Shown here piece by piece: positions 1 to 64,000 of a stretch of DNA of 64,000 nt. The translations under genes and the position numbers were made by a program. The DNA is from Metabacillus sp. KUDC1714 (GTDB lineage Bacteria > Bacillota > Bacilli > Bacillales > Bacillaceae): NCBI RefSeq assembly GCF_014217835.1, contig NZ_CP055263.1, positions 5,273,501 to 5,337,500 on the forward strand, in the 5' to 3' direction. Within the stretch, counting starts at the first letter, position 1, and each line of letters starts with the position of its first letter. Under the pieces are notes generated by a model. That model was not told where the DNA came from and searched no databases. It saw only the letters and a list, made by a program, of their open reading frames with translations.

Positions 1-395
1 TCTTCATATGTATCAGCAAATTCATATTTTGCTGTTGGTAGCTGTAATGTCTCTGCAGCAAGTCTTCTAATCCCCTCACGATCCATCGTTAGTTTTGCCG
101 CCCGTGCAGTGGGGATCACTTGAAAGCCTTCTTCTTCTAATTTGATAAGTTCAGAAGTTGCAATTGCTTCAATTTCTGGAACAATTAAGTCAGGTTTTTC
201 CTTTTCAACAATATCCCTTACTTCCTTCGGATCAAGCATATCGATAACATAGCTTCGATGTGCCACTTGCATTGCAGGTGCACCTTCGTATCTATCAACA
301 GCAACCGTCTCAACACCAAGACGTTGAGCTTCTATCATAACCTCTTTTCCTAATTCACCTGACCCTAGCAATAAAATCTTCTTTGAATTATACAT
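1..395 (-). CDS. purT: PurT, formate-dependent phosphoribosylglycinamide formyltransferase (5' part, cut by the window edge)
   Basis: PurT makes formyl-GAR from GAR, formate and ATP in purine synthesis, in the cytoplasm. The first 131 codons are present; the rest lies off the left edge. The reading begins [18 protein letters not shown], followed by [19 protein letters not shown] and [19 protein letters not shown], which match the N-terminal ATP-grasp pre-domain of PurT closely by eye. The ATG at 395 is preceded by AGGAGGATATGAAGC, an ideal ribosome binding site. It has its own promoter region with PurR-box-like sequences, so it is probably a single purine-regulated transcription unit. The assignment is firm; intactness of the missing part cannot be judged. 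Confidence 0.95.
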
Positions 396-426
396 GCTTC
401 ATATCCTCCTCTATCCATTTACCGAT

Positions 427-473
427 ATTATAAACGAACAATCAATAAATCAAAAGCAATTTCATTCGTATTT
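427..473 (-). promoter_or_regulatory. purT promoter -10 with a PurR box pair
   Basis: Read on the + strand, 430-442 is ATAAACGAACAAT, one mismatch from the PurBox consensus AWWWCCGAACWWT. A weaker inverted box with the central TTCG lies at 461-473, leaving 18 nt between the boxes; known pairs are about 16-17 nt apart. On the minus strand a perfect TATAAT (427-432) overlaps the strong box, so bound PurR would block the promoter. The -35 is unclear. The boxes and -10 are seen directly; PurR binding is inferred from the consensus and from purT being a known PurR target in Bacillus. Confidence 0.6.
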
Positions 474-571
474 TAAACCTTCATATCACAATTATATATG
501 AATTTTCATTTGAAATATATCGATTAACCGTCCTTCGGTTGGTTATTAATCCAAAGTTCAAGAATTGTATT

Positions 572-614
572 AAAAAACAAAAAACAGACAGGTACTTTCG
601 AACACCGTGTCTGT
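572..614 (-). terminator. Rho-independent terminator after the LysM/propeller gene
   Basis: On the minus strand a stem ACAGACA/TGTCTGT (7 bp) plus GGT/ACC with one bulged base (584-593 with 604-614) is followed by two T-runs (complement of 572-583). It lies 12 nt downstream of the stop codon at 627. Confidence 0.8.
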
Positions 615-626
615 CTAGATTAGTTT

Positions 627-2441
627 TCAGATAAAATTGAGTGTAGATCCTATCTTATTTATATGATCCATATCAGCCCATAAAATAAAGAATTGATAAA
701 TTGTACCCTGGATTTGAATAGGTTCTGGGTATTTAACAATTAATGCAGCCTGCCCCTTCATTTCCTGTGGCTGATCCTGAGAAGGGTAGATAAAACATGC
801 ATCTTGTGATTGAATATTGCTTTTATTTATTGTTGGTTGAGACCCATATGGCATCAATTGATGGAATGCTTCATTACGACATACCTCATCAATATTTGAA
901 CTACTGGAAATAGCAGAAATTTGGAAAAAGCCGTCTAGTCCTTCAAATCTTTCATCTCCAACTTGTTTCCAGCTTGCTGGATAGGTTAAGCGAACCTTAT
1001 ATACGTCGCTTATAAAGGTCTTCCACTGTTCGCTATTTTGTTTAGGAGACCATTGTAAGGAAGTGATCTGAACACCTTCAACTAAGCGAATCGGAGCTGG
1101 ATGCTTAATATCTACCACCCACATTTCACTGGCAATTCCTTGTTCATTACAAGCAGAAAGGTAACCAATTTTTCTTCCATCAGGCGACCAAGTGATCGGT
1201 GTTGCATAGCAATCTGATATAGCCCATGTCCGATCATTTTCTCCTTTTCTTTCGGAGGACCTAATTAAGGAAAAATATCCCCTATCTTCAAATGCTGTTG
1301 CACTATATGCAATATTTTTCGAATCTGGTGACCATTCAGGAAAGTAATTTTTCGCGAGTGGCCCTCCTTTTACTTCACTTGTTATTCCAGTTGAAATGTC
1401 AACAGTATGAACGATTGAAATACTCGCTCCTGGTGTTGTATAAAGAGCATATGCTCCATTAGGGGATAGACGAACATTATTTAGCCGTCCTTCTGTGTTC
1501 CTCGTAACTACCCGCATATCGTTTCCGTTTTTACGAATTCGGAAAAGTTGACTAGTGCCAGAGGAATCAGGTGCTTGAAATAATAATTCCTCACCGCTAG
1601 GAAACCACTCAACATCAGTTGCAGCAGGTGCATTTATTCTCTCTACTTGATGTGTACTGATATCATACAAAACAATATTCGCATTATTAATATAAGCAAG
1701 CTGGTGATTATTTGGTGACCAGTCTAGATGGATACCTTCTCCTTTCTCAAACTGATCAATTTTAGCAATATCCCCGCTATCTATATTAATCACATAAAGA
1801 ATAGCGTTCTTTCCAACAAAAGCGATGTTTTTAGTATCCAATGACCAAACAGGAACAGAAAAACGATCACCTATACCATTTGTAAGCTGATCACTCTTTC
1901 CACTACTAGGGTTATATAACCAAATATCATCATGACCCCCTCGATTTGAAGTATAAGCAATCAAACCACTTACAAGAGGTGGAGAGTACGGGATTTTCAG
2001 CTTCATTCCAGGGTAAATGACATCGCTTTTGAGCTGGTTAACTAACCGTATTGGTTCAGGATTGATGGTTCCTCCAACTACAACATTAAAACGTTTTGCA
2101 ATTTGATAAAGCGTATCTCCTGGATAAACAATATAGTATGGAACGCCAGGTGGTATCTTAAGTAACTGGCCTGGATGAATCATATAGGGAGGCTGAAGCG
2201 CGTTTTCTTCCACAATAACAGTTTGTGGAACACCATAAAATTGAGATAATTGAAAAATTGTATCACCTTTTTTAATCTGAGTAACATTGACACCAGGTGG
2301 AATCGAGAGCTGTTGACCGATATAAATTGTATAAGGTGGGAGTAAATGATTTGCAGCAATAAGGGAATCGACCGGTAGCTCCCATCTTGTCGCAATTTGA
2401 TACAGCGTGTCACCAGAGCGCACGGTGTAAAATACTTGCAT
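627..2441 (-). CDS. LysM (x3) / TolB-like beta-propeller protein
   Basis: 604 aa, single gene. Three LysM repeats lie at about residues 4-48, 53-97 and 102-151, each with the GDTLYQIA/GDTIFQLS type core and a terminal PGxxLxIP. A PD40/TolB-like beta-propeller follows (about 160-470), with repeated WSPD/WSPN blades such as LIAYTSNRGGHDDIWLYN. The last 120 residues form a separate domain with VRLTYPASWK, of a type seen in secreted or lipoprotein-like domains. LysM binds glycans such as peptidoglycan, chitin or spore cortex. There is no signal peptide or membrane segment, so a spore-coat or cortex-associated location is possible but not proven. The start is set by TTTAGGAGGGATTAAC before the ATG. 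The domain calls are secure; the function is unknown. Confidence 0.8.
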   Translation of the reverse strand: MQVFYTVRSGDTLYQIATRWELPVDSLIAANHLLPPYTIYIGQQLSIPPGVNVTQIKKGDTIFQLSQFYGVPQTVIVEENALQPPYMIHPGQLLKIPPGVPYYIVYPGDTLYQIAKRFNVVVGGTINPEPIRLVNQLKSDVIYPGMKLKIPYSPPLVSGLIAYTSNRGGHDDIWLYNPSSGKSDQLTNGIGDRFSVPVWSLDTKNIAFVGKNAILYVINIDSGDIAKIDQFEKGEGIHLDWSPNNHQLAYINNANIVLYDISTHQVERINAPAATDVEWFPSGEELLFQAPDSSGTSQLFRIRKNGNDMRVVTRNTEGRLNNVRLSPNGAYALYTTPGASISIVHTVDISTGITSEVKGGPLAKNYFPEWSPDSKNIAYSATAFEDRGYFSLIRSSERKGENDRTWAISDCYATPITWSPDGRKIGYLSACNEQGIASEMWVVDIKHPAPIRLVEGVQITSLQWSPKQNSEQWKTFISDVYKVRLTYPASWKQVGDERFEGLDGFFQISAISSSSNIDEVCRNEAFHQLMPYGSQPTINKSNIQSQDACFIYPSQDQPQEMKGQAALIVKYPEPIQIQGTIYQFFILWADMDHINKIGSTLNFI

Positions 2442-2602
2442 GTTAATCCCTCCTAAACAATCAATCTAATACTTTTTGTAGTTAGGTTGATTATAGATTT
2501 TGGGGATATCTTAGAAACGATTTTTTCTGTGACAAGTAAGTAAGAATAATCTCTATATCTTTAAAGTATATACATTTTCCAATCATGATTATTCCATTTT
2601 TA

Positions 2603-3385
2603 TTATTCTCCAACAAAATTAGGCGACCGTTTTTCCTTAAATGCTTGGAGACCTTCTAAGCGATCTTTCGTTGGAATTGTTAATTCATATGAACTTTTCT
2701 CAATAGAAAGACCAGTATTAATATCTACTTCGTACCCTTTATCAATCGATAATTTTGCTTGTTCTACTGCAATTGGAGCATTCCTAACAATTAGATTGGC
2801 TAATTCTATTGCCTTATTTAACAAAGCTTCAGCCGGAACCACATATTCTACTAATCTAACTTCCTTTGCCTCTTTCGCATCAATTCTTTTAGCTGTATAG
2901 ATTAATTCTTTTGCTTTCCCTTTTCCAATTAATCTTGGTAACCTTTGTGTTCCACCGGCACCTGGAATAATACCGAGCGAAGTCTCTGTCAAACCAAACT
3001 TCGCCTTTTCTGATGCAATTCGGATATCACAGGCCAATGCTAATTCTAGCCCACCACCAAATGCGCCACCATTCACGGCTGCAATGACCGGTTGTGGTAA
3101 TGCTTCTAGTTCATTAATTGTTCTTCGTATCTTCTCAACTGTCCTTCGCACTTGAGTCATGTCCATTTCTGCTCTTTCTTTTAAGTCTGCCCCTGCGCAA
3201 AATGCTTTTTCACCAGTCCCGGTGATTATGATACAACGAACAGACTTATCGAATTTATATGAAAATATTGCTTCTTGTAATTCTTCTAACAAGTGAAGTG
3301 ATAATGAATTTGCTACTTCTGGACGATTTAAAGTCATAATAGCAATTCCATTCATCACTGTAGAGATTAATACTGGTTTACTCAT
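2603..3385 (-). CDS. yngF: Enoyl-CoA hydratase, probable methylglutaconyl-CoA hydratase (YngF-like)
   Basis: 260 aa, the usual crotonase length. It shows the oxyanion-hole segments AFCAGADLKE (61-70) and NGGAFGGG (105-112), and the two acidic residues Glu114 and Glu134 (in LTETSLGIIPGAGG) needed for hydration. It is the last gene of the operon, 16 nt after the biotin carboxylase, with an AGGGGAAGGG ribosome site. In this context it should hydrate 3-methylglutaconyl-CoA to HMG-CoA, the step before HMG-CoA lyase. Crotonases are substrate-diverse, so that choice rests on neighbours. No clear terminator is visible downstream. Confidence 0.85.
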   Translation of the reverse strand: MSKPVLISTVMNGIAIMTLNRPEVANSLSLHLLEELQEAIFSYKFDKSVRCIIITGTGEKAFCAGADLKERAEMDMTQVRRTVEKIRRTINELEALPQPVIAAVNGGAFGGGLELALACDIRIASEKAKFGLTETSLGIIPGAGGTQRLPRLIGKGKAKELIYTAKRIDAKEAKEVRLVEYVVPAEALLNKAIELANLIVRNAPIAVEQAKLSIDKGYEVDINTGLSIEKSSYELTIPTKDRLEGLQAFKEKRSPNFVGE

Positions 3386-3401
3386 CCCTTCCCCTCCAAG
3401 T

Positions 3402-4745
3402 TCAATGTTTATTTATGAACTTATCAACAAAACTTGTAGTTGCTTGACCAGAAAGGAAAGCAGGATGAGCTACAACTTCTTTAAGCATTGGGATATTTGT
3501 TTTAATTCCTTGAATATGGTAGTTTACTAGTGCTTTTTGAAGAATATCAATCACATCATCGCGTTGCTTTCCACTTACAACTAGCTTTGCAATCATCGGA
3601 TCATAAAAAGGTGTAACAACTGATTGGTCATGGATACCCAGTTCATGGCGAATACCTGGTCCCTTTGGTAAGTCTATTTTATTTATTTTTCCAGGTGATG
3701 GATAAAAGGTTTTAGGATCCTCAGCATAAATTCTCACTTCGATCGCATGACCTTCTCGTTTTATATCTTTCTGTGAAAAATCCAATGAACAGCCTGCAGC
3801 AATTTTTAGCTGCTCAGCAACTAAATCTAATCCAGTAATTTCTTCTGTAACAGGATGTTCTACTTGGAGACGTGTATTCATTTCTAGAAAAAAGAAGTTT
3901 TTATTCTCATCAACTAAAAACTCAAATGTTCCAGCGTTTTTATAGTCAATTGATTTGGCAGCTCTGACCGATGTCTCACCCATTTTTACACGAGTAACCT
4001 CATCAAGAAACGGTGATGGTGCTTCCTCGACGACTTTCTGATGGCGTCGCTGTATTGAGCATTCACGTTCCCATAAATAAACAGTATTTCCAAATTGATC
4101 TGCAAGGATTTGAATTTCAATATGTCTTGGATTTTCTATATATTTTTCCACGTACATTGCTCCGTCACCAAAAAAATCGTTTGCCCGTTTTTGATTTCCT
4201 TCATACATTTTGAGGATTTCCGATGCATTCCTAACAATTTGCATCCCAATTCCACCACCACCAGCTGAAGCCTTGAGCATGACAGGGTAACCAATACTTT
4301 CCGCTACCTTCACCGCTTCTTCCGCATTTGCTAATGGATAGGAGATTCCTTCAACAACTGGTACACCAGCTTCCTTCATTGCTTTGCGTGCTTCAATTTT
4401 ACTGCCCATCTGAGCAATAACATCAGGAGATGGACCAATAAACACAATTCCCAATGCTTCACAACGTCGAGCAAAATCAGCATTTTCAGAAAGGAGGCCA
4501 TAGCCTGGGTGAATAGCCTCTGCCTCACTTAGTAGAGCCACTTCGAGAATTTTATCGATGTTTAAATAGCTCTCAGCTACTCTCGGACCACCTAGTAAAC
4601 AAGCCTCATCCGCGATTTTGACATGAGGTGCATCTTTATCTGCTTGTGAGTAAATCCCAATCGTAAAAATCCCCAAAGACTTGCACGTCCGCATAATGCG
4701 CACTGCAATTTCTCCACGATTAGCGATAAGAACTCTTTTGAACAT
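3402..4745 (-). CDS. yngH: Biotin carboxylase subunit of an acyl-CoA carboxylase
   Basis: 447 aa, AccC-type ATP-grasp enzyme that carboxylates biotin with bicarbonate and ATP. It begins FKRVLIANRGEIAVRI. The glycine-rich ATP lid is AGGGGIGM (161-168), the catalytic stretch is RECSIQRRHQKVVEEAPSP (227-245), and the metal/biotin site is EMNTRLQVEHPVTE (288-301). It stops at the biotin carboxylase domain: the biotinyl domain is a separate 70-aa gene (9890-10102) and the carboxyltransferase is 7382-8911. Operon position, between the acyl-CoA dehydrogenase (18 nt) and the hydratase (16 nt), points to 3-methylcrotonyl-CoA carboxylase rather than acetyl-CoA carboxylase. Confidence 0.93.
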   Translation of the reverse strand: MFKRVLIANRGEIAVRIMRTCKSLGIFTIGIYSQADKDAPHVKIADEACLLGGPRVAESYLNIDKILEVALLSEAEAIHPGYGLLSENADFARRCEALGIVFIGPSPDVIAQMGSKIEARKAMKEAGVPVVEGISYPLANAEEAVKVAESIGYPVMLKASAGGGGIGMQIVRNASEILKMYEGNQKRANDFFGDGAMYVEKYIENPRHIEIQILADQFGNTVYLWERECSIQRRHQKVVEEAPSPFLDEVTRVKMGETSVRAAKSIDYKNAGTFEFLVDENKNFFFLEMNTRLQVEHPVTEEITGLDLVAEQLKIAAGCSLDFSQKDIKREGHAIEVRIYAEDPKTFYPSPGKINKIDLPKGPGIRHELGIHDQSVVTPFYDPMIAKLVVSGKQRDDVIDILQKALVNYHIQGIKTNIPMLKEVVAHPAFLSGQATTSFVDKFINKH

Positions 4746-4763
4746 AGCTTTACTCCCTCCAAG

Positions 4764-5903
4764 TTAACAGCCTATTTGGCGTGCAATAACCATTCGTTGT
4801 ACCTCTGATGTCCCTTCACCGATCTCCAATAGTTTTGCATCCCGGAAGAATCTCTCCACCTGATATTCCTTCATATAACCATAACCGCCATGAATCTGTA
4901 TCGCTTGATCACATACCTTCATACACATTTCTGATGCAAATAATTTTGCAATAGCTGCTTCCTTTTTAAATCCTTTTCCTTGATCCTTTAACCACGCTGC
5001 TTTATAAACCATATTTCGAGCTAATTCAATATTCATAGCCATATCAGCTAATTTAAATTGTATCGCCTGAAATGCTGACAAGCTTTTTCCAAATTGTTTT
5101 CTCTCTTTTGCATATTGGAGCGATTTTTCATAGGCTCCTTGAGCAATCCCAACAGCCATTGCTCCGATTCCAATTCTTCCGCCATCTAACGTAGCTAAAA
5201 ACTGTTTATATCCATTTCCTTCTACACCAAGAAGATTTTCTTTGGGAATGCTAACATTTTCCAAAACTAGTTCAGCTGTATTTGAAGAATGAAGACCCAT
5301 TTTTTCATAGCGATCATTAACAGTAAATCCATGTGCATTTGTAGGTACAAGGAAGGCGCTAATGCCATTAGTTCCCTTTGAACGATCGGTTACAGCTGTA
5401 ATTGCAAGATATTTTGCATAACTTGCATTTGTAATAAAGCATTTTGAACCTGTTATTACCCACTGGTCACCATGTAGTGATGCAGTAGTTTGAGTCCCTC
5501 CAGCATCTGACCCTGCATTTGGCTCTGTTAGACCAAAGGCACCTAAATACTCCCCCGTACAAAGTGGTGTTAAATATTTCTGTTTTTGTTTTTCTGTACC
5601 AAATAAATGTATCGGTGCTGCTCCTAATGAAATATGAGCAGAATAGGTGATACCAGTAGAAGCACACACACGACTTAGCTCTTCTACTACGATTGCAAAA
5701 CTGATTGTATCTGCTGCACTGCCACCATATTGTTCTGGAAAAGGCAAACCCATAATCCCAAGCTCTGCTAATTTTTCAAAGATCTCCTCTGGAAATTTAG
5801 CTGTTCGATCTCTAGCGTCTGCCTCGGGAGCAACTTCTTCTTCAGCAAAATCATGGATCAACTTACGAATCATTTCTTGTTCATTTGTCAAATCGAAATT
5901 CAT
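4764..5903 (-). CDS. yngJ: Acyl-CoA dehydrogenase, short/branched chain (isovaleryl-CoA by context)
   Basis: 379 aa, the standard length of flavin-dependent acyl-CoA dehydrogenases. Recognisable family blocks are GAFGLTEPNAGSDAGG, the FAD-binding Trp-Val segment WVITGSKCFITNA, and the C-terminal QIHGGYGYMKEYQVER and EGTSEVQR. A Glu (363) occupies the short-chain (butyryl) type catalytic-base position in IGEGTSE, while the helix position used by isovaleryl-CoA dehydrogenases reads DGGRIGIGA with no Glu. Operon context makes isovaleryl-CoA the likely substrate, but the residue pattern is of SCAD type. Electrons would pass to ETF encoded elsewhere. Confidence 0.88.
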   Translation of the reverse strand: MNFDLTNEQEMIRKLIHDFAEEEVAPEADARDRTAKFPEEIFEKLAELGIMGLPFPEQYGGSAADTISFAIVVEELSRVCASTGITYSAHISLGAAPIHLFGTEKQKQKYLTPLCTGEYLGAFGLTEPNAGSDAGGTQTTASLHGDQWVITGSKCFITNASYAKYLAITAVTDRSKGTNGISAFLVPTNAHGFTVNDRYEKMGLHSSNTAELVLENVSIPKENLLGVEGNGYKQFLATLDGGRIGIGAMAVGIAQGAYEKSLQYAKERKQFGKSLSAFQAIQFKLADMAMNIELARNMVYKAAWLKDQGKGFKKEAAIAKLFASEMCMKVCDQAIQIHGGYGYMKEYQVERFFRDAKLLEIGEGTSEVQRMVIARQIGC

Positions 5904-5964
5904 CCTTTATCAATCCTTTCCTTAATCGCAATGAAAAGATTAAATCAGTTGACAATGTTTGTCT

Positions 5965-6624
5965 TTAAAAAGCATTTAATTTTACATGTTCATCTATGAT
6001 CAAATCGGGCTCAGTCATTGCTTGAATATCTTCAACAGTAAACCCTTTTGCCACTTCGATCAGCTTCAGGCCTGAATTTGTAACATCTATAACAGCTCGA
6101 TCTGTAATAATTCGATCTACTACACCTTTTCCAGTTAAAGGTAGCGAACATTGTTTTACTATTTTTGCTTGACCCTTTTTGTTTGTATGTTCCATGATCA
6201 CAATGATTCGTTTTGCACCATGAACAAGGTCCATTGCACCGCCCATTCCCTTTATCATTTTCCCTGGAATCATCCAATTGGCAAGATCACCGGTCTCTGA
6301 AACTTCCATTCCACCCAAAATCGCAACATCAATATGCCCACCACGGATCATGGCAAAGGATTCTGTACTATTAAAATAACTAGCACCTCTTGCAGCAGTG
6401 ACCGTTTCTTTTCCAGCATTTATCAAATCAGGATCCACTTCAGTTTTTGTAGGGTAAGGTCCAATGCCTAACAATCCATTCTCTGATTGAAGGACAACCT
6501 GTTTTTCTTCAGAAATATAGTTTGCTACAAGTGTCGGCATCCCAATTCCTAAATTCACATAATCTCCATCACGAATCTCACATTCTGCTTTTATAGCAAT
6601 CTTTTCTCTACTATTCGAAGACAT
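5965..6624 (-). CDS. scoB: Succinyl-CoA:3-ketoacid CoA transferase subunit B
   Basis: 219 aa from the ATG at 6624; an in-frame ATG 18 nt earlier is rejected because AGGAGG (in AATAGGAGGTCTAGT) lies between the two. The catalytic glutamate is Glu48 in the [11 protein letters not shown] motif, which forms the glutamyl-CoA thioester in class I CoA transferases. It pairs with the A subunit 32 nt upstream. Together they move CoA from succinyl-CoA to acetoacetate, the product of the HMG-CoA lyase in the same operon. This replaces the acetoacetate/acyl-CoA synthetase (yngI) of the B. subtilis yng cluster. The family call is firm; substrate follows from context. Confidence 0.92.
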
Positions 6625-6656
6625 ACTAGACCTCCTATTCACATAGTTTCATGCTC

Positions 6657-7346
6657 TTAATTACGAACAGTTATCCGTTCAATTCGTTTTTCTTGTTTTC
6701 CAACGACTAGTTTCTGAACATAGATACCTGGTGTATGAATTTGATTGGGAGGTAACTCACCAACATCTTCCAGTAATTCGACCTCAGCAATCGTTATCTT
6801 TCCAGCAGTGGCCATCATTGGGTTAAAGTTTTGTGCAGTTTTGTTGTAAATAAGATTTCCGAATTTATCAGCCTTCCAGGCGCGGATTATACTAAAATCA
6901 GCAGTAAGAGATTCTTCTAGTAAATATTCCTTGTTATTAAAGACACGGGTTTCTCGGTCCTGGCAAATCGGTGTTCCAACTCCAGCTGGAGTAAAAAAGG
7001 CAGGAATCCCAGCACCACCTGCACGAATTTTTTCAGCCAATGTTCCTTGTGGAATTAGTTCAACCTCGAGTTCACCGTTTAATACTTGACGCTCAAACTC
7101 CTTATTCTCACCTACATAAGAAGAAATCATTTTTTTAATTTGTTTATTTTTCAATAATAAACCTAATCCCCAATCATCAACACCACAGTTGTTTGAGATC
7201 ACTGTGAGATTTTTTACACCGGAATTACAAAGAGCTTTAATTAAATTTTCAGGAATTCCAACAAGTCCGAAACCGCCAACCATTATTGTTGCACCATCTT
7301 TTATTTCTCTTACTGCTTCTTCAAATGACGCTAAAATTGACTTCAT
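6657..7346 (-). CDS. scoA: Succinyl-CoA:3-ketoacid CoA transferase subunit A
   Basis: 229 aa. It carries the subunit A glycine-rich CoA-binding segment [13 protein letters not shown] (about 24-36), then [17 protein letters not shown] and [15 protein letters not shown], all characteristic of the AtoD/ScoA family. GGAG lies 10 nt before the ATG. It sits 35 nt after the carboxyltransferase gene and 32 nt before scoB, inside the leucine operon. With ScoB it regenerates acetoacetyl-CoA for thiolysis and so spends succinyl-CoA rather than ATP. Confidence 0.92.
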
Positions 7347-7381
7347 ACCATGGATACTCCTTCCTAATCATAAACTTTGGA

Positions 7382-8911
7382 TTAAACTGGATAAACAGGG
7401 TGCTTTCGATGTGTAAATAATACATACTTAGACATATAAGTATCGAAACGTGTGAGTAGTTCGTTTCGAAGCGAATTTGCTGGGATGACACCGTCAATGA
7501 TCATTTCTGATGCTAATCGATAAATATCGATATCTTTGCGGTACTCTTCTCGTTTTTGTTCGATGAATGCAGATCGTTCTCCCTCAGGTAATTCAGCAAT
7601 TTTATTTGCATAAACCGCATTAACGGCAGCTTCAGGACCCATAACTGCAATTGAGGCACTAGGTAAAGCAAGGCAACAATCTGGTTCAAATGCTGGACCT
7701 GCCATCGCATAAAGTCCAGCACCATATGCCTTTCGAACTATAATTGATATCTTGGGCACAGTTGCTTCTGACATAGCAGAAATCATTTTTGCCCCATGAC
7801 GTATAATCCCAGCTCTCTCCACCTTTGTTCCGATCATAAATCCTGGAATATCTGCTAGAAATAACAATGGGATATTAAATGCATCACATAATGTAATAAA
7901 TTTTGCCGCCTTATCTGCAGAATCATGGAAAAGAACGCCACCTTTCATTCGCGGCTGATTGGCTACTATACCGATTGACTGCCCATTCATTCTACAAAAC
8001 CCCGTAATTAATTCAGGAGCAAATAATTTTTTAATTTCAAAAAATGAATCTTTATCAATAATACGTTCGATTAAATCCATCATATTAAATGGGGCATTTT
8101 GATTTTTCGGGATGATTTCTTCTAGTGTTTTTTCAAAATTGTTAGGGGCTACAGCTTCTTTCATTGGTGGCTTTTCTGAAAAGTTGGCAGGAAAATATGA
8201 TAGGTATTTACGGGCAAGCTTTATTGCATCTTCCTCAGAATCAGCTAATACATCACCACAACCTGATACGGAGCAATGCATCTTTGCTCCACCCATTTCT
8301 TCGAGGGAAACTTTTTCACCTATCACCATTTCAGCCATTCGTGGAGATCCTAAGTACATAGACGCATTTCCATTAACCATAATTACAACATCACAGAAAG
8401 CAGGGATATACGCTCCGCCTGCTGCAGAAGGTCCAAATAAAATGCAAACTTGTGGGATTTTTCCGGAAAGTTTGACTTGATTATAGAAAATCCTTCCAGC
8501 TCCTCGCCGACCTGGAAACATCTCAATTTGATCAGTTATCCGTGCACCCGCAGAATCAACGAGATAGATGAGTGGTATGCTAAGTTTTTCTGCCGTCTCT
8601 TGTATTCGGATAATTTTTTCTACTGTTCTTGCGCCCCAGGAGCCTGCTTTAATTGTCGAGTCGTTAGCCATTATACAAACGGTTTGACCATTTACTTTCC
8701 CCATGCCTGTGACTACACCGTCTGCAGGCAAATTCTCCTCCATGCAATTTGCAAATAGAGCATCCTCCACTTGTAAACCATCATCAAAAAGGGATTCTAA
8801 CCGCTCACGGACAAAAAGCTTTCCTTTCGTTGTATTTTTTTCATGGTATTTTGAAGCACCGCCTTTTTTAATTTTCTCTACTCGCTCTTGTAATGTTTTA
8901 TCGAAAGACAA
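7382..8911 (-). CDS. yngE: Acyl-CoA carboxylase carboxyltransferase (methylcrotonyl-CoA carboxylase beta type)
   Basis: 509 aa, the length of PCCB/MCCB/YngE carboxyltransferases. The start is TTG at 8911 behind GGGGGGAAACTACG. The N-terminal acyl-CoA half contains DSAGARITDQIEMFPGRRGAGR and the oxyanion block GPSAAGGAYIPAFCD. The C-terminal carboxybiotin half contains ADIPGFMIGTKVERAGIIRHGAKM and KAYGAGLYAMAGPAFEPD. It takes CO2 from the biotinyl protein encoded two genes upstream. The order with HMG-CoA lyase and the hydratase favours 3-methylcrotonyl-CoA over propionyl-CoA; residues alone do not decide this. Confidence 0.9.
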   Translation of the reverse strand: MSFDKTLQERVEKIKKGGASKYHEKNTTKGKLFVRERLESLFDDGLQVEDALFANCMEENLPADGVVTGMGKVNGQTVCIMANDSTIKAGSWGARTVEKIIRIQETAEKLSIPLIYLVDSAGARITDQIEMFPGRRGAGRIFYNQVKLSGKIPQVCILFGPSAAGGAYIPAFCDVVIMVNGNASMYLGSPRMAEMVIGEKVSLEEMGGAKMHCSVSGCGDVLADSEEDAIKLARKYLSYFPANFSEKPPMKEAVAPNNFEKTLEEIIPKNQNAPFNMMDLIERIIDKDSFFEIKKLFAPELITGFCRMNGQSIGIVANQPRMKGGVLFHDSADKAAKFITLCDAFNIPLLFLADIPGFMIGTKVERAGIIRHGAKMISAMSEATVPKISIIVRKAYGAGLYAMAGPAFEPDCCLALPSASIAVMGPEAAVNAVYANKIAELPEGERSAFIEQKREEYRKDIDIYRLASEMIIDGVIPANSLRNELLTRFDTYMSKYVLFTHRKHPVYPV

Positions 8912-8951
8912 CGTAGTTTCCCCCCTATATGTTCCTTTTGCATATAGATTG

Positions 8952-9860
8952 CTAGATTTTAATTTTCCCTTGGTTAGCTTGAATGTTATGACTTAACAAT
9001 GGCCGACCAATTTTTTCTTGGATATATAATGCCGCTTTATCAAGCTTTTGTTTGTTAACACCAGTTAATACCCCCATCCCGTCGAGCATGTAAAGAAGAT
9101 CGTCTGTTGCAAGATTACCAGATGCTCCTGGTGCATAAGGACAGCCTCCGAGTCCACCGATAGAGCTATCTATTGTCGTTACGCCCATCTCAAAGGAAGC
9201 GATTACATTCGCAAGCGCTGTTCCTCGTGTATTATGAAAGTGCATAGCTAAGGACTTTGCAGGAAATTTTTTTAGTAATACAGTTAATACTTCTTGGACT
9301 TGTCTAGGATTCGCTACCCCAATTGTATCTCCAAGTGATAATTCACAAATTCCCATATCAAACAATTTCTCTGAGATATCTCCAATCGAATGAATCGATA
9401 CATCGCCCTCATACGGACAACCGAACACGGTAGATATATAGCCCCGAACTGACTTTCCTGATTCATGTGCTTTCTTTACGACTTTTTCCAATACAGGGAA
9501 TGTTTCTTCTATGGATTTATTAATATTTTTTTTATTATGAGTTTCACTGGCAGACATAAACACTGAAACTTCATCAATATCTGCTTCAATCGCCTTTTCA
9601 AGACCTTTTAAATTTGGAACAAGTGCAGCATATGTTACACCATCTACACGTTTTATTTTTTTCGCCACCTCCATAGCATCCGCTAATGTTGGAATCCATT
9701 TTGGGTGAACAAAAGAGGTAATTTCAATATACGTTAATCCTGTATGTGATAATTGATTGATCCAGCTGATTTTATCGCTTGTCGTAATAAATATTTTCTC
9801 ATTTTGCAACCCATCACGTGGTCCAACCTCCTTAATCGTTACCGTTTCTGGCCAATTCAT
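8952..9860 (-). CDS. yngG: Hydroxymethylglutaryl-CoA lyase
   Basis: 302 aa, the standard length. It splits HMG-CoA into acetyl-CoA and acetoacetate. The N-terminal EVGPRDGLQNE (11-21) carries the metal and catalytic Arg/Asp. His207 and His209 (LAMHFHNT) are metal ligands, and the signature loop GGLGGCPYAPGASGN carries the catalytic Cys240. CGGAGGGG lies before the ATG. It is second in the operon, 29 nt after the biotinyl protein gene. All key residues of the family are present, so this is one of the surest calls here. Confidence 0.96.
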   Translation of the reverse strand: MNWPETVTIKEVGPRDGLQNEKIFITTSDKISWINQLSHTGLTYIEITSFVHPKWIPTLADAMEVAKKIKRVDGVTYAALVPNLKGLEKAIEADIDEVSVFMSASETHNKKNINKSIEETFPVLEKVVKKAHESGKSVRGYISTVFGCPYEGDVSIHSIGDISEKLFDMGICELSLGDTIGVANPRQVQEVLTVLLKKFPAKSLAMHFHNTRGTALANVIASFEMGVTTIDSSIGGLGGCPYAPGASGNLATDDLLYMLDGMGVLTGVNKQKLDKAALYIQEKIGRPLLSHNIQANQGKIKI

Positions 9861-9889
9861 GCCATACCCCTCCGGTTTTTTTGACTATT

Positions 9890-10102
9890 TTACTCTAACT
9901 CAATTAACACATCACCATCGCTTACAAAGTCACCTTCATTTATTTTTATTTTTTTTACTTTACCACTTACTTCTGCTGCAATTGGAATTTCCATTTTCAT
10001 TGATTCTAAGATTACAACATCTTGACCTTTTTCTACTTCATCTCCAGCCTGAACCAATAATCTCCAGACACTACCTGTCATATTCGTCACTATCGTGTTC
10101 AT
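9890..10102 (-). CDS. yngHB: Biotin/lipoyl attachment protein (free-standing biotin carboxyl carrier)
   Basis: 70 aa, a single biotinyl domain. The modification site is Lys36 in ESMKMEIP, flanked by the beta-hammerhead GDEVEKGQDV and the mirrored C-terminal half GDFVSDGDVLIELE. It has no proline/alanine-rich linker or extra domain, so it is a minimal carrier like B. subtilis YngHB. It is the first gene of the eight-gene operon, with AAGGAGGCAAGAGA before the ATG. It shuttles carboxyl groups between the biotin carboxylase and the carboxyltransferase of this operon. The upstream DNA (10103-10258) is AT-rich; I could not fix the promoter or sigma-factor type. Confidence 0.94.
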   Translation of the reverse strand: MNTIVTNMTGSVWRLLVQAGDEVEKGQDVVILESMKMEIPIAAEVSGKVKKIKINEGDFVSDGDVLIELE

Positions 10103-10258
10103 TCTCTTGCCTCCTTAAATATATCAATAAGAAAAAATATATACCTATTTATATACTATTCCATCTAAAAGCTACTTATAATCAACATTGAATTTTTGCA
10201 TTATTTAGACTTTATATCAAAATTAAGAAATTTATCCTTTGTATGATTTTTAAAGGGA

Positions 10259-10291
10259 ACAAAAAAAAGCCAACACGAAATCGCGTTGACT
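10259..10291 (-). terminator. Rho-independent terminator after the small zinc-ribbon gene
   Basis: On the minus strand CAACGCG-ATTT-CGTGTTG (one mismatch, 10271-10289) runs into GGC and eight T residues (complement of 10261-10268). It separates the yueI/zinc-ribbon unit from the leucine operon. Confidence 0.75.
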
Positions 10292-10324
10292 AATATTCTC
10301 AACCTATGATGTTTTCAAACCAGC

Positions 10325-10486
10325 TTATTCTTTATGGCGGCAGTTTTTGCAAACATTTATAAGTTGATTTGTTTCCGTTCTATGTGGATATAATAACTTA
10401 ATTCCAGTCTTTCCACATAATGGACATTTACCTCGTCCATTTGAAGGTAATTTATATAAGCTTTTCCCCCGATACCTTTTGGCCAT
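10325..10486 (-). CDS. 53-aa zinc-ribbon protein (small gene)
   Basis: The short frame reads MAKRYRGKSLYKLPSNGRGK, then CPLCG, a 20-residue spacer, and CKNCRHKE before TAA. Two CxxC knuckles 21 residues apart are the metal-binding pattern of a zinc ribbon, and the protein is strongly basic, so nucleic-acid or ribosome contact is plausible. A purine-rich AGGGATGG lies 6-13 nt before the ATG, and a good terminator follows. It lies 93 nt after yueI on the same strand and may be co-transcribed. I do not recognise a named homologue; function unknown. Confidence 0.7.
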   Translation of the reverse strand: MAKRYRGKSLYKLPSNGRGKCPLCGKTGIKLLYPHRTETNQLINVCKNCRHKE

Positions 10487-10579
10487 ATCCATCCATCCCT
10501 ATCTGTATTATCCTTTCTCTTTATTTAATGATGGGATGACATTTAAATTGTAGGCATTTATTTCGTTTGTACAAAAATA

Positions 10580-11020
10580 TTAAAATAATTTTTTGAAAAA
10601 ATGAATTAAGTGATGATCATCTTCTGGTTCTTCCTCAAACACATCTTTTTGTTTCTCTATGTAAATATCTTCTTTGTTTATTGCATAATCATATGCCAAA
10701 ACTAGACCTAGTTCAGAATCATATTCTTTGTTTGTAGAAATTAAAAATTTCGTTCCGATTTGATTAGCTAGCTTAATATAATCTGACAAGTAGGTGTAAT
10801 TCATTGTTCCGTTCAAAAACAACGTTGCTTCTTTATTTTTCTTCATTAATTCTTCAACTTCAATATATGTACCTTTTTCCCTTACTTGTTGTTTTGTCAA
10901 AACAACCAAAACACGTTCTCTTAAAGTGCCTAAAAATCTCCGTCTTTCATCTGGTTTTATTTCTCGTACACCGTGTATCCCTTGTTGGATATAGTCATCA
11001 ATGTTTTCACTCAAGATCAT
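10580..11020 (-). CDS. yueI: YueI family protein (DUF1694)
   Basis: 146 aa, slightly longer than B. subtilis YueI. The family pattern is clear: DDYIQQGIHG near the N-terminus, then KPDERRRFLGTLRERVLVVLTKQQV and a central TLFLNGTMNY. The C-terminus has an acidic EEEPEDDHH tail ending in FFKKLF. No catalytic motif or membrane segment is visible, and the family has no established function. It starts at an ATG near GGGGGGCA. It is flanked by the YitT-type membrane protein upstream and the zinc-ribbon gene downstream, all on the minus strand. Confidence 0.85.
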   Translation of the reverse strand: MILSENIDDYIQQGIHGVREIKPDERRRFLGTLRERVLVVLTKQQVREKGTYIEVEELMKKNKEATLFLNGTMNYTYLSDYIKLANQIGTKFLISTNKEYDSELGLVLAYDYAINKEDIYIEKQKDVFEEEPEDDHHLIHFFKKLF

Positions 11021-11076
11021 TGCCCCCCATTTAGATTCTTTTCTAGAATTGTATTTATTTATAATAAATATTCATT

Positions 11077-11694
11077 TCAAATCGATTCATATCCATTTAC
11101 CACTTCTAATTCCCTCGATTTAAGTGGTAACTTGTAGATAATATCTATGATCCTCGTTCCAATAAATTGACAAACTACTGCATACAAGATTATTGTCCAG
11201 TCAACAACTACTCCTGTTAAAACTAATAAACTTCCGTTAATCCAAAATAACGTCTTCCCCGGTGGTAGTCCTTTCGTTTTTGACAGAATTAAAGCCAAAA
11301 TGTCCATCCCACCTGAAGATGCACCCATTCGAAATAATATTCCTATTCCTACACCAAAGATCAATGAACCTATAATTAGATCCTGTATAACATTTGAAAT
11401 GGGCTGTTCAATTAAAGGGGAAATGAAATTGATTGTAGCAGAAGTAACTGTCACACAATACATGGTCCAAATTACACTACTTTTTCCTAGCCATTTTACT
11501 GCAGCAACTAATAAACTCGCATTTAAGATCCAAAGTGTAAACGCAAACGGTAAATGAAATAAGTAATTTAACACTACACCTAAACTTGCAGCACCACCTG
11601 AAGGGATAAAGTGTGGGAATAAAAAGGTCGCCATTGCAACACCTTGTATTGTGGCAGCAATTCCGAAGATTATGCTTTTCTTAAGGATGTTCAT
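11077..11694 (-). CDS. YitT family integral membrane protein
   Basis: 205 aa from the ATG at 11694 (AAGGAGATCTTTTG before it); a frame opening 54 nt further upstream has no ribosome site. It contains four to five hydrophobic spans and the DUF161 (YitT-type) features: IPSGGAASLGVVLNYLFHLPFA and, in the second half, FGVGIGILFRMGASSGGMDILA. The family's cytoplasmic C-terminal domain (DUF2179) is missing, so this is a short version of about 200 aa rather than about 280. Transport is assumed for the family but substrates are unknown. Confidence 0.8.
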   Translation of the reverse strand: MNILKKSIIFGIAATIQGVAMATFLFPHFIPSGGAASLGVVLNYLFHLPFAFTLWILNASLLVAAVKWLGKSSVIWTMYCVTVTSATINFISPLIEQPISNVIQDLIIGSLIFGVGIGILFRMGASSGGMDILALILSKTKGLPPGKTLFWINGSLLVLTGVVVDWTIILYAVVCQFIGTRIIDIIYKLPLKSRELEVVNGYESI

Positions 11695-11918
11695 CAAAAG
11701 ATCTCCTTTATTTTGATAATTGTTAAGTAAGAGAACAAAATGGGTCAAATTTGTTCATGTTATATTTTTAAACAAAGATTCATCTATACAAATTATTTTA
11801 ACATAACAGGATGAGAATATGATGATGTTGTAATTGCTAAAGAAACTGTTAAAAAATAGTAACAGGAAGTTTAATTTTCTATCCCATTTTTTAGTCATTA
11901 TTAGTACTTTATTTCCAC

Positions 11919-12572
11919 CTACATAAAAGCTCTAACTTTATGATATGCAGATAGAAAAGTAGCTTTTGTTCGGGATTTCTTAGTTATTAAGTAGTTAACC
12001 GTATTGTCAATATATGAGTGCGGAGTGCTGTTACCCTCCCTTAATTTAACCGCAGGATATGAGTCTAAATCACCTTCATATATTAATTTAAGCTGCTTCG
12101 CTTCACTTAAATCCTGTGGAGTAACAAGGGATAGCGGCTTATCAACAAGGGAAATTCCATTATTACTTAATAGTGTCGCAACAAATTGAGAGCAAAAAAA
12201 TGCATTTTTCCTTTCTAAATCAATATTTAAAACAACCCCTAATAATCCAATTAGGTTATATTTATAGTCCCGCTCACTAAGTTCAATTTTTTTTATATTT
12301 CTTTTTAGTTGGTAATATTCAAATTCCGTAACAGTACAACTATATATTGCACATTTTGCCTCCTTAAATAACTCTGTATGAATATCTTCTCTCACAAATC
12401 CCCCAATAAATGGATTCCTTACATTCTTTCGACCAAAACTATACATCTCATTAAGTTCCTCGTCAAAAGCAATCGATGCGTGATTTAAAGTACTCTTTGT
12501 GTAAAGCTTGATCATCCTTGTAAATAACGTACCTGTATCTGTTAGAAATATATACACTTGTTTGTTTTTCAT
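11919..12572 (-). CDS. Papain-fold (NlpC/P60-like, YiiX-type) cysteine hydrolase-like protein
   Basis: 217 aa from the ATG at 12572, chosen because TTTGGAGGGTCTTTT lies directly before it; an ATG pair 51 nt upstream lacks one. The permuted papain-like order is seen: a His in STLNHASIAFD (first conserved block) and a Cys in NAFFCSQFVATLL (second), with Gln after it. This pattern is typical of YiiX/YebB-like hydrolases acting on peptides or lipids. There is no signal peptide, so it probably acts inside the cell. Substrate unknown. Confidence 0.65.
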   Translation of the reverse strand: MKNKQVYIFLTDTGTLFTRMIKLYTKSTLNHASIAFDEELNEMYSFGRKNVRNPFIGGFVREDIHTELFKEAKCAIYSCTVTEFEYYQLKRNIKKIELSERDYKYNLIGLLGVVLNIDLERKNAFFCSQFVATLLSNNGISLVDKPLSLVTPQDLSEAKQLKLIYEGDLDSYPAVKLREGNSTPHSYIDNTVNYLITKKSRTKATFLSAYHKVRAFM

Positions 12573-12784
12573 AAAAGACCCTCCAAAAATGATTGAAGGG
12601 ATACGTTTAATAACACTCATCATATACCGCGTTGAACAAAGAGCTATATGTTTGCTTTTTGCTCTAAATTCCCTTCTTTCTATATGATAACGAGTTATTA
12701 AATAGTGAATAACAAGCTAGAGGTTTAATTGCTACTAAGACTTAAGCAGTATATTACTTATCAGACCTTGTCTGCTTTTTACAA

Positions 12785-12817
12785 CAAAAAAAGCCACCTA
12801 GCAAGGTAGCTTTTTTC
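12785..12817 (-). terminator. Terminator after the MATE-type gene
   Basis: AAGC-C-ACCT (12791-12800), loop AGCA, AGGT-A-GCTT, with A-runs on one side and T-runs on the other, so it can work in both directions. On the minus strand it directly follows the stop at 12818. Confidence 0.8.
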
Positions 12818-14173
12818 TTATCCATTTACATATTTATTTTCCCGATGTTTCAATCCATTACTATGATTCAACTTTTTCTCCATTTTATAAATAATTAAAA
12901 ACAACACGCATAATTCTGTTAGCATCCCAATTGATTGTGCCAAAGCACCTATCTTTCCGTTCCAATAAGGAAAAAGACTAGAGGTTATAACTAAAACTAA
13001 AAATGTAAAGATTAAATTGGTTGATTGTGATAGAACCATAACCTTTGTGCGCTTTCTAACCATTAATAAACCATTACAAAAGTCGATAAAAGGAAAGACT
13101 AGTGTCATTAAGATAAAAACTTTTAAACTATCCAAACTTGCGTTAACTAAGCGTTCATTTGCACCTAAAAGATGCTCAATAAAAAATGCCCCTAAAGGAG
13201 AGTAGCAAAACAATGCTAATATCCCAGTAGGAATGAACCCCATCATTAAAGTGAATTTTTGAACCTTTTGAGGATGTTCTTTATAAAAAGTTAGAACAAT
13301 TTGATGTGTATAGGTGAAAAAACTTAAGAATAATTGTGTAATACTTAGAGCAATTGCATATGACGCTATTGCTAATTCAATTTCATGTGTTTTACCTAAA
13401 AAAGCATTTATTATTGGTCCAACCATGACGATAATTAAAGATGAGAGAATCAAAGGATTGTAAAAATTAAATATTTGGGACTTTTTTGTAATATTATGAT
13501 TTACATCATCCTTAACCATCTTTTTGACTAATATTCGCCCCTCTATAAAACTAACTAAACTTTCTATCACCATTCCGGCTAAAAAAATATATGCTCCTGT
13601 TTTTGCATTTATATTGCCAGTGTTAATAAATACGATGGATAATATATACATAACAACTAACCTAACGACCATACCAATGGTTAGCCATTTCGTTTGCCTA
13701 TTTAAAATAATAACCCCTTGGAATAGACACCGAATAGCTGAAAAAAAGGTTACAATGATTAGAATTTGATAGACATCAACAATATGTGCAGTCATTTCCG
13801 TATCAGCACCAAAAAAGGTAGAAAAAATCCACTTACCTACCGGAGTATAGGCTAGGATACCTGCCACCATCATTAAACCTGTTAAAACATAGGCAGCTAC
13901 CGTCGACATCACTTTAAATGATACTTTGTCACGAACTAGCGCTGAGCAGGCGTTCCGTAATAAAACACCTAGACGTTCTGTTATTCCAAATAAGCTCATA
14001 GCAATTACATAACTAGCAATAATAACCTCAGCGTTCTCACCTCTTGTTAAAGTCCCATTAATAATCATGTGAGAAAACGTAACTAAGCTAGCTGATAATC
14101 CTAAAGGGATAAAGAACCATAGGATCTTTTTGGTCGATAGCCCTTGTTCATCATGATCAATAATATTTCCCAT
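12818..14173 (-). CDS. MATE/flippase-type multidrug or polysaccharide exporter
   Basis: 451 aa with about 12 hydrophobic spans. The two-half topology, the length and spans such as ASYVIAMSLFGITERLGVLLRN fit the MOP (MATE/PST) exporter superfamily. The N-terminus is cytoplasmic and polar (MGNIIDHDEQGLSTKK). It has no enzymatic neighbour for polysaccharide synthesis, so drug or lipid export is equally possible. It is divergent from the MFS gene at 14438. Substrate not assignable. Confidence 0.65.
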   Translation of the reverse strand: MGNIIDHDEQGLSTKKILWFFIPLGLSASLVTFSHMIINGTLTRGENAEVIIASYVIAMSLFGITERLGVLLRNACSALVRDKVSFKVMSTVAAYVLTGLMMVAGILAYTPVGKWIFSTFFGADTEMTAHIVDVYQILIIVTFFSAIRCLFQGVIILNRQTKWLTIGMVVRLVVMYILSIVFINTGNINAKTGAYIFLAGMVIESLVSFIEGRILVKKMVKDDVNHNITKKSQIFNFYNPLILSSLIIVMVGPIINAFLGKTHEIELAIASYAIALSITQLFLSFFTYTHQIVLTFYKEHPQKVQKFTLMMGFIPTGILALFCYSPLGAFFIEHLLGANERLVNASLDSLKVFILMTLVFPFIDFCNGLLMVRKRTKVMVLSQSTNLIFTFLVLVITSSLFPYWNGKIGALAQSIGMLTELCVLFLIIYKMEKKLNHSNGLKHRENKYVNG

Positions 14174-14252
14174 CTCCCTTGTTTAATTAAAAATGTCAAT
14201 CTTTTTTTACTTTTATAACTTAATGCTTCTATTATCTGATTTTACCAAAGTG

Positions 14253-14266
14253 TGAAAGCGCATTCT
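14253..14266 (+). promoter_or_regulatory. cre-like site between divergent MATE and MFS genes
   Basis: TGAAAGCGCATTCT matches the CcpA operator consensus TGWAARCGYTWNCW with one mismatch at position 10. It lies 80 nt upstream of the MATE-type start (14173) and 172 nt upstream of the MFS start (14438). One-mismatch sites arise by chance, so this is tentative. Confidence 0.3.
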
Positions 14267-14437
14267 ATAATAATATGATTATTTTTTATTTTTATTATTA
14301 ATAAATTAAAATAAGAGGGTTTACACTAATATATTAAGTTAAATATATTTTTTATACATATGTATTCAAGAAGGATTTGAAAGACATTATCACGAAAATC
14401 AATGTTAATAAACATGATTAAAAAAGGAGTAAATTCT

Positions 14438-15625
14438 ATGAAGTTAACCGGCGAGATGAAACAATTACTAATGATGTGTGCAAGTGCTATGATTATATTT
14501 GTCTATATTGGAATCTTTGTCAATTTGTATATTTGGGAACGTAATCATGATTTATTTGATGTTGCTTGGTATAATATTTGGATGGTCTTTTCGTCAGCAT
14601 TCTGTTATTCATATGCAACAAAGCAATTAATCAATCATTCCATCAAAACATTAGTCCGATTAAGTGCTTTTTTTGGTGCTATTTCGTTTTTATTATTATC
14701 AGGCTTTCATCCTGAAAATGAGCTAGTTGGAATTGTAATGTATGCGTTACCAATCGGAGCGATGATGGGTTCTTATTGGGGTGGTATGAATATCATGCTG
14801 TCGGTTTATGGAAAAGGAAAAGAATTTGTTATTTTTTTCTCCGTATTTGCAATCGTTGGCCAGATAATCTCAATTAGCATTCCTCTTCTCTCTGCCGCAA
14901 TCATCGAGCTAGTGGGTTTTATTGGTAGCTTTTTACTCATGCTAATTTTTGTATCACTCATGTTTATTATGTCATTTCGTATTCCAAACTTCACTTTAAA
15001 AAATGTAGATGAACGAATTTCCTTTAGAAAAGTATTTTCGTTTAGAAATGTTGCTACAAAACGAATGAAACTAATGTTAAAAACAACTTTTTTTCATGGT
15101 GTTGTTATGATGTTTCAAAATCTTTTTGTGCTTATCTTTACATTTCAAATTACAGAAAATGAATGGCTTATTGCATTATTAAATATTGTGTATACATTCT
15201 CATCGATCATCGCATTAAAATTATTTAATCAAATACAAACAATTTCCTATAAAACCTGGTTGAGGATTGGTATGACACTAATATCAATTGGATTTATTTG
15301 TGCAATAATTGGAGGATCGATTTTACTTATTATATCCAACATTTGTACTACTTTCGGTTTATTTTATGTTAATACGATTATATTTTCTGGTCAATTATCA
15401 GTACTCCAAAACGAAAATATATCCAAAAAGGTTAGTTTCCTGTTTTGGAGAGAGTGGATGTTTTTCATTTCCCGATTCCTTGTCATAGGTACTCTTTTAT
15501 TTGTAGATCTTTCTGGACCACTCTTTTACATTCTCATGACGTTTGTAGTAATTTGTGGCTTTAGTATTCCATCTGTATTCCCAAATAAAAACAAGTCAAT
15601 GAAAACTAAAAAGGCAATTGCATAA
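14438..15625 (+). CDS. MFS-type membrane transporter
   Basis: 395 aa from the ATG at 14438, chosen for AAAAAGGAG upstream; an earlier in-frame ATG at 14402 has no ribosome site. About 12 hydrophobic spans and a size near 400 aa fit the major facilitator superfamily, with a middle cytoplasmic segment (FRIPNFTLKNVDERISFRKV) separating the halves. The classic loop 2-3 motif is degenerate, so the family call is by topology. It ends 13 nt from the convergent YkqA-like gene with no obvious terminator between. Substrate unknown. Confidence 0.6.
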   Translation: MKLTGEMKQLLMMCASAMIIFVYIGIFVNLYIWERNHDLFDVAWYNIWMVFSSAFCYSYATKQLINHSIKTLVRLSAFFGAISFLLLSGFHPENELVGIVMYALPIGAMMGSYWGGMNIMLSVYGKGKEFVIFFSVFAIVGQIISISIPLLSAAIIELVGFIGSFLLMLIFVSLMFIMSFRIPNFTLKNVDERISFRKVFSFRNVATKRMKLMLKTTFFHGVVMMFQNLFVLIFTFQITENEWLIALLNIVYTFSSIIALKLFNQIQTISYKTWLRIGMTLISIGFICAIIGGSILLIISNICTTFGLFYVNTIIFSGQLSVLQNENISKKVSFLFWREWMFFISRFLVIGTLLFVDLSGPLFYILMTFVVICGFSIPSVFPNKNKSMKTKKAIA

Positions 15626-15638
15626 GTTTTCAAGCATC

Positions 15639-16505
15639 TTAAATCGATACAATCATTTTGAATTTTTTATATAATTCATCTTTAAGCTTCTCAAAATATT
15701 GATCACTAACAAAACCCTTTGCTCCACGTAATATCTCCCTTGCATAGTGCTCTGGTGGAGCTGTTTCTTCATTTTTATCAATAACAAGGAAAGTTAAAAC
15801 GTTGGTGTAAGTCTTCCCATTCATTTCAATATCTATAAAAGCAGGGCGGTATATTTTTGCTTGAACACCTTCACGACGATACAAATAGCTCAAGCATTCT
15901 TTTGTTATTTTATAAACCTTCCCTTCAACAGTGTTTTTAGCTTCAATAATATCTGCTCTTCCACCATCGCTTGACTTACGGGTATAAGCTAAAGAAAAGC
16001 CGTGTGCCTTTCCACATCCTTTTACAAGTTTAAATAAATGATCCACTTTTGATTTTCTAAATCGTTCGTCATCCATACATGACCCGTATGCAAAATATAA
16101 GAGATTATCATTATTCAAATATCTATGACACTTCCAATCTCCGAAAGGAATATGAGTCATTTTCTCCTGTGTGTTCTTATATATATAAACAAAAACATTG
16201 TCATAACGAATAAGATCAGTGAAGACTGATTGAATAATTCTGTCATAGAGATTGCTTTTGTTTTCACCTCTATATCCTTCCAACACATCTAGTGTTTGAA
16301 GTTGTTCGTATGATATTTCATATAATTCACCATAAACACGTTGCAAAGGATCACAACACATTGCAGGATAACCTTTTCCTGTGTCGTATAGTATCCCAGG
16401 TGTCCAGCAATGTCTAGCTAAACATTTTGCTCCCCTCAATAAATGTTCATTTTGTTCATACTGGCGGAGAGTTCCATACACAAAGACAAGAATTTTCCGA
16501 TTCAT
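15639..16505 (-). CDS. ykqA: Tandem gamma-glutamylcyclotransferase-like protein (YkqA-like)
   Basis: 288 aa from the ATG at 16505 (CCTAGGAGG-type site AGGAGGCAAAAGT); a longer frame 63 nt upstream lacks one. It contains two GGCT/AIG2-type domains. The first begins VFVYGTLRQYEQ (about residue 7) and has the GELYEISYEQLQTLDVLEGY core. The second begins LLYFAYGSCMDDERF (about residue 134) and has GKVYKITKECLSYL. The family makes 5-oxoproline from gamma-glutamyl peptides, but both domains must keep the YG(T/S) pocket and catalytic Glu to be active. The fused arrangement matches B. subtilis YkqA, whose role is unknown. Confidence 0.8.
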   Translation of the reverse strand: MNRKILVFVYGTLRQYEQNEHLLRGAKCLARHCWTPGILYDTGKGYPAMCCDPLQRVYGELYEISYEQLQTLDVLEGYRGENKSNLYDRIIQSVFTDLIRYDNVFVYIYKNTQEKMTHIPFGDWKCHRYLNNDNLLYFAYGSCMDDERFRKSKVDHLFKLVKGCGKAHGFSLAYTRKSSDGGRADIIEAKNTVEGKVYKITKECLSYLYRREGVQAKIYRPAFIDIEMNGKTYTNVLTFLVIDKNEETAPPEHYAREILRGAKGFVSDQYFEKLKDELYKKFKMIVSI

Positions 16506-16597
16506 ACTTTTGCCTCCTAAACAATGCTCACAGTTCAGCTTGCTTCTTCCTTCATTCATGAAATACATATTTTAGTCAGACTCCGATTATGACAAAG

Positions 16598-16664
16598 ATG
16601 ACTAGATAATCGTAAACCCTTGTAATCAAAATTAAGCAAGAGGCTTTCTACGATATCTAGTCAT
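16598..16664. repeat. 16-bp inverted repeat between the ArsB-like and YkqA-like genes
   Basis: Arms 16598-16614 and 16649-16664 are complementary except for one extra A; the core is ATGACTAGAT. The 34-nt loop holds a CTTG/CAAG mini-stem. No T-run follows on either strand. CCTTGTAAAC-like words recur at about 16678 and 16729. It is 94 nt upstream of the ykqA-like start, so it may be a leader hairpin. Confidence 0.6.
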
Positions 16665-16745
16665 ACCATGTTCATAACCTTGTAAACGCTATCCAAATAA
16701 AGGAATATAACGTTGTCATTCCACCCTTGTAAACACCACATTTTC

Positions 16746-18101
16746 TTAGGCGAAGACCATTTGTACCCAATAATAAAGGAGAAACAATGTTACAACAGTT
16801 GTTAGTGGAATAACTAAAATTGACACCTGTAAATAATCCTTCCATTTTACTTTAATTTTATTTTCCCTTAATATATGCATCCAAATTAGTGATGCGAGTG
16901 TTCCAATTGGTAATAGTAAGGAACCCATGTCACTTCCAATGATATTTGCAAGATAAATAGTCTTTAAGGTAATAGGATCCAACCCCATTTCGGTTAAAGT
17001 TATCGTGCCAATCATTAAAGCAGGATGATTATTAAAGATATTAGATAATATGGAAACCAATCCACCCATAATAAAGCTTGCTTGGAACAGTCCCTGGTTT
17101 ACAATAGGTTCACATAATTTTACAAGCATTGCCGTTAAACCTACATTATGGAGTCCATAAATTATGACATACATCGAAAAAGCAAATAGAAAAATTTTCC
17201 AAGGTGTTTTCTTTAAAATATCTACTGGATTTGTACGTAAGTGATACCATCTCCATATAAGTAAAACGACTGAACCTAATACAGCAACAATTTCAATTGG
17301 TATAGCAAAATAAGAGGCGACAAAAAGGAGGCAACGAATCACAAAGACAAACAATAGAACAGCTAACATAAATTTTGTACGTTTATTTTTTGTCTCAACA
17401 GATATCGTTCCTTTTAATGGATGAAAATGTTTCGTGAAAAATAGTTCTTCGATGTCATAAGAAACTTCTGGCAATTTTTTTGGTAATTTCTTTTTTACCA
17501 CGATATACATTAACCACGACATAAATAGCAAACCTAAAGTTGCTGGAACAAACATCATTGCTGTATGCATATAAAGTGACATATGAACAATCTTTAAAGC
17601 AATTAAATTGACAATATTACTTACTCCGATTGGCGCACTAGATGCGGTCGCAATCAATGCACCACTTAAAAGGTAGGGAATTTGCTCATGTGGTTTTAAG
17701 CGAAGATTTTTTAGGAGTAATATCAAAATTGGAGTTGTAATTAATATACTTCCATCATTATTAAATAAAAGCGTCATTAAGAAGCATAATAGTTGAATAT
17801 ACCAGTAAAGACGATAACTAGACCCCTCCGCTAATCGAACAAGTCGTGCGGCTGCCCAATGAAAAAAACCGAAACTTTCTAAAATAACAGCCATCACGAT
17901 TGTTGCAATAATTGTAATCGATGCTCCACCAATTTTATTCAAAATATCTAAAATGTCTACATGAGATACAATGCCTGTCAGTATAATAATCGCAGCACCG
18001 ATTGTTGCAGGCCATGCTTCATTTAGCCCATTCGGCCTCCAAAATATGACTAGCATTGTCATCACAAAAACAAATACAGTCACTCCAATTTCAAAAGTCA
18101 T
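16746..18101 (-). CDS. ArsB/SLC13-like anion transporter
   Basis: 451 aa with 10-12 hydrophobic spans. It has ArsB/NhaD/CitM (ion transporter superfamily) hallmarks: TLLFNNDGSILITTPI in the first half, a GALIATASSAPIGVSNIVN hairpin, and the mirrored SNIFNNHPALMIGT and NIIGSDMGSLLLPIGTLASL in the second half. These two inverted NN(D/H) segments bind substrate in this fold. Arsenite/antimonite is the default guess for this sequence type, but no arsR, arsC or arsA gene is adjacent, so another anion is possible. The start is the ATG preceded by AAAGAAAGGAGCATCGTAA. Confidence 0.75.
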   Translation of the reverse strand: MTFEIGVTVFVFVMTMLVIFWRPNGLNEAWPATIGAAIIILTGIVSHVDILDILNKIGGASITIIATIVMAVILESFGFFHWAAARLVRLAEGSSYRLYWYIQLLCFLMTLLFNNDGSILITTPILILLLKNLRLKPHEQIPYLLSGALIATASSAPIGVSNIVNLIALKIVHMSLYMHTAMMFVPATLGLLFMSWLMYIVVKKKLPKKLPEVSYDIEELFFTKHFHPLKGTISVETKNKRTKFMLAVLLFVFVIRCLLFVASYFAIPIEIVAVLGSVVLLIWRWYHLRTNPVDILKKTPWKIFLFAFSMYVIIYGLHNVGLTAMLVKLCEPIVNQGLFQASFIMGGLVSILSNIFNNHPALMIGTITLTEMGLDPITLKTIYLANIIGSDMGSLLLPIGTLASLIWMHILRENKIKVKWKDYLQVSILVIPLTTVVTLFLLYYWVQMVFA

Positions 18102-18437
18102 TTACGATGCTCCTTTCTTTTTATATAGAGAATATCATCGTTGCTTTCTTCATGTCTTAATCCCTATATTTATATTCAAACCTATGTCAAATGGATTAGA
18201 TATTAAAGTAGATTTCTATAAATGTACGAATGGCTTTATGGTAGAAACACCCTGTAGAGATACTAGCTGATTGTGTACATTCAACTAGTAAACAAAGTTC
18301 CAGATGAAGAAAAGAAGAAAATTATTTTTATGAAGTGATTTTTGTTAAAGCACTTTTAAATCAATTGCAATCGCTTACGTGAAAGTTAATAATATAAGAG
18401 AAATGGAAAATAGTTAGTTAGTAAAGGAGAGATGGAA
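18102..18437. other. Intergenic region between ArsB-like and Dabb genes
   Basis: 336 nt with no convincing gene. A possible + strand promoter for the Dabb gene is TTGCAA (about 18365) with TAATAT further on (19-nt gap). It overlaps TCGCTTACG, a weak two-mismatch cre-like sequence. A 28-codon frame at 18184-18270 has no ribosome site. Confidence 0.4.
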
Positions 18438-18749
18438 ATGGTATCTGGTAGAATTAGACATATTGCTGTCTTCACATTAAAATATCCAGTTGATTCAACT
18501 GAAGCAGAGAATTTCTTGGCTGATGGAGCGCATATTTTAAGTGCAATACCAGTAGTAGAGAATTTTGAGGTTTTACGTCAAGTTAGTTCAAAAACTGACT
18601 TTGATTTTGGCTTTTCAATGGAGTTTACGAACCAAGAAGCTTATGATACATACAATCTCCATCCGAATCACAAAGCATTTGTTGAAGAAAGGTGGAAAAA
18701 AGAAGTAGAGAGATTCCAAGAAATAGACTTTATGAAGCAAGATTTTTAG
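18438..18749 (+). CDS. Dabb family (stress-responsive alpha/beta barrel) protein
   Basis: 103 aa from the ATG at 18438, which has AAAGGAG at the right distance; the ATG at 18432 is too close to it. It has the ferredoxin-like dimeric Dabb pattern: GRIRHIAVFTLKYP at the start, FEVLRQVSSKTDFDFGFSMEF in the middle, and the typical YNLHPNHKAFVEERW near the end. Members are small cytosolic proteins with various or unknown roles. A second Dabb gene lies at 36802-37095. Confidence 0.85.
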   Translation: MVSGRIRHIAVFTLKYPVDSTEAENFLADGAHILSAIPVVENFEVLRQVSSKTDFDFGFSMEFTNQEAYDTYNLHPNHKAFVEERWKKEVERFQEIDFMKQDF

Positions 18750-18844
18750 ATTTGTTCCATATAAGATAAACAAAAATTTCAGGGCGTTCGTTTATTGACG
18801 TAACGTAGAAAAAAAGATCTCTACGTATCAGATAAAGTAAGACT

Positions 18845-18881
18845 TCTATCATAGGGGGTCTTCATCCTCCCCTATGATAGA
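18845..18881. repeat. 13-bp perfect inverted repeat with 11-nt loop
   Basis: Arms TCTATCATAGGGG (18845-18857) and CCCCTATGATAGA (18869-18881) are fully complementary. No T-run follows on either strand. It is 95 nt after the Dabb gene; a smaller stem CGTAGA/TCTACG sits just before it (about 18806-18827). Confidence 0.75.
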
Positions 18882-19001
18882 TAAAAGAGATACTTCTCAT
18901 ACTTTTACGGACGGTTGTCATTTACTGCAAGTTAAGGAGCTACAAAAGAAACACGAAGTGCAACAAGCATTCGATTGTGACTAGCGAATAAGGAGTGTAA
19001 A

Positions 19002-19074
19002 GTTCAATAGGAGCTGGACTCTTAAACTGGATGTCAAAGCGCTTATCCTTTGTAAGGTAAAGCCCCCATTGAAC
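19002..19074. repeat. Imperfect long hairpin downstream of the kinase-like gene
   Basis: Arms 19002-19014 (GTTCAATAGGAGC) and 19062-19074 (GCCCCCATTGAAC) pair at 11 of 13 positions around a 47-nt loop that itself has CCTT/AAGG. It lies 21 nt beyond the stop of the minus-strand gene at 19095 and could be a weak terminator or a structured RNA. The rest of 18750-19094 shows no gene I can support. Confidence 0.35.
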
Positions 19075-19094
19075 CTATTAGTTTAACAAGAATC

Positions 19095-19889
19095 CTATTC
19101 TATAAAATCAATAATAGGTTTAAATAAGTAATATTGTTCGATAAATCTATTAAAGTCTTTACCTGAGAAGATTGCTTCAACCGCCAATCTGAACACTACA
19201 GCTCGTACAATCATTTCTTTGTTGTATTTATTGTTTATAAGCAAATCAATATTAGAAACTCTACTTCCTTGCCATGCGATACAATCACATACTAAAATAG
19301 CTTCAGCATATTCAACTGGGGCAACGGTAGGGGAGAAATCAATAATTAACGGTGGCAAAACATCATCAAAAAGAATGTTTCCTGCCAAATCGGCATGAAC
19401 AATTTGTGAATTATATTGTTCTTTTAGATTTACTTTTAGAAGTAGCTTATTAATTATTTTCCTTATTTCAATATTTACTTCCATAGGTAATTCTCCTTTT
19501 TGCCATGCTATTCGATGACCCTCTACCCATGGATTATCACCTTGAGGGAAGTCTTTAAAGTTGATATTAGATAAATCATGGTGAAATAATCTAGATACAT
19601 GAAGTTTCTCTTTTATAAGACCGTTTACATCCTGACCACGTTCAAACTTAGTACATACCCAACCTTCACTAACAAATGTACCTTTAGTGCTTCTAATAGG
19701 CTTTGATAGCCTGTAACCATGAGGATTTATCATATCGATAATAGTTAACAGCCATTCATAATGCTGCACGTCATCAACTGGTTTTAATACAGCTTCATTA
19801 TTCACTCTTACCGATGTGTTCTGTCCACCAAATAATGGTACAATTTTGCCACTTAGATTAAATGAATAACCTAACTCTTCAGACAACAT
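19095..19889 (-). CDS. Aminoglycoside phosphotransferase/choline-kinase-like protein
   Basis: 264 aa. The kinase-like catalytic loop is VHADLAGNILFDD (His165, Asp167, Asn171) and the metal-binding Asp184 is in LIIDFSP. An N-terminal Lys in EAVLKPVDD could hold ATP. The family phosphorylates small molecules; no resistance substrate can be assigned, and length and motif spacing resemble the short TIGR02569-like group. It follows the nitrilase gene by 18 nt on the same strand, so the two form an operon. Confidence 0.7.
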   Translation of the reverse strand: MLSEELGYSFNLSGKIVPLFGGQNTSVRVNNEAVLKPVDDVQHYEWLLTIIDMINPHGYRLSKPIRSTKGTFVSEGWVCTKFERGQDVNGLIKEKLHVSRLFHHDLSNINFKDFPQGDNPWVEGHRIAWQKGELPMEVNIEIRKIINKLLLKVNLKEQYNSQIVHADLAGNILFDDVLPPLIIDFSPTVAPVEYAEAILVCDCIAWQGSRVSNIDLLINNKYNKEMIVRAVVFRLAVEAIFSGKDFNRFIEQYYLFKPIIDFIE

Positions 19890-19907
19890 GATATTTCACC
19901 TACTAAC

Positions 19908-20672
19908 CTAACATATATATTCAACTTCAAAGTCAGGTGAAATTAAATCCATTTTTTCTAAATCCCAATAAAAAGTTAAAATAGAAGATTGTTTTGATTT
20001 ATGCGAAAGGAGACGTTTACCATTCTTAATAATCAGACTTTCAGCTTCCCAAAAGGTAACTGACTCGTCTTCTCCAGTACGATTACAAACAAATAAACAA
20101 AGTCCAGTATCTATCGATCTTTGTTCCCACTCACCGTTTGGTCCGTGTAGCCCTGGACCCCAGGCTGACGGGGCAATTAGGATCTCTGCTCCTTTGGCTA
20201 AGAATTTGTCTGCAATATTTTTAGTGTAGGCATCTGCACATATTAAAACACCAATTTTAACATTCCCCATATCTATTGGTTCAATGAAAGCACCAGAGGT
20301 AGACCAATCATCTATAATACTTGTGATTTTCCTTTGTTTTCCTATTATATTACCACCTCGGTCTATTACAAATACTGAATTATAAAGTTCTCCACTCTCT
20401 GACTTTTCAGGACAACCAAGAAATACATTAGTATTCAATGACTGAACCAACGCTACAAAGTTTAACATCCATTCATCGGGTTGCTGCATTATCCACTTAG
20501 TTCCTATCTTTTGAGAGAATTGCAAGCCACTAACTGCTAATTCGGGAGTTATAATCCAATCTACATTTTGATCAGCCGCTCGTTTAACTGCTTTTTCAAT
20601 AAGACTTTGATTCTTTTTTATTTCACCTGCGATTGGTAGCAAGTGTAATAAAGCTACTTTTAATTTACTCAA
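19908..20672 (-). CDS. Carbon-nitrogen hydrolase (nitrilase superfamily)
   Basis: 254 aa. The full catalytic triad is visible: Glu44 in TPELAVSG, Lys115 in GKQRKIT and Cys145 in GVLICADAY. A second Glu is in EWEQRS. These enzymes hydrolyse amides or nitriles, or transfer N-acyl groups. It lacks the extra domains of NAD synthetase or apolipoprotein acyltransferase and is cytosolic. It is followed by a kinase-like gene after 18 nt, and its promoter side is bordered by a MITE-like repeat. Substrate unknown. Confidence 0.85.
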   Translation of the reverse strand: MSKLKVALLHLLPIAGEIKKNQSLIEKAVKRAADQNVDWIITPELAVSGLQFSQKIGTKWIMQQPDEWMLNFVALVQSLNTNVFLGCPEKSESGELYNSVFVIDRGGNIIGKQRKITSIIDDWSTSGAFIEPIDMGNVKIGVLICADAYTKNIADKFLAKGAEILIAPSAWGPGLHGPNGEWEQRSIDTGLCLFVCNRTGEDESVTFWEAESLIIKNGKRLLSHKSKQSSILTFYWDLEKMDLISPDFEVEYIC

Positions 20673-20690
20673 ATTAAATCCCCCTCTTAG

Positions 20691-20930
20691 ATTTTAAAAT
20701 TAGGCTGTTTTCGCAAACTTTGTTGCTTTTAAAATAGTATTGGATTGGTTGATTGGCGCTCCAGGATGCTCGCTTTCCGTGGGGCGGGCGATGAGCCTCC
20801 TCAGCGCAAAGCGCCTGCGGGGTCTCATCTGTCCCGCTACTCCCACAGGAGTCTCGCACCTTCCGCACCAATCAACCTAATCAGTTTTGTTCAAATACAA
20901 CAATCTTTTAGAAAAGAGCCTAAAATTAAA
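20691..20930. mobile_element. MITE-like repeat with terminal inverted repeats
   Basis: About 240 bp with a GC-rich centre (about 20755-20870) unlike the AT-rich neighbours. The ends are inverted: AGGCTGTTTTCGCAAACTTTG on the left against AGCCT...GAAAAGA...TTGTTG on the right, extending into ATTTTA-type flanks. The centre contains a GCTCGCTTTCCGTGGGGCGG-type core that I recognise as a dispersed repeat in Bacillus genomes. It encodes nothing; two opposing frames across it are artefacts of the palindrome. It lies 18 nt upstream of the nitrilase start. Confidence 0.75.
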
Positions 20931-21126
20931 ATTAGTTAATTTTGTTTCTTTTTCTAAGTAATAATAACTCTAACAAAATTAATCGAACTATTCTTCTACA
21001 AGCTCATTAGATGAGCTAAAAAGATTAAAAATAGTAAAACAGTATCTCTACTAATTGATAAATCAAGAAATTGTTTTACTGATAATATTTTTAAAAAAGG
21101 ATAACTTATTTATAGGAGGTGCTTAT

Positions 21127-21654
21127 ATGAAGGACAGGACAATATTGAACTTATTGACTACATTTGGAATAGGTGCAAGTATAATTTTTTTATTACGAAG
21201 AAAAGGCGACTTAAAGGACTGGTTTCTTATTTATTTTATTAAAACTTTAGTTTCGACTGTATTTGATGGACCAGTAATAAAGACAAAATATTTGCAATAT
21301 CCACATCGCTATCTCCCTAAATTGTTCGACTCAAACATTGTGTTTTTATATATATTATTTCCTTTATCATGTGTCATGTATAATCAATTTACTTATAATA
21401 TGAAAACGTTAAAAACTATCGTAAGTGTTTTCCTTTTTAGCGGACCAATGACACTTTTTGAGAATTGGCTTGAAAAGAATACCAATTTAGTGAAATATAA
21501 TAAGGGTTGGAATAGCTATATTACATTAATTGTTCTTTCGTTTACTTTTTTGCTTGTTAAAGGATGCATTGAGGGAATTCGTTTCTTAGATAAAAATATT
21601 CACAATCCCTCAATTGCTACAGAAAAAAAGAATCTGCAAAATAAGTTTGAATAG
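21127..21654 (+). CDS. CBO0543 family membrane protein
   Basis: 175 aa from the ATG at 21127, chosen for ATAGGAGGTGCTTAT; the frame stays open 72 nt further upstream without a ribosome site. It has four to five hydrophobic spans and the conserved GDLKDWFLIYFIKT near the N-terminus, plus YPHRYLPKLFDSNIVFLY and GPMTLFENWLEK, typical of the CBO0543 group found in Bacillus and Clostridium. Function unknown. Its natural terminator downstream is split by an IS element. Confidence 0.75.
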   Translation: MKDRTILNLLTTFGIGASIIFLLRRKGDLKDWFLIYFIKTLVSTVFDGPVIKTKYLQYPHRYLPKLFDSNIVFLYILFPLSCVMYNQFTYNMKTLKTIVSVFLFSGPMTLFENWLEKNTNLVKYNKGWNSYITLIVLSFTFLLVKGCIEGIRFLDKNIHNPSIATEKKNLQNKFE

Positions 21655-21672
21655 ATCTTTGTTGAGCAGTAG

Positions 21673-21698
21673 AATCAATAAAAAACACCTATCAAATT
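21673..21698 (+). terminator. Left arm of a bidirectional terminator, split by the IS
   Basis: These 26 nt are perfectly complementary to 22993-23018. Without the IS and one CTAC copy, the two arms would form a 26-bp stem with a CTAC tetraloop and A6/T6 runs, a textbook terminator shared by the convergent genes ending at 21654 (+) and 23063 (-). Confidence 0.85.
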
Positions 21699-21731
21699 CT
21701 ACTGAAGTGACCCCATAAAGTGAGACAAGGA

Positions 21732-21785
21732 AAAAACACCTCCTGAGTCGTATTTAATCAATATGATTCTAGCGGAGGTGTTTTT
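21732..21785 (+). promoter_or_regulatory. IS leader hairpin that traps the orfA ribosome site
   Basis: AAAAACACCTCC (21732-21743) is the exact complement of GGAGGTGTTTTT (21774-21785). The right arm contains the orfA Shine-Dalgarno, 3 nt before the ATG region, and ends in a T-run. Transcripts entering from outside would fold it, terminating or hiding the ribosome site, a known protective device in several ISs. Confidence 0.7.
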
Positions 21786-21788
21786 CTT

Positions 21789-22109
21789 ATGGGTACAAGA
21801 ATTCCTTATCCAGAGGAAATTAAATGGAAAGCTGTTGAGATGAAACAATCAGGAATATCTACAAAGGAAATAATGGAGACATTAGGTATTAAAAATAAGA
21901 CCCAAGTAGAAACATGGGTTAGATGGTATAAGAATGGGGAAACACATCGATTTGTTCAACCAGTAGGTAAGCAATACACATATGGAAAAGGTCCAGGTGA
22001 ATTAAGTGAGTTGGAGAAGCTACAGATTAATAATAGACAATTACAAATGCAGCTAGAAATCTTAAAAAAGTACAAAGAAATCGAGAGGAGTTGGAGCCGA
22101 GAGTCGTAA
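21789..22109 (+). CDS. IS3-family transposase OrfA
   Basis: 106 aa. The N-terminal helix-turn-helix of IS3 OrfA is clear: YPEEIKWKAVEMKQSGISTKEIMETLGIK followed by the WVRWYKNGE recognition region, then a leucine-rich coiled coil (LEKLQINNRQLQMQLEILKK). It binds the terminal inverted repeats. The stop lies 19 nt inside the orfB open frame. A slippery heptamer near its end directs fusion with OrfB. Its ribosome site lies inside an IS hairpin. Confidence 0.95.
   Translation: MGTRIPYPEEIKWKAVEMKQSGISTKEIMETLGIKNKTQVETWVRWYKNGETHRFVQPVGKQYTYGKGPGELSELEKLQINNRQLQMQLEILKKYKEIERSWSRES
22064..22070 (+). other. Programmed -1 frameshift site
   Basis: A-AAA-AAG sits in the X-XXY-YYZ register of the orfA frame (22064 is a third codon position). 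A -1 shift here gives ...LKK-VQRNREELEPRVV..., joining orfA to orfB without a stop. This is the standard way IS3 elements make OrfAB transposase. A GAGAGGAG lies 14 nt downstream. Confidence 0.85.
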
Positions 22110-22951
22110 TTAAATTGGTAAACGAGTTATCTCCTTACTATAAAATTATTGATATACTGGCTGTATTAGAGGTTCCAAAGGCTACCTATTACCGTTGGAG
22201 GAAGAAATACTCTTCTGCTGAGCCAACTTCTATCGAAAAGATAATTATACAAGTATGTAAGGCTCATTATTTTCGTTATGGACATAGAAAAATTAAAGCT
22301 GTTTTAAAGAGAAAATTCAATATCACCTTAAACCGTAAAACGGTCCAAAAGAATATGCAGAAATATGATTTACAATGCCAAGTGAAGGTGAAACGCCAAA
22401 ACTATATTAATGGGGTGAGTAATATCGTTGTGAAAAATCTCCTCCAGCAAAGGTTTACGGCAACTAAACCAAATGAAAAATGGGTTACAGACATTACCTA
22501 TTTACCGTATGGATCAACTATGTTGTATCTATCAACAATTATAGACCTATATAATAACGAGATCGTAGCTTATACCATCGGTACTAACCAGGATGTTTCT
22601 TTGGTAATAGATACATTGAAGTCAGCTATTGTAAAACGGAATCCACAAGAAGTCATTCTACACAGTGATCAGGGCTCTGTATACACATCATACGAATATC
22701 AAAACTTAGCTAAAGAAAAAGGCATTATCACAAGCATGTCCCGCAAAGGAAACTGCCATGATAATGCCGTCATCGAATCCTTTCACTCCTCGCTAAAGTC
22801 GGAAGGATTCAACACTCTAAGAAGAGCATCTATATCTAATTCTAAAGTAGTACAAATCGTAAATCAATACATGTATTTTTATAATCAAATACGAATTCAG
22901 GCAAAACTAAACTACCAGTCTCCAATAGAGTTTGGAGAACAGGTAGCTTAG
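22091..22951 (+). CDS. IS3-family transposase OrfB (catalytic part)
   Basis: 286 aa when counted from the TTG at 22091, but mainly expressed as an OrfAB fusion. An HTH_21-type region (YGHRKIKAVLKRKFN) is followed by the rve integrase core with the DDE triad: Asp in WVTDITYLP, Asp in LHSDQGSVYTS and Glu in NAVIESFHSSLKSEG, with the usual 35-residue spacing of the last two by eye. No stop or frameshift interrupts the frame, so the enzyme is probably active. The SD-like GAGAGGAG before the TTG might also give some free OrfB. Confidence 0.95.
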   Translation: MEPRVVIKLVNELSPYYKIIDILAVLEVPKATYYRWRKKYSSAEPTSIEKIIIQVCKAHYFRYGHRKIKAVLKRKFNITLNRKTVQKNMQKYDLQCQVKVKRQNYINGVSNIVVKNLLQQRFTATKPNEKWVTDITYLPYGSTMLYLSTIIDLYNNEIVAYTIGTNQDVSLVIDTLKSAIVKRNPQEVILHSDQGSVYTSYEYQNLAKEKGIITSMSRKGNCHDNAVIESFHSSLKSEGFNTLRRASISNSKVVQIVNQYMYFYNQIRIQAKLNYQSPIEFGEQVA

Positions 22952-22992
22952 GTGTTTTTTCTAAGTCTCATTTAGATGGGTCAGTTCACTAC

Positions 22993-23018
22993 AATTTGAT
23001 AGGTGTTTTTTATTGATT
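22993..23018 (-). terminator. Right arm of the IS-split terminator
   Basis: Perfect complement of 21673-21698, ending 44 nt before the stop of the Gfo/Idh/MocA operon (23063, minus). It was the terminator of that sugar operon as well; the IS now keeps the arms 1.29 kb apart. Confidence 0.85.
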
Positions 23019-23062
23019 GCAATTTTAAGGTACCAGTTAACACGTCTTCTATTTTACAACTA

Positions 23063-24160
23063 TTAAGAACTTATACTAAACTCAGGAATGCTAATATTCA
23101 CTTCACTGCCTTGTTCTGAAGAGCGTAAAATCCCATCAATAATCGCTTGATTAATCACGATTTGATCTCCAGGAATTGGTGCAGGTTTTCCTTCCTTGAT
23201 TGAAACAACAAAATCACGTACCTTCTCATAGAAAATATTGATTTTATGTTCTTGGACTGGAATACTTGTTTCCACATGGTGACCTTTTATGTCATGGAAT
23301 AAGTTAATGGACCCAATTCCACCATCCCAAACTCCACTCCATGGTCCACTTCCAGCAGGTGTTAGCTTCAAGCCAGCGTCAGAACCGAGGAACAATGTTG
23401 GTCCTAGAGAATCCATATGCATTGCCCAAGATATTTTAAAGTTTAAAACTATTCCACCTTCCAAACGAATCATCGCTACGCCAAAATCCTCGACTTCAAA
23501 TTTATCCGCTTCACGATGATAGATTGGATTTGTTCCAAAATGATTGGAAGTATAGGCCGAAACTGTTAAAGGCCTTGGATAGCCAAGTGCATTTAGAGCC
23601 AAGTCTAAAGAATAACAGCCGATATCCGCCATTGCTCCAGCACCTGCTAAACTTTTATTAATAAAAGTGCCTCCTGGCATCCCACGTCGTCTTCCTCCAC
23701 CTGTTTGAACATAATAAACATTCCCTAATTGTCCAGACTGAACAATTTCTTTTACTGCTTGCATATTAGGATCATATCTTGGTTGGAAACCTACTGAAAG
23801 TATTTTACTAGTCTTGTGAGAGGCTTCTACCATTTCAATTGCCTGATCAAGAGTAACTGCCATCGGCTTTTCAACTAGAACATGTTTTCCGGCATATAGA
23901 GAATCAATACTAGTGTTATGGTGTGCAACATTTGGTGTACATACACTAACACCATCTATATCCATTTTAAGTAGCTCGAGATGATCATCAAACCCTTTGG
24001 CATCTTTTAAATCCAATTGTTCAATAAATTGATCTGCTTTACCTGGGATCACATCAGCAACAGCTACAATTTTGACATCAGGCATTTCCTTATAGGCTCT
24101 AACATGTGCAGCTGCAATACCCCCACTGCCAATAATTCCTATGTTAATCGTATTGGACAT
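23063..24160 (-). CDS. Gfo/Idh/MocA family sugar oxidoreductase (1), Tyr-type
   Basis: 365 aa. It has an N-terminal Rossmann fold (INIGIIGSGGIAAAH, GxGxxG) for NAD(P), the family EKP motif with the catalytic Lys (LVEKPMAV), and a GGGRRRGMPGG substrate loop. At the usual catalytic His position of the second motif it reads ADIGCYSLDLALN, with Tyr as in glucose-fructose oxidoreductase. It is the last gene of the operon that starts at 30590. By position it could be the final reductase or a dehydrogenase acting on a sugar hydroxyl (often C3). Substrate unknown. TTTGGAGGTACGAAT precedes the ATG. Confidence 0.88.
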   Translation of the reverse strand: MSNTINIGIIGSGGIAAAHVRAYKEMPDVKIVAVADVIPGKADQFIEQLDLKDAKGFDDHLELLKMDIDGVSVCTPNVAHHNTSIDSLYAGKHVLVEKPMAVTLDQAIEMVEASHKTSKILSVGFQPRYDPNMQAVKEIVQSGQLGNVYYVQTGGGRRRGMPGGTFINKSLAGAGAMADIGCYSLDLALNALGYPRPLTVSAYTSNHFGTNPIYHREADKFEVEDFGVAMIRLEGGIVLNFKISWAMHMDSLGPTLFLGSDAGLKLTPAGSGPWSGVWDGGIGSINLFHDIKGHHVETSIPVQEHKINIFYEKVRDFVVSIKEGKPAPIPGDQIVINQAIIDGILRSSEQGSEVNISIPEFSISS

Positions 24161-24229
24161 ATTCGTACCTCCAAATCTCGTTTATACCGTTTTAATATTG
24201 ACAATGTAAGTTTAACGGAACATTGCCGT

Positions 24230-25204
24230 TTATTTAATAGAAGTAATTGGTTTATATCCGGCAACTTGATAAATTTTTTCCGTTAGCCTTACCACTTCTT
24301 TTGCGAAATCTCCTGGTACCATTACATCATGAACCCCTAGAATTGAATCGATAAAACTCTTATCTGAATTTGTCGTTTGTTGAGGTAGTTTAGGGATTAT
24401 TGGTTCTTTTCCTAACTGACGAAGAACCATCTTTCCATTATCATAAAAAATCGCTCCCTTTTCCCCACAAAAAACATATGTTTCATGCCAACATGGAGCA
24501 TTCCCCACAATATTTAGCCCTGCAACAACATTATTTTCAAAACGAATCGATGTAAATGAATCTTGCTCTACTGTGGTATGATGCTGCTCCAGTTTTGATT
24601 CAACCTCGATTGGTTTTAATCCAGTGGTCCATAAAAGCACATCAATAATATGACTCCCAGAATCCATGAGCATACCGCCCCCAGATAACGAAGGATTTTG
24701 CCTCCACGTTCCAACGGTTAAATGTTTCCAATCCTGATATAAAGAAGCAGTTACAGATGTAAGATTTCCAATTTCATCGTTTGAAATCGCTTCACGAATG
24801 TAAAGAAATGCTGGTTCAAAATGTCTTTGATAAGATACTTGCAGTACTTTGTTCGCTTTTTTTGCCATGTCGATTAGTTGTTCTGCCTCTTCTAGCGAAC
24901 AAGCCATCGGTTTTTCAATCAAAACATGACAATTATGGTTAATTGCATCTACCACTTGTTGAAAATGTAGGGTATGTGGTGAACAAATTAATACCGCATC
25001 CAGTGGGATGTTTTCTAGCATGTCAAGATGATCATCAAAGCTAGTGATATTTTCAAGGTTATACCTATTAATTAATGTATCTCTGTTAATAGAATTTGGA
25101 TCAGCGACTGCTACAATCGTAGCATTCTCTAATTCTGCCAATTGACTTACATGCAAATGTGAAATACCACCCGTGCCTATTAAACCAACTCTAACCTTTT
25201 CCAT
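24230..25204 (-). CDS. Gfo/Idh/MocA family sugar oxidoreductase (2), His-type
   Basis: 324 aa, shorter than its neighbours. The Rossmann motif is VGLIGTGGISHLH, the catalytic Lys lies in LIEKPMACS, and the second motif MDSGSHIIDVLLW has the canonical catalytic His and Asp. The C-terminal beta-sheet is trimmed compared with oxidoreductase 3. It lies 69 nt before oxidoreductase 1 and 62 nt after oxidoreductase 3. Canonical active-site residues argue for an active NAD(P)-dependent dehydrogenase; which hydroxyl it oxidises is not visible. Confidence 0.88.
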   Translation of the reverse strand: MEKVRVGLIGTGGISHLHVSQLAELENATIVAVADPNSINRDTLINRYNLENITSFDDHLDMLENIPLDAVLICSPHTLHFQQVVDAINHNCHVLIEKPMACSLEEAEQLIDMAKKANKVLQVSYQRHFEPAFLYIREAISNDEIGNLTSVTASLYQDWKHLTVGTWRQNPSLSGGGMLMDSGSHIIDVLLWTTGLKPIEVESKLEQHHTTVEQDSFTSIRFENNVVAGLNIVGNAPCWHETYVFCGEKGAIFYDNGKMVLRQLGKEPIIPKLPQQTTNSDKSFIDSILGVHDVMVPGDFAKEVVRLTEKIYQVAGYKPITSIK

Positions 25205-25266
25205 TTATATCCCTGCTTTCATAAATGGTTGCTTGATTTTTAATAATAGTTTTTCAGTAAAGAGCG

Positions 25267-26376
25267 TTACTTATTTGAAACAAGACTAGATTGTTCTTCA
25301 AAATAAACAGCTTTCCCTGTTTTTGCAGATTCATAGATTGCTTCTAAGATTTGTGTAACGACAAATGCCTGCTCTGGTTTTACAACAGGTTCTGTGTCGT
25401 TAATGATATTATCAATCCATAGACGGGCTTCTAAATCGGCATCAGATTCTGATTTCCCATCGTAAAATGCTACCCCGCCTGCTCCAAGTTCAACCTTGTT
25501 CGTATAAAGTTTTCCAAAGTCTTCGCCGTTTATTCTTAATCCATCCTTCATATCAGCTCCGCCTTCTGTACCACTAAGTGAACATTTTGCTTCATCAACA
25601 TCCAATGAGTTCAATGCCCAGCTTGATTCTAATACGATTGTTGCGCCATTTTCCATCGTAATAAAACCAAATGCAGAATCTTCTACTGTGAATTTTTCAG
25701 GATCCCATGGTCCCCATGCATTTGCAGCATCCTTCTTCTGACTTAATTTATGGTAAGTTGTCCCCAAAACAGATTTTGGCTTATAGTTATTCATCATCCA
25801 CAATGTTAAGTCAAGCGCATGTGTACCAATATCGATTAATGGTCCTCCTCCTTGCTTTTCTTCATCAAGAAAAACTCCCCATGTTGGGACAGCACGACGA
25901 CGAATCGCGTGTGCTTTTGCATAATAAACCTCTCCAAGGTCACCACGTTCACATAGTTTATGTAAATGTTGGCTATCTGGACGGAAACGATTATTATAGC
26001 CAATCGTTAATTTCTTACCAGATCTTTTCGCAGCCTCTAACATTTGACGGGCTTCTGCTGACGTCTTTGCCATAGGTTTTTCACACATAACATGCTTACT
26101 TGCATCCAGTGCTGCAATTGAAATTTCCGCGTGTGAATCGTTTGGTGTAAGCACATGCACAACTTCAATTTCTTCGTTCTGAAGTAACTCTCGAAAATCT
26201 TCATAAACCTTAGCATTTTCAACTCCGTACTCGGCTGCTGCTTTTTCTGCTCTTTCGATTAACACGTCACAAAATGCAACCAATTCTACGTTTTTTAGTT
26301 TTGATAAACTTGGTAAATGTTTCCCATTTGCAATACCACCACAACCAATAATTGCTACTTTTACTTTACTAGACAT
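25267..26376 (-). CDS. Gfo/Idh/MocA family sugar oxidoreductase (3), His-type
   Basis: 369 aa from the ATG at 26376 (AGGAGGAAGAATT before it); an 84-nt longer frame runs into a repeat remnant and is rejected. Motifs: VAIIGCGGIANGKH (Rossmann), CEKPMAKTS (catalytic Lys), a HAIRRRAVPTWG loop resembling the RRR loop of oxidoreductase 1, and LIDIGTHALDLTLW with the canonical His and Asp. The RRR-loop type occurs among glycoside 3-dehydrogenases, so 3-keto-glycoside chemistry is a fair inference. It sits just after the TIM-barrel gene. Confidence 0.9.
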   Translation of the reverse strand: MSSKVKVAIIGCGGIANGKHLPSLSKLKNVELVAFCDVLIERAEKAAAEYGVENAKVYEDFRELLQNEEIEVVHVLTPNDSHAEISIAALDASKHVMCEKPMAKTSAEARQMLEAAKRSGKKLTIGYNNRFRPDSQHLHKLCERGDLGEVYYAKAHAIRRRAVPTWGVFLDEEKQGGGPLIDIGTHALDLTLWMMNNYKPKSVLGTTYHKLSQKKDAANAWGPWDPEKFTVEDSAFGFITMENGATIVLESSWALNSLDVDEAKCSLSGTEGGADMKDGLRINGEDFGKLYTNKVELGAGGVAFYDGKSESDADLEARLWIDNIINDTEPVVKPEQAFVVTQILEAIYESAKTGKAVYFEEQSSLVSNK

Positions 26377-26403
26377 AATTCTTCCTCCTATACCTTTTTT
26401 ATT

Positions 26404-26476
26404 ATTTAGACACTGCCAACTTGGTTGTTGATTTCCGCTACAGGCGTTCACTCCAATCAACAGTGAGCTTTAAAAG
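26404..26476. repeat. Internally deleted remnant of the MITE-like repeat
   Basis: TTGGTTGTTGATTTCCGCT followed by ACAGGCG and, shortly after, CCAATCAACAG and TTTAAAAGAGCC resemble the left centre and right end of the element at 20691-20930, with the GC-rich middle missing. TGTTGATT (26426-26433) pairs with AATCAACA (26455-26462). It lies inside the operon, between the TIM-barrel gene and oxidoreductase 3. Confidence 0.5.
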
Positions 26477-26481
26477 AGCCA

Positions 26482-27360
26482 TTATTTAAAATAAATTTCA
26501 AGATGTTCTTTTGCTTTTTGAATACCTTGTTGTTCTGCCTCTAAAGAGCCCCAATAACGATGATCTTCCAATTCAATACTGATTGGACCGGTGTATCCTA
26601 TCTTTTCTAAACGTACGGCAACTTTCCCCCAGTTTACATCCCCTTGTCCTGGAATCGTATAACGCCATGGACCTTCAGAAAAATCATATTTAGAACCAAA
26701 AGTAGCTTGAATGACACCGCATTCATATTGCTCATCGTGTAAAATTTCAGTATCTTTCCCATGGCAGTAATTAACTCTATCGCCAAATTCAGACAACATT
26801 CTTAAATGATCAATTCCTAGTCGAACTAAGTGGGATGGATCATAGTTAATCCCGAAATGTTTTGAAGGAATAACATTGAACATAGCTCTAAGCATTTCAG
26901 GAGTACAGCCTAATGTTGGATAATATGGTGCTGGTCCTGGCCATCCTTCTAATGCTATATAAATACCATTTTCCTCGGCATGATTTACTATGCTAGGAAA
27001 CGTATCCTTCCAAATTTCAAAAGCTTCTTTGCGTGACATAGTGATATCTTCTGGGACAAGGCACATAAACATGACTTTGCCACCTAGACGAGAAATTTCT
27101 GTCATTTGATTTTTAAGCGCTTCTACAGCTTCTGCCCGAGTTTCCTCATCTTTACTTAATAGTTTCGTTTGACCAACTGCTCCAACACCATCAATTGATC
27201 CAACTTCAAGTCCATTTGCTTCAAAAATAGCTTTAACTTCTTCGTTATAATATGGTACATCTATCACATCGATCCCAATACTAGATGCCCAACTTGCAAC
27301 GGATTCCATGCCTCCTGCACCAATTTTTGGCGGGATTCTCATACCTATTTTCTTGTTCAT
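26482..27360 (-). CDS. Sugar phosphate isomerase/epimerase-like TIM-barrel enzyme (1)
   Basis: 292 aa, xylose-isomerase-like (AP endonuclease 2 type) barrel. Metal ligands can be followed strand by strand: Glu138 (IALEGWP), Asp174 (NYDPSH), His200 (NYCHGKD) and Glu263 (ISIELED). There is no phosphate-binding feature that fixes a substrate. Relatives include inosose dehydratase/isomerases, C4-epimerases of 3-keto-glycosides and beta-eliminating deglycosylases. Its place between the importer and three oxidoreductases suggests it acts on a keto-sugar intermediate. ATCTGGAGGTTGTTAAT precedes the ATG. Confidence 0.82.
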   Translation of the reverse strand: MNKKIGMRIPPKIGAGGMESVASWASSIGIDVIDVPYYNEEVKAIFEANGLEVGSIDGVGAVGQTKLLSKDEETRAEAVEALKNQMTEISRLGGKVMFMCLVPEDITMSRKEAFEIWKDTFPSIVNHAEENGIYIALEGWPGPAPYYPTLGCTPEMLRAMFNVIPSKHFGINYDPSHLVRLGIDHLRMLSEFGDRVNYCHGKDTEILHDEQYECGVIQATFGSKYDFSEGPWRYTIPGQGDVNWGKVAVRLEKIGYTGPISIELEDHRYWGSLEAEQQGIQKAKEHLEIYFK

Positions 27361-27396
27361 ATTAACAACCTCCAGATATAATATATTTCTATAAAA

Positions 27397-28230
27397 CTAT
27401 TTAATTCCACTAAATGTAATACCTTGAATAAATGTTTTTTGTAAAAAGAAGAATAATAAGATGATTGGTAATGTCATCATCGTTGAAACCGCCATCATTA
27501 ATCCCCACTCAGTACCCATTTGCGTTTGGAATTGCTGAAGTCCTAACGACAGTGTATATTGAGTTTCGTCAGTTAAATAGAGTAATGGACCAATAAAATC
27601 TGTCCAGCTGCCCATGAACTGGAATAATCCAACAGCAAGTACTGCCGGTTTTGCTAACGGAAGCATGATTTGCCAATAAATCCGAAACTCGCTCGCTCCG
27701 TCTATTTTGGCAGCATCTCTTAGCATATCTGGCAATCCTAAAAAGAACTGACGCAATAAGAAGATGTAAAATGGTACACCAAAAAATGCTGGTACAATTA
27801 AAGGTAAGCTAGTTCCAACCCAACCTATTTTGTTAAAGATTAAAAATAAGGGAATCATTGTTACCTGCCCTGGTATCATCATGACCGCAATGGTAATGAA
27901 AAAGATAACATTACGACCCTTCCATTCCAATTTTGCAAAACTGTATGCTACAAGAGGACAAGTAAGCACTACTCCAAGTGTACTTAACAGCGTAATAACT
28001 ACTGTATTATTTAGATAGGTAAAGAACGGTATATACTCCATTGCATCTAGATAATTTGACCACTGAAATGGCTTAGGCATCCATTCAGGCGGATAAGAAA
28101 ATACTTGTGTTATAGGTTTTAATGATGTTGATACCATCCATATAAATGGAATGATGAAGAAGAACGATGCAATAATTAAGCATATGTGAGATAAGGTTTT
28201 CTTTAATTTAAGTTTAGTTTTTGCATCCAT
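27397..28230 (-). CDS. CUT1 carbohydrate ABC importer, permease (MalG type)
   Basis: 277 aa from the ATG at 28230 (GAGAGGAGTCGTACGAC before it); the frame is open 57 nt further but overlaps the upstream gene. Six hydrophobic spans and the EAA-loop variant DAAKIDGASEFRIYWQIMLP, which docks on the ATPase, define it. The C-terminus FIQGITFSGIK is the usual MalG-type end reaching into the ATPase. It pairs with the MalF-type gene 16 nt upstream. Confidence 0.92.
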   Translation of the reverse strand: MDAKTKLKLKKTLSHICLIIASFFFIIPFIWMVSTSLKPITQVFSYPPEWMPKPFQWSNYLDAMEYIPFFTYLNNTVVITLLSTLGVVLTCPLVAYSFAKLEWKGRNVIFFITIAVMMIPGQVTMIPLFLIFNKIGWVGTSLPLIVPAFFGVPFYIFLLRQFFLGLPDMLRDAAKIDGASEFRIYWQIMLPLAKPAVLAVGLFQFMGSWTDFIGPLLYLTDETQYTLSLGLQQFQTQMGTEWGLMMAVSTMMTLPIILLFFFLQKTFIQGITFSGIK

Positions 28231-28246
28231 GTCGTACGACTCCTCT

Positions 28247-29188
28247 CTACTTCCCTTGGTAGTGAACCCAACGATTTGAAGTAACAAAGATTACAGCAGT
28301 TAGGGCCATGACAATGACAAATAGAATCCAAGCCATCGCTGAAGCGTACCCCATTTGGAAAAACTTAAACGCATTATCGTATAAGTGCATTACATAAAAC
28401 GTTAAGGAGTTTGCTGGAGTTCCCTGACCTTGGGTCATAGTGTACGGTAATGTAAACTGTTGAAATGCTCCAATAGCTCCCATTACTAGGTTAAAGAAAA
28501 TAACAGGAGTAAGTAACGGCAATGTGACATTGCGGGTTTTTTGCCACCAATTGGCGCCATCAACTTCTGCTGCTTCATAAAGTTCCTCTGGAATATCACC
28601 AAGTCCAGCAAGATAAATGATGACAGATTGACCAATTCCCCAAAGAGACATTAAAATAAGTGACGGCTTAGACCATATTTCACTCCCAAGCCAGTTTGGC
28701 CCCTGTATTCCAATCATATCTAGCATTCCATTTACGAGACCAAATCCTGGATTTAATAGCCACATCCATAGGACCGCTAAAGCAACATGTGGTACAAGCG
28801 TTGGTAAAAAGAAAATAGTCCGATAAATCGCCATTCCTTTTATTTTCATATTCAGCATCATTGCTAATGCAACACCGAATATAATACTCAATGGAACAAA
28901 TAAGACTGTAAAATAAATAGTATTGTAGATTGATTTCCAGAATAAGTCATCTTTAAAAAGTTCTTGGTAATTTTTAAGTCCAACGAATTCCCCCGGTTGT
29001 AAAATGCTATAGGTTGTGAAACTAAAATAAATCGAAGCGACAAGCGGAAAAGCAAAAAACACTACCAAACCTATGATCCAAGGTGAAGCAAATAGCCATC
29101 CGTGAAGATTTGAATTTGTAGAGTACTTCTTTTTCTTCTTTGCAACTATTGATTTTTGTACACCAGTACCTTTAGTTACTTCCGCCAT
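28247..29188 (-). CDS. CUT1 carbohydrate ABC importer, permease (MalF type)
   Basis: 313 aa, six spans after a basic cytoplasmic N-terminus (AKKKKKYSTNSNLHG). The EAA loop reads EAAEVDGANWWQKTRNVTLP. It has no large periplasmic P2 loop, as usual in Gram-positives. It follows the binding-protein gene by 85 nt and precedes the MalG-type permease. No ATPase gene lies in the cluster, so a shared MsmX-like ATPase from elsewhere is expected. Confidence 0.92.
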   Translation of the reverse strand: MAEVTKGTGVQKSIVAKKKKKYSTNSNLHGWLFASPWIIGLVVFFAFPLVASIYFSFTTYSILQPGEFVGLKNYQELFKDDLFWKSIYNTIYFTVLFVPLSIIFGVALAMMLNMKIKGMAIYRTIFFLPTLVPHVALAVLWMWLLNPGFGLVNGMLDMIGIQGPNWLGSEIWSKPSLILMSLWGIGQSVIIYLAGLGDIPEELYEAAEVDGANWWQKTRNVTLPLLTPVIFFNLVMGAIGAFQQFTLPYTMTQGQGTPANSLTFYVMHLYDNAFKFFQMGYASAMAWILFVIVMALTAVIFVTSNRWVHYQGK

Positions 29189-29273
29189 GTATAAATCCCC
29201 CTTTCAATATTTAAAGTATAGAGGGTGACTCAAAGTGTCCGATTCTTTAGTTTTGAGTCACCCTCTTAAAGAT

Positions 29274-30590
29274 TTATTTATACTTCTCGAGGGCCTTATT
29301 AATTGTTTCTGTAGCTTGATCTAAGTTTTCTTGCGCTGTACCATTTCCTCTGACTGTTTTTTCCCTTGCATCTACGATTTCATTCCACATCAATTGACCT
29401 TCAGGGATAACTGGTCTGCTATGAGAGTTTGGTAGGATATCGATAAATTGCTTTAACTTTTCGTTATCTCCACGGCCTAATTTCTCGTTCACAGCAGGGA
29501 TTACAGAAAGATCGCCAGGAAGTTCTGCAAAGTATACCTCTTGTCCTTCTTCAGTACCGAAGAACTTTACGAATTCCCAAGCTGCTTCCACATTCTTTGA
29601 TCCTTTTGGTATAACAATAGCGTGACCACCAGACCAAGTAGTGAAGTCAGTACCTGTAGGAGTAGGCATAGGTGTTACTCCATAATTCAAGTCTGGCTTA
29701 TATTTCTCAATAGCAGAGATTGTCCAGTTTCCATCCACTTTCATACTGATTTGTCCTGAAATGAACGGGTCCATTGCCCCAGATCCAGCAGAACTTTCAA
29801 ATCCGGCAATGTCCTCTACACCGAATTTTTGAGCAAGGCTAGCCATCCAAGTTAACGCTTCAACAACTTTAGGGTCATTTGCAGTTACTTCACCAGTTTC
29901 TTCATTGTAAAATTCTCCACCAAAGCTCCATCCCCAGCCATAAAGCCAACCTTGGCCATACCATGGAATAAAACCAATTTGTTTAAAGCGATTTCCTTCT
30001 TTTTTCGTTAACTTCTCAGCAGCTGCTTCCAACTCTTGAGTTGTTTTAGGTGGATTTTCTGGATCTAATCCAGCTTCCTTAAAGTGATCTTTATTATAGT
30101 AAAGCAAGCGTGAGTCCGTTGTATAAGGAAGTCCATATAATTTATCTTTGTAGTTCGCTTCCTTCCAAGCATATGGATAATAAAGATCCTCAGATACTCC
30201 GTCAGCTTCAGCCATATCAGTAATATCTGTTAATGCTTCCTGAGCCGCCCATGAACCGACCTTAAATCGGTCAAATAGCGCAACGTCAGGTGGATTGCCA
30301 CCAGCTACAGCAGTTAAAAGTTTTTGGTCTGCTCCTTCACTAGCTTCGGTATAGACCATTTTCACTTTAATTTCTGGATGTTTTTCTTCAAAGGCTGCAA
30401 CCATTTTTTTCAATGCCTGTAAACCAATATCAGTAGAGCCATGCCAGAAAGTTATTTCAGTTTGGCCTTTTGTCTCTCCACCACCATCATTACTACCTGA
30501 TTCCTTAGACGAACACCCCGCTAAAACTAAACTGAAAATAAGAAAAATCGTCATGAAGAAAATCCCAATTTTTTTACCCCGAATTTTCAC
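29274..30590 (-). CDS. Extracellular sugar-binding lipoprotein of the first ABC importer
   Basis: 438 aa from the GTG at 30590, chosen because AAAGGGGAGGGAAGTTTT lies before it; the frame is open to an ATG 66 nt upstream without a ribosome site. A basic start (KIRGKKIG), a hydrophobic stretch and the lipobox LVLAGCSS give a lipid-anchored outer-face protein. The family-1 solute-binding core starts at TEITFWHGSTD and has the ..YNKDHFKEAGLDPENPPKT.. ligand segment. First gene of the seven-gene operon 30590-23063. Confidence 0.92.
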   Translation of the reverse strand: MKIRGKKIGIFFMTIFLIFSLVLAGCSSKESGSNDGGGETKGQTEITFWHGSTDIGLQALKKMVAAFEEKHPEIKVKMVYTEASEGADQKLLTAVAGGNPPDVALFDRFKVGSWAAQEALTDITDMAEADGVSEDLYYPYAWKEANYKDKLYGLPYTTDSRLLYYNKDHFKEAGLDPENPPKTTQELEAAAEKLTKKEGNRFKQIGFIPWYGQGWLYGWGWSFGGEFYNEETGEVTANDPKVVEALTWMASLAQKFGVEDIAGFESSAGSGAMDPFISGQISMKVDGNWTISAIEKYKPDLNYGVTPMPTPTGTDFTTWSGGHAIVIPKGSKNVEAAWEFVKFFGTEEGQEVYFAELPGDLSVIPAVNEKLGRGDNEKLKQFIDILPNSHSRPVIPEGQLMWNEIVDAREKTVRGNGTAQENLDQATETINKALEKYK

Positions 30591-30743
30591 AAAACTTCCC
30601 TCCCCTTTAGTCTCTTCATTTTCATTTTTGGTTTTCCTTAAATGGTAAAAGTTCACAATCCCCCTTATACAACAACTTATATATGATAAATCAAACTATA
30701 AAAAGTTTGACCTTATCCAGAAGCAGTGGTTTTGACCGTTTTA

Positions 30744-30757
30744 TGAATACGCTTACA
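30744..30757 (-). promoter_or_regulatory. cre-like site in the leader of the first sugar operon
   Basis: TGAATACGCTTACA matches the CcpA operator consensus TGWAARCGYTWNCW with one mismatch (position 5). It lies about 190 nt downstream of the predicted transcription start, so it would act as a roadblock under catabolite repression. Confidence 0.5.
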
Positions 30758-30922
30758 AATAGGTTTAAAAAAAAATTAGAAAATTACGAATGAAGCCTCA
30801 AGCTTTGAAATAATCGCACTCAAATTATCGTGCATCAATTAATAGAATCAAAGTTTAACTAAGTAGAGATAAATCAATAAATGTAGTATGTATATACCCA
30901 AATTAAACTATTAACATATCAA

Positions 30923-30934
30923 TTGTTATAACAA
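30923..30934. promoter_or_regulatory. Palindromic operator candidate TTGTTATAACAA
   Basis: A perfect 12-bp palindrome, about 10-20 nt downstream of the predicted transcription start of the sugar operon. It shares TTGTTATA with the -10 regions of both this operon and the regulator gene. Confidence 0.55.
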
Positions 30935-30948
30935 CTATATTTTATAAA

Positions 30949-30981
30949 GTTATTATAACAATCTAAAAACACACATGTCAA
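30949..30981 (-). promoter_or_regulatory. Promoter of the first sugar operon with overlapping operator
   Basis: Minus strand TTGACA (30976-30981), 18-nt gap, TATAAT (30952-30957). The -10 is embedded in GTTATAATAAC (30949-30959), a near palindrome. The start codon is at 30590, so the leader is about 350 nt. The remaining 30591-31169 contains no gene; I see only AT-rich DNA besides these sites and the cre-like box. Confidence 0.75.
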
Positions 30982-31169
30982 CATTATTTTTTACTATTTA
31001 GACAATTAACTTACGGAAGAAAATCTAACGCTCTGCGAAGCTGAATTATAATACTGATTATTGTAAAAAATGCAAATAAATCAATACATAACTTATCATT
31101 GCATCTTTATTCTAAATACTGGGATAACAGCAAAAATAAGAAGCTATATTCAATAAATGAACATAACTT

Positions 31170-32345
31170 CTAGATTATTTTTGCATTTTTTATTTTGGAT
31201 TGAGTGGATCTACCTTTTATTATCTTAAATCCAACTTCAGAATGAATTGGTGTCATATCATTTTCTTGTATGTGGTTAATTAATATATCAACAGCATTAT
31301 AGCCCATTTTTTCTTCATCTTGAAAAACATGTGTGAAAAATGGTTCATCGATTAAATCTGTTGGAGAATCAAAGCAAGCAATAGAATAATCTTCTGGAAC
31401 CTTTTTACCTAATGATTCTAAAACTTCATAAAGTAAAACAGCTACCAAATATTCACTTGTTATGAAGGCTGTGATCTCTGGGTTATCCTCTATTAACTTA
31501 CATATATCATTTCTATCCTTATCATTAATTTTTAGCTTTTTTAAATTACTATTTGAACTATTTTTTAGTGTGCTCTTTATATCCAGTAGGATCGTATCTG
31601 GTTTAATTCTTACACCTTTTTCTGCTATAGCAACATGAAACCCCATTAGTCTATCTTCAAGAGAAGAAGTACCTCCTGTTGCAGGTGAAAGATAAGCAAT
31701 ATGCTCATGCCCAAGCTCTAACACATAGTTTGTTAGTTCAACAGCTGCCTGTTTGTTATTGATACAAACTGAGCTTGAAGGTATTCCTGTTAAATAGCGA
31801 TCGACTAAAACGAGTGGGTAATTTTCTATAACTAGCCTTAGTAATGCATTATTATAATGCTTTCCTGGTGAAGGACATATGATTAATCCATTTACGCCAA
31901 GGTTTACTAATGAGCTAATTGCTTTTTCTTCTAATTCAGGTATACCTAAAGTTTGTTTCATCACCATAGAAAAATTAAGTTTTGAACACCTTTTTTCAAT
32001 TGAATCAAGCAGCTTTGGGCCGTAATCATTACCAAACCCAGGAAGAATAAATCCCACTAAGTCCTGTTTAGAATTTGAATCTACTAAAAAAGGATTATTT
32101 ATATTGTCTACAGTTGAATTAATTGTAGCATTGTTTATATCAGAGACATAAGATCCTTTTCCCCGATAACGTTCGATGATATTTCTTTGTGCTAACATAT
32201 CTAACGCTTTTTTTGTCGTGATACGACTTACATTGAACTTTTCAGCAAGCTCATTTTCAGATGGGATTTTATCTCCCGTTTTCAAAATTCCATTTTTTAT
32301 ATCTTCTAATAGATCAAGGTATATTTTCTTATATAATTGGCTCAT
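31170..32345 (-). CDS. GntR-LacI hybrid (AraR-type) transcriptional regulator
   Basis: 391 aa from the ATG at 32345 (AAACAAGGAGTTCCG before it). The N-terminal winged helix of GntR type is LYKKIYLDLLEDIKNGILKT with PSENELAEKFNVSRITTKKAL. After a linker, residues from about 100 on form a LacI/GalR sugar-binding domain (LVGFILPGFGN, VNGLIICPSP, YPLVLVDRYL, HEHIAYLSP). This layout is that of AraR. It is transcribed separately from the sugar operon next to it and shares its operator motif, so it is probably an autoregulated repressor released by the imported sugar. Confidence 0.9.
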   Translation of the reverse strand: MSQLYKKIYLDLLEDIKNGILKTGDKIPSENELAEKFNVSRITTKKALDMLAQRNIIERYRGKGSYVSDINNATINSTVDNINNPFLVDSNSKQDLVGFILPGFGNDYGPKLLDSIEKRCSKLNFSMVMKQTLGIPELEEKAISSLVNLGVNGLIICPSPGKHYNNALLRLVIENYPLVLVDRYLTGIPSSSVCINNKQAAVELTNYVLELGHEHIAYLSPATGGTSSLEDRLMGFHVAIAEKGVRIKPDTILLDIKSTLKNSSNSNLKKLKINDKDRNDICKLIEDNPEITAFITSEYLVAVLLYEVLESLGKKVPEDYSIACFDSPTDLIDEPFFTHVFQDEEKMGYNAVDILINHIQENDMTPIHSEVGFKIIKGRSTQSKIKNAKII

Positions 32346-32376
32346 CGGAACTCCTTGTTTTACTTTAAGTTGATAT

Positions 32377-32409
32377 GTTAAATATAACAACTAAATCGTT
32401 TTTTGACAA
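32377..32409 (-). promoter_or_regulatory. Promoter/operator of the GntR-LacI regulator gene
   Basis: Minus strand TTGTCA (32404-32409), 17-nt gap, TATATT (32381-32386). The -10 lies inside TTGTTATATTTAAC, whose GTTA...TAAC halves match the operator at the sugar operon promoter. Confidence 0.65.
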
Positions 32410-32503
32410 CTATTCTAACTTCCTGTATAGATTATTTTCCTTAACAAGCACCTGCTCCTAGCACTTCAAAAAAATAGTTACCTAACTTATAATTTTCAAA
32501 ATA

Positions 32504-32548
32504 CGAAAAAAACTCGTGATTCGCACTTACGAATCACGAGCTTTTTTA
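32504..32548 (-). terminator. Bidirectional terminator after the GIY-YIG gene
   Basis: A perfect 11-bp stem CTCGTGATTCG (32513-32523) / CGAATCACGAG (32530-32540), loop CACTTA, with A7 before and CTTTTTT after. Confidence 0.9.
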
Positions 32549-32553
32549 ACTGC

Positions 32554-32937
32554 CTATTTATAAAAAACCTTATCTACATTATACCTAGCACGTAGGTTGT
32601 TAATAATATAGGTTTCATAAATTTCTCTATCTACAGGTTCCTCAACAAAACAAACAGCAATACTATATACTTCATCTCTATGGTTTTTAATGGCTGATAC
32701 TTGATCCTCAAAGTTTTTTCTAATTCTTTGTCTTAGCTTTCTTGCCTTACCAACGAATAATAGCTCATCTTTATTATTAAAGAACATATAGATACCACTT
32801 TTATCTCTTGGTATCTTCATGTAGTCAGTAAACCCATAAACACTACTTAATACAGGCTCACCTTTTTCTCCTAATTGCCGATTTTTCGTTATTACGATAT
32901 CTGTTGATGGCATATCAATTTTTATCAAACTGTTCAC
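32554..32937 (-). CDS. Stand-alone GIY-YIG domain protein
   Basis: Up to 127 aa. The start is uncertain: GTG at 32937 is very close to AGGA, and TTG at 32928 is better spaced. The GIY-YIG core resembles the UvrC N-terminal domain: GIYMFFNNKDELLFVGKAR, then KLRQRIRKNF with the catalytic Arg, and Glu in DREIYETYIINNL. The second half-motif is FVG instead of YIG. No other UvrC domain follows, and there is no mobile-element context. DNA nicking is the family role; function here is unknown. Confidence 0.75.
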   Translation of the reverse strand: MNSLIKIDMPSTDIVITKNRQLGEKGEPVLSSVYGFTDYMKIPRDKSGIYMFFNNKDELLFVGKARKLRQRIRKNFEDQVSAIKNHRDEVYSIAVCFVEEPVDREIYETYIINNLRARYNVDKVFYK

Positions 32938-33117
32938 TTCCTAAGTTATCAAGACTCACGTAGATTATTAGATGTTAACCTCTACCTTGGCTACCGTATA
33001 ATAACTGTTATAGGAAAAACAGTCAACCTTGTAACGTGATTTTTGTTGAAATACACCTTGTCTATATTAGATCACTAAAAAAAGTCTTTTTTTAAACAAC
33101 AATGCCTACTCAATTTA

Positions 33118-34134
33118 TTAGTTTGTTATTAGTTTGCTAATGTCACTTATTTCGACCCTTTGACCTATTTCGTTTGAAAGTGAAGCGGCTTGATTGATCA
33201 ACGTTAAGTTTCGAATGTCATTTTCATTAATTGTAGGCTCACTATTATCAATAATTGCTGCAACCCATTGTTCGAGTGGCATAGGGTGAGATTTTGGTAA
33301 TTGATTAGGAATACTCCATTCACCATCTAATAGATTACTTTTTAAGCGCGCCTTCCCATCTTCTATCATCAATGTGCCCTCAGTACCGTATAACTCTAGT
33401 TGGAAAGGTGACCCATTAGATAGAAAACTAGTTTCAATTGTCCCAAGAGCACCTGATTCATATTCAACAAGTACAACTGCATTATCGTCCACATCATACC
33501 CCAATGTTTGTTGTAGTCTTGCAGTAACAGCCTTAACAGGTCCTGCTAACCTGTTTGTTAAATAAATTGGATGTGCCCCAAGATCAATTAGCGCTCCTCC
33601 TCCACACTCCTCCTTATTAAAGAAATGACTTGGCAACCATCCATTCGGATTACCTTCAAAAGAAACAGCTCCATTATGAGCACAGCGACATCTAATAGAT
33701 GTAAGCTTACCTATCAACCCTTTTTCGAGCACATCTTGAGCATAAAGATAATAACTTTCTGTTAATCGAGGTAATGAGACCATTAGCTTTACTTGATTTT
33801 CTTTAATAATCGAAAAAATTTCCTCACAGTCTTGATTTGTAAAGGCTAATACCTTTTCGGTAAATACATGTTTTTTATGATTAGCGGCAAGAGAAATGAT
33901 TTCTTTATGTAGATTAGTGGGTGAGTCGACGATAACTGCATCGATTTCAGCATCCTTTAAGACATTTAAAAGATCAAATTCAAATCGGACACCTAGTTCT
34001 TGTGCCCACTTTTTCCCCCGTTCTGGATTTTCGTCCCAGACAGCTTTAATTGTAATGTTTTTATTTTGTTCTGCTTGTAAAGCATAGTCTACTGCATGGA
34101 CATGCCATTTACTTAATAAAGCTACATTTATCAT
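33118..34134 (-). CDS. Gfo/Idh/MocA family oxidoreductase (4), solitary
   Basis: 338 aa. The N-terminus INVALLSKWHVHAVDYALQ keeps the Rossmann fold but lacks the usual GxGxxG, reading LSKWHVHA. The catalytic Lys is kept in FTEKVLAFT, with Val for Pro. The second motif is LIDLGAHPIYLTNR: His is present, but the following Asp is Tyr. These departures place it in a distinct branch, related to YrbE/YteT-like proteins. It is not next to any transporter and is preceded by a good cre-like site. It may serve either sugar operon in trans. Confidence 0.8.
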   Translation of the reverse strand: MINVALLSKWHVHAVDYALQAEQNKNITIKAVWDENPERGKKWAQELGVRFEFDLLNVLKDAEIDAVIVDSPTNLHKEIISLAANHKKHVFTEKVLAFTNQDCEEIFSIIKENQVKLMVSLPRLTESYYLYAQDVLEKGLIGKLTSIRCRCAHNGAVSFEGNPNGWLPSHFFNKEECGGGALIDLGAHPIYLTNRLAGPVKAVTARLQQTLGYDVDDNAVVLVEYESGALGTIETSFLSNGSPFQLELYGTEGTLMIEDGKARLKSNLLDGEWSIPNQLPKSHPMPLEQWVAAIIDNSEPTINENDIRNLTLINQAASLSNEIGQRVEISDISKLITN

Positions 34135-34153
34135 AATGATCCATCCCTTCGTT

Positions 34154-34167
34154 TTAAAACGCTTTCA
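34154..34167 (-). promoter_or_regulatory. cre-like site upstream of oxidoreductase 4
   Basis: On the minus strand TGAAAGCGTTTTAA matches TGWAARCGYTWNCW with one mismatch (position 13). It lies 20-33 nt upstream of the start codon, a typical repression position. Confidence 0.55.
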
Positions 34168-34310
34168 TTGTATTCAACCTATCAATATGTAATGAACAAG
34201 TTTTTGAGAACACTACCTTGAATACAAGTTATCGTTTATTCATAATCCTAACATAATCAGTTGCATTTGTGACCTATTATATTTTTCACTTCATCCCTTT
34301 ATCAAACATA

Positions 34311-34353
34311 AATAATAAAAAGGCAAGTCATTTTTAATAAACAACTTACCTTT
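34311..34353 (-). terminator. Terminator after the M20 peptidase gene
   Basis: Stem AAAGGCAAGT (34319-34328) with ACTTACCTTT (34344-34353), one mismatch, followed on the minus strand by TTTTATTATT. Confidence 0.7.
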
Positions 34354-34364
34354 GTATTTTAAGT

Positions 34365-35501
34365 TCACTTTTTAGATAACCGTTCAATTATTGTTGCTAA
34401 TAAAAGTGTTCGTTCAACCAGACTTGGAATAACTAAATATTCTTGATCACTATGAGCATTTCCACCTATAGGACCTAAACCATCAATTGTAGCTATACCT
34501 AAAGATGACGTAAATGAAGCATCAGATCCTCCACCAGTAGAGGTATCTTCAATTTCTACACCTATTTCATCACCTACGTCTTGAATAATTCGTAGTAGTG
34601 CACGTGTTTTTTTGTTTTTCTCCATTGGCGGGCGATTCATTTCACCTTCTAATGATATCTTGGTGCCAACTACATCCGAAGAAGAGCAGATTTCATCAAG
34701 TCGTTCTTCCAGAAGTTCGACCTGACCTATTTCTTTTATTCGAACATCGATTTGGGCTTCTGCATGATCTGAAACAGTATTAGCACTTGATCCACCTTCG
34801 ATTAAACCAACATTTACGCTAATTCCATTTTCATGGTCGGATAGTTCATGTAATTGAATGATTTTATGGGCTAATTCTTCGATTGCACTTCGGCCTTTCT
34901 CAGGTTCAATACCAGAATGAGCTGCTTTCCCCTCAATAATTAGTGTATAATTTCCTTTTCCTCTCCTTGAAGAAACGAGTGAACCATCTTTTCTCGCCGG
35001 CTCCATCACAAGTGCATACTTTTTACCTTTTGCTTCTCTTTCAATAATCTCACGAGAGGATGGTGATCCTATTTCTTCGTCACTATTAAGGACAATTCGA
35101 ATCCTTTTATAGCCTTCATATCCTTCATTAACTAACGCTTTTATAGCATACAATACCGATACTTGGCTCGCTTTCATATCAATAACACCTGGTCCATATG
35201 CACGATTTCCTTCAATCCGAAACGACCTTTCAGCTGCAGTCCCTCGAGGAAATACCGTGTCCATATGAGCAAGAATGATGATGTTTGGATCGATTGCATC
35301 TTTATGCTCGATAATTAAATGGTTTCCATACACCCCTTGTTCTTCAACAAAAACGTTAAATCCAAGCTCTTTGTAACTTTCTTTTAGTAGTTGCCCTATC
35401 GTATCGACACCTTGTTTATCATATGATCCACTATCAATATTTACGAGCTCTTCAATATAATGAAGCATTTCTTCCTTATGCTGATGTAAAAATGAGTCCA
35501 T
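34365..35501 (-). CDS. M20 family metallopeptidase (carboxypeptidase G2-like)
   Basis: 378 aa. Zinc-site motifs are in order: ILAHMDTVFPRGTA (His, Asp), YGPGVIDMKA (bridging Asp), LNSDEEIGS (catalytic Glu-Glu), VMEPAR (Glu or Asp ligand) and the C-terminal NAHSDQEY His. A dimerisation insert begins near GNYTLIIEGKAAHSG. Family members remove C-terminal residues from peptides or folate glutamates in the cytoplasm. It has no partner gene; substrate unknown. Confidence 0.9.
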   Translation of the reverse strand: MDSFLHQHKEEMLHYIEELVNIDSGSYDKQGVDTIGQLLKESYKELGFNVFVEEQGVYGNHLIIEHKDAIDPNIIILAHMDTVFPRGTAAERSFRIEGNRAYGPGVIDMKASQVSVLYAIKALVNEGYEGYKRIRIVLNSDEEIGSPSSREIIEREAKGKKYALVMEPARKDGSLVSSRRGKGNYTLIIEGKAAHSGIEPEKGRSAIEELAHKIIQLHELSDHENGISVNVGLIEGGSSANTVSDHAEAQIDVRIKEIGQVELLEERLDEICSSSDVVGTKISLEGEMNRPPMEKNKKTRALLRIIQDVGDEIGVEIEDTSTGGGSDASFTSSLGIATIDGLGPIGGNAHSDQEYLVIPSLVERTLLLATIIERLSKK

Positions 35502-35667
35502 GAAGCCTTTGCGCCTACTTTCTTTTCCTACTGATGATATGTTATATCGATTTTACCAGAATGAAGAGATTTAAGTAAGTGGTTCTATCTTGAATATTTC
35601 TTAATATAGACTAGTTCCTCATATTTCTATCCTGAAAAACAGCAAAATTCGAACATATTTACTTTCA

Positions 35668-36579
35668 TTACATTAAAATATTCGCTATTCCCCACAATAG
35701 GACGAAACTAAGAATAATTGTTACATTCGATAAAGTCCCTACAAATTTTTGATCATATTCAAACTCAACGGAGTAAGGTAAAACAGATACAGACGTTGGT
35801 AAAATAAGACCAATTAGTATCGTATATTTGAACATATCATTAAAAGGTAATAAAAAAAATAACAATACTCCAATCGCTAATCCAACACCATAACGAAGTC
35901 CCAAAAATTTCATCATCAGTTTTAGATGGCTTTTACTAAAGGAAAAATTCAAGTAAATTCCTAGTAAAAGTAATGATAATGGCATATTTGCCGCTGAAAT
36001 AATTCCAGAAACATTTAATACTACATCTGGAAGTTTTAAACCGAATAAATTGATCATGACGACGACTAAATATGTCATAAAAGGGATTGATTTTGATATT
36101 TTACTAACAATCGTTTTGAAATCAATGGTTTGCTCTTTTTTTGAATAAAAACTACCAATTAAGTAGCTTAATCCAAATACAATAAAGGCATTTCCTACAT
36201 CAAACATCCCAAAGTATGTAATACCTTCTTTTCCAAAAATGACCTCAACAAGCGGATAGGCAAATAACCCAATATTAAAACCGGGCACCATCATCCCTAT
36301 CATACCTTTGACAGATCGGTTTTCTTTCCTTAACACAAATAGAGTTAGAAAGCCTGAAAAAATCCCATAAATAAAGGAAATAAAAATAAGGAGAAATAGC
36401 GAGGATTCTACTTTTATCTCACTAAAGGTTACAATAATTAGTGCCGGAAGAGTAAGATTGAAGATAATTCTTGATAAACCCTCTCCATCTCTCTCTTTCA
36501 AGATATTGGATCTTCTTAAAATATATCCCAAGCCAATGATTAGCACACAATACAGGAATTGCTGGTTAAAGCTGGCCAA
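35668..36579 (-). CDS. AEC family permease (auxin efflux carrier / malate permease type)
   Basis: 303 aa, about 10 hydrophobic spans. The start is TTG behind AAGGAGACATTTATT. The AEC pattern is seen in LGYILRRSNILKERDGEGLSRIIFNLTLPALI at the N-terminus and in LGLRYGVGLAIG, LILPTSVSVLPYSVEFEYD near the end. Such carriers move organic acids or other small anions. Substrate not assignable; it stands alone. Confidence 0.8.
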   Translation of the reverse strand: MASFNQQFLYCVLIIGLGYILRRSNILKERDGEGLSRIIFNLTLPALIIVTFSEIKVESSLFLLIFISFIYGIFSGFLTLFVLRKENRSVKGMIGMMVPGFNIGLFAYPLVEVIFGKEGITYFGMFDVGNAFIVFGLSYLIGSFYSKKEQTIDFKTIVSKISKSIPFMTYLVVVMINLFGLKLPDVVLNVSGIISAANMPLSLLLLGIYLNFSFSKSHLKLMMKFLGLRYGVGLAIGVLLFFLLPFNDMFKYTILIGLILPTSVSVLPYSVEFEYDQKFVGTLSNVTIILSFVLLWGIANILM

Positions 36580-36801
36580 AATAAATGTCTCCTTGCTGTC
36601 TTAAGTTGTAAAAAATCTAAAATCATATTATTAATGAATACGATTATGATAGAAGTGGATTATTTTAAAAAGGATGACACTAATCCATGGAACAGACCTC
36701 TACATCACTAAATATAGTCTCAAATAAATGAATAGATACTATATACAAGTCACGTTTGAAATGATCTGACCATTTTTAAGTCATCCTTCTCACCTTAACT
36801 A

Positions 36802-37095
36802 TTAAATTTCTATATCAACACCGATACTATCCACTCTACCAACTTCTCTTATGTACGCTGCTACAGCTTGGTGTTCAGGATTTGCCACATATGCCTCAAG
36901 AGCTGTCTTATCTTCAAAGCGAACTGAAAGTACGACTTGGAAATCCTTACTCTTTTCAGCGAAATTTAGACCTGCTTGCAAATCTATTATTCCAGAAAGA
37001 TGATTTTTTAACGACTTAAACCGCTCACACACTTCTTTTAATTGTTCACTTGTTGTTGTTTCTGAAAATTTAATTAGTACTGTACGATCTATCAT
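36802..37095 (-). CDS. Dabb family protein (second copy in the window)
   Basis: 97 aa from the ATG at 37095 (AAAAGAGGGTATTAT); a 30-codon extension lacks a ribosome site. The pattern is IDRTVLIKFSETTT at the start, DLQAGLNFAEKSKDFQVVLSVRF in the middle and YVANPEHQAVAAYIRE near the end, as in stress-responsive A/B barrel proteins. It is divergent from the PpnP gene at 37262. Function unknown. Confidence 0.85.
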   Translation of the reverse strand: MIDRTVLIKFSETTTSEQLKEVCERFKSLKNHLSGIIDLQAGLNFAEKSKDFQVVLSVRFEDKTALEAYVANPEHQAVAAYIREVGRVDSIGVDIEI

Positions 37096-37261
37096 ATAAT
37101 ACCCTCTTTTCCTACTGGTTTTCAATCTCGTTAATTTTAACGAACATTGATGGGACCTGCAATATTTAGTTTTGATATCATTCATAATTTGCTAGTTAAT
37201 ATTTTATTATTCTTAATTTTATGATAAATTAAATTATACTACTTTGAGAGGATGTTGAAAA

Positions 37262-37576
37262 ATGTCGAAATTTTCTAATATTACGATCGAGAAGAAAGCA
37301 AATATTTATTTTGAAGGTAAGGTTACAAGCAGAACCATTTTATTTGAGGATGGAACTAGAAAGACATTAGGTGTTATGCAGCCAGGTGAATATGAATTTG
37401 CAACAGATGTAAAGGAAGAGATGGAAATCGTTGCAGGGCATTTGGAATATAAACTTAATGGCGAAGAATGGAAAGTGATTGAAGGGAATGGAGTTTTCTA
37501 TGTACCTGCAAATGAAAAATTTCAAGTAAAGGCAGTTACAGTTGTTGATTATTGCTGTTCTTACATAAGTGAATAA
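37262..37576 (+). CDS. ppnP: Pyrimidine/purine nucleoside phosphorylase PpnP
   Basis: 104 aa, matching the small cupin-like PpnP (YaiE, DUF1255) family. It has KANIYFEGKVTSRTILFEDG, KTLGVMQPGEYEF and the C-terminal FYVPANEKFQVKA blocks of that family. PpnP splits many nucleosides into base and ribose-1-phosphate. Known members are about 95-105 aa, so it is full length. GAGAGGATGTTGAAAA precedes the ATG. The gene stands alone. Confidence 0.9.
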   Translation: MSKFSNITIEKKANIYFEGKVTSRTILFEDGTRKTLGVMQPGEYEFATDVKEEMEIVAGHLEYKLNGEEWKVIEGNGVFYVPANEKFQVKAVTVVDYCCSYISE

Positions 37577-37601
37577 TTATTAAATAGCTCGTCTAATAAA
37601 T

Positions 37602-37652
37602 AATAGCGAATATATATGACTCTACTTAGTAAAAGCCATATATATTCGTATT
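37602..37652. terminator. Long hairpin between convergent genes
   Basis: CGAATATATATG (37607-37618) and CATATATATTCG (37637-37648) are perfect complements, extended by AATA/TATT past a bulge, with an 18-nt loop. There is no T-run, so termination is uncertain, though the position between convergent genes fits. Confidence 0.5.
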
Positions 37653-37680
37653 GTGATAAAATTTTCCATGTTCATTCTGA

Positions 37681-38322
37681 TTACAATTGCTTATCGTTCA
37701 TCTCTTCTATCGTTTCGACTAACTTAAATAGAACCCGATAAATACGACTATACGCTTCACTCAAGGTGATGTCTTGATTAAACTCACGAATATAGTCTAG
37801 CGTAAAATTCAAATCCCACATTCCATCATTTTGATTAAACATGAGATCAAAAGCTTCAGCTTTACCGTTTAATTCTTCATTAAGATACTCTCTTATAACT
37901 TTTTCATGTTTCTTTTGTAGCTTCAAGCCTAGCATGACATCATATGTTTTAAAAACATCATCAACTTCTAAGGAAATTGCATCAACCCCAATTAACTCCA
38001 GCCATTTCGACTCCAAGTAAATGAATTCTTCCATATGCTCTTTAAGATAGTTAACAGAGTGATCTAAAAAAGAAAAAGTTTCAATTGCAATGACTTCTTC
38101 TGTTTCCTTATGACCTCGTTCAATGTACGCATCTTCAAAGCGTGTGTTCGGATTATTTTCTTCGAACTTTATAGTCCCTTTTAATTCATCAGAGTGTAAT
38201 TCATGCTTCTTTATGTAGTCTATTTCTTCTTTGAATATTGCGATGTCTGCTTCCGTTTGCTTCAATGCTTGCTGTTTTTCAATAATTGTTATGATAAATT
38301 GTTTCATTTGATTTTTTAACAA
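37681..38322 (-). CDS. Conserved hypothetical cytosolic protein
   Basis: 213 aa, starting with TTG at 38322 behind GGAGGAAATATCAGG. I do not recognise the family. It is acidic and helix-rich, with a likely coiled coil at residues 10-45 (IEKQQALKQTEADIAIFKEE), a YLESKWLELIGVD block in the middle and LNFTLDYIREFNQDITLSEA near the end. There is no signal peptide, membrane span or cysteine cluster. Its neighbours (ExoA upstream on the same strand, PpnP convergent) give no clue. Confidence 0.7.
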   Translation of the reverse strand: MLKNQMKQFIITIIEKQQALKQTEADIAIFKEEIDYIKKHELHSDELKGTIKFEENNPNTRFEDAYIERGHKETEEVIAIETFSFLDHSVNYLKEHMEEFIYLESKWLELIGVDAISLEVDDVFKTYDVMLGLKLQKKHEKVIREYLNEELNGKAEAFDLMFNQNDGMWDLNFTLDYIREFNQDITLSEAYSRIYRVLFKLVETIEEMNDKQL

Positions 38323-38438
38323 CCTGATATTTCCTCCATCCAGCTATTTTTGTTTTGGTTTCTGATACTCTCTTTTCATTATGTCCAAACTACATTCAGT
38401 GTACAATCTACATATAATACTTACAAATTTAACGTTGT

Positions 38439-39194
38439 TTAAAAACTCATCTCAATACATACAGGACAATGATCACTTCCCAATATGTCTGAATGGACCT
38501 GAGAGTCTATTAATTGTTCAGCAATCCTTTTTGAAACAATAAAATAATCAATTCTCCACCCAATATTGCGTTCGCGTACTTTGCTCATATAAGACCACCA
38601 GGTATACACATCCTGCTTTTCTGGATAGAAATATCGAAAGCTGTCGACAAAACCTTCAGCAAGTAAATTCGTCATTTTACCACGTTCTTCCAAAGTAAAT
38701 CCAGAGTTCCCTTTATTTGACTTTGGATTTTTCAAATCAATTTCCTCATGGGCTACATTTAGGTCACCACAAAGTATAACTGGTTTTATTTGCTCCAATT
38801 CGATAAGATAATGACGTATCTCATCCTCCCATTGTAAGCGATAATCAAGTCTTTCCAAATCCCTTTTTGAATTTGGTGTATATACATTGATTAAGTAAAA
38901 TTCTTCGAATTCTAAGGTAATAATCCTACCTTCAGGTTCATCATCTGCTTGACCGACACCATAAGAAACAGAAATTGGTTTATGTTTTGTAAAAATCGCT
39001 GTACCTGAATACCCTTTTTTTAGAGCATAATTCCAATATTGGTGATACCCTTCTAGTTCCAATGAGATTTGGCCTTCTTGTAATTTTGATTCCTGGATAC
39101 AAAAGATATCAGCATTGATTTCATTAAAATAATCTAAAAAACCTTTTCGCACACACGCTCTTATTCCATTTACATTCCATGATACAATTTTCAT
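38439..39194 (-). CDS. exoA: Exodeoxyribonuclease III / AP endonuclease
   Basis: 251 aa. All Xth-family signatures are present: KIVSWNVNGIRA at the N-terminus, DIFCIQESKLQ (catalytic Glu), NVYTPNSKRDLERLDYR, ILCGDLNVAHEEIDLKNP (Asp, Asn), and the C-terminal RIDYFIVS and GSDHCPV with the catalytic His. It cuts DNA at abasic sites and trims 3' ends in base excision repair. It is divergent from the MgtC-like gene. Confidence 0.96.
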   Translation of the reverse strand: MKIVSWNVNGIRACVRKGFLDYFNEINADIFCIQESKLQEGQISLELEGYHQYWNYALKKGYSGTAIFTKHKPISVSYGVGQADDEPEGRIITLEFEEFYLINVYTPNSKRDLERLDYRLQWEDEIRHYLIELEQIKPVILCGDLNVAHEEIDLKNPKSNKGNSGFTLEERGKMTNLLAEGFVDSFRYFYPEKQDVYTWWSYMSKVRERNIGWRIDYFIVSKRIAEQLIDSQVHSDILGSDHCPVCIEMSF

Positions 39195-39453
39195 ATAAAT
39201 TAAATCTGCTCCCTATTTAATTATTGTTCTACTATTCTAATTCACTTAAGAAAATTCTATTATAATATACTTTGCATATGTTTTAATACTTACATGGACT
39301 TTTTTGTTGTAGAATCAAAATAAATATCTACTACAAAAAAACTATTGTCAAATGCGTATAATATAAATATTAGTTTCATCTTATGGAAAAATAAAACTAA
39401 GTTTTTACTGCCCTGCGTTAATACTGGGATAAAAATACATTAGGAGATATGTT

Positions 39454-40143
39454 ATGATCATTCAACCAAATACATTTATTTTCAACCTAGGTGTTGCAAC
39501 CATTTTATCGATTATTATTGGATTAGAACGTCAATTGAAAAAGAAGCCTTTGGGTTTAAAAACTTGTTTAGTAATCGGAATTGTTAGCTGTTTATTGACA
39601 ACTGTTTCAATTGAAGCATCTGAAAAATTTGCTGAACAGTATGTTAGACCAATGGACCCATTGAGATTGGCTGCACAGATTGTATCAGGAATAGGATTTT
39701 TAGGCGCGGGTGTCATATTAAGGCGGAACAACGATATGATTTCTGGCCTAACCACAGCAGCAATGGTATGGGGTGCTGGAGGCATAGGAATTGCCTGTGG
39801 AGCTGGATTTTGGTTTGAAGCAATCATTGCTACACTTCTATTAATTGTTAGTGTAGAGCTCATTCCCTTTATCTTTAAATTCATTGGTCCGAAATCTTTA
39901 AGAGAAAGAGAATTAAAAGTAAAGATTATTGTCGATGAAGAGGAAAAACTGACAGATATACTTAAAGAGCTTAAGCTAAAAAAAATGAAAGCAAGAAAAG
40001 TGAGAGTTAAGGATATACAAAATGGTGAACTCCAACAGTTGGAGTTAATCTTGTTAGTAAATGAAAATTTGTATGTTACAGATGTTTATTATTCTTTGAA
40101 ACAAATTGATCACGTGATAAATGTTGAAATGGAATCTCTATAA
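39454..40143 (+). CDS. MgtC/SapB family membrane protein
   Basis: 229 aa. The MgtC N-terminal region has four to five spans with SIIIGLERQLKKKPLGLKT, QIVSGIGFLGAGVILRRNN and GLTTAAMVWGAGGIGIACGAG, the family signature. A soluble C-terminal domain of about 80 residues follows (ERELKVKIIVDEEEKLTD), as in SapB/YhiD-type members. A magnesium-related role is known for some members only. No M-box riboswitch could be recognised upstream. TTAGGAGATATGTT precedes the ATG. Confidence 0.88.
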   Translation: MIIQPNTFIFNLGVATILSIIIGLERQLKKKPLGLKTCLVIGIVSCLLTTVSIEASEKFAEQYVRPMDPLRLAAQIVSGIGFLGAGVILRRNNDMISGLTTAAMVWGAGGIGIACGAGFWFEAIIATLLLIVSVELIPFIFKFIGPKSLRERELKVKIIVDEEEKLTDILKELKLKKMKARKVRVKDIQNGELQQLELILLVNENLYVTDVYYSLKQIDHVINVEMESL

Positions 40144-40162
40144 TGGAGATTCTTCTTTTTTT
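40132..40162 (+). terminator. Terminator overlapping the end of the MgtC-like gene
   Basis: GAATCTC (40132-40138) and GAGATTC (40146-40152) followed by TTCTTTTTTTC. The stop codon lies in the loop. Confidence 0.8.
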
Positions 40163-40265
40163 CATAATTTTTTTAGTACAAATCTTTCATACTTTTTTAA
40201 ACAGGAATATAATGCATAACTTCCTTATACTATAAAAGGTACAATAAACTAAAGGAGTGTGTAAA

Positions 40266-40697
40266 TTGGAACAATCATATACAAAGCATACAAAAATTGA
40301 CCCGCTTTTTCATTATGTTTTAGCACCTCTATCTCTAGTTATCGTTATTCTAGGAGTTATTCAATTTATTCAGGCACTTATTAATAATAGCTTTACATTA
40401 AGTGCATATATCCTTTTATTTTCAGGATTTGCTTTATTTTTTATCGTCGTAAAAGTTCGTCTATATGCCCTAAAACTTCAAGATCGCCTTATTCGCACCG
40501 AGGAAAGTCTCCGCTATTACATCCTAACAGGGAGACGTTTAGATCCACGACTTACACTAAAACAATTAATCGCTTTACGATTTGCTAGTGATGAAGAATA
40601 TTCTTTATTAGTAGAAAAAACGGTAATTGAAAATTTATCAGCTAAACAAATTAAGCTGGAAGTTCAAAAGTGGAAAGCAGACTTTCATCGAGTTTAA
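40266..40697 (+). CDS. DUF6526 family membrane protein
   Basis: 143 aa from the TTG at 40266, which is well spaced from AAAGGAG; the GTG at 40257 is too close. Two hydrophobic spans (about 18-60) follow a short polar N-terminus with TKIDPLFHYVLAPLS. Then comes a conserved cytoplasmic tail with RLYALKLQDRLIRTEESLRY and GRRLDPRLTLKQLIALRFASD, characteristic of this family. Function unknown. A weak hairpin with a T-rich tract (40731-40760) follows. Confidence 0.8.
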   Translation: MEQSYTKHTKIDPLFHYVLAPLSLVIVILGVIQFIQALINNSFTLSAYILLFSGFALFFIVVKVRLYALKLQDRLIRTEESLRYYILTGRRLDPRLTLKQLIALRFASDEEYSLLVEKTVIENLSAKQIKLEVQKWKADFHRV

Positions 40698-40792
40698 TAC
40701 TATAATAATAGTTGGCAGTAATTGTATCATCCTCTGCACATGTAGAGGTTTCTTTATTTGCAATAAATGATGGAAAGGAGTGAACAAAAATT

Positions 40793-41701
40793 ATGATTGA
40801 AGTAGATGGGTTAGTTAAAAAATATGGTGACTTCACTGCAGTAAATGATGTTAAATTCACAGTAAACACAGGTGAGGTTTTTGGATTATTAGGACCAAAT
40901 GGAGCTGGAAAAACAACAACAATTGAAATGCTCGTAGGTCTTAGAAAGCCTGATCAAGGGACCGCTTACTTAGCAGGTTATGATATTCGAAAAGAAATAG
41001 GAAAGGTGAAAGAAGTAATAGGTGTTCAACTGCAATCTACTTCTTTGTTTGAATTATTAACTGTTGAAGAGATTATGAAAATGTATGCAAGCTTTTATCC
41101 AAGCCATGTCAGTATACCTGACCTTATTAACGACATGTTACTTTCAGAGAAGAAAAAAGATCGAATAAAAAGCTTATCTGGAGGACAAAAGCAAAGATTA
41201 GCAATCGCCTTAGCGATAATTCATGATCCTAAAATTGTTTTTCTTGATGAACCAACTACAGGTTTAGACCCACAAGCACGGAGAACCTTATGGAATATCA
41301 TTGATAATTTAAAGGAAGCAGGAAAAACAATTGTCCTCTCCACTCATTATATGGATGAAGCACATGTGCTATGTGATCGTATCGGTATAATGGATAAAGG
41401 ATCATTAATAGCTTTAAATACACCTACATCGTTAGTAAAACAGCTACAATCTGATAGTGCAGTCGAGTTTTCACTACAGTCCAAACAAGATTCCTTGTTT
41501 CTCAAAGAACTTCAAGGCGTGAAGCAAGTAACGAAAAGACATGATAAATATGTACTTTATACAGATTCCCTACAATCCACCTTAACAGATTTAATCCAAC
41601 ACACCTCAAGTAAAAGCATAAACCTTCAAGATCTGCAAACAAGAACAGCTACTTTAGAAGATGTATTTATTCATATGACCGGAAGGAGTCTACGAGAATG
41701 A
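40793..41701 (+). CDS. ABC transporter ATP-binding protein (ABC-2 exporter type)
   Basis: 302 aa. Walker A is GPNGAGKTTT (about 34-43), the Q-loop is VQLQSTSLFE, the signature is SLSGGQKQRLAIA, Walker B is KIVFLDEPTTGLDP and the H-loop is VLSTHYMDEA. The C-terminal 80 residues form the extension typical of exporters for drugs or antimicrobial compounds. Its stop overlaps the permease start (ATGA). GGAAAGGAG precedes the ATG. Confidence 0.93.
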   Translation: MIEVDGLVKKYGDFTAVNDVKFTVNTGEVFGLLGPNGAGKTTTIEMLVGLRKPDQGTAYLAGYDIRKEIGKVKEVIGVQLQSTSLFELLTVEEIMKMYASFYPSHVSIPDLINDMLLSEKKKDRIKSLSGGQKQRLAIALAIIHDPKIVFLDEPTTGLDPQARRTLWNIIDNLKEAGKTIVLSTHYMDEAHVLCDRIGIMDKGSLIALNTPTSLVKQLQSDSAVEFSLQSKQDSLFLKELQGVKQVTKRHDKYVLYTDSLQSTLTDLIQHTSSKSINLQDLQTRTATLEDVFIHMTGRSLRE

Positions 41702-42798
41702 AAGCTTACCTACAGCTAACATTAGCTCAGCTCCGAATCTTTTCTAGAAATCGCCAAGTTTTGTTCTTTACACTTCTTTTCCCAATTATTCTAATGCTCG
41801 CTCTTGGTACATTTGTTGGGAACGGTAATGGAATTTCTCTATCAATCGCAATTGTAGACAATGACCAATCACAGGCCTCTAAGCAGCTTATTTCTCCTTT
41901 TAAAGAAAATGACGCATTTAAACTTGAACTAGTTGACGATGTTGATGAAGCTTTAAAGCTTTTGAAAGATGGAGAGAATCAGCTTGTAATGGAGATACCT
42001 GAAGGATATCATACATATTATAAGGACCTTGGCACAAATGAAGATCGTTTTACTTTACCTGTATATTATAATGAAACAAATTTATCTGAGTCTCAACTCG
42101 CCCTTTCCATTGTGAATGCAACTGTTGATGAAATTAGCAAGGATATCGTTAACTATTCTCCAGTTGTTGAAATTGAATCAAAGGGTGTCCGTGCACTAGA
42201 TATTCAGTACATTGATTTCCTTGTTCCTGGGATCGTTGCAATGATGATTATGAGTAACAATATGAATGGTGTCGCAGGGCAAATTTCAGCGTGGAGAGAA
42301 CGTGGAATCTTGCGGAGAATGCAAGGTACTCGCCTTAAAGCTTCAACCTTCATTTCAGCCCAAATTACTGCACGACTATTTTTAAATGGGTTACAAGCAT
42401 TGCTTGTCCTGCTTGTTGGAGAGGTAGTATTTGACCTTAATGTAAATGGATCCTGGCTAGTATTAATCGGATTTGTAATTTTAGGAACTTTAGCCTTTAT
42501 GGCACTTGGATTTATCATTGCCGGTGTTGCAAAAAATCCAGAGAGTGCTGGGCCAATTGCAGCCTTTGTAACGTTTCCAATGTTATTTTTAGGTGGTGTC
42601 TTTTTCCCAATTAGTAATATGCCTGAATTTCTACAGCCATTTGTAAATATTTTACCTATAGCTCATTTAACAACTGCTTTACGTGAGACAATGAATGTAG
42701 GTACTCCTATTACAGAACTTTGGGTTGAGACTTTGACTTTAGGCGGATGGCTTATTGTTTCATTCTTTGTTGCAAGTAAGGCGTTTAAATGGGAATAA
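41698..42798 (+). CDS. ABC-2 type permease
   Basis: 366 aa, translationally coupled to the ATPase by a 4-nt overlap. One N-terminal span (VLFFTLLFPIILMLALGTFVG) is followed by a 130-residue extracytoplasmic domain and five spans at the C-terminus with the ABC2_membrane_3-like IDFLVPGIVAMMIMSNNMNG and FPISNMPEFLQP. It exports an unknown substrate; no lantibiotic or other biosynthetic gene is adjacent, so a general drug exporter is likely. Confidence 0.9.
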   Translation: MKAYLQLTLAQLRIFSRNRQVLFFTLLFPIILMLALGTFVGNGNGISLSIAIVDNDQSQASKQLISPFKENDAFKLELVDDVDEALKLLKDGENQLVMEIPEGYHTYYKDLGTNEDRFTLPVYYNETNLSESQLALSIVNATVDEISKDIVNYSPVVEIESKGVRALDIQYIDFLVPGIVAMMIMSNNMNGVAGQISAWRERGILRRMQGTRLKASTFISAQITARLFLNGLQALLVLLVGEVVFDLNVNGSWLVLIGFVILGTLAFMALGFIIAGVAKNPESAGPIAAFVTFPMLFLGGVFFPISNMPEFLQPFVNILPIAHLTTALRETMNVGTPITELWVETLTLGGWLIVSFFVASKAFKWE

Positions 42799-42846
42799 GT
42801 TTGCCCAGTGATTTGTCCGAAGTAGTATCCGCTATTTAGAAATAAT

Positions 42847-42885
42847 GTGTGCTACTTATCTACCTTAGTAGCACACTGTTTTATT
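42847..42885 (+). terminator. Terminator of the ABC exporter operon
   Basis: GTGTGCTACT (42847-42856) and AGTAGCACAC (42867-42876), loop TATCTACCTT, followed by TGTTTTATT. The right arm overlaps the last codons of the convergent DUF1835 gene. Confidence 0.8.
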
Positions 42886-43794
42886 CAAATGTACACCTCC
42901 AACCCACCAATCAATCCCAATTAAATCAATACGATTCGCTTTTCCCTTTAAAACATTCTCACCATTAGGGCTAATAGTTAGGCTGGGATCTAAATGATAA
43001 TATTCAAAAGCTGGCAATGGTCCATCAATTTCAAGTAGAGCATTTTCACCTTTGATTAACTCATTTAATAATGAAGCAATATGTAAATCACTTAAACCAT
43101 CGTTTATTAATGACGGAGATATACTTTTGTAAAGATCTCTAAAAGAACAAGTCTTTTTTGCAATTGTGTTAAGTGCCAACAATTCAATTTCATTTAATCC
43201 TGTTAGAGCTGATGGGAAATACCTATCCTGTCGTTTAAACATTTCTAGTAGAAAAGGTAATTCATGTTGCTCATCAGTTATCCATTTTTTTACTTCCTCC
43301 AGGGTAGATGAGGTATAAGCATTCCAGCCTGTTACCGCCTCTTTTACTTGGTTGCTAGTGATTTTCACTCGTTGATTAAAGAGCTTAGTCAGTTGCTCAA
43401 AATTCAATTGACCTAACCCATAAAAAGGAGAAATGGTAGGATATGAGTTCACACTGACCATCGATAGATTTACGATTTTCTGAATCGATAATTGTGTTAG
43501 TATGTACATTAGCATCGTTTGATCATAGCGGTCATGTTCGAACCAAAGTACCACCTCTTCTTCTCGCGAAATTTTATTAAGTTGGTTTAATTGATTATTA
43601 CAATTCTGCAGAAATAAAGTTGAAGGTATATTAAGTTTTTCCTCAAAAAAGATGGCCCTATTATTTATTAATTCGTCATTTGACCAATTGGAATTTAGTG
43701 GACCAAAATCATACATTTCTCTCCAAACAATTATATTCCCATTAAGTCCCTTAATTTTGTTACCGAGAACATCGCCGTTTACAATATGAATCAT
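42865..43794 (-). CDS. DUF1835 domain protein
   Basis: 309 aa from the ATG at 43794; GAGGTG before it lies over a GTG that would be an earlier start. The N-terminal DUF1835 core is MIHIVNGDVLGNKIKG with IIVWREMYDFGPL and VVLWFEHDRYDQTML. The C-terminal part (from about 190) is DUF3658-like, with FPSALTGLNEIELLALN and YHLDPSLTISPNGENVL. Such proteins are common in Bacillus as orphan genes; function unknown. No membrane or secretion signal. Confidence 0.85.
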   Translation of the reverse strand: MIHIVNGDVLGNKIKGLNGNIIVWREMYDFGPLNSNWSNDELINNRAIFFEEKLNIPSTLFLQNCNNQLNQLNKISREEEVVLWFEHDRYDQTMLMYILTQLSIQKIVNLSMVSVNSYPTISPFYGLGQLNFEQLTKLFNQRVKITSNQVKEAVTGWNAYTSSTLEEVKKWITDEQHELPFLLEMFKRQDRYFPSALTGLNEIELLALNTIAKKTCSFRDLYKSISPSLINDGLSDLHIASLLNELIKGENALLEIDGPLPAFEYYHLDPSLTISPNGENVLKGKANRIDLIGIDWWVGGVHLNKTVCY

Positions 43795-43907
43795 ATTAGA
43801 CACCTCAATTATTACTGGGATTGATAACTATCTATTATTTAAGATATATTGTTATAATCACCTTCCATCCATTCTATTATCATAGATTGCAAGAATTTGT
43901 GCAAAAT

Positions 43908-43939
43908 AAAACCTCTTTGTACTAACAAAGAGGTTTTTA
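43908..43939 (-). terminator. Terminator of the second sugar operon
   Basis: AAACCTCTTTGT (43909-43920) / ACAAAGAGGTTT (43925-43936), loop ACTA, with TTTTATTTT following on the minus strand. It also works in the other direction. Confidence 0.9.
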
Positions 43940-43962
43940 AGTAACCAATACTTACTTGTTTC

Positions 43963-44931
43963 TTAAGCCCACCACAATTCCTTCGCTCCTTGCTTAATTA
44001 ATTTATCCTGCAAAAATTCAACAGCTTTTGTGAACCCTTCCTCTATACTCATTAAACCGTCTTCATGTTCTATACTTATAGCACCTTCGTAACCAATTGT
44101 TTGAAGACTGCTTATAATCTCTCTCCAGGTATCTTCACCATGACCATACCCAACTGTACGGAAAACCCATGAACGGTTTGCAATATCCTTATAGCTCTTT
44201 GTATCTAACACACCATTTAATGGATTGTTTTGTTGATCGATTCTTGTATCTTTTGCATGGAAATGAAATAATGCATTTTCTTTTCCTAATGCTTTTATAC
44301 ATGCTACTGGATCCATTCCTTGCCAAAAATAATGACTTGGATCAAAGTTAGCTCCGATTTGATCACCACACTTTTCTCTTAAACGCAGTAATGTTTCGGT
44401 ATTATAAACAACAAATCCTGGGTGTGGTTCAACAGCAACACGTACATTATGCTCTTTTAAAAATTGATTTTGTTCCTGCCAATAAGGAATCACCTTTTCA
44501 CGCCACTGCCAATCAACAACCTCTGAAAAGTCATTTGGCCATGGGCAAGTAATCCAAACTGGATGTAAAGAATAATCAGATTCACCAGGACAACCTGAGA
44601 ATGTTACAACATTTTCAATCCCTAGCTTAGAAGCAAGTCTGACAGTATTTTGAAATACTTGATGATGCTCTGAAGCAATATCTTTATTTGGATGTAAAGG
44701 GTTACCATGACAGCTTAATGCGCTAATTTGGATACCTCTAGTTTGAAATGCCTCATAAAACGCATTAAATTTTGCTTGATCTGCCAACAGTTCAGCAGGA
44801 TTGCAATGTGCATTCCCTACATATCCACCAGTACCAATCTCTACAGTATCAAGACCAGAATCCTTAATGTAATCCAATGCTTCATCTAAAGATTTCTCCG
44901 AAAATAGTACAGCAAAAACTCCTAGCTTCAT
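43963..44931 (-). CDS. Sugar phosphate isomerase/epimerase-like TIM-barrel enzyme (2)
   Basis: 322 aa, xylose-isomerase-like barrel, in a different subfamily from the one at 26482. Ligands: Glu168 (VAVEPHPGF), Asp197 (NFDPSHYFW), His225 (FHFHAKDT) and Glu288 (SIEHEDG). The blocks WVFRTVGYGHG and EHEDGLMSIEEGF are typical of a subfamily often found beside Gfo/Idh/MocA genes. It is the last gene of the operon. It should act on the product of oxidoreductase 5; isomerisation, epimerisation and elimination all remain possible. Confidence 0.82.
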   Translation of the reverse strand: MKLGVFAVLFSEKSLDEALDYIKDSGLDTVEIGTGGYVGNAHCNPAELLADQAKFNAFYEAFQTRGIQISALSCHGNPLHPNKDIASEHHQVFQNTVRLASKLGIENVVTFSGCPGESDYSLHPVWITCPWPNDFSEVVDWQWREKVIPYWQEQNQFLKEHNVRVAVEPHPGFVVYNTETLLRLREKCGDQIGANFDPSHYFWQGMDPVACIKALGKENALFHFHAKDTRIDQQNNPLNGVLDTKSYKDIANRSWVFRTVGYGHGEDTWREIISSLQTIGYEGAISIEHEDGLMSIEEGFTKAVEFLQDKLIKQGAKELWWA

Positions 44932-45003
44932 CTAAATCTCCCCCATAAAATTAGTTGAATATGTTTTATTAAAAATGACTTCTAGTAAATTAGTATTCTT
45001 CCT

Positions 45004-45831
45004 TTATTTTTCAGATCCTGCTGTGATTCCGCTTACAATATACTTTTGTAATAAGATAAACATGATAATAATTGGGGCAGCAGCTATCGTAGACACTGCC
45101 ATTAGTCCATCCCACTGTGTTCCATATTGACCAATAAATTTTGTTAGTCCCATTGTTAATGGTCGAATTTTTTCATCTGTAGCTAACGTTAAGGCAAAAA
45201 TTAAATCTCCCCAAGCGAATAAAAAACTGAACGTACCAACTGTTAACAATGTAGGTTTTGTCAAGGGAAGAACAACTTTAACAAATGCAGTGAAACGATT
45301 ACAGCCATCAATAACTGCTGCATCCTCTAAACCTCTTGGAATTGAAAGAAAAAACGGACGCATTATTAATATAGCAAATGGTAAAGCGAGTGTTGTATTT
45401 CCGATTATTAAAGCTACATAACTATTTAGTAGGTTAAAATGACTAAATAAGATAAATAGTGGCATAGCTGTCATAATTCCAGGTACCATTTGCGTGACAA
45501 GTAAGATTAGTAGGAAGATTCCACTACCCTTTAAGCGAAAACGAGCCATTGCATATGCTGCAGGCAAAGCTAATAAAAGTGTTAATAATGATGTTCCGAT
45601 CGCAATGATTAACGAATTTTTTAGGTACAATAAAATACTCTGATCTTCTACTATATTTTTGATGTACGCCTTAAACTGAATCGTTTCTGGAAAAATCATC
45701 GGAGGAGTTGCGAACACATCTTGAATTGGCTTAACAGACGTCGTGATCATCCAATAGATGGGAAATAGAAACACTGCTGTTATTAAAAGTGCAATGACAA
45801 ACATTCCATATTGTCTTATAGTATATTTCAT
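45004..45831 (-). CDS. CUT1 ABC importer permease (MalG type), second system
   Basis: 275 aa from the ATG at 45831, which overlaps the stop of the upstream permease (TGATG); a GTG three bases earlier is also possible. Six spans, EAA loop DAAVIDGCNRFTAFVKVVLP, and the C-terminal IVSGITAGSEK. GGAGGAG lies 8 nt before the ATG. Translationally coupled with the MalF-type partner. Confidence 0.92.
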   Translation of the reverse strand: MKYTIRQYGMFVIALLITAVFLFPIYWMITTSVKPIQDVFATPPMIFPETIQFKAYIKNIVEDQSILLYLKNSLIIAIGTSLLTLLLALPAAYAMARFRLKGSGIFLLILLVTQMVPGIMTAMPLFILFSHFNLLNSYVALIIGNTTLALPFAILIMRPFFLSIPRGLEDAAVIDGCNRFTAFVKVVLPLTKPTLLTVGTFSFLFAWGDLIFALTLATDEKIRPLTMGLTKFIGQYGTQWDGLMAVSTIAAAPIIIMFILLQKYIVSGITAGSEK

Positions 45832-46772
45832 CACATTGACTCCTCCTTCCTGATCAAATATAGGTAAATTAGAGAGATGACTGTTAAGATTACTAGAATA
45901 ATTGTGGCTACAGCACCACTAAGACTAAATTTAAAGTTTACAAAAGCAAGCTCGTAACCGAAAAACGGAAGAACTTGAGTTGCATTAACTGGCCCTCCTC
46001 CCGTCATGATCAGAATAATATCAAATACTTTAAACGTGTAGATAATCCCGAGAACTAAGACGACTAAAGTTGCTGGCTTCATTAGTGGTAGTGTAATTTT
46101 AAAAAATGACTGTATTCTTGATGCGCCATCTATTTTTGCAGCTTCATAGACATCACTCGGCAGTGCTTGTAAAGCTGATAATAAGAGAATCATATTGAAC
46201 GGAATTCCAATCCAAATATTTGTCACGATTATGGCCATTAATGCAGTGCTTTGTTGGCCTAACCAGTTTATTGGTTCACTTATTAATCCAATTTGGATAA
46301 GGAGATAATTGAGTACACCATAATCCACATCATATAACCATTTAAATAGTGTTCCCGTTATAACAAGCGGTGTCATCCACGCTAAAAGCAAAATTGAGCG
46401 AAAGAAGTTGCGCATCGGAAATTGTTGATTAAAAAATAACGCTAACAAAAAACCAATTGAAAGCTGAAAAACAATACAGGAAACAGTGTAAATCACAGTG
46501 TTCTTTAAGGATAGAAGAAATCTTTCATCTTGAAAAATTTGACGATAATTTTCAACCCCGATAAATGACTTATCACCTTTTAAATTCATGATAGTAACAT
46601 CTTGAAAACTAATAAAAATATTATAAAAAATTGGATATAGCATAAAAATTACAACAAAAAGAAAGGCAGGTATGATAAATAAATATTTTGGCAGAGATTT
46701 CTTCAAAAATGGACCAAATTGCAAACCAACACTTACCTTCCTATTAGATTCAACTCTTGTATCCGCTTCCAA
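45831..46772 (-). CDS. CUT1 ABC importer permease (MalF type), second system
   Basis: 313 aa starting with TTG at 46772 (AAGGGGGCTAAACT before it). Six spans after a polar start; EAA loop EAAKIDGASRIQSFFKITLP. It follows the binding-protein gene by 54 nt and overlaps the next permease. As in the first system, no ATPase gene is present. Confidence 0.92.
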   Translation of the reverse strand: MEADTRVESNRKVSVGLQFGPFLKKSLPKYLFIIPAFLFVVIFMLYPIFYNIFISFQDVTIMNLKGDKSFIGVENYRQIFQDERFLLSLKNTVIYTVSCIVFQLSIGFLLALFFNQQFPMRNFFRSILLLAWMTPLVITGTLFKWLYDVDYGVLNYLLIQIGLISEPINWLGQQSTALMAIIVTNIWIGIPFNMILLLSALQALPSDVYEAAKIDGASRIQSFFKITLPLMKPATLVVLVLGIIYTFKVFDIILIMTGGGPVNATQVLPFFGYELAFVNFKFSLSGAVATIILVILTVISLIYLYLIRKEESM

Positions 46773-46826
46773 AGTTTAGCCCCCTTCTGAATCAGTTTGA
46801 GCGTATTTCAAACTCAGTCGCTTTTA

Positions 46827-48095
46827 TTATGGTAATAAAGGTTCTATTTTTTCTGCAGATTCTTTCATTACTTTTTCAACATCTTCACCAGTAATTGATC
46901 GTTGAAGGGCTTCTTGGACGATTGTTGATATTTCCGGATATTTTGTTCCGTAAGCACGAGGTTTAGATGTTTTTATCTGTTGGACAAACACTTGTAATTG
47001 TGGGTCTTTGTTCCATTCATAATTCTCATCGCTAGCAACATCTTCACGGTTAGGTAATCGACCTCCAAGTTCATGCATTGGTCCCAATACATCAGGCTGT
47101 TGAGTCCAGGTTATAAAATCAAATGCTTCCTGTTTATGTTCTGTTGTTGCTGTAATAGCCCAGTTTTCTCCGCCAAGTATTGAAGCAGCTTGTTCATCTT
47201 CTGGCATAAGTACAACATCCCAATTCATATCCTTAGATTCTTCTCTAAGTGTAGGAAGCTGCCACGGTCCATTTACCATCATAGCTGCTTTTCCTGTTTG
47301 GAATTGAACAAGAACATCTTGCTGATCCCAATTAATAATATTTTCCGACATCGAGCCTTCTTTCACCAAATCTTGGATAAATGTCATTGCAGAAATAGCT
47401 TCTGGACTACCAAAGGAGTCTAAATCAGCACCAGATTGCCATAAGTAAGGTAAAAATTGGAATGTACCCTCTTCACTTTTAGTTGCAGCAATTGCTAAAC
47501 CTTTGCGATCATTTGTTGTTAATTTTTTTGCTGCTTCTTTTAGGTCTTCCCAAGTTTTTGGTGGTTCAGTAATACCGGCTTCTTCAAACATGTCTTTATT
47601 GTAATAAAGTGCAAGCGCATTACTATTATTTGGAATACCGTAGTACTTACCATCTAAAATCGTTGAATCTTTTGGACCTTCAAAATATTTATCTGCTTCT
47701 CCCCATGCTTCTACTTCCTTTGTAATATCAGCAAATACCCCTGCAGCTGCGAATGATTGATGATCAGGATTATCGATTATGACGATATCCGGCAATTCGT
47801 TCCCCGCAATGCCTTGTAGTAGTTTCGTTTTTAAATCCGCAAAAGGAAAATACGTTCGCTCGAACTTAATATTCGGGTTACTTTCTTCATACTTACGAAG
47901 CAATTCTAATTGTTCTTTTTCTGGAGGTGAATCTGGATTTAAATAATCCCAAACCTTTAATGTTACGACTTCATCAGTTTTATTTTTGCCATCTCCTTGT
48001 TGATCATTACTAGCCCCATCACTACTACATCCAACAAGTCCGATTAGCATTAAAAATAAAAGACCACATATTAATTTCAAGTGTGATTTCATCAT
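46827..48095 (-). CDS. Extracellular sugar-binding lipoprotein of the second ABC importer
   Basis: 422 aa. Signal MMKSHLKLICGLLFLMLIGL with lipobox LVGCSS; an acidic, glycine/asparagine-rich linker (SNDQQGDGKNKTDE) then leads to the family-1 binding core starting VTLKVWDYLNPD. The ligand segment is YYNKDMFEEAGITEPPKTWE, and GGENWAIT and WTQQPDVLGP lie in the second lobe. Second gene of the operon, 11 nt after oxidoreductase 5. AAAGGGGGAATTT precedes the ATG pair. Confidence 0.92.
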   Translation of the reverse strand: MMKSHLKLICGLLFLMLIGLVGCSSDGASNDQQGDGKNKTDEVVTLKVWDYLNPDSPPEKEQLELLRKYEESNPNIKFERTYFPFADLKTKLLQGIAGNELPDIVIIDNPDHQSFAAAGVFADITKEVEAWGEADKYFEGPKDSTILDGKYYGIPNNSNALALYYNKDMFEEAGITEPPKTWEDLKEAAKKLTTNDRKGLAIAATKSEEGTFQFLPYLWQSGADLDSFGSPEAISAMTFIQDLVKEGSMSENIINWDQQDVLVQFQTGKAAMMVNGPWQLPTLREESKDMNWDVVLMPEDEQAASILGGENWAITATTEHKQEAFDFITWTQQPDVLGPMHELGGRLPNREDVASDENYEWNKDPQLQVFVQQIKTSKPRAYGTKYPEISTIVQEALQRSITGEDVEKVMKESAEKIEPLLP

Positions 48096-48106
48096 AAATT
48101 CCCCCT

Positions 48107-49120
48107 TTAATTAATTGCTTCTATACTTTTACTCCCTACAATGGTTACTTCTTCACCATGTTTAATAGATTGTAGGGCACCACCCACTATTGCAAAGCTT
48201 TTTAAATTATCCTCGAGATGAGTGATTGGCTTTCGATTTTCTTTTATGGCTTGAACCATTTCAAAAATCGAAAATTCACGATCAGTATAAGGCATTTTGG
48301 GAAGCTCTAACTCATGTGTTTTTCCATCTTCATAAGTCAAAAGTGGAACATCATCAATTAATTCAATAATTCCTTTGCTCCCTACTAAACGAACCTCTCC
48401 ATTCCAAGATGTTTCTTTCCCACGTGTTACCCAACTCCCAAAATAGTTGATTAAGGTTTCATCAAATTTAATGATTGCGCTTGCAACTCCATTCCCACCA
48501 AACCAACTCCAAGATGGTTTCATACTTTTTGAATAAATGGATGTCGCATCTTTCCCTAAAATATGTCTTAATAAATCAAAGTGGTGTATGCTCATATCTT
48601 CTATTAAAATCTCACTATATTGATCTCGCCAACCACCAAATTTTGTTGCTCTTCTAAAATTCCATTCTCCATATTCAACAGTTCCAATGATACCTTGTTG
48701 AATACAATTCTTTATCGCTGAAATCTCTGGTCTCCATCGATAATTTTGACTAATCATAATAAATTTCTCGTATTTCTTCGCTTCATTATATAATTCAGTA
48801 GCTTCTTCGAATGTATGAGTAATTGGTTTTTCCATGAAGACATATAATCCTGCTCGTAGTGCGTCTAGTGCTAGGCGTTTATGTGTTTGCGGTGGTGTAA
48901 TGATGATTGCTATATCTGCTTCAACTTGTTCAAATGCTTCTAAATGATTTTGGAAAAACTGAATTGAGTCATCCTTCAATAATTTCTTTGCATCCACTAT
49001 GTTATTCTCATCCACATCAACAACAGCAACTAATTCAATTTCATTAAAATCTCGTAAAATTGTTAACCAAGATTGACCAAATCCTCCAACACCTATTTGG
49101 ATTACTTTTAACCGACTCAT
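48107..49120 (-). CDS. Gfo/Idh/MocA family sugar oxidoreductase (5)
   Basis: 337 aa. Rossmann motif VIQIGVGGFGQSW (GxGxxG), catalytic Lys in FMEKPITHT, and the second motif EDMSIHHFDLLRHI with the catalytic His and Asp. A NFRRATKFGGWRDQY loop holds the arginines near the substrate. First gene of the second sugar operon, controlled by the LacI-type gene just upstream. It is probably the entry dehydrogenase for the sugar brought in by the adjacent importer; exact substrate unknown. Confidence 0.88.
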   Translation of the reverse strand: MSRLKVIQIGVGGFGQSWLTILRDFNEIELVAVVDVDENNIVDAKKLLKDDSIQFFQNHLEAFEQVEADIAIIITPPQTHKRLALDALRAGLYVFMEKPITHTFEEATELYNEAKKYEKFIMISQNYRWRPEISAIKNCIQQGIIGTVEYGEWNFRRATKFGGWRDQYSEILIEDMSIHHFDLLRHILGKDATSIYSKSMKPSWSWFGGNGVASAIIKFDETLINYFGSWVTRGKETSWNGEVRLVGSKGIIELIDDVPLLTYEDGKTHELELPKMPYTDREFSIFEMVQAIKENRKPITHLEDNLKSFAIVGGALQSIKHGEEVTIVGSKSIEAIN

Positions 49121-49240
49121 TAAAAGATCACTCTCCTACTTAATATTTTTAAAAGAACAACTTTCTCAATAAATAATCGCTGTACCACATCCTTTCGAGA
49201 ACTGAAGAATATATAAATTGATTATCGTACATCATTTTTA

Positions 49241-49246
49241 ATTATA
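49241..49246 (-). promoter_or_regulatory. Possible -10 of the second sugar operon
   Basis: Minus strand TATAAT, 120 nt before the start codon at 49120. The -35 is poor. A GTACGATAAT-like operator half lies just downstream (49222-49231). Confidence 0.4.
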
Positions 49247-49248
49247 AG

Positions 49249-49316
49249 AATTGAAACAGGTAAAATGCTAAATTGCTAAAATACTAAACATTTTGTACAA
49301 TTTACCCGTTTCAATT
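49249..49316. repeat. 16-bp inverted repeat in front of the second sugar operon
   Basis: AATTGAAACAGGTAAA (49249-49264) and the complement of AATTGAAACGGGTAAA (49301-49316) match at 15 of 16 positions. The 36-nt spacer has repeated GCTAAA words and a TTGTACAA palindrome (about 49293-49300). No T-run, so not a classic terminator; it may be an operator pair. Confidence 0.6.
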
Positions 49317-49328
49317 TAGGAGAATTCA

Positions 49329-49344
49329 ACTGACGTACGATAGT
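49329..49344. promoter_or_regulatory. CGTACG operator candidate upstream of the second sugar operon
   Basis: ACTGACGTACGATAGT: 12 of 16 positions obey the dyad around CGTACG. It lies directly after the lacI-type stop codon and shares its core with 50490-50505. Confidence 0.55.
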
Positions 49345-49347
49345 CAA

Positions 49348-50382
49348 TTATTCGTGTACATAATATTTCACATTGCCCTTTGTTACAATTTCCAGTTTTA
49401 CAATGTCCTTTACAACCTGTATAGGATCCCCTAGCATAAGATGATCAAATACTTTTCTTACTGCAAGTGAACCTTGGTAAACTGGATCCTGACAGATCGT
49501 TGCAGTTATGACATTCTTCTTAAGAAAGTGATGAATTTCATTATTCATATCGTGACCAATTAGGATTGGATTCTTATTTAATTTCATTTCTTCTATTCCT
49601 CTTGCCACATCGGCAAGTGCTCCAGTGGCAACATAAATTCCATCGACCAGTTTTAACTCGTCTTCTAATTCCATAATAGAGTTTGAGAGATCTGTGTTAC
49701 TAATTTTCAATGGGCGTATAAGCTCCATTTTATTTGACTGTGCCGTATATTCTATAAAACCGAGAACTTTTTGCTGCATTTGAAACGTATTCATTTTATC
49801 TGTAATTAATGCGAATTTTTTAGAAGTATGTGTAAAATGATACAAAAGCTCTCCAGCTAATCGCCCAGAATCTTGATAATCTGCACCAACGTAGGATAGT
49901 CTTTTGCTTGTAGGAGAGTCGCTGTTAAACGTATAAATCGGAAAGCCGTTTTCAATTCCTGTATTGATTACATGTATAAATGGGGTTGCATCATTAGCTG
50001 AAAGGACAAGTCCGTCATATTTTGTTGATTGAATAATATCCTGAACAACTCGCACTTGCTCTTCGACTTCAAATTTCGACGTTCGAATGATGTCTATTTC
50101 AAATCCATAATCACATAAATCTTTATATGCCTTCATAATTCCCATTTCAATTTCTTTCCAGAAATATTCTGGATAAATAGGAAAAACAAACGCAACGAGA
50201 ATTTGCTTTTTTCGAGAAAGTAAACTCGCGGACATATTTGGTTTGTAATTTAATTCCTTTGCCTTTTCTAAAACCTTTTTTAATGTTTTAGGACTTACAC
50301 CACTTCTGTTATTCAATGCTCGATCGACAGTAGCAATAGATAAACCTAGCTGTTCAGCAATCGTTTTAGCTGTAATTTTCAT
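49348..50382 (-). CDS. LacI family transcriptional regulator
   Basis: 344 aa. The N-terminal HTH and hinge helix are KTIAEQLGLSIATVDRALNNRSGVSP and YKPNMSASLLSRKK. The effector domain is of the ribose/sugar-binding type (ILVAFVFPIYPEYFWKEIE, YDGLVLSANDATPFIHVINT, LSYVGADYQDSGRLAGELL), closer to periplasmic binding protein type 4 than to classic GalR. It lies 227 nt upstream of the second sugar operon on the same strand, with CGTACG operator candidates on both sides. An autoregulated sugar-responsive repressor is the simplest reading. Confidence 0.9.
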   Translation of the reverse strand: MKITAKTIAEQLGLSIATVDRALNNRSGVSPKTLKKVLEKAKELNYKPNMSASLLSRKKQILVAFVFPIYPEYFWKEIEMGIMKAYKDLCDYGFEIDIIRTSKFEVEEQVRVVQDIIQSTKYDGLVLSANDATPFIHVINTGIENGFPIYTFNSDSPTSKRLSYVGADYQDSGRLAGELLYHFTHTSKKFALITDKMNTFQMQQKVLGFIEYTAQSNKMELIRPLKISNTDLSNSIMELEDELKLVDGIYVATGALADVARGIEEMKLNKNPILIGHDMNNEIHHFLKKNVITATICQDPVYQGSLAVRKVFDHLMLGDPIQVVKDIVKLEIVTKGNVKYYVHE

Positions 50383-50436
50383 GTCATATCACCACTTATC
50401 CAAAAATCTTATGTAACGATTAACTTGCTAATTTGA

Positions 50437-50466
50437 GTTATATCATATAGGAAAAGTCGATGTCAA
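50437..50466 (-). promoter_or_regulatory. Promoter of the lacI-type regulator
   Basis: Minus strand TTGACA (50461-50466), 18-nt gap, TATAAC (50437-50442), 55 nt before the start codon. Confidence 0.65.
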
Positions 50467-50489
50467 CTTATTATTTGAATTTTTTGATT

Positions 50490-50505
50490 ATTGACGTACG
50501 TAAAT
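50490..50505. promoter_or_regulatory. CGTACG operator upstream of the lacI-type gene
   Basis: ATTGACGTACGTAAAT obeys the dyad at 14 of 16 positions. It lies 24 nt upstream of the -35. This is the best copy of the motif in the window. Confidence 0.6.
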
Positions 50506-50529
50506 CTTTTTGGGTTTTTATAAAGTCTG

Positions 50530-50548
50530 ACTCGCCAAACTTTGTTGC
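50530..50548. repeat. Solo end of the MITE-like repeat
   Basis: CTCGCCAAACTTTGTTGCT matches the left terminal segment TTCGCAAACTTTGTTGCT of the element at 20691 except for two positions. No right end was found, so it is a fragment. The rest of 50383-50701 holds only the regulator promoter and operator. Confidence 0.5.
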
Positions 50549-50701
50549 TATATACCAAATAGTTCACTTCCATTATGATTCCTTACAAGTTAATCATTCA
50601 TTTCAAATCGATTTCATATTGGAATGTTTTCTGATATAATGAATGAGTATTCATTCACTTGTTATTGTGAAGGTTGATCAATATTTAACGAGGTGATCTA
50701 G

Positions 50702-51592
50702 ATGAAAAAACTTGGCCCTATTCTAATTGTTGAAGGACCAAATAATAGTAAGGTTCCTTATTCACGTAGTTTATACATAAATTGTTCTGAGAAGGTGTTA
50801 ATTGATACTGGTGCTGAACCTCAAGAATTAATGAAAATAAACGAGCAATATGGAGTAAATTTAATTATTAACACACACTATCATCCAGATCATACTCAAC
50901 ATAATCATTTGTTCAAGCATGCTAAAAAATGGATAAATCCAATTGAATATTACACTTCACTTACAATTGATGGAGTAGCAAAAAATAATGGGATTTATCA
51001 GGAGTGGGGTTCAGAAGGTGCAAAGTTATGGCAAGAAAATATTCCAAAAGAGTGGATTCAAAGTCTTTCAGAAATCGATGGAACATATGCTTATGAAAAG
51101 GAGTATTCATTTGGTGGTGTAGATGTCATTTTTTTGCATACACCAGGTCATACTAAAGGATTTTCGTGCCCTTACTTTCCTAAATTAGGTATTGTCTATA
51201 CTGGGGATTATGATATGACTTCTTTTGGACCATGGTATAACGGCACTGATGGAAGTATAGATGACTTTATTAAATCAGGCCAGCGCCTGCTAAACATTGA
51301 TGCAGACATATTTATTACAGGTCACCAAAAGGGAGTATTTTCAAAAGCAGAATTTAAGGATGCAATGATGAATTTTTTATCGATTATTGATATGCGAGAT
51401 GAAATCATTCAACAATATGTTCAACAAGGTATGAATTTTGAAGAGCTTACGAGTATTGGGATTTTTTATCCTCGAAAAGCTTTAGAACATAAGCTTTTAA
51501 AGACATGGGAACGAGGTGGTGTACGAAAACATCTCCATCGACTTGGCTACACGGTTGAGAATGCTACAATCAAGCTGCTATGTGCAAAATAA
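50702..51592 (+). CDS. MBL-fold metallo-hydrolase
   Basis: 296 aa. The zinc signature THYHPDH (His59, His61, Asp63, His64) is followed by FLHTPGHTKG (third His), YTGDYD (bridging Asp) and ITGHQKG (last His), the complete beta-lactamase-fold set. The C-terminal 80 residues are helical. The group includes thiolesterases, lactonases and nucleases; nothing narrows the choice. It is divergent from the lacI-type gene and convergent with DUF1292. AACGAGGTGATCTAG precedes the ATG. Confidence 0.88.
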   Translation: MKKLGPILIVEGPNNSKVPYSRSLYINCSEKVLIDTGAEPQELMKINEQYGVNLIINTHYHPDHTQHNHLFKHAKKWINPIEYYTSLTIDGVAKNNGIYQEWGSEGAKLWQENIPKEWIQSLSEIDGTYAYEKEYSFGGVDVIFLHTPGHTKGFSCPYFPKLGIVYTGDYDMTSFGPWYNGTDGSIDDFIKSGQRLLNIDADIFITGHQKGVFSKAEFKDAMMNFLSIIDMRDEIIQQYVQQGMNFEELTSIGIFYPRKALEHKLLKTWERGGVRKHLHRLGYTVENATIKLLCAK

Positions 51593-51623
51593 CCGTTATC
51601 TTTTAAAAGTTTATATAATGAAA

Positions 51624-51645
51624 GAGAGGGTCTCCCCTCTCCTAT
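51624..51645 (-). terminator. Short terminator after the DUF1292 gene
   Basis: GAGAGGG/CCCTCTC (51624-51630 with 51635-51641), loop TCTC, then TTTCATTATAT on the minus strand. Confidence 0.6.
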
Positions 51646-51911
51646 TCTTCCTCGTCCATTAATTCTTCAAATGCAGATGATACTTTATCGAACTCCTCAT
51701 CATTCTCGATTGCAGAGAAATCACCTTCATCATCTAGCTTTAAAAAGAACACATCGATATCCTCTTCTGAATCATCTTGAATATCTTCAACAAACCCAAC
51801 AGCTACATAATCTGTTCCTTCTAATGTAATTGCAGCCAACACTTCAACTTCATTTTCCTGATCATTTTCATCAGTAATTGTAAATACTTCGCCTACTTCA
51901 ATTTTATCCAT
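51642..51911 (-). CDS. DUF1292 family acidic protein
   Basis: 89 aa, strongly acidic (tail DDEEFDKVSSAFEELMDEEE-like). The DUF1292 pattern is VFTITDENDQENEVEVLAAI near the start and YVAVGFVEDIQDDSEED in the middle. The family is widespread in Firmicutes; function unknown. AAAAGGAGTTTTTAAA precedes the ATG. Confidence 0.88.
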   Translation of the reverse strand: MDKIEVGEVFTITDENDQENEVEVLAAITLEGTDYVAVGFVEDIQDDSEEDIDVFFLKLDDEGDFSAIENDEEFDKVSSAFEELMDEEE

Positions 51912-52334
51912 TTTAAAAACTCCTTTTTATCAACATACAAAAATTATTGGAAAATAACGCTACCCTTAAAAAAACTAGTACTCCAATAAGAGCCAATCTA
52001 TAAGGGTATGTCCACTTTCCCTTCCAACAAATAGTAACACTAATACTATTATATTTCCAAACAAATGAAAATTAAAACTTAACTATGTTAGGGATGTTCA
52101 TAAATAATGCTTAAATATGTATTTAACACGAAGTTAATTCTTGAATTATTCCTCTCACATCAATCCGTCATACTGTTCTTTTCAAGCATGGTTAAAAATT
52201 ATCTCCCCCTAAAAGTCTTTATTACTTACGATTTATCTATCAAAAAGTTACAATTTTTCTATATAATAATCATAAAATAAGATGACAGAAAAATAGTGGT
52301 TTTTCCTTTTTTAACTAACCTTCCCCCTCTGCGA
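51912..52334. other. Gene-free AT-rich region
   Basis: About 420 nt between DUF1292 and the terminator of the quinone-oxidoreductase gene. I see no frame with a ribosome site, no long inverted repeat and no known leader; only AT-rich DNA that would include the DUF1292 promoter. Confidence 0.5.
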
Positions 52335-52366
52335 CATAAATAAAAAGCTACCCTATTGGTAGCTAG
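52335..52366 (-). terminator. Terminator of the SDR/OYE/quinone-oxidoreductase operon
   Basis: AGCTACC/GGTAGCT (52346-52352 with 52358-52364), loop CTATT, followed on the minus strand by TTTTTATTTATG. Confidence 0.8.
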
Positions 52367-52433
52367 ATCTATAAAAGGAAAGCACCTAATAGTTTAACAA
52401 GAGTTCTTCCACGCCACGTACTTAAATTTTAGA

Positions 52434-53432
52434 TTAGAAGGTTACAATAACTTTGCCTTGTGAGTGTCCAGTAGAAACTTTTATTAAGGCTTTGTTAATG
52501 TCATTAAAATTATAAATTGAATCAATAGATGGCGTGATATTTTCTTTTTCAACAAGATTAGTGATTCTTTGTAATTGACTGCCATTGGCGTGTACGAATA
52601 AAAAGTGATATTCATTTTTATGTTTACGTGCTAAAAAATCTACACGAGCACCCACCAAACCAAACAATAATTGTTTCCACATTGGAAAATTATTGTCAAC
52701 CGCAAAGCGATAATTAGGTACGGCTTTTAATGATACTAACTTTCCTTGAGGTTTTAAGATACCAAGTTCTGCTTTTATCTCTTTTGCTCCCAAGGTGTCA
52801 ATAACATAATCTATATCAGATAAAATGTTGGCATAGTTTTCCTCATGATAATTTATGAATCTATCAGCACCAATCGACAGTGTACGTGATCTACCCCTCT
52901 CACTGCCGCTTGTTATAACATATAACCCCATTGATTTGGCGATGGGGATTGCCATAGCACCAAAGCCACCGGTTCCTCCAGGGATAAATATCTTTTTGTT
53001 AGGCTGAGCATTGAGTACGTCATTTAATGCTTGATAAGCAGTCAAAGCAGTGAGTGGAACAGCGGCTGCTTCAATAAAGGATAGATTTTTAGGCATTATG
53101 GATATCGCATCTTCATTGATGACCGCATATTCAGCAAAAGCTCCAATTTGATTAACTGGCAACCTCGTATAAATGTGGTCACCAACGTGGAAATTCTCAA
53201 CATCTTTTCCAACAGCCTCAATAACGCCAGATAGTTCATTTCCTAAAGTTAATGGTAAATCATAATCAGAAATCATTCGAATACTTCCATTTAAAATAAG
53301 GATATCTAATGGATTAACACCTGCTGCTTTTACTTTAACGAGTACCTCACGGCTATTAATTTCTGGTATTTTAACATCATTCAATTCCACTTGAACTTCT
53401 TTTGAATATTTCTGCATTTGAGCAGCTCTCAT
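52434..53432 (-). CDS. Zinc-independent alcohol dehydrogenase / quinone oxidoreductase
   Basis: 332 aa from the ATG at 53432 (AGGAAGAGGATGAAAAA); the frame is open 69 nt more. MDR superfamily: the N-terminal lobe has VLVKVKAAGVNPLDILILNG and GNELSGVIEAVGKDV, and the Rossmann motif is FIPGGTGGFGAMAIPIAKSMG. The zinc-binding Cys/His residues are absent, as in NADPH:quinone oxidoreductases and enone reductases. Last gene of the operon, 83 nt after the old yellow enzyme. Likely reduces electrophilic enones or quinones. Confidence 0.87.
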   Translation of the reverse strand: MRAAQMQKYSKEVQVELNDVKIPEINSREVLVKVKAAGVNPLDILILNGSIRMISDYDLPLTLGNELSGVIEAVGKDVENFHVGDHIYTRLPVNQIGAFAEYAVINEDAISIMPKNLSFIEAAAVPLTALTAYQALNDVLNAQPNKKIFIPGGTGGFGAMAIPIAKSMGLYVITSGSERGRSRTLSIGADRFINYHEENYANILSDIDYVIDTLGAKEIKAELGILKPQGKLVSLKAVPNYRFAVDNNFPMWKQLLFGLVGARVDFLARKHKNEYHFLFVHANGSQLQRITNLVEKENITPSIDSIYNFNDINKALIKVSTGHSQGKVIVTF

Positions 53433-53515
53433 TTTTTCATCCTCTTCCTTTACAATACTTTGGTATGGCGTACAATTTTTCAGTTGTACGCCATTCTTCA
53501 CCCTAAAAGCTATAC

Positions 53516-54598
53516 TTACACCTCTTGAGATTTTAATTCTTTCATCGTAGGATAATCCGTATAACCCATGCTTCCGTTACCACCAAAGAATGTTGTACGG
53601 TCTGCTTCATTCAAAGGAAACCCTTTTTTGAGACGTTCTACTAAATCCGGATTAGCTAATGACCATACACCGACTGGTACCATATCAGCAACGCCATTAT
53701 CAATATCTACACTAATATCTTTTAGAGCTCGACCAGCTCGATTGACTAATAATGGATTTGACCAAATTGAACGAATTTCATGGAGCAGTGTTTCGTTTCC
53801 TAAATGCATAACATGAAGGTAAGCTAAATTGAATTGAGCCAATTCTTTTACAAGATGGAGATAAACTTCAGGACCTTGTTCACCTTCTTCAATCCCACCA
53901 AGAGGTGTCCCTGGTGAAATCCGAAAGCCTGTTCTTTCTGCTCCAATTTCTGCAACGATTGCTTTCGTTATTTCGATAGCAAAGCGAGCACGATTCTCTA
54001 TTGATCCACCGTATTTATCCGTTCGTTTATTAGAATTCACTCCGATAAATTGATGAATTAGATAACCATTTGCTCCATGAATTTCAACGCCATCAGCTCC
54101 TGCTTCAATAGCTGCAGATGCTGCTTTTCGGAAGTCTGCAATTGTCGTTTGAATATCTTCTTCACTTAACTCACGTGGAACGGGTATTTCCTGCATCCCT
54201 TTAGCAGTAAACATTTCTACACTGGGTGCGATAGCAGAAGGTGCAACTGCTTGACGATGATGTAGTGTATTAGCAGGGTGCGACATACGACCAACATGCA
54301 TTAATTGGATATACATAAATCCACCTGCTTCATGCACCGCATCCGTAACCTTTTTCCACCCTTCAATATGCTTTTCAGTATAGATGCCAGGTGACCATAA
54401 GTAACCTTGTCCATCATCAGAAGGTTGTGTACCTTCACTAATAATTAATCCCGTAGATGCTCTTTGAGAATAATAAAGGGAACTTAGTTCTCCAGGTGTA
54501 CCATCTTCTTGCGCTCTACTACGTGTCATTGGTGCCATCGCTAAACGATGAGGTAATTCCAAATTTCCAATTGTCGTTTTGCTCCACAATTTATCCAT
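53516..54598 (-). CDS. Old yellow enzyme family alkene reductase (NemA-like)
   Basis: 360 aa, FMN-dependent TIM barrel. It begins LWSKTTIGNLELPHRLAMAPMTRSRA. The active-site pair is His174 and Asn177 in EIHGANGYLIHQF with Tyr179, and the flavin block RTDKYGGSIENR follows, all as in classical OYE/NemA. The C-terminus has PVGVWSLANPDLVERL with a Val where many have GRxFIANPDL. It reduces activated C=C bonds of maleimides, enones and nitro-compounds with NAD(P)H. Confidence 0.92.
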   Translation of the reverse strand: MDKLWSKTTIGNLELPHRLAMAPMTRSRAQEDGTPGELSSLYYSQRASTGLIISEGTQPSDDGQGYLWSPGIYTEKHIEGWKKVTDAVHEAGGFMYIQLMHVGRMSHPANTLHHRQAVAPSAIAPSVEMFTAKGMQEIPVPRELSEEDIQTTIADFRKAASAAIEAGADGVEIHGANGYLIHQFIGVNSNKRTDKYGGSIENRARFAIEITKAIVAEIGAERTGFRISPGTPLGGIEEGEQGPEVYLHLVKELAQFNLAYLHVMHLGNETLLHEIRSIWSNPLLVNRAGRALKDISVDIDNGVADMVPVGVWSLANPDLVERLKKGFPLNEADRTTFFGGNGSMGYTDYPTMKELKSQEV

Positions 54599-54696
54599 TT
54601 TTGTACACTCCTCTTCAAATTATGTTACCCGTTGTATACGTGTGTCCTTTTACCTTTTATTTGAAATTGGACAAATCACTGTATTAGTACTATGTA

Positions 54697-55395
54697 TTAA
54701 GAGAGATGTGGGTATATCGCAGATACACCACCTGCAAAATCTCTTTGGACCTTTCGGCTCACGTCATCAGCAACAATTTCAAAGCTGTCGGATTCTAATC
54801 CATCAATAGCAATTTTTGCGATATCCTCAGGGTTGGATTTGGGAACTTCTAAGCTCGACGTCATGTCTGTCTCCATGAAGCCTACATGTAATCCAGCTAC
54901 TCTCACATTTTGAGGATAGAGATTTAAACGTAGGTCGTTCGTCAATGCCCACTCTGCAGCCTTTGCAGCCGTATAAGCGCCAACAGTTCCCGAACTAACC
55001 CAAGATAATGCAGAAAGAATATTCAGAATCGATCCTCCCCCATTATTTACTAGAATCGGTGCAAAAGTACGAACCATGGAAAGTGTGCCAAAGAAATGCG
55101 TATTAAACTCCAATTGTATTTTATCGAGATCACCGTCAATCAAAGAAGCACCTGTAGACGATCCTGCATTGTTGATCAAAAGCGTAACATCCTTAGCGAC
55201 CATAGCGGCTGCAGCTACCTCTTGAGGGTTGGTAATATCAAGCTTTACAGGAATTACGCCGGGAATGTTAATGGACTCAGGATTTCTTGCACCAGCATAA
55301 ACCTTAGCCCCTCTGGTTAGAAGTTCAAGTGCTAAATGGCGTCCAAAACCTCGGTTCGCGCCGGTGACAAATGCGACTTGTTCAGAAATTTTCAT
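54697..55395 (-). CDS. Short-chain dehydrogenase/reductase
   Basis: 232 aa. Cofactor motif TGANRGFG (11-18), NNAG at about 75-78 and the catalytic Ser-Tyr141-xxx-Lys145 (AYTAAKAA) make it a classical SDR. It is the first gene of the three-gene operon, 98 nt before the OYE gene. AAAGGAGCACATAAAA precedes the ATG. Substrate unknown; aldehydes or ketones linked to electrophile detoxification are likely by context. Confidence 0.9.
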   Translation of the reverse strand: MKISEQVAFVTGANRGFGRHLALELLTRGAKVYAGARNPESINIPGVIPVKLDITNPQEVAAAAMVAKDVTLLINNAGSSTGASLIDGDLDKIQLEFNTHFFGTLSMVRTFAPILVNNGGGSILNILSALSWVSSGTVGAYTAAKAAEWALTNDLRLNLYPQNVRVAGLHVGFMETDMTSSLEVPKSNPEDIAKIAIDGLESDSFEIVADDVSRKVQRDFAGGVSAIYPHLS

Positions 55396-55499
55396 TTTTA
55401 TGTGCTCCTTTTATTAATTAATTTTGGTACAACAAAATGGCTTCCTCCTCAAAACTACGCAAGTAATGATTTTCTTAAGGAAAAGTTGTGGACATAGGC

Positions 55500-55795
55500 A
55501 AGTCTCACTATACGGGAATGGTCATTCTAAAAAGCACAATAGAATGATCCCTTCATGGAGAGAGATTTAAATAAGGCAAGTCTCATTTACGAGAACGATC
55601 ATTCTAAAAAACACAAGAGATGATCCCTTCATGGAGAGAGATTAAGCAATACAAGTCTCATTTACGAGAACGATCATTCTAAAAAAACACAAAAGAATGA
55701 TCCCTTCATGGAGAGAGATTAGCAAGGAAAGTCTCATATACGAGAACGATCATTCTAAAAAATGGATAAGCAATGATATCTTCTTATGAGTAAGC
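55500..55795. repeat. Tandem array of four 75-78 bp units with operator-like palindromes
   Basis: Units start at 55500, 55578, 55653 and 55729 with AAGTCTCA. Each has an AGAACGATCATTCT-type palindrome (55515-55528 diverged, 55592-55605, 55667-55680, 55743-55756), an A-rich tract, an AGAATGATC that pairs with the GATCATTCT just before, and CCCTTCATGGAGAGAGATT. The fourth unit is degenerate. The array fills the gap between the SDR start and the 3' end of the TetR gene. Confidence 0.9.
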
Positions 55796-55849
55796 TTTAC
55801 TACAGCTCAGACTTACTCATATAGGAACTATAATTCTAGATTAAAATAA

Positions 55850-56428
55850 TTATTTATCTAAAAGTTTTATTGATAAATTGGCTATACGGTGTAGTTTTTC
55901 TTTGGGAATGGAGGTTCTTGTCATTACCCTTAACCCAACACATACAGTATGCAGATGTTCCGCAAGTTCTCCGGCATCGTAATCTGAGGTAAATTCTCCC
56001 TCCTCCTGCCCCCACAGAATAATATCCTTGAGTAACTGCTCTGATAGTGTAAACGATTCAGTGGACTTTGAATCCACATCGGCATCGCGCATTGCCAATT
56101 CCACCGCCGAATTCACCATTAAACAGCCTGAAGGCGAGTTTTCTTCACCGTATATCATGAAACTAAAAATAAACTGAAGAGCCTCCGCTGCAGTCTTGGA
56201 ACGTTTAACTTCTGCCGTAAGCTCTGAACTGACTTTATCGTGAAATCGATCCATAGCTTTCAAAAACAGCGTATGTTTGTCACCAAATGTGTCATACAAA
56301 CTTCTGCGATGGATTCCCATATGCTCGACCAGATCGGTCAAGGATGTCTTCTCATAACCTTGTGCCCAAAAGAGCTTCATCGCCTTGTCTAATACTACGT
56401 TCTCTTCGAATTCTTTGCTTCTTGCCAT
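55850..56428 (-). CDS. TetR/AcrR family regulator
   Basis: 192 aa. The N-terminal HTH has VLDKAMKLFWAQGYEKTSLTD and GIHRRSLYDTFGDKHTLFLKA. The C-terminal part has the conserved Cys102 in SPSGCLMVNSAVELA, a position seen in many TetR regulators of oxidoreductases, possibly redox- or electrophile-sensing. Upstream of the detox operon on the same strand, separated by the operator-like array. GGGAGGAGGAAAATAGA precedes the ATG. Probably represses its own gene and the operon. Confidence 0.92.
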   Translation of the reverse strand: MARSKEFEENVVLDKAMKLFWAQGYEKTSLTDLVEHMGIHRRSLYDTFGDKHTLFLKAMDRFHDKVSSELTAEVKRSKTAAEALQFIFSFMIYGEENSPSGCLMVNSAVELAMRDADVDSKSTESFTLSEQLLKDIILWGQEEGEFTSDYDAGELAEHLHTVCVGLRVMTRTSIPKEKLHRIANLSIKLLDK

Positions 56429-56451
56429 TCTATTTTCCTCCTCCCATAGTC

Positions 56452-56480
56452 AATATAACATTTTGAGAACGATCGGTAAA
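56452..56480 (-). promoter_or_regulatory. TetR gene promoter with overlapping operator
   Basis: Minus strand TTTACC (56475-56480), 17-nt gap, TATATT (56452-56457). GAGAACGATCGGT (56465-56477), which shares GAACGATC with the array palindromes, lies between the two boxes. Confidence 0.6.
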
Positions 56481-56602
56481 GAAAATAAGCTCAATATTTA
56501 TTCAACATAATATCAAATTTAGTGAAACTACCTATAGTACAAGTAAGGAAACTCCAAAATCTCTTCTACATTTTAGCTATCAGCTTAACCTAAATCCCTT
56601 GA

Positions 56603-56650
56603 TATGTTCTCCTAAAAATCGTACCAAAGGCTGATTTTTAGGAGAACATA
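56603..56650. repeat. 18-bp perfect inverted repeat between divergent genes
   Basis: TATGTTCTCCTAAAAATC (56603-56620) and its exact complement (56633-56650) flank a 12-nt loop. No T-run follows; the TetR and SIMPL genes diverge from here. The rest of 56429-56852 is AT-rich with no gene seen. Confidence 0.8.
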
Positions 56651-56852
56651 CTTTTGTGGAATAAAAAAACTGAAGGCTTACAAAAACATAATCAATAACC
56701 CAATAATATCAAAGATTTAAGACGTTTCATTTTTTAAGGTTTAGTTTTGTATAATATGTATTTATTGCAAAATTTACATCATACCTTAAATGGAGAACAT
56801 CACCATTTACTTATCCAAATGTTTATATTGAAAAGAAGAAAGGAGAAACATA

Positions 56853-57539
56853 ATGAGTTATTTTCAAACACCTTTTCCTTACAATAACAATAGTTACTCC
56901 AGGACAGTTAGGCAGGTTCAAGGTAAAATGATAATTGAAGGTAATGGTCGTATAACGGTTATGCCTGACCAAGCAATAATGAACATCGGTGTTATGACTG
57001 AAAATAGCAATGTAGAAATCGCTCAAAATGAAAATTCCAAACTATCAAACCAGGTTATTGAATCACTTCAACAAGTAGGAATCTCATCTCATGATATCCA
57101 AACATTATCTTATACGATTCAACCCATTTATGATTTTGTTGAAGGTAAGTCTATTTTAAAGGGTTATCAAGTGCAACATGTTTTCGAAGTCACAGTACGT
57201 GACCTTCAGAAAGCAGGAGAGGCTTATGAAGCAGCAGTATCTGCTGGCGCTAATATGGCAGGAAGTCTGCGTTTTGAAGTGTCCAATAAGGAAGGATATT
57301 ATCAAGAGGCTTTACAATTGGCAATGAAAAATGCCACTGAAAAGGCAATGAAACTAGGGCAACAAATAGGGGTAACAATTCAACTTCCACCTACAAAAAT
57401 TACAGAAGAACCTGTTGCTTTCGCACCGAAAGAATTATCAATGTCCTTTGCTACAGAAACAAGCTTACAAGCTCCTCCTCCAATCCAAAAGCGAGAAATA
57501 GAAATCGAAGCAAAACTTTCTGCTGTTTTTCAATATTAA
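56853..57539 (+). CDS. SIMPL domain (DUF541) protein
   Basis: 228 aa. The SIMPL core starts at MIIEGNGRITVMPDQAIMNIGVMTE and has the YQVQHVFEVTVRDLQKAGE and AMKNATEKAMKLGQQIGV blocks typical of the family. There is no signal peptide, unlike many Gram-negative members, so it is probably cytosolic or spore-related. Function unknown. AGAAAGGAGAAACATA precedes the ATG. Confidence 0.88.
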   Translation: MSYFQTPFPYNNNSYSRTVRQVQGKMIIEGNGRITVMPDQAIMNIGVMTENSNVEIAQNENSKLSNQVIESLQQVGISSHDIQTLSYTIQPIYDFVEGKSILKGYQVQHVFEVTVRDLQKAGEAYEAAVSAGANMAGSLRFEVSNKEGYYQEALQLAMKNATEKAMKLGQQIGVTIQLPPTKITEEPVAFAPKELSMSFATETSLQAPPPIQKREIEIEAKLSAVFQY

Positions 57540-57550
57540 TATTTGGCAAA

Positions 57551-57584
57551 GGACGGTACCTAATTCATTGGTCCGCCCTTCTTT
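57551..57584. terminator. Imperfect bidirectional hairpin between convergent genes
   Basis: GGACGGTACC (57551-57560) pairs with GGTCCGCCC (57570-57578) with one bulge and one weak pair; TTCTTTTG follows on the + strand. Confidence 0.4.
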
Positions 57585-57587
57585 TGA

Positions 57588-58562
57588 TCATCTTAATGGA
57601 GCAAAACCTTCCACTTTCTTTAATGTTTTCTCGATCTTTTCTAGTACATCAGCTTGAAGGTTGACTTGAACAGCCTTTACATTTTCTTCAATCTGTTCCG
57701 GTCTACTTGCTCCAATTAATGCAGAACTGATTCCTTGTTTTCGAAGTACCCATGCTAATGAAAGCTGAGCTAATGAAATATCAAGCTCCTGAGCTATTCC
57801 CTCTAGATCCTGAACACATTCCAACACATTTTCTTTCAGATAACTATTGATAACACCATTAACGTTATCGTTTGCTGCTCTGCTTTCTTGTGGAATTTGT
57901 GTTCTCGGCTTGTATTTTCCTGTTAAAATGCCTTGTGCAAGTGGAGAAAATACAATTTGCCCAATTCCCTCTTCTTCACTAACTTTTAGTACCTCGTCTT
58001 CTATGTAACGCTCAAACATATTATAAATTGGTTGATTTGATACAAGTGGATGAAGATTCAATCTTTTACTAATTCCAGCAGCCTCCTTAATTTGTGCTGC
58101 ACTCCATTCACTAACACCACCATAAATTATTTTCCCTTGGGTAATTAAGTCATCAATGGCCCTTAGTGTTTCATCTGTAGGTGTTTGATCATCATATCGA
58201 TGGCAATAGTAGATATCGATATAATCCATACCGAGACGTTTTAAGCTCGCTTCACATTGTTCCATTATATGTTTTCTAGATAATCCGCGATCATTTGGTC
58301 CTTCTCCCATTGGAAAGAATACCTTTGTTGATAACACGTAATTTGACCGACTGTAAGGCTTTAGTGCGGCACCCATTGCTTCTTCTCCAGCACCTCGGTT
58401 ATAGGCATTTGCTGTATCAAAAAAATTAATGCCGCACTCAAATGCTTTTCTGATACAAGCATCAGCTGCTTCTTGTTCTGCTGCCGTTCCATATGTAAGC
58501 CAACTACCCAGACCAATCTCACTCACCTTTAATCCGCTATTTCCTACACGCCTATATTTCAT
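57588..58562 (-). CDS. Aldo/keto reductase (Kv-beta-like)
   Basis: 324 aa. The catalytic tetrad Asp49, Tyr54, Lys80 and His121 is complete (FFDTANAYN, STK, YCHR). MKYRRVGNSGLKVSEIGLG and SPLAQGILTGKY place it near voltage-gated channel beta-type AKRs. NADPH-dependent reduction of aldehydes or ketones in the cytosol. It stands alone, convergent with the SIMPL gene. Confidence 0.92.
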   Translation of the reverse strand: MKYRRVGNSGLKVSEIGLGSWLTYGTAAEQEAADACIRKAFECGINFFDTANAYNRGAGEEAMGAALKPYSRSNYVLSTKVFFPMGEGPNDRGLSRKHIMEQCEASLKRLGMDYIDIYYCHRYDDQTPTDETLRAIDDLITQGKIIYGGVSEWSAAQIKEAAGISKRLNLHPLVSNQPIYNMFERYIEDEVLKVSEEEGIGQIVFSPLAQGILTGKYKPRTQIPQESRAANDNVNGVINSYLKENVLECVQDLEGIAQELDISLAQLSLAWVLRKQGISSALIGASRPEQIEENVKAVQVNLQADVLEKIEKTLKKVEGFAPLR

Positions 58563-58850
58563 TTATCTGTCCCCTAACCCTTTAAAAGATTTTACTTCTA
58601 TTAAACTAGTAAGTATTATTTTGACTATAGCACTATATAAAATTCGCGATTTGACGACTTATCCCTTTAATATTTGCATGTTAAATAATTAATTTTCGTT
58701 TAATAAAAATCTTTAAGGGTATTGTCCCTCCTATATATTTTCTGCCTAAGCTTAACTTTTACTCTTTATATGCTGGATTTTATTATTAATATACAGTATC
58801 TTTCTTGCAAATTTCCTAAACTATTAAAGTTTAACAACATCCCTCAATGT
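58563..58850. other. Gene-free region upstream of the aldo/keto reductase
   Basis: AT-rich DNA with no supported gene. It should hold the reductase promoter, which I could not fix with confidence. Confidence 0.4.
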
Positions 58851-58883
58851 AAAAAGGACGAATTTTAAACATCCGTCCTTTTT
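58851..58883 (-). terminator. Bidirectional terminator after the double P-loop gene
   Basis: AAAAAGGACG (58851-58860) / CGTCCTTTTT (58874-58883), 13-nt loop, 10-bp perfect stem with A- and T-runs inside. Confidence 0.85.
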
Positions 58884-58888
58884 CATTA

Positions 58889-59989
58889 TTAACATAACTT
58901 TGTAATATATAACTCAACTTCACTTATTAGGCTTTGTTGAATCTCCTCTACCTTCATAAAATCCATTGCATCAACATAATAACCCTCTAATTCATCCCTT
59001 AATTCTTTTGCCTCCGCTAGGTAAGAAATTGCTTCCTTCATTTTATCTTTGTATGCTTTTGTTGTTCTTGCAATGTCACTTGCAAATTCTTCATCCGTTC
59101 CAGGAGTTATACATCTTTCATACATATCAATAACTTCATCTGAATCTCTATCAGGGAAATACTCGTGTGGTGCCGTACTATCGAATATAGCAATCCCCTT
59201 TTCTCGTAGTATAACCATATCAAGACTATTTGGATCAAAGCCACAATGGTATACTTCTACATCAAAGCCCTTTTCCTCACCGGCAGCAACGATCTTCTTC
59301 AGCATGGTCGATTTGCCAGACCCAGCTCTTCCTTTTATAAAGTACCGTTTTTCAATATCTTCAGTTAAATTTTGAATAAAATCAACAGCTCCAAGAGGAG
59401 TTGCTGCACCTAAAAACCGATGCTTTATCTTTGGAGATTTCGCTAAAGCATTCTCACCATAAAAGAGATTGATCAATTCCTCTGTGAGTTTATTTGCTTC
59501 TGAAAAATCCATATTTGAAATATAAATATCTTCTATGTCATCATGAGCACATAAAGCTTCAGCAAATGTTTCATACGCTGTCTTAAACTTAATTGATATC
59601 ATCTCATTAAGTCCAAGGATTGCCGCTTTATTTGCAGATAGTTTTTCAGAATCCCAGGCCACTCCTAAATTTACATACTCTTCGATAACACCGGGTGCTT
59701 TAGGTTCAATTATATGTGGTGCTGTTCCATCAACGATCCCTATCTTACAGGTAGGGAGAATAACTCCATCTATTGAATTGTTATCAGAAGCACAATGCAA
59801 ATAGTCAATATCAAATCCTTTACCCTCATATATCTCGCCAATCTTTTTCATCAATGTGGATTTCCCAGTACCAGGACCACCTTTTAAAATAAACAATCGA
59901 TCTAAATCCTCTAATACTGAGTCATAAAGGCTAAAAAACCCTTTAGCCGTGTTACCTCCAGCATAATAATGACGAATCTTTGCACTCAT
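58889..59989 (-). CDS. Duplicated P-loop NTPase-like protein (PRK06851 type)
   Basis: 366 aa from the ATG at 59989 (GAAGGGTGATACA). Two Walker A motifs are present: GGPGTGKST (37-45) and GRAGSGKST (220-228). The halves look like an internal duplication: each P-loop is followed by LMKKIGE/MLKKIVA, then YLHCASDNNSIDGVI against VYHCGFDPNSLDMVI, then GIVDGTAPH against AIFDSTAPH. The conserved HC, N-S and TAPH residues suggest both sites matter. Family members in Bacillus have no known function. Confidence 0.75.
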   Translation of the reverse strand: MSAKIRHYYAGGNTAKGFFSLYDSVLEDLDRLFILKGGPGTGKSTLMKKIGEIYEGKGFDIDYLHCASDNNSIDGVILPTCKIGIVDGTAPHIIEPKAPGVIEEYVNLGVAWDSEKLSANKAAILGLNEMISIKFKTAYETFAEALCAHDDIEDIYISNMDFSEANKLTEELINLFYGENALAKSPKIKHRFLGAATPLGAVDFIQNLTEDIEKRYFIKGRAGSGKSTMLKKIVAAGEEKGFDVEVYHCGFDPNSLDMVILREKGIAIFDSTAPHEYFPDRDSDEVIDMYERCITPGTDEEFASDIARTTKAYKDKMKEAISYLAEAKELRDELEGYYVDAMDFMKVEEIQQSLISEVELYITKLC

Positions 59990-60095
59990 TGTATCACCCT
60001 TCCACACCTTTTCTCCTAACATATGTAGATTATCTTACAAGGGTGAATGCCTATTTCTTATAAAATGTAAGATTTTGCAGCACTACCTGTGTTTA

Positions 60096-60125
60096 TTGCC
60101 GATTAAGCTACATTTTCGATATAAT
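60096..60125 (+). promoter_or_regulatory. Promoter of the 60.2-60.9 kb operon
   Basis: TTGCCG (60096-60101), 18-nt gap, TATAAT (60120-60125); 33 nt before the TTG start. Confidence 0.6.
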
Positions 60126-60157
60126 GAATTATATATCAATTTAAAGGGGTAATCCGA

Positions 60158-60460
60158 TTGAATTCAAAAGAAATGGAAAAACAAATCATCGCAAACTATC
60201 AACGAGATGAGCATATGATGATCCTAGTGTTTGCACAATGGTGTGTTAACAATGATCTAGATCCAAAAGAAATTTATTTACGAGCATATCCAGAACAAGT
60301 GAATAATGCTGCGCTTCAACAAGCGATTGAGTTAACAGTACCTAAGGAAGAATCAAGCGAAATTCCTAATACGACCTTATTTAATGTTTTATCCCTCTTT
60401 GGAAATGAGGATCTAGCGTTTATCGTATCAGAGGAAATAGATAAAATAAAAAAGAAGTAA
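60158..60460 (+). CDS. Conserved hypothetical protein
   Basis: 100 aa, starting with TTG at 60158 (AAAGGGGTAATCCGA before it). I do not recognise the family. It is acidic and helical (MILVFAQWCVNNDLDPKEIYLRAYP), without membrane or secretion signals. It precedes the methylmalonyl-CoA-epimerase-like gene by 14 nt, so the two are co-transcribed. Confidence 0.7.
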   Translation: MNSKEMEKQIIANYQRDEHMMILVFAQWCVNNDLDPKEIYLRAYPEQVNNAALQQAIELTVPKEESSEIPNTTLFNVLSLFGNEDLAFIVSEEIDKIKKK

Positions 60461-60474
60461 CAATAGGAGTAATT

Positions 60475-60897
60475 ATGAAGAAAAAAATTGATCATATTGG
60501 CATTGCTGTTAGGGACTTAGACAATAGTATATCTATCTATGAAAATGTTCTAGGTGGAATATTAATCGATCGTTATCAAAGTGATGCAGTTGGTGTTGAG
60601 AGTGAGATTGCTATAATGGAAGTGAATGGTGATCGAATTGAATTATTATCACCAACAAATAATTCAACATCCCCGATTGCGCGTTTTATTAAGCAAAAGG
60701 GCAAAGGTGTCCACCACATCGCCTATCAAGTCGAGAATTTGGATGAAGCAATCAAAGAACTTGAAGTTAACGGCATACGTATATTAGAGGGTTCTTTACG
60801 AAAAAATAAACACGGTAGAAGATTAATTTACTTAAATCCCGCTGACACTGAAGGAACGATCATTGAATATTGTGATTATCCAGACGAAACACTTTGA
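60475..60897 (+). CDS. mce: VOC family protein, methylmalonyl-CoA epimerase-like
   Basis: 140 aa, two beta-alpha-beta-beta-beta modules. Metal ligands fit the epimerase: His7 in IDHIGIAV, Glu in NGDRIELLSP, His in GVHHIAYQVEN and Glu in GTIIEYCDY. Methylmalonyl-CoA epimerase links (S)- and (R)-methylmalonyl-CoA, but mutA/mutB or propionyl-CoA carboxylase genes are not adjacent, so this is by similarity. AATAGGAGTAATT precedes the ATG. Confidence 0.85.
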   Translation: MKKKIDHIGIAVRDLDNSISIYENVLGGILIDRYQSDAVGVESEIAIMEVNGDRIELLSPTNNSTSPIARFIKQKGKGVHHIAYQVENLDEAIKELEVNGIRILEGSLRKNKHGRRLIYLNPADTEGTIIEYCDYPDETL

Positions 60898-60945
60898 ATA
60901 AAAAAATAGCTTTAAAAAATGATACCCCAATACAATCCAATTTCT

Positions 60946-60989
60946 AAACACAAAAAATGATCTGTTGCTACAGATCATTTTTTGTGTTT
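60946..60989. terminator. Perfect 20-bp bidirectional terminator
   Basis: Arms 60946-60965 and 60970-60989 are exact complements with a TGCT loop and inner A6/T6 runs. It lies between the convergent epimerase-like and fabF genes. Confidence 0.92.
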
Positions 60990-60996
60990 ACTTTCA

Positions 60997-62232
60997 TTAG
61001 TATCTTTTAAATACTAATGTTGCATTATGGCCACCAAACCCTAAAGAGTTAGATAAGACTACATTCACTTCTGCCTTTTGGGCAACATTCGGTACATAAT
61101 CTAGATCAAGTTCTTCATCTGGTGTTGTGTAATTTATAGTTGGAGGTTTAATTCCATCTTTAATAGATAATAACGAGATAATCGCTTCAACTGCTCCAGC
61201 AGCTCCAAGCATATGCCCTGTCATAGATTTAGTTGAACTGATAGAGAGTTTATAGGCATGTTCACCAAAAACTTCTTTAATAGCCTTTGTTTCATATAGG
61301 TCATTATAATGTGTGCTAGTACCATGTGCATTGATATAATCAATATCTTCTGGGCTTAGATTAGCATCACTTAAAGCTAACTTCATGGCACGTTGCCCAC
61401 CTTCTCCTTCAGGTGCGGGTGTTGTAATATGATAAGCGTCACCTGTTGCTCCATATCCAACGATTTCTCCATATATCTTAGCATTTCGAGCTAACGCATG
61501 CTCAAGTTCTTCTAAAATTACAATACCTGAACCTTCCGCGATGACGAAGCCATCACGATTTTTATCGAACGGGCGACTTGCTGTTTTTGGATCTGGATTC
61601 GTTGATAGAGCAGTCATATTAGCAAATCCTGCAATTGTCATGTCTGTAATTGCAGCCTCAGCACCACCTGTAATCATCATATCAACATCCCCATTTTGGA
61701 TGACGCGAAACGCATCTCCAATTGAGTTTGCACCAGAAGCACATGCTGTAACTGAACAATTGTTAATTCCTTTGGCACCAAGCTCAATCGAAACACGTCC
61801 TGAAGCCATATCTGGAATAAACATTGGAATAATAAATGGACTAACACGTTTTGGTCCTTTCGCTAGAAATCGTTTATGTTGATCTTCGAACTCGTCAAGT
61901 CCACCAATTCCAGAACCAATCCATACTCCTACTCGTTCTGGATCAACATGTTCGCCGATTTGAATACCTGCGTCATTTACAGCCATCTTACTTGCTGCTA
62001 TGGCTAGATGTGTAAATCTCGCCATTCTTCTAACTTCTTTAAAATCGATAAATTCTTCTGGTGAGAAGTTTTTAACCTCACCAGCAACTTTCACATTAAA
62101 TTGGTCTGAATCAACTCTCGTTAAAGGCGCTATTCCTGAGACACCATTTTTAATATTTTCCCATGTTGTAAACGCATCATTTCCTAATGGAGTAACTGCT
62201 CCAATACCTGTAATGACAACTCGCTTTTTCAT
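60997..62232 (-). CDS. fabF: 3-oxoacyl-ACP synthase II (FabF)
   Basis: 411 aa from the ATG at 62232 (AAGGGGAGAAGCAAT); a 21-nt longer frame is rejected. Catalytic Cys164 ([10 protein letters not shown]), His303 ([11 protein letters not shown]) and His340 ([11 protein letters not shown]) are all in place, with the GFGGHN C-terminal loop. It condenses malonyl-ACP with growing acyl-ACP in fatty acid synthesis. The loop after His303 has HisTyr in place of the common ProTyr. In B. subtilis fabF follows fabHA; here no fabH is adjacent, and its own promoter region has a FapR-like box. Confidence 0.95.
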
Positions 62233-62351
62233 ATTGCTTCTCCCCTTATGCATCTATCATAATCTTTGATTGTTTGTGAATACTAGCATTGTTTTTATTA
62301 AAATAAAAGATGTTGATACCCATACTAACACAGTTTACGTATACTTGATAA

Positions 62352-62370
62352 ATTATGACTAGGTCATAAT
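62352..62370. promoter_or_regulatory. FapR-like operator upstream of fabF
   Basis: On the minus strand ATTATGACCTAGTCATAAT, a near-perfect palindrome. It agrees with the FapR box as I recall it (TTAGTACCTAGTCTTAATT type) at most positions, including the ACCTAGTC core. It lies 120 nt before the fabF start. Confidence 0.55.
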
Positions 62371-62401
62371 AACACATATATATTCTATAATAACTTTTAA
62401 T

Positions 62402-62428
62402 AAAAAAAAAGCCTCACATACTGTGAGA
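62402..62428 (-). terminator. Terminator after the lipoprotein gene
   Basis: CTCACA/TGTGAG (62413-62418 with 62422-62427) then GCTTTTTTTTT on the minus strand. Confidence 0.85.
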
Positions 62429-62431
62429 ACT

Positions 62432-62869
62432 TTATAGTTCTAACTTTTCAATAGAGTCTAACAGTGATGTTACATCATTCACTGTATTTATGATTTCAGA
62501 ATTCTCTAGTTTTTCAAGAGCTAGTTCTCCATTTTCCATAGCTGTATTTATCTCATCAATTAGTGCTTCATTCTTGGTTACTAAATCTTGATGAATATCT
62601 TCTGCAATAGCAGGAGCTTCTATAGTATTAAACTCATTAATATCTTCAACCAGTGTATTCAATTGATTTTCAAGATCTTGCTTAACTTCTGGATCAACTG
62701 CAGCATCTTGAATTAGCTGTGGAGCTTCCTCTGCAAAATCACTTAATGAATTTATATAACTCTTAGCTTCATTTACATAATCCAAAGAATTATTAACCTC
62801 ATCTAATAAAGAACAGGCGCTCAGCATCATTGTTGCTAGAATAAGAATTACAGAAACTACCTTTTTCAA
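62432..62869 (-). CDS. Small lipoprotein (DUF6376 type)
   Basis: 145 aa, starting with TTG at 62869 (GAGAGGAGAAAACA before it). The signal KKVVSVILILATMMLSAC ends in the lipobox LSAC, giving a lipid-anchored outer-face protein. The mature part is acidic and all-helical (LDYVNEAKSYINSLSDFAEE, VKQDLENQLNTLVEDI), with a likely coiled coil. It matches the DUF6376/YjhA-like lipoproteins of Bacillus by eye; function unknown. Confidence 0.8.
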   Translation of the reverse strand: MKKVVSVILILATMMLSACSLLDEVNNSLDYVNEAKSYINSLSDFAEEAPQLIQDAAVDPEVKQDLENQLNTLVEDINEFNTIEAPAIAEDIHQDLVTKNEALIDEINTAMENGELALEKLENSEIINTVNDVTSLLDSIEKLEL

Positions 62870-62889
62870 TGTTTTCTCCTCTCAACTTT

Positions 62890-62920
62890 CGTATGAATTT
62901 TGTTGCTCTTTATTCATACG
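62890..62920. repeat. 9-bp inverted repeat upstream of the lipoprotein gene
   Basis: CGTATGAAT (62890-62898) and ATTCATACG (62912-62920) are exact complements with a 13-nt loop, 20 nt upstream of the start codon. Possible operator or leader hairpin. Confidence 0.5.
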
Positions 62921-62985
62921 ATTAACTTTGTAAAAAGTTTCACCTTTTTTATTACTTGTTGTAATTAGCCAATTCCTTACTATAT

Positions 62986-63132
62986 TTATAATGTTAATGA
63001 AGGAGCACTAAAAAAGATTAACATTCCACCAATAATACCAAGTAACACCCCAATTGATGTGTAAGAAGCGAGGTAAATACCTATCGGGAAAATAAGTGCT
63101 CCCAGAATAAACAACCCTTTAGCCGACTTCAA
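62986..63132 (-). CDS. 48-aa membrane protein (small gene)
   Basis: A short frame from the TTG at 63132 reads LKSAKGLFILGALIFPIGIY then LASYTSIGVLLGIIGGMLIF and FSAPSLTL. GAGGTG lies 6 nt before the TTG, so it serves as the ribosome site; the GTG within it (63141) is less likely. Two hydrophobic spans with a GxxxG-like turn. It begins 25 nt after the M48 protease stop, same strand, so it is probably in that operon. No named homologue recognised. Confidence 0.6.
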   Translation of the reverse strand: MKSAKGLFILGALIFPIGIYLASYTSIGVLLGIIGGMLIFFSAPSLTL

Positions 63133-63156
63133 TTTCTTCACCTCAGTGTTAAATTA

Positions 63157-64000
63157 TTATTTCGAAATAGATTCTTTCAGTCGTTCAGTAGCCCATCGCT
63201 TTAGAATACCTTTCCCCCAACCATTCTGATTTGTTGCCAACGAGCTAACTCGCCAATACATAGGTGGATGAGGCATGAATTGAAATTCTATCATTCTCCA
63301 AATCCAAGTTGCTCTTTCTAAGGAGGATTTATCTTTTTTTGTTTTATCTTCAGACATACTATATGTTAACGATTTATGGATTTCTTCATCCTGTGCTTTT
63401 GTGAGAATTCGGAAACTGTCAGCCATTTGATTACGTCCACCCTTTAGTAATGAAGCACCTAAATGATCCGCCCTCACTTCCATCCACTGTGAAACAAATG
63501 ATTGATAAATTGGGAAAATGAACATAATGGACCAAATGAGAAGAAACAAAGGGATCCTATAAGCATCTATATCATGGATATTTTCTTGAATGAAAAGAAT
63601 GACAAAGAGAATTAAAATGATATAAACTGCGCGCCAGATCTGGCCCCACATAATATCTCTTTTCTTAATATGGATCGCCTCATGAGCAAGAATCCCCTCA
63701 ATAACCTCAATCGGCAGCTTTAAAGTAGCTGTTGTCAATGTAATCATACCTTTTCCAATATTCATTCCAGTTGCAAGTCCGTTATATTCTGAAGACTCTG
63801 TTTCATAAATCCGGGTTTGTGGAATACCTGCTTTTTCAAAAATATGTTGGGCTATATTTATTAGTTCTTGATTCGTTGTTTCTTTCGCATCCATTGCAAC
63901 CTTTAACACCAGATCAGAAATATATAGATTGAATCCCCAATAAATTATTGCAATCGTTACCATTAACCAATTAGGAATATTTAAAAAATATAATAATAGG
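63157..64000 (-). CDS. M48 family metallopeptidase (HtpX-like), 5' end beyond the window
   Basis: 281 codons are visible; the frame stays open to the edge (the ATG at 63963 is internal, preceded in frame by LLLYFLNIPNWL, a membrane span). The zinc motif is HEAIH (in GILAHEAIHIKKRD), with the third ligand Glu in SQWMEVRADHLGAS. Two or three more spans lie between. A Gly-rich MNIGKGMITLTTATL precedes the zinc site. HtpX-type enzymes degrade misfolded membrane proteins; the C-terminal extension here is longer than in HtpX, so another M48 group is possible. Confidence 0.88.
   Translation of the reverse strand, partial: LLLYFLNIPNWLMVTIAIIYWGFNLYISDLVLKVAMDAKETTNQELINIAQHIFEKAGIPQTRIYETESSEYNGLATGMNIGKGMITLTTATLKLPIEVIEGILAHEAIHIKKRDIMWGQIWRAVYIILILFVILFIQENIHDIDAYRIPLFLLIWSIMFIFPIYQSFVSQWMEVRADHLGASLLKGGRNQMADSFRILTKAQDEEIHKSLTYSMSEDKTKKDKSSLERATWIWRMIEFQFMPHPPMYWRVSSLATNQNGWGKGILKRWATERLKESISK

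Follow-up and report, generated by a model that had tools for sequence, protein, structure and literature searches.

An IS3-family element of the IS150 lineage at the centre of terminator-like palindromes, with terminator-like hairpins at its own ends

An insertion sequence (IS) of the IS150 lineage was found at the exact centre of a 26-bp palindrome between two convergent genes of Metabacillus sp. KUDC1714. The best explanation, and in our judgement quite a probable one, is that this IS3-family element selects strong dyads, inserts at their centre and brings inward-facing, terminator-like ends with it. It is built on observations of the exact site, an empty site in the same genus, statistical targeting across the lineage and conserved hairpins at the element ends; in this species those hairpins would be expected to terminate transcription.

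Materials and methods

The window, that is, the whole stretch of DNA analysed, comprised 64,000 nucleotides of contig NZ_CP055263.1 (assembly GCF_014217835.1, positions 5,273,501 to 5,337,500, forward strand). Relatives of the element were taken from named genomes, the genus, plasmids and a sample of IS3 transposases from across the order, in which the best-scoring matches came first and which was not random. From 223 loci with OrfB located, 106 unique sites with a duplication, an end motif and a plausible length were accepted, 98 of them from the window's lineage and 8 from a sister lineage. Duplicates, loci cut by contig ends, loci without a duplication and those with unclear ends were left out, as were the fragments L003-L007 of the KUDC1714 genome, which were too broken. 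The 56 elements compared by OrfB tree derive from 97 of the 98 copies, the reading frame of L002 being too short for the tree. Outside the window's order, 49 loci served as a hold-out, and 17 were accepted.

Ends of the elements were set by tip motifs and duplications without use of the dyad; the motifs were drawn up after the ends and flanks had been viewed. The first end-finding approaches were dropped, having picked internal repeats for many elements. An ungapped dyad score was replaced by folding because it missed bulged hairpins; at looser end-calling, with many ends doubtful, a score of at least 7 had been reached by 59 of the 113 copies that had a duplication and by 8 of the 59 that had none, and in a set of 40 copies 29 had scored at least 8. 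For the count of elements with hairpins at both ends, elements were collapsed by their first 60 nt, which left 65 in the window's lineage.

Results

The element (21703..22988, plus strand) is 1286 bp long, has TGA...TCA ends, a motif common to its relatives, and shows the TG...CA tips, terminal inverted repeats and short target duplication of the IS3 family. OrfA (21789..22109, plus strand; ORF list and profile match) carries a helix-turn-helix. OrfB (22091..22951, plus strand) contains the rve/DDE integrase core (PF00665 at 2.3e-27) and matches the IS3 model NF033516 at 5.1e-85, over the model cut-off. The two frames overlap in the -1 frame, and a likely slippery site, A6G (22064..22070, plus strand), lies near the overlap; in elements of the IS3 family such a site would serve a -1 frameshift into OrfB.

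The left arm of the target dyad with its A-run (21673..21698) and the right arm with its T-run (22993..23018) are complementary at 26 of 26 positions, and CTAC stands at both edges of the element (21699..21702 and 22989..22992), its left copy being the loop of the empty site. These positions bear out the preliminary description, made from the sequence alone, which had placed the element in the exact 4-nt loop of a 26-bp palindrome. When the element and one CTAC were removed, the joined site formed a single hairpin of -30.9 kcal/mol, with a 26-bp stem and a loop of 4 nt, and none of 200 shuffles folded as well. Its dyad score was 26, while only 9 of 8000 random positions reached 10.

The dyad sits between two genes that both read towards it. 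On the left is a CBO0543-family membrane protein gene (21127..21654, plus strand; NF041644 at 7.3e-30 for the translation of 21121-21651), for which the ATG at 21127 was taken as the start, the ORF list having a TTG at 21055 instead. On the right is a Gfo/Idh/MocA-family oxidoreductase gene (23063..24160, minus strand; PF01408 at 4.3e-27). An A-run borders the palindrome on one side and a T-run on the opposite side, the arrangement expected of a shared bidirectional terminator.

The empty site that the preliminary description had proposed to look for was found in another genome of the genus, G012, where an uninterrupted palindrome, AAAACACTTATCAAATT-ACTAGAC-AATTTGATAAGTGTTTT, with a 7-nt loop begins at 10108 on contig C54. 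The oxidoreductase gene that ends beside the target in the window does so here too; the window's left neighbour matches a different G012 contig, so that synteny holds on the oxidoreductase side only. That homologous site carries the dyad without any IS, and the arms vary from copy to copy; both facts make it scarcely credible that the palindrome belongs to the element or was made by it, an idea suggested by AAAAAACACC-like stretches that occur in the IS ends as they do in the target arm. The target was also considered as a member of a large REP-like repeat, which was ruled out by the uninterrupted matches to its core dyad pattern: G012 has two and the KUDC1714 genome one, and neither G005 nor G013 has any. 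The few terminator-like palindromes that have the core ATCAAATT...AATTTGAT in common with the target in the window lie at G000 C1:1422431, G012 C44:110806 and G012 C54:10123.

G012 also holds copies of nearly the same IS (98-99% identity over the matched pieces), broken at contig ends; the flanks read there comprise four on the left, with A-runs, and two on the right, with T-runs. In the KUDC1714 genome a second full copy, 75% identical to that in the window, also lies within a strong hairpin, and the remaining five matches are fragments.

Across the lineage, the centre of the duplication fell in the loop of a hairpin at -12 kcal/mol or better in 76 of 98 unique copies, against 57 of 1470 random positions, 87 of 1161 sites with right flanks swapped between copies, and none of 8 copies from the sister IS3 lineage (TGGA..TAGTAT-like ends). 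The preliminary description had suggested that insertion was directed and had named, as support to look for, a majority of copies in loops of terminator palindromes; this count and the two full KUDC1714 copies agree with it, and copies lacking dyad symmetry, which it had named as contrary evidence, amount to no more than the 22 of 98 that failed the hairpin test. By eye, about two-thirds of 21 weak copies resembled terminators or palindromes hit off-centre, an unscored impression. Counted by element, 45 of 56 had at least one hairpin site and none of 6 in the sister lineage did, the lineages being separated at 100/100 in the OrfB tree; inside the lineage the targeting label switches often along the tree. 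In the hold-out, 10 of the 17 accepted copies passed at -12 or better and 6 of 17 passed the strict form described below. Neither of the two accepted copies of G209 passed, and one of two in G230 did, with a 16-nt loop.

The insertions are centred on the dyad. In 64 of 77 copies with a hairpin at -6 or better, the loop centre lay no more than 1 nt from the duplication centre. When the loop centre had to lie within 1 nt (strict form), 63 of 98 copies passed, compared with 86 of 5880 random positions. The duplication was 3 nt long in 74 of the 98 copies and 4 nt in 24. At the 76 hairpin sites it equalled the folded loop in 22, was smaller in 49 and larger in 5; the earlier proposal that the duplication is the whole loop thus stands for CTAC in the window and not as a general rule.

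Only two of the 98 sites lay inside an ORF of at least 300 nt (4 could not be classed), and genes that read towards a site ended a median of 44 nt from it (132 such gene ends). This is the pattern that free insertion would leave if only harmless spots such as terminators persisted. We consider survivorship of this kind very unlikely: strict hits were found at just 26 of 1900 random positions outside ORFs, to insert at a dyad centre is no safer than to insert next to it, and the sister IS3 lineage sampled from the same order had no hairpin site among 8 copies.

Arm sequences vary between copies, and neither the duplication nor its neighbouring bases have a strong base consensus; dyad symmetry is therefore the common feature of the targets. 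An A-run on the left and a T-run on the right accompanied 63 of the 76 hairpin sites, 3 and 3 sites had a run on one side, and 7 had neither. Correspondingly, A was enriched 10-12 nt to the left and T 10-12 nt to the right of the duplication, as would be seen if the A-run/T-run motif itself were recognised and the dyad were incidental. We rate the chances of that reading as slight: swapping right halves keeps the runs, yet strict hits fell from 63 of 98 to 71 of 1454, and palindromes without runs are used too. The 7 run-less sites are GC-rich REP-like palindromes. Several genomes of the order have recurrent palindromes of this type, matching or resembling GAGCCTCCTCG...GGGGTCTC, and IS150 relatives whose ends are of the GCACCC or GCCCCC type have inserted in them time and again (L179, L182, L188, L225-L227, L229, L230, L233-L237, L103, L104, L107).

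Since 69 of the 76 hairpin sites had a terminator-type A- or T-run on one side or both, the transposase might follow RNA hairpins, paused polymerase or termination complexes instead of DNA dyads. Such transcription-coupled targeting is judged unlikely, though it deserves a hearing. One-sided sites split 3:3 for orientation of the IS and 7 hairpin sites have neither run, both being small numbers. At equal folding energy, targets surpassed background hairpins in Watson-Crick dyad quality, the background being drawn from 60 of the 98 loci and its hairpins not all being real terminators. Both runs were present in 63 of 69 targets and 112 of 408 background hairpins (all energies; each energy band agrees). 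This same-scoring background replaced a first one, in which 183 of 532 terminator-like hairpins had both runs and 293 had a single run. The comparison favours symmetry of DNA over strength of an RNA hairpin.

What the transposase recognises in DNA is, we infer, a transient cruciform or an unwound dyad centre. OrfB matched retroviral integrases weakly (PFV integrase at 8.1e-4), and for an enzyme of the retroviral-integrase kind, a dyad centre that is flexible or unwound would be a fitting preferred target. A fully extruded cruciform would hold its two loops far apart and would be a poor fit to concerted transfer.

Terminator-like hairpins were found at both ends of the element in the window, facing inward. 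The left one (21729..21785, plus strand; folding and alignment) is followed by a T-run; the segment 21728-21790 folds at -26.2 kcal/mol (z -6.8). This hairpin contains a ribosome-binding-like GGAGG ahead of OrfA, is flanked by an A-run and a T-run and is retained in eight aligned sequences. The right one is antisense with a T-rich tail (22902..22948, minus strand); the segment 22890-22990 folds on that strand at -27.7 kcal/mol (z -4.2) with a terminator score of -24.6 (L001), and it is a predicted inward terminator-like site for transcripts of the sugar operon. A simple consensus terminator scan of the element, which admits loops of 3-8 only, gave no site at the left or right end.

Inward end hairpins at -15 or better occurred in 49 of 56 elements on the left and 51 of 56 on the right, against 5 of 336 and 13 of 336 shuffles, respectively, and 0 of 6 at each end in the sister lineage. 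Both ends reached -12 or better in all 44 elements with a two-run terminator target, in 14 of 17 other elements of the lineage, in 1 of 4 that hit only run-less palindromes, and in none of 13 of the sister lineage, where some ends are doubtful; the contrast with the sister lineage is one between two clades. The hairpins thus mark the lineage more than a single target, and within the lineage they track target choice loosely, being present at both ends in 14 of 17 elements that have no two-run target.

In the GCACCC-ended clade (L097, L102, L105, L112, L113) the terminal inverted repeat on the left doubles as the 5' arm of the end hairpin; its reverse complement comes very soon after it, along with T-rich sequence. 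The tip of the IS in this clade is half of a terminator-like palindrome.

The preliminary description had also predicted that the insertion removes the shared terminator and causes read-through. This is doubtful, because the element has terminator-like hairpins facing both neighbours and one bidirectional terminator may have been exchanged for two new ones. From these predicted structures, termination just inside each end seems likelier than read-through in this species.

Discussion

In the proposed mechanism, an IS3 element of the IS150 lineage would pick DNA with strong dyad symmetry and insert at its centre, duplicating 3-4 bp that lie inside the hairpin loop or extend around it. Such dyads in these genomes mostly resemble bidirectional intrinsic terminators near gene ends, which is why genes are seldom broken. 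The inward end hairpins of the element probably end the transcripts of both neighbours, keep read-in away from the transposase gene and take the place of the terminator that was split. We lean, by a narrow margin of belief, towards the wider claim that the whole IS150-related lineage combines sequence-independent targeting of dyad centres (in practice bidirectional terminators) with inward terminators that rebuild termination, so that each insertion would be a near-neutral exchange of terminators.

Hairpin-directed insertion is already known from IS1397/ISKpn1 and IS1272. IS1397 and ISKpn1, likewise of the IS3 family, insert in palindromic units (REP sequences) of enterobacteria. They recognise one repeated palindrome family, whereas the targets of the window's lineage have freely varying arms without strong consensus and are mostly terminator-like. 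IS1272 and TnSha1 (IS1182 family) are, in the available parts of PMC4923244 and PMC5678879, described as inserting into hairpins without sequence consensus, as the window's lineage does, and 5 of 7 TnSha1 sites were confirmed there as terminators by RNA-seq. These elements differ in family, OrfB being an IS3 transposase by NF033516, and, as described there, cut in the stem and delete part or all of the hairpin without target duplication. The target in the window has kept both arms intact and gained a CTAC duplication; the relatives were chosen for having a duplication and have no independent bearing on this point. A loop-only duplication is drawn in the available part of PMC5678879 as possible pathway (c) for IS1272-type insertion.

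The layout of terminators at both ends matches, by description, that of an ISSau8-like element of Staphylococcus aureus subsp. anaerobius. According to the available part of PMC8171923, reporter assays on this element confirmed a 5'-end terminator that works in both directions and an antisense one at the 3' end, and 86 of its 87 copies are intergenic; in that part neither the IS family nor targets described as terminators were found stated. In the open-licence PMC literature, no report was found of terminator-loop targeting by IS150-type elements, nor of loop-centred, duplication-making targeting across the IS150-related lineage together with built-in terminators; the available parts of PMC6211511 and PMC5771124 contained nothing on hairpin targets.

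If correct, the proposed mechanism would explain the low-harm spread of a large IS group in Bacillota: the element would aim at a structure that stands beside many operons and supply its own replacement, and terminator-like ends could make an insertion almost harmless to neighbouring genes. It would also provide, in tractable form, a retrovirus-integrase-like transposase that responds to the symmetry of DNA and not to its sequence. In annotation, caution is advisable with terminators and with convergent gene pairs that an IS has stripped of their terminator.

Assignment of the element to the IS150 group, as first proposed, was confirmed by L130, an ISKpn8-type copy with 94.7% DNA identity to K-12 IS150, which falls among the 56 elements of the lineage in the OrfB tree. 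L130 itself fails the hairpin test and is without a left-end terminator-like hairpin; its right end scores -20.9. For Escherichia coli IS150/ISKpn8, 11 of 40 listed places showed four flank forms: two beside hokA (5 and 4 places), one in gltL and one beside kup. By eye, hairpins lay nearby at the 11 places, with the insertion off-centre. The element thus adjoins hokA in 9 of the 11 places (L315-L325), in two flank forms, a recurrence for which common descent or preference for a hairpin may be the reason.

A second IS3-family element, with TGATCTGTATCC ends, has three copies in the KUDC1714 genome (L134, the same as L310; L136; and L135, the same as L311). Two of the three lie in terminator-like hairpins by eye, and one of these two passes the fold test. 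A Bacillus-type copy of the window's IS (L051) was found in a record named Flavobacteriaceae bacterium, which is possibly a contaminated assembly.
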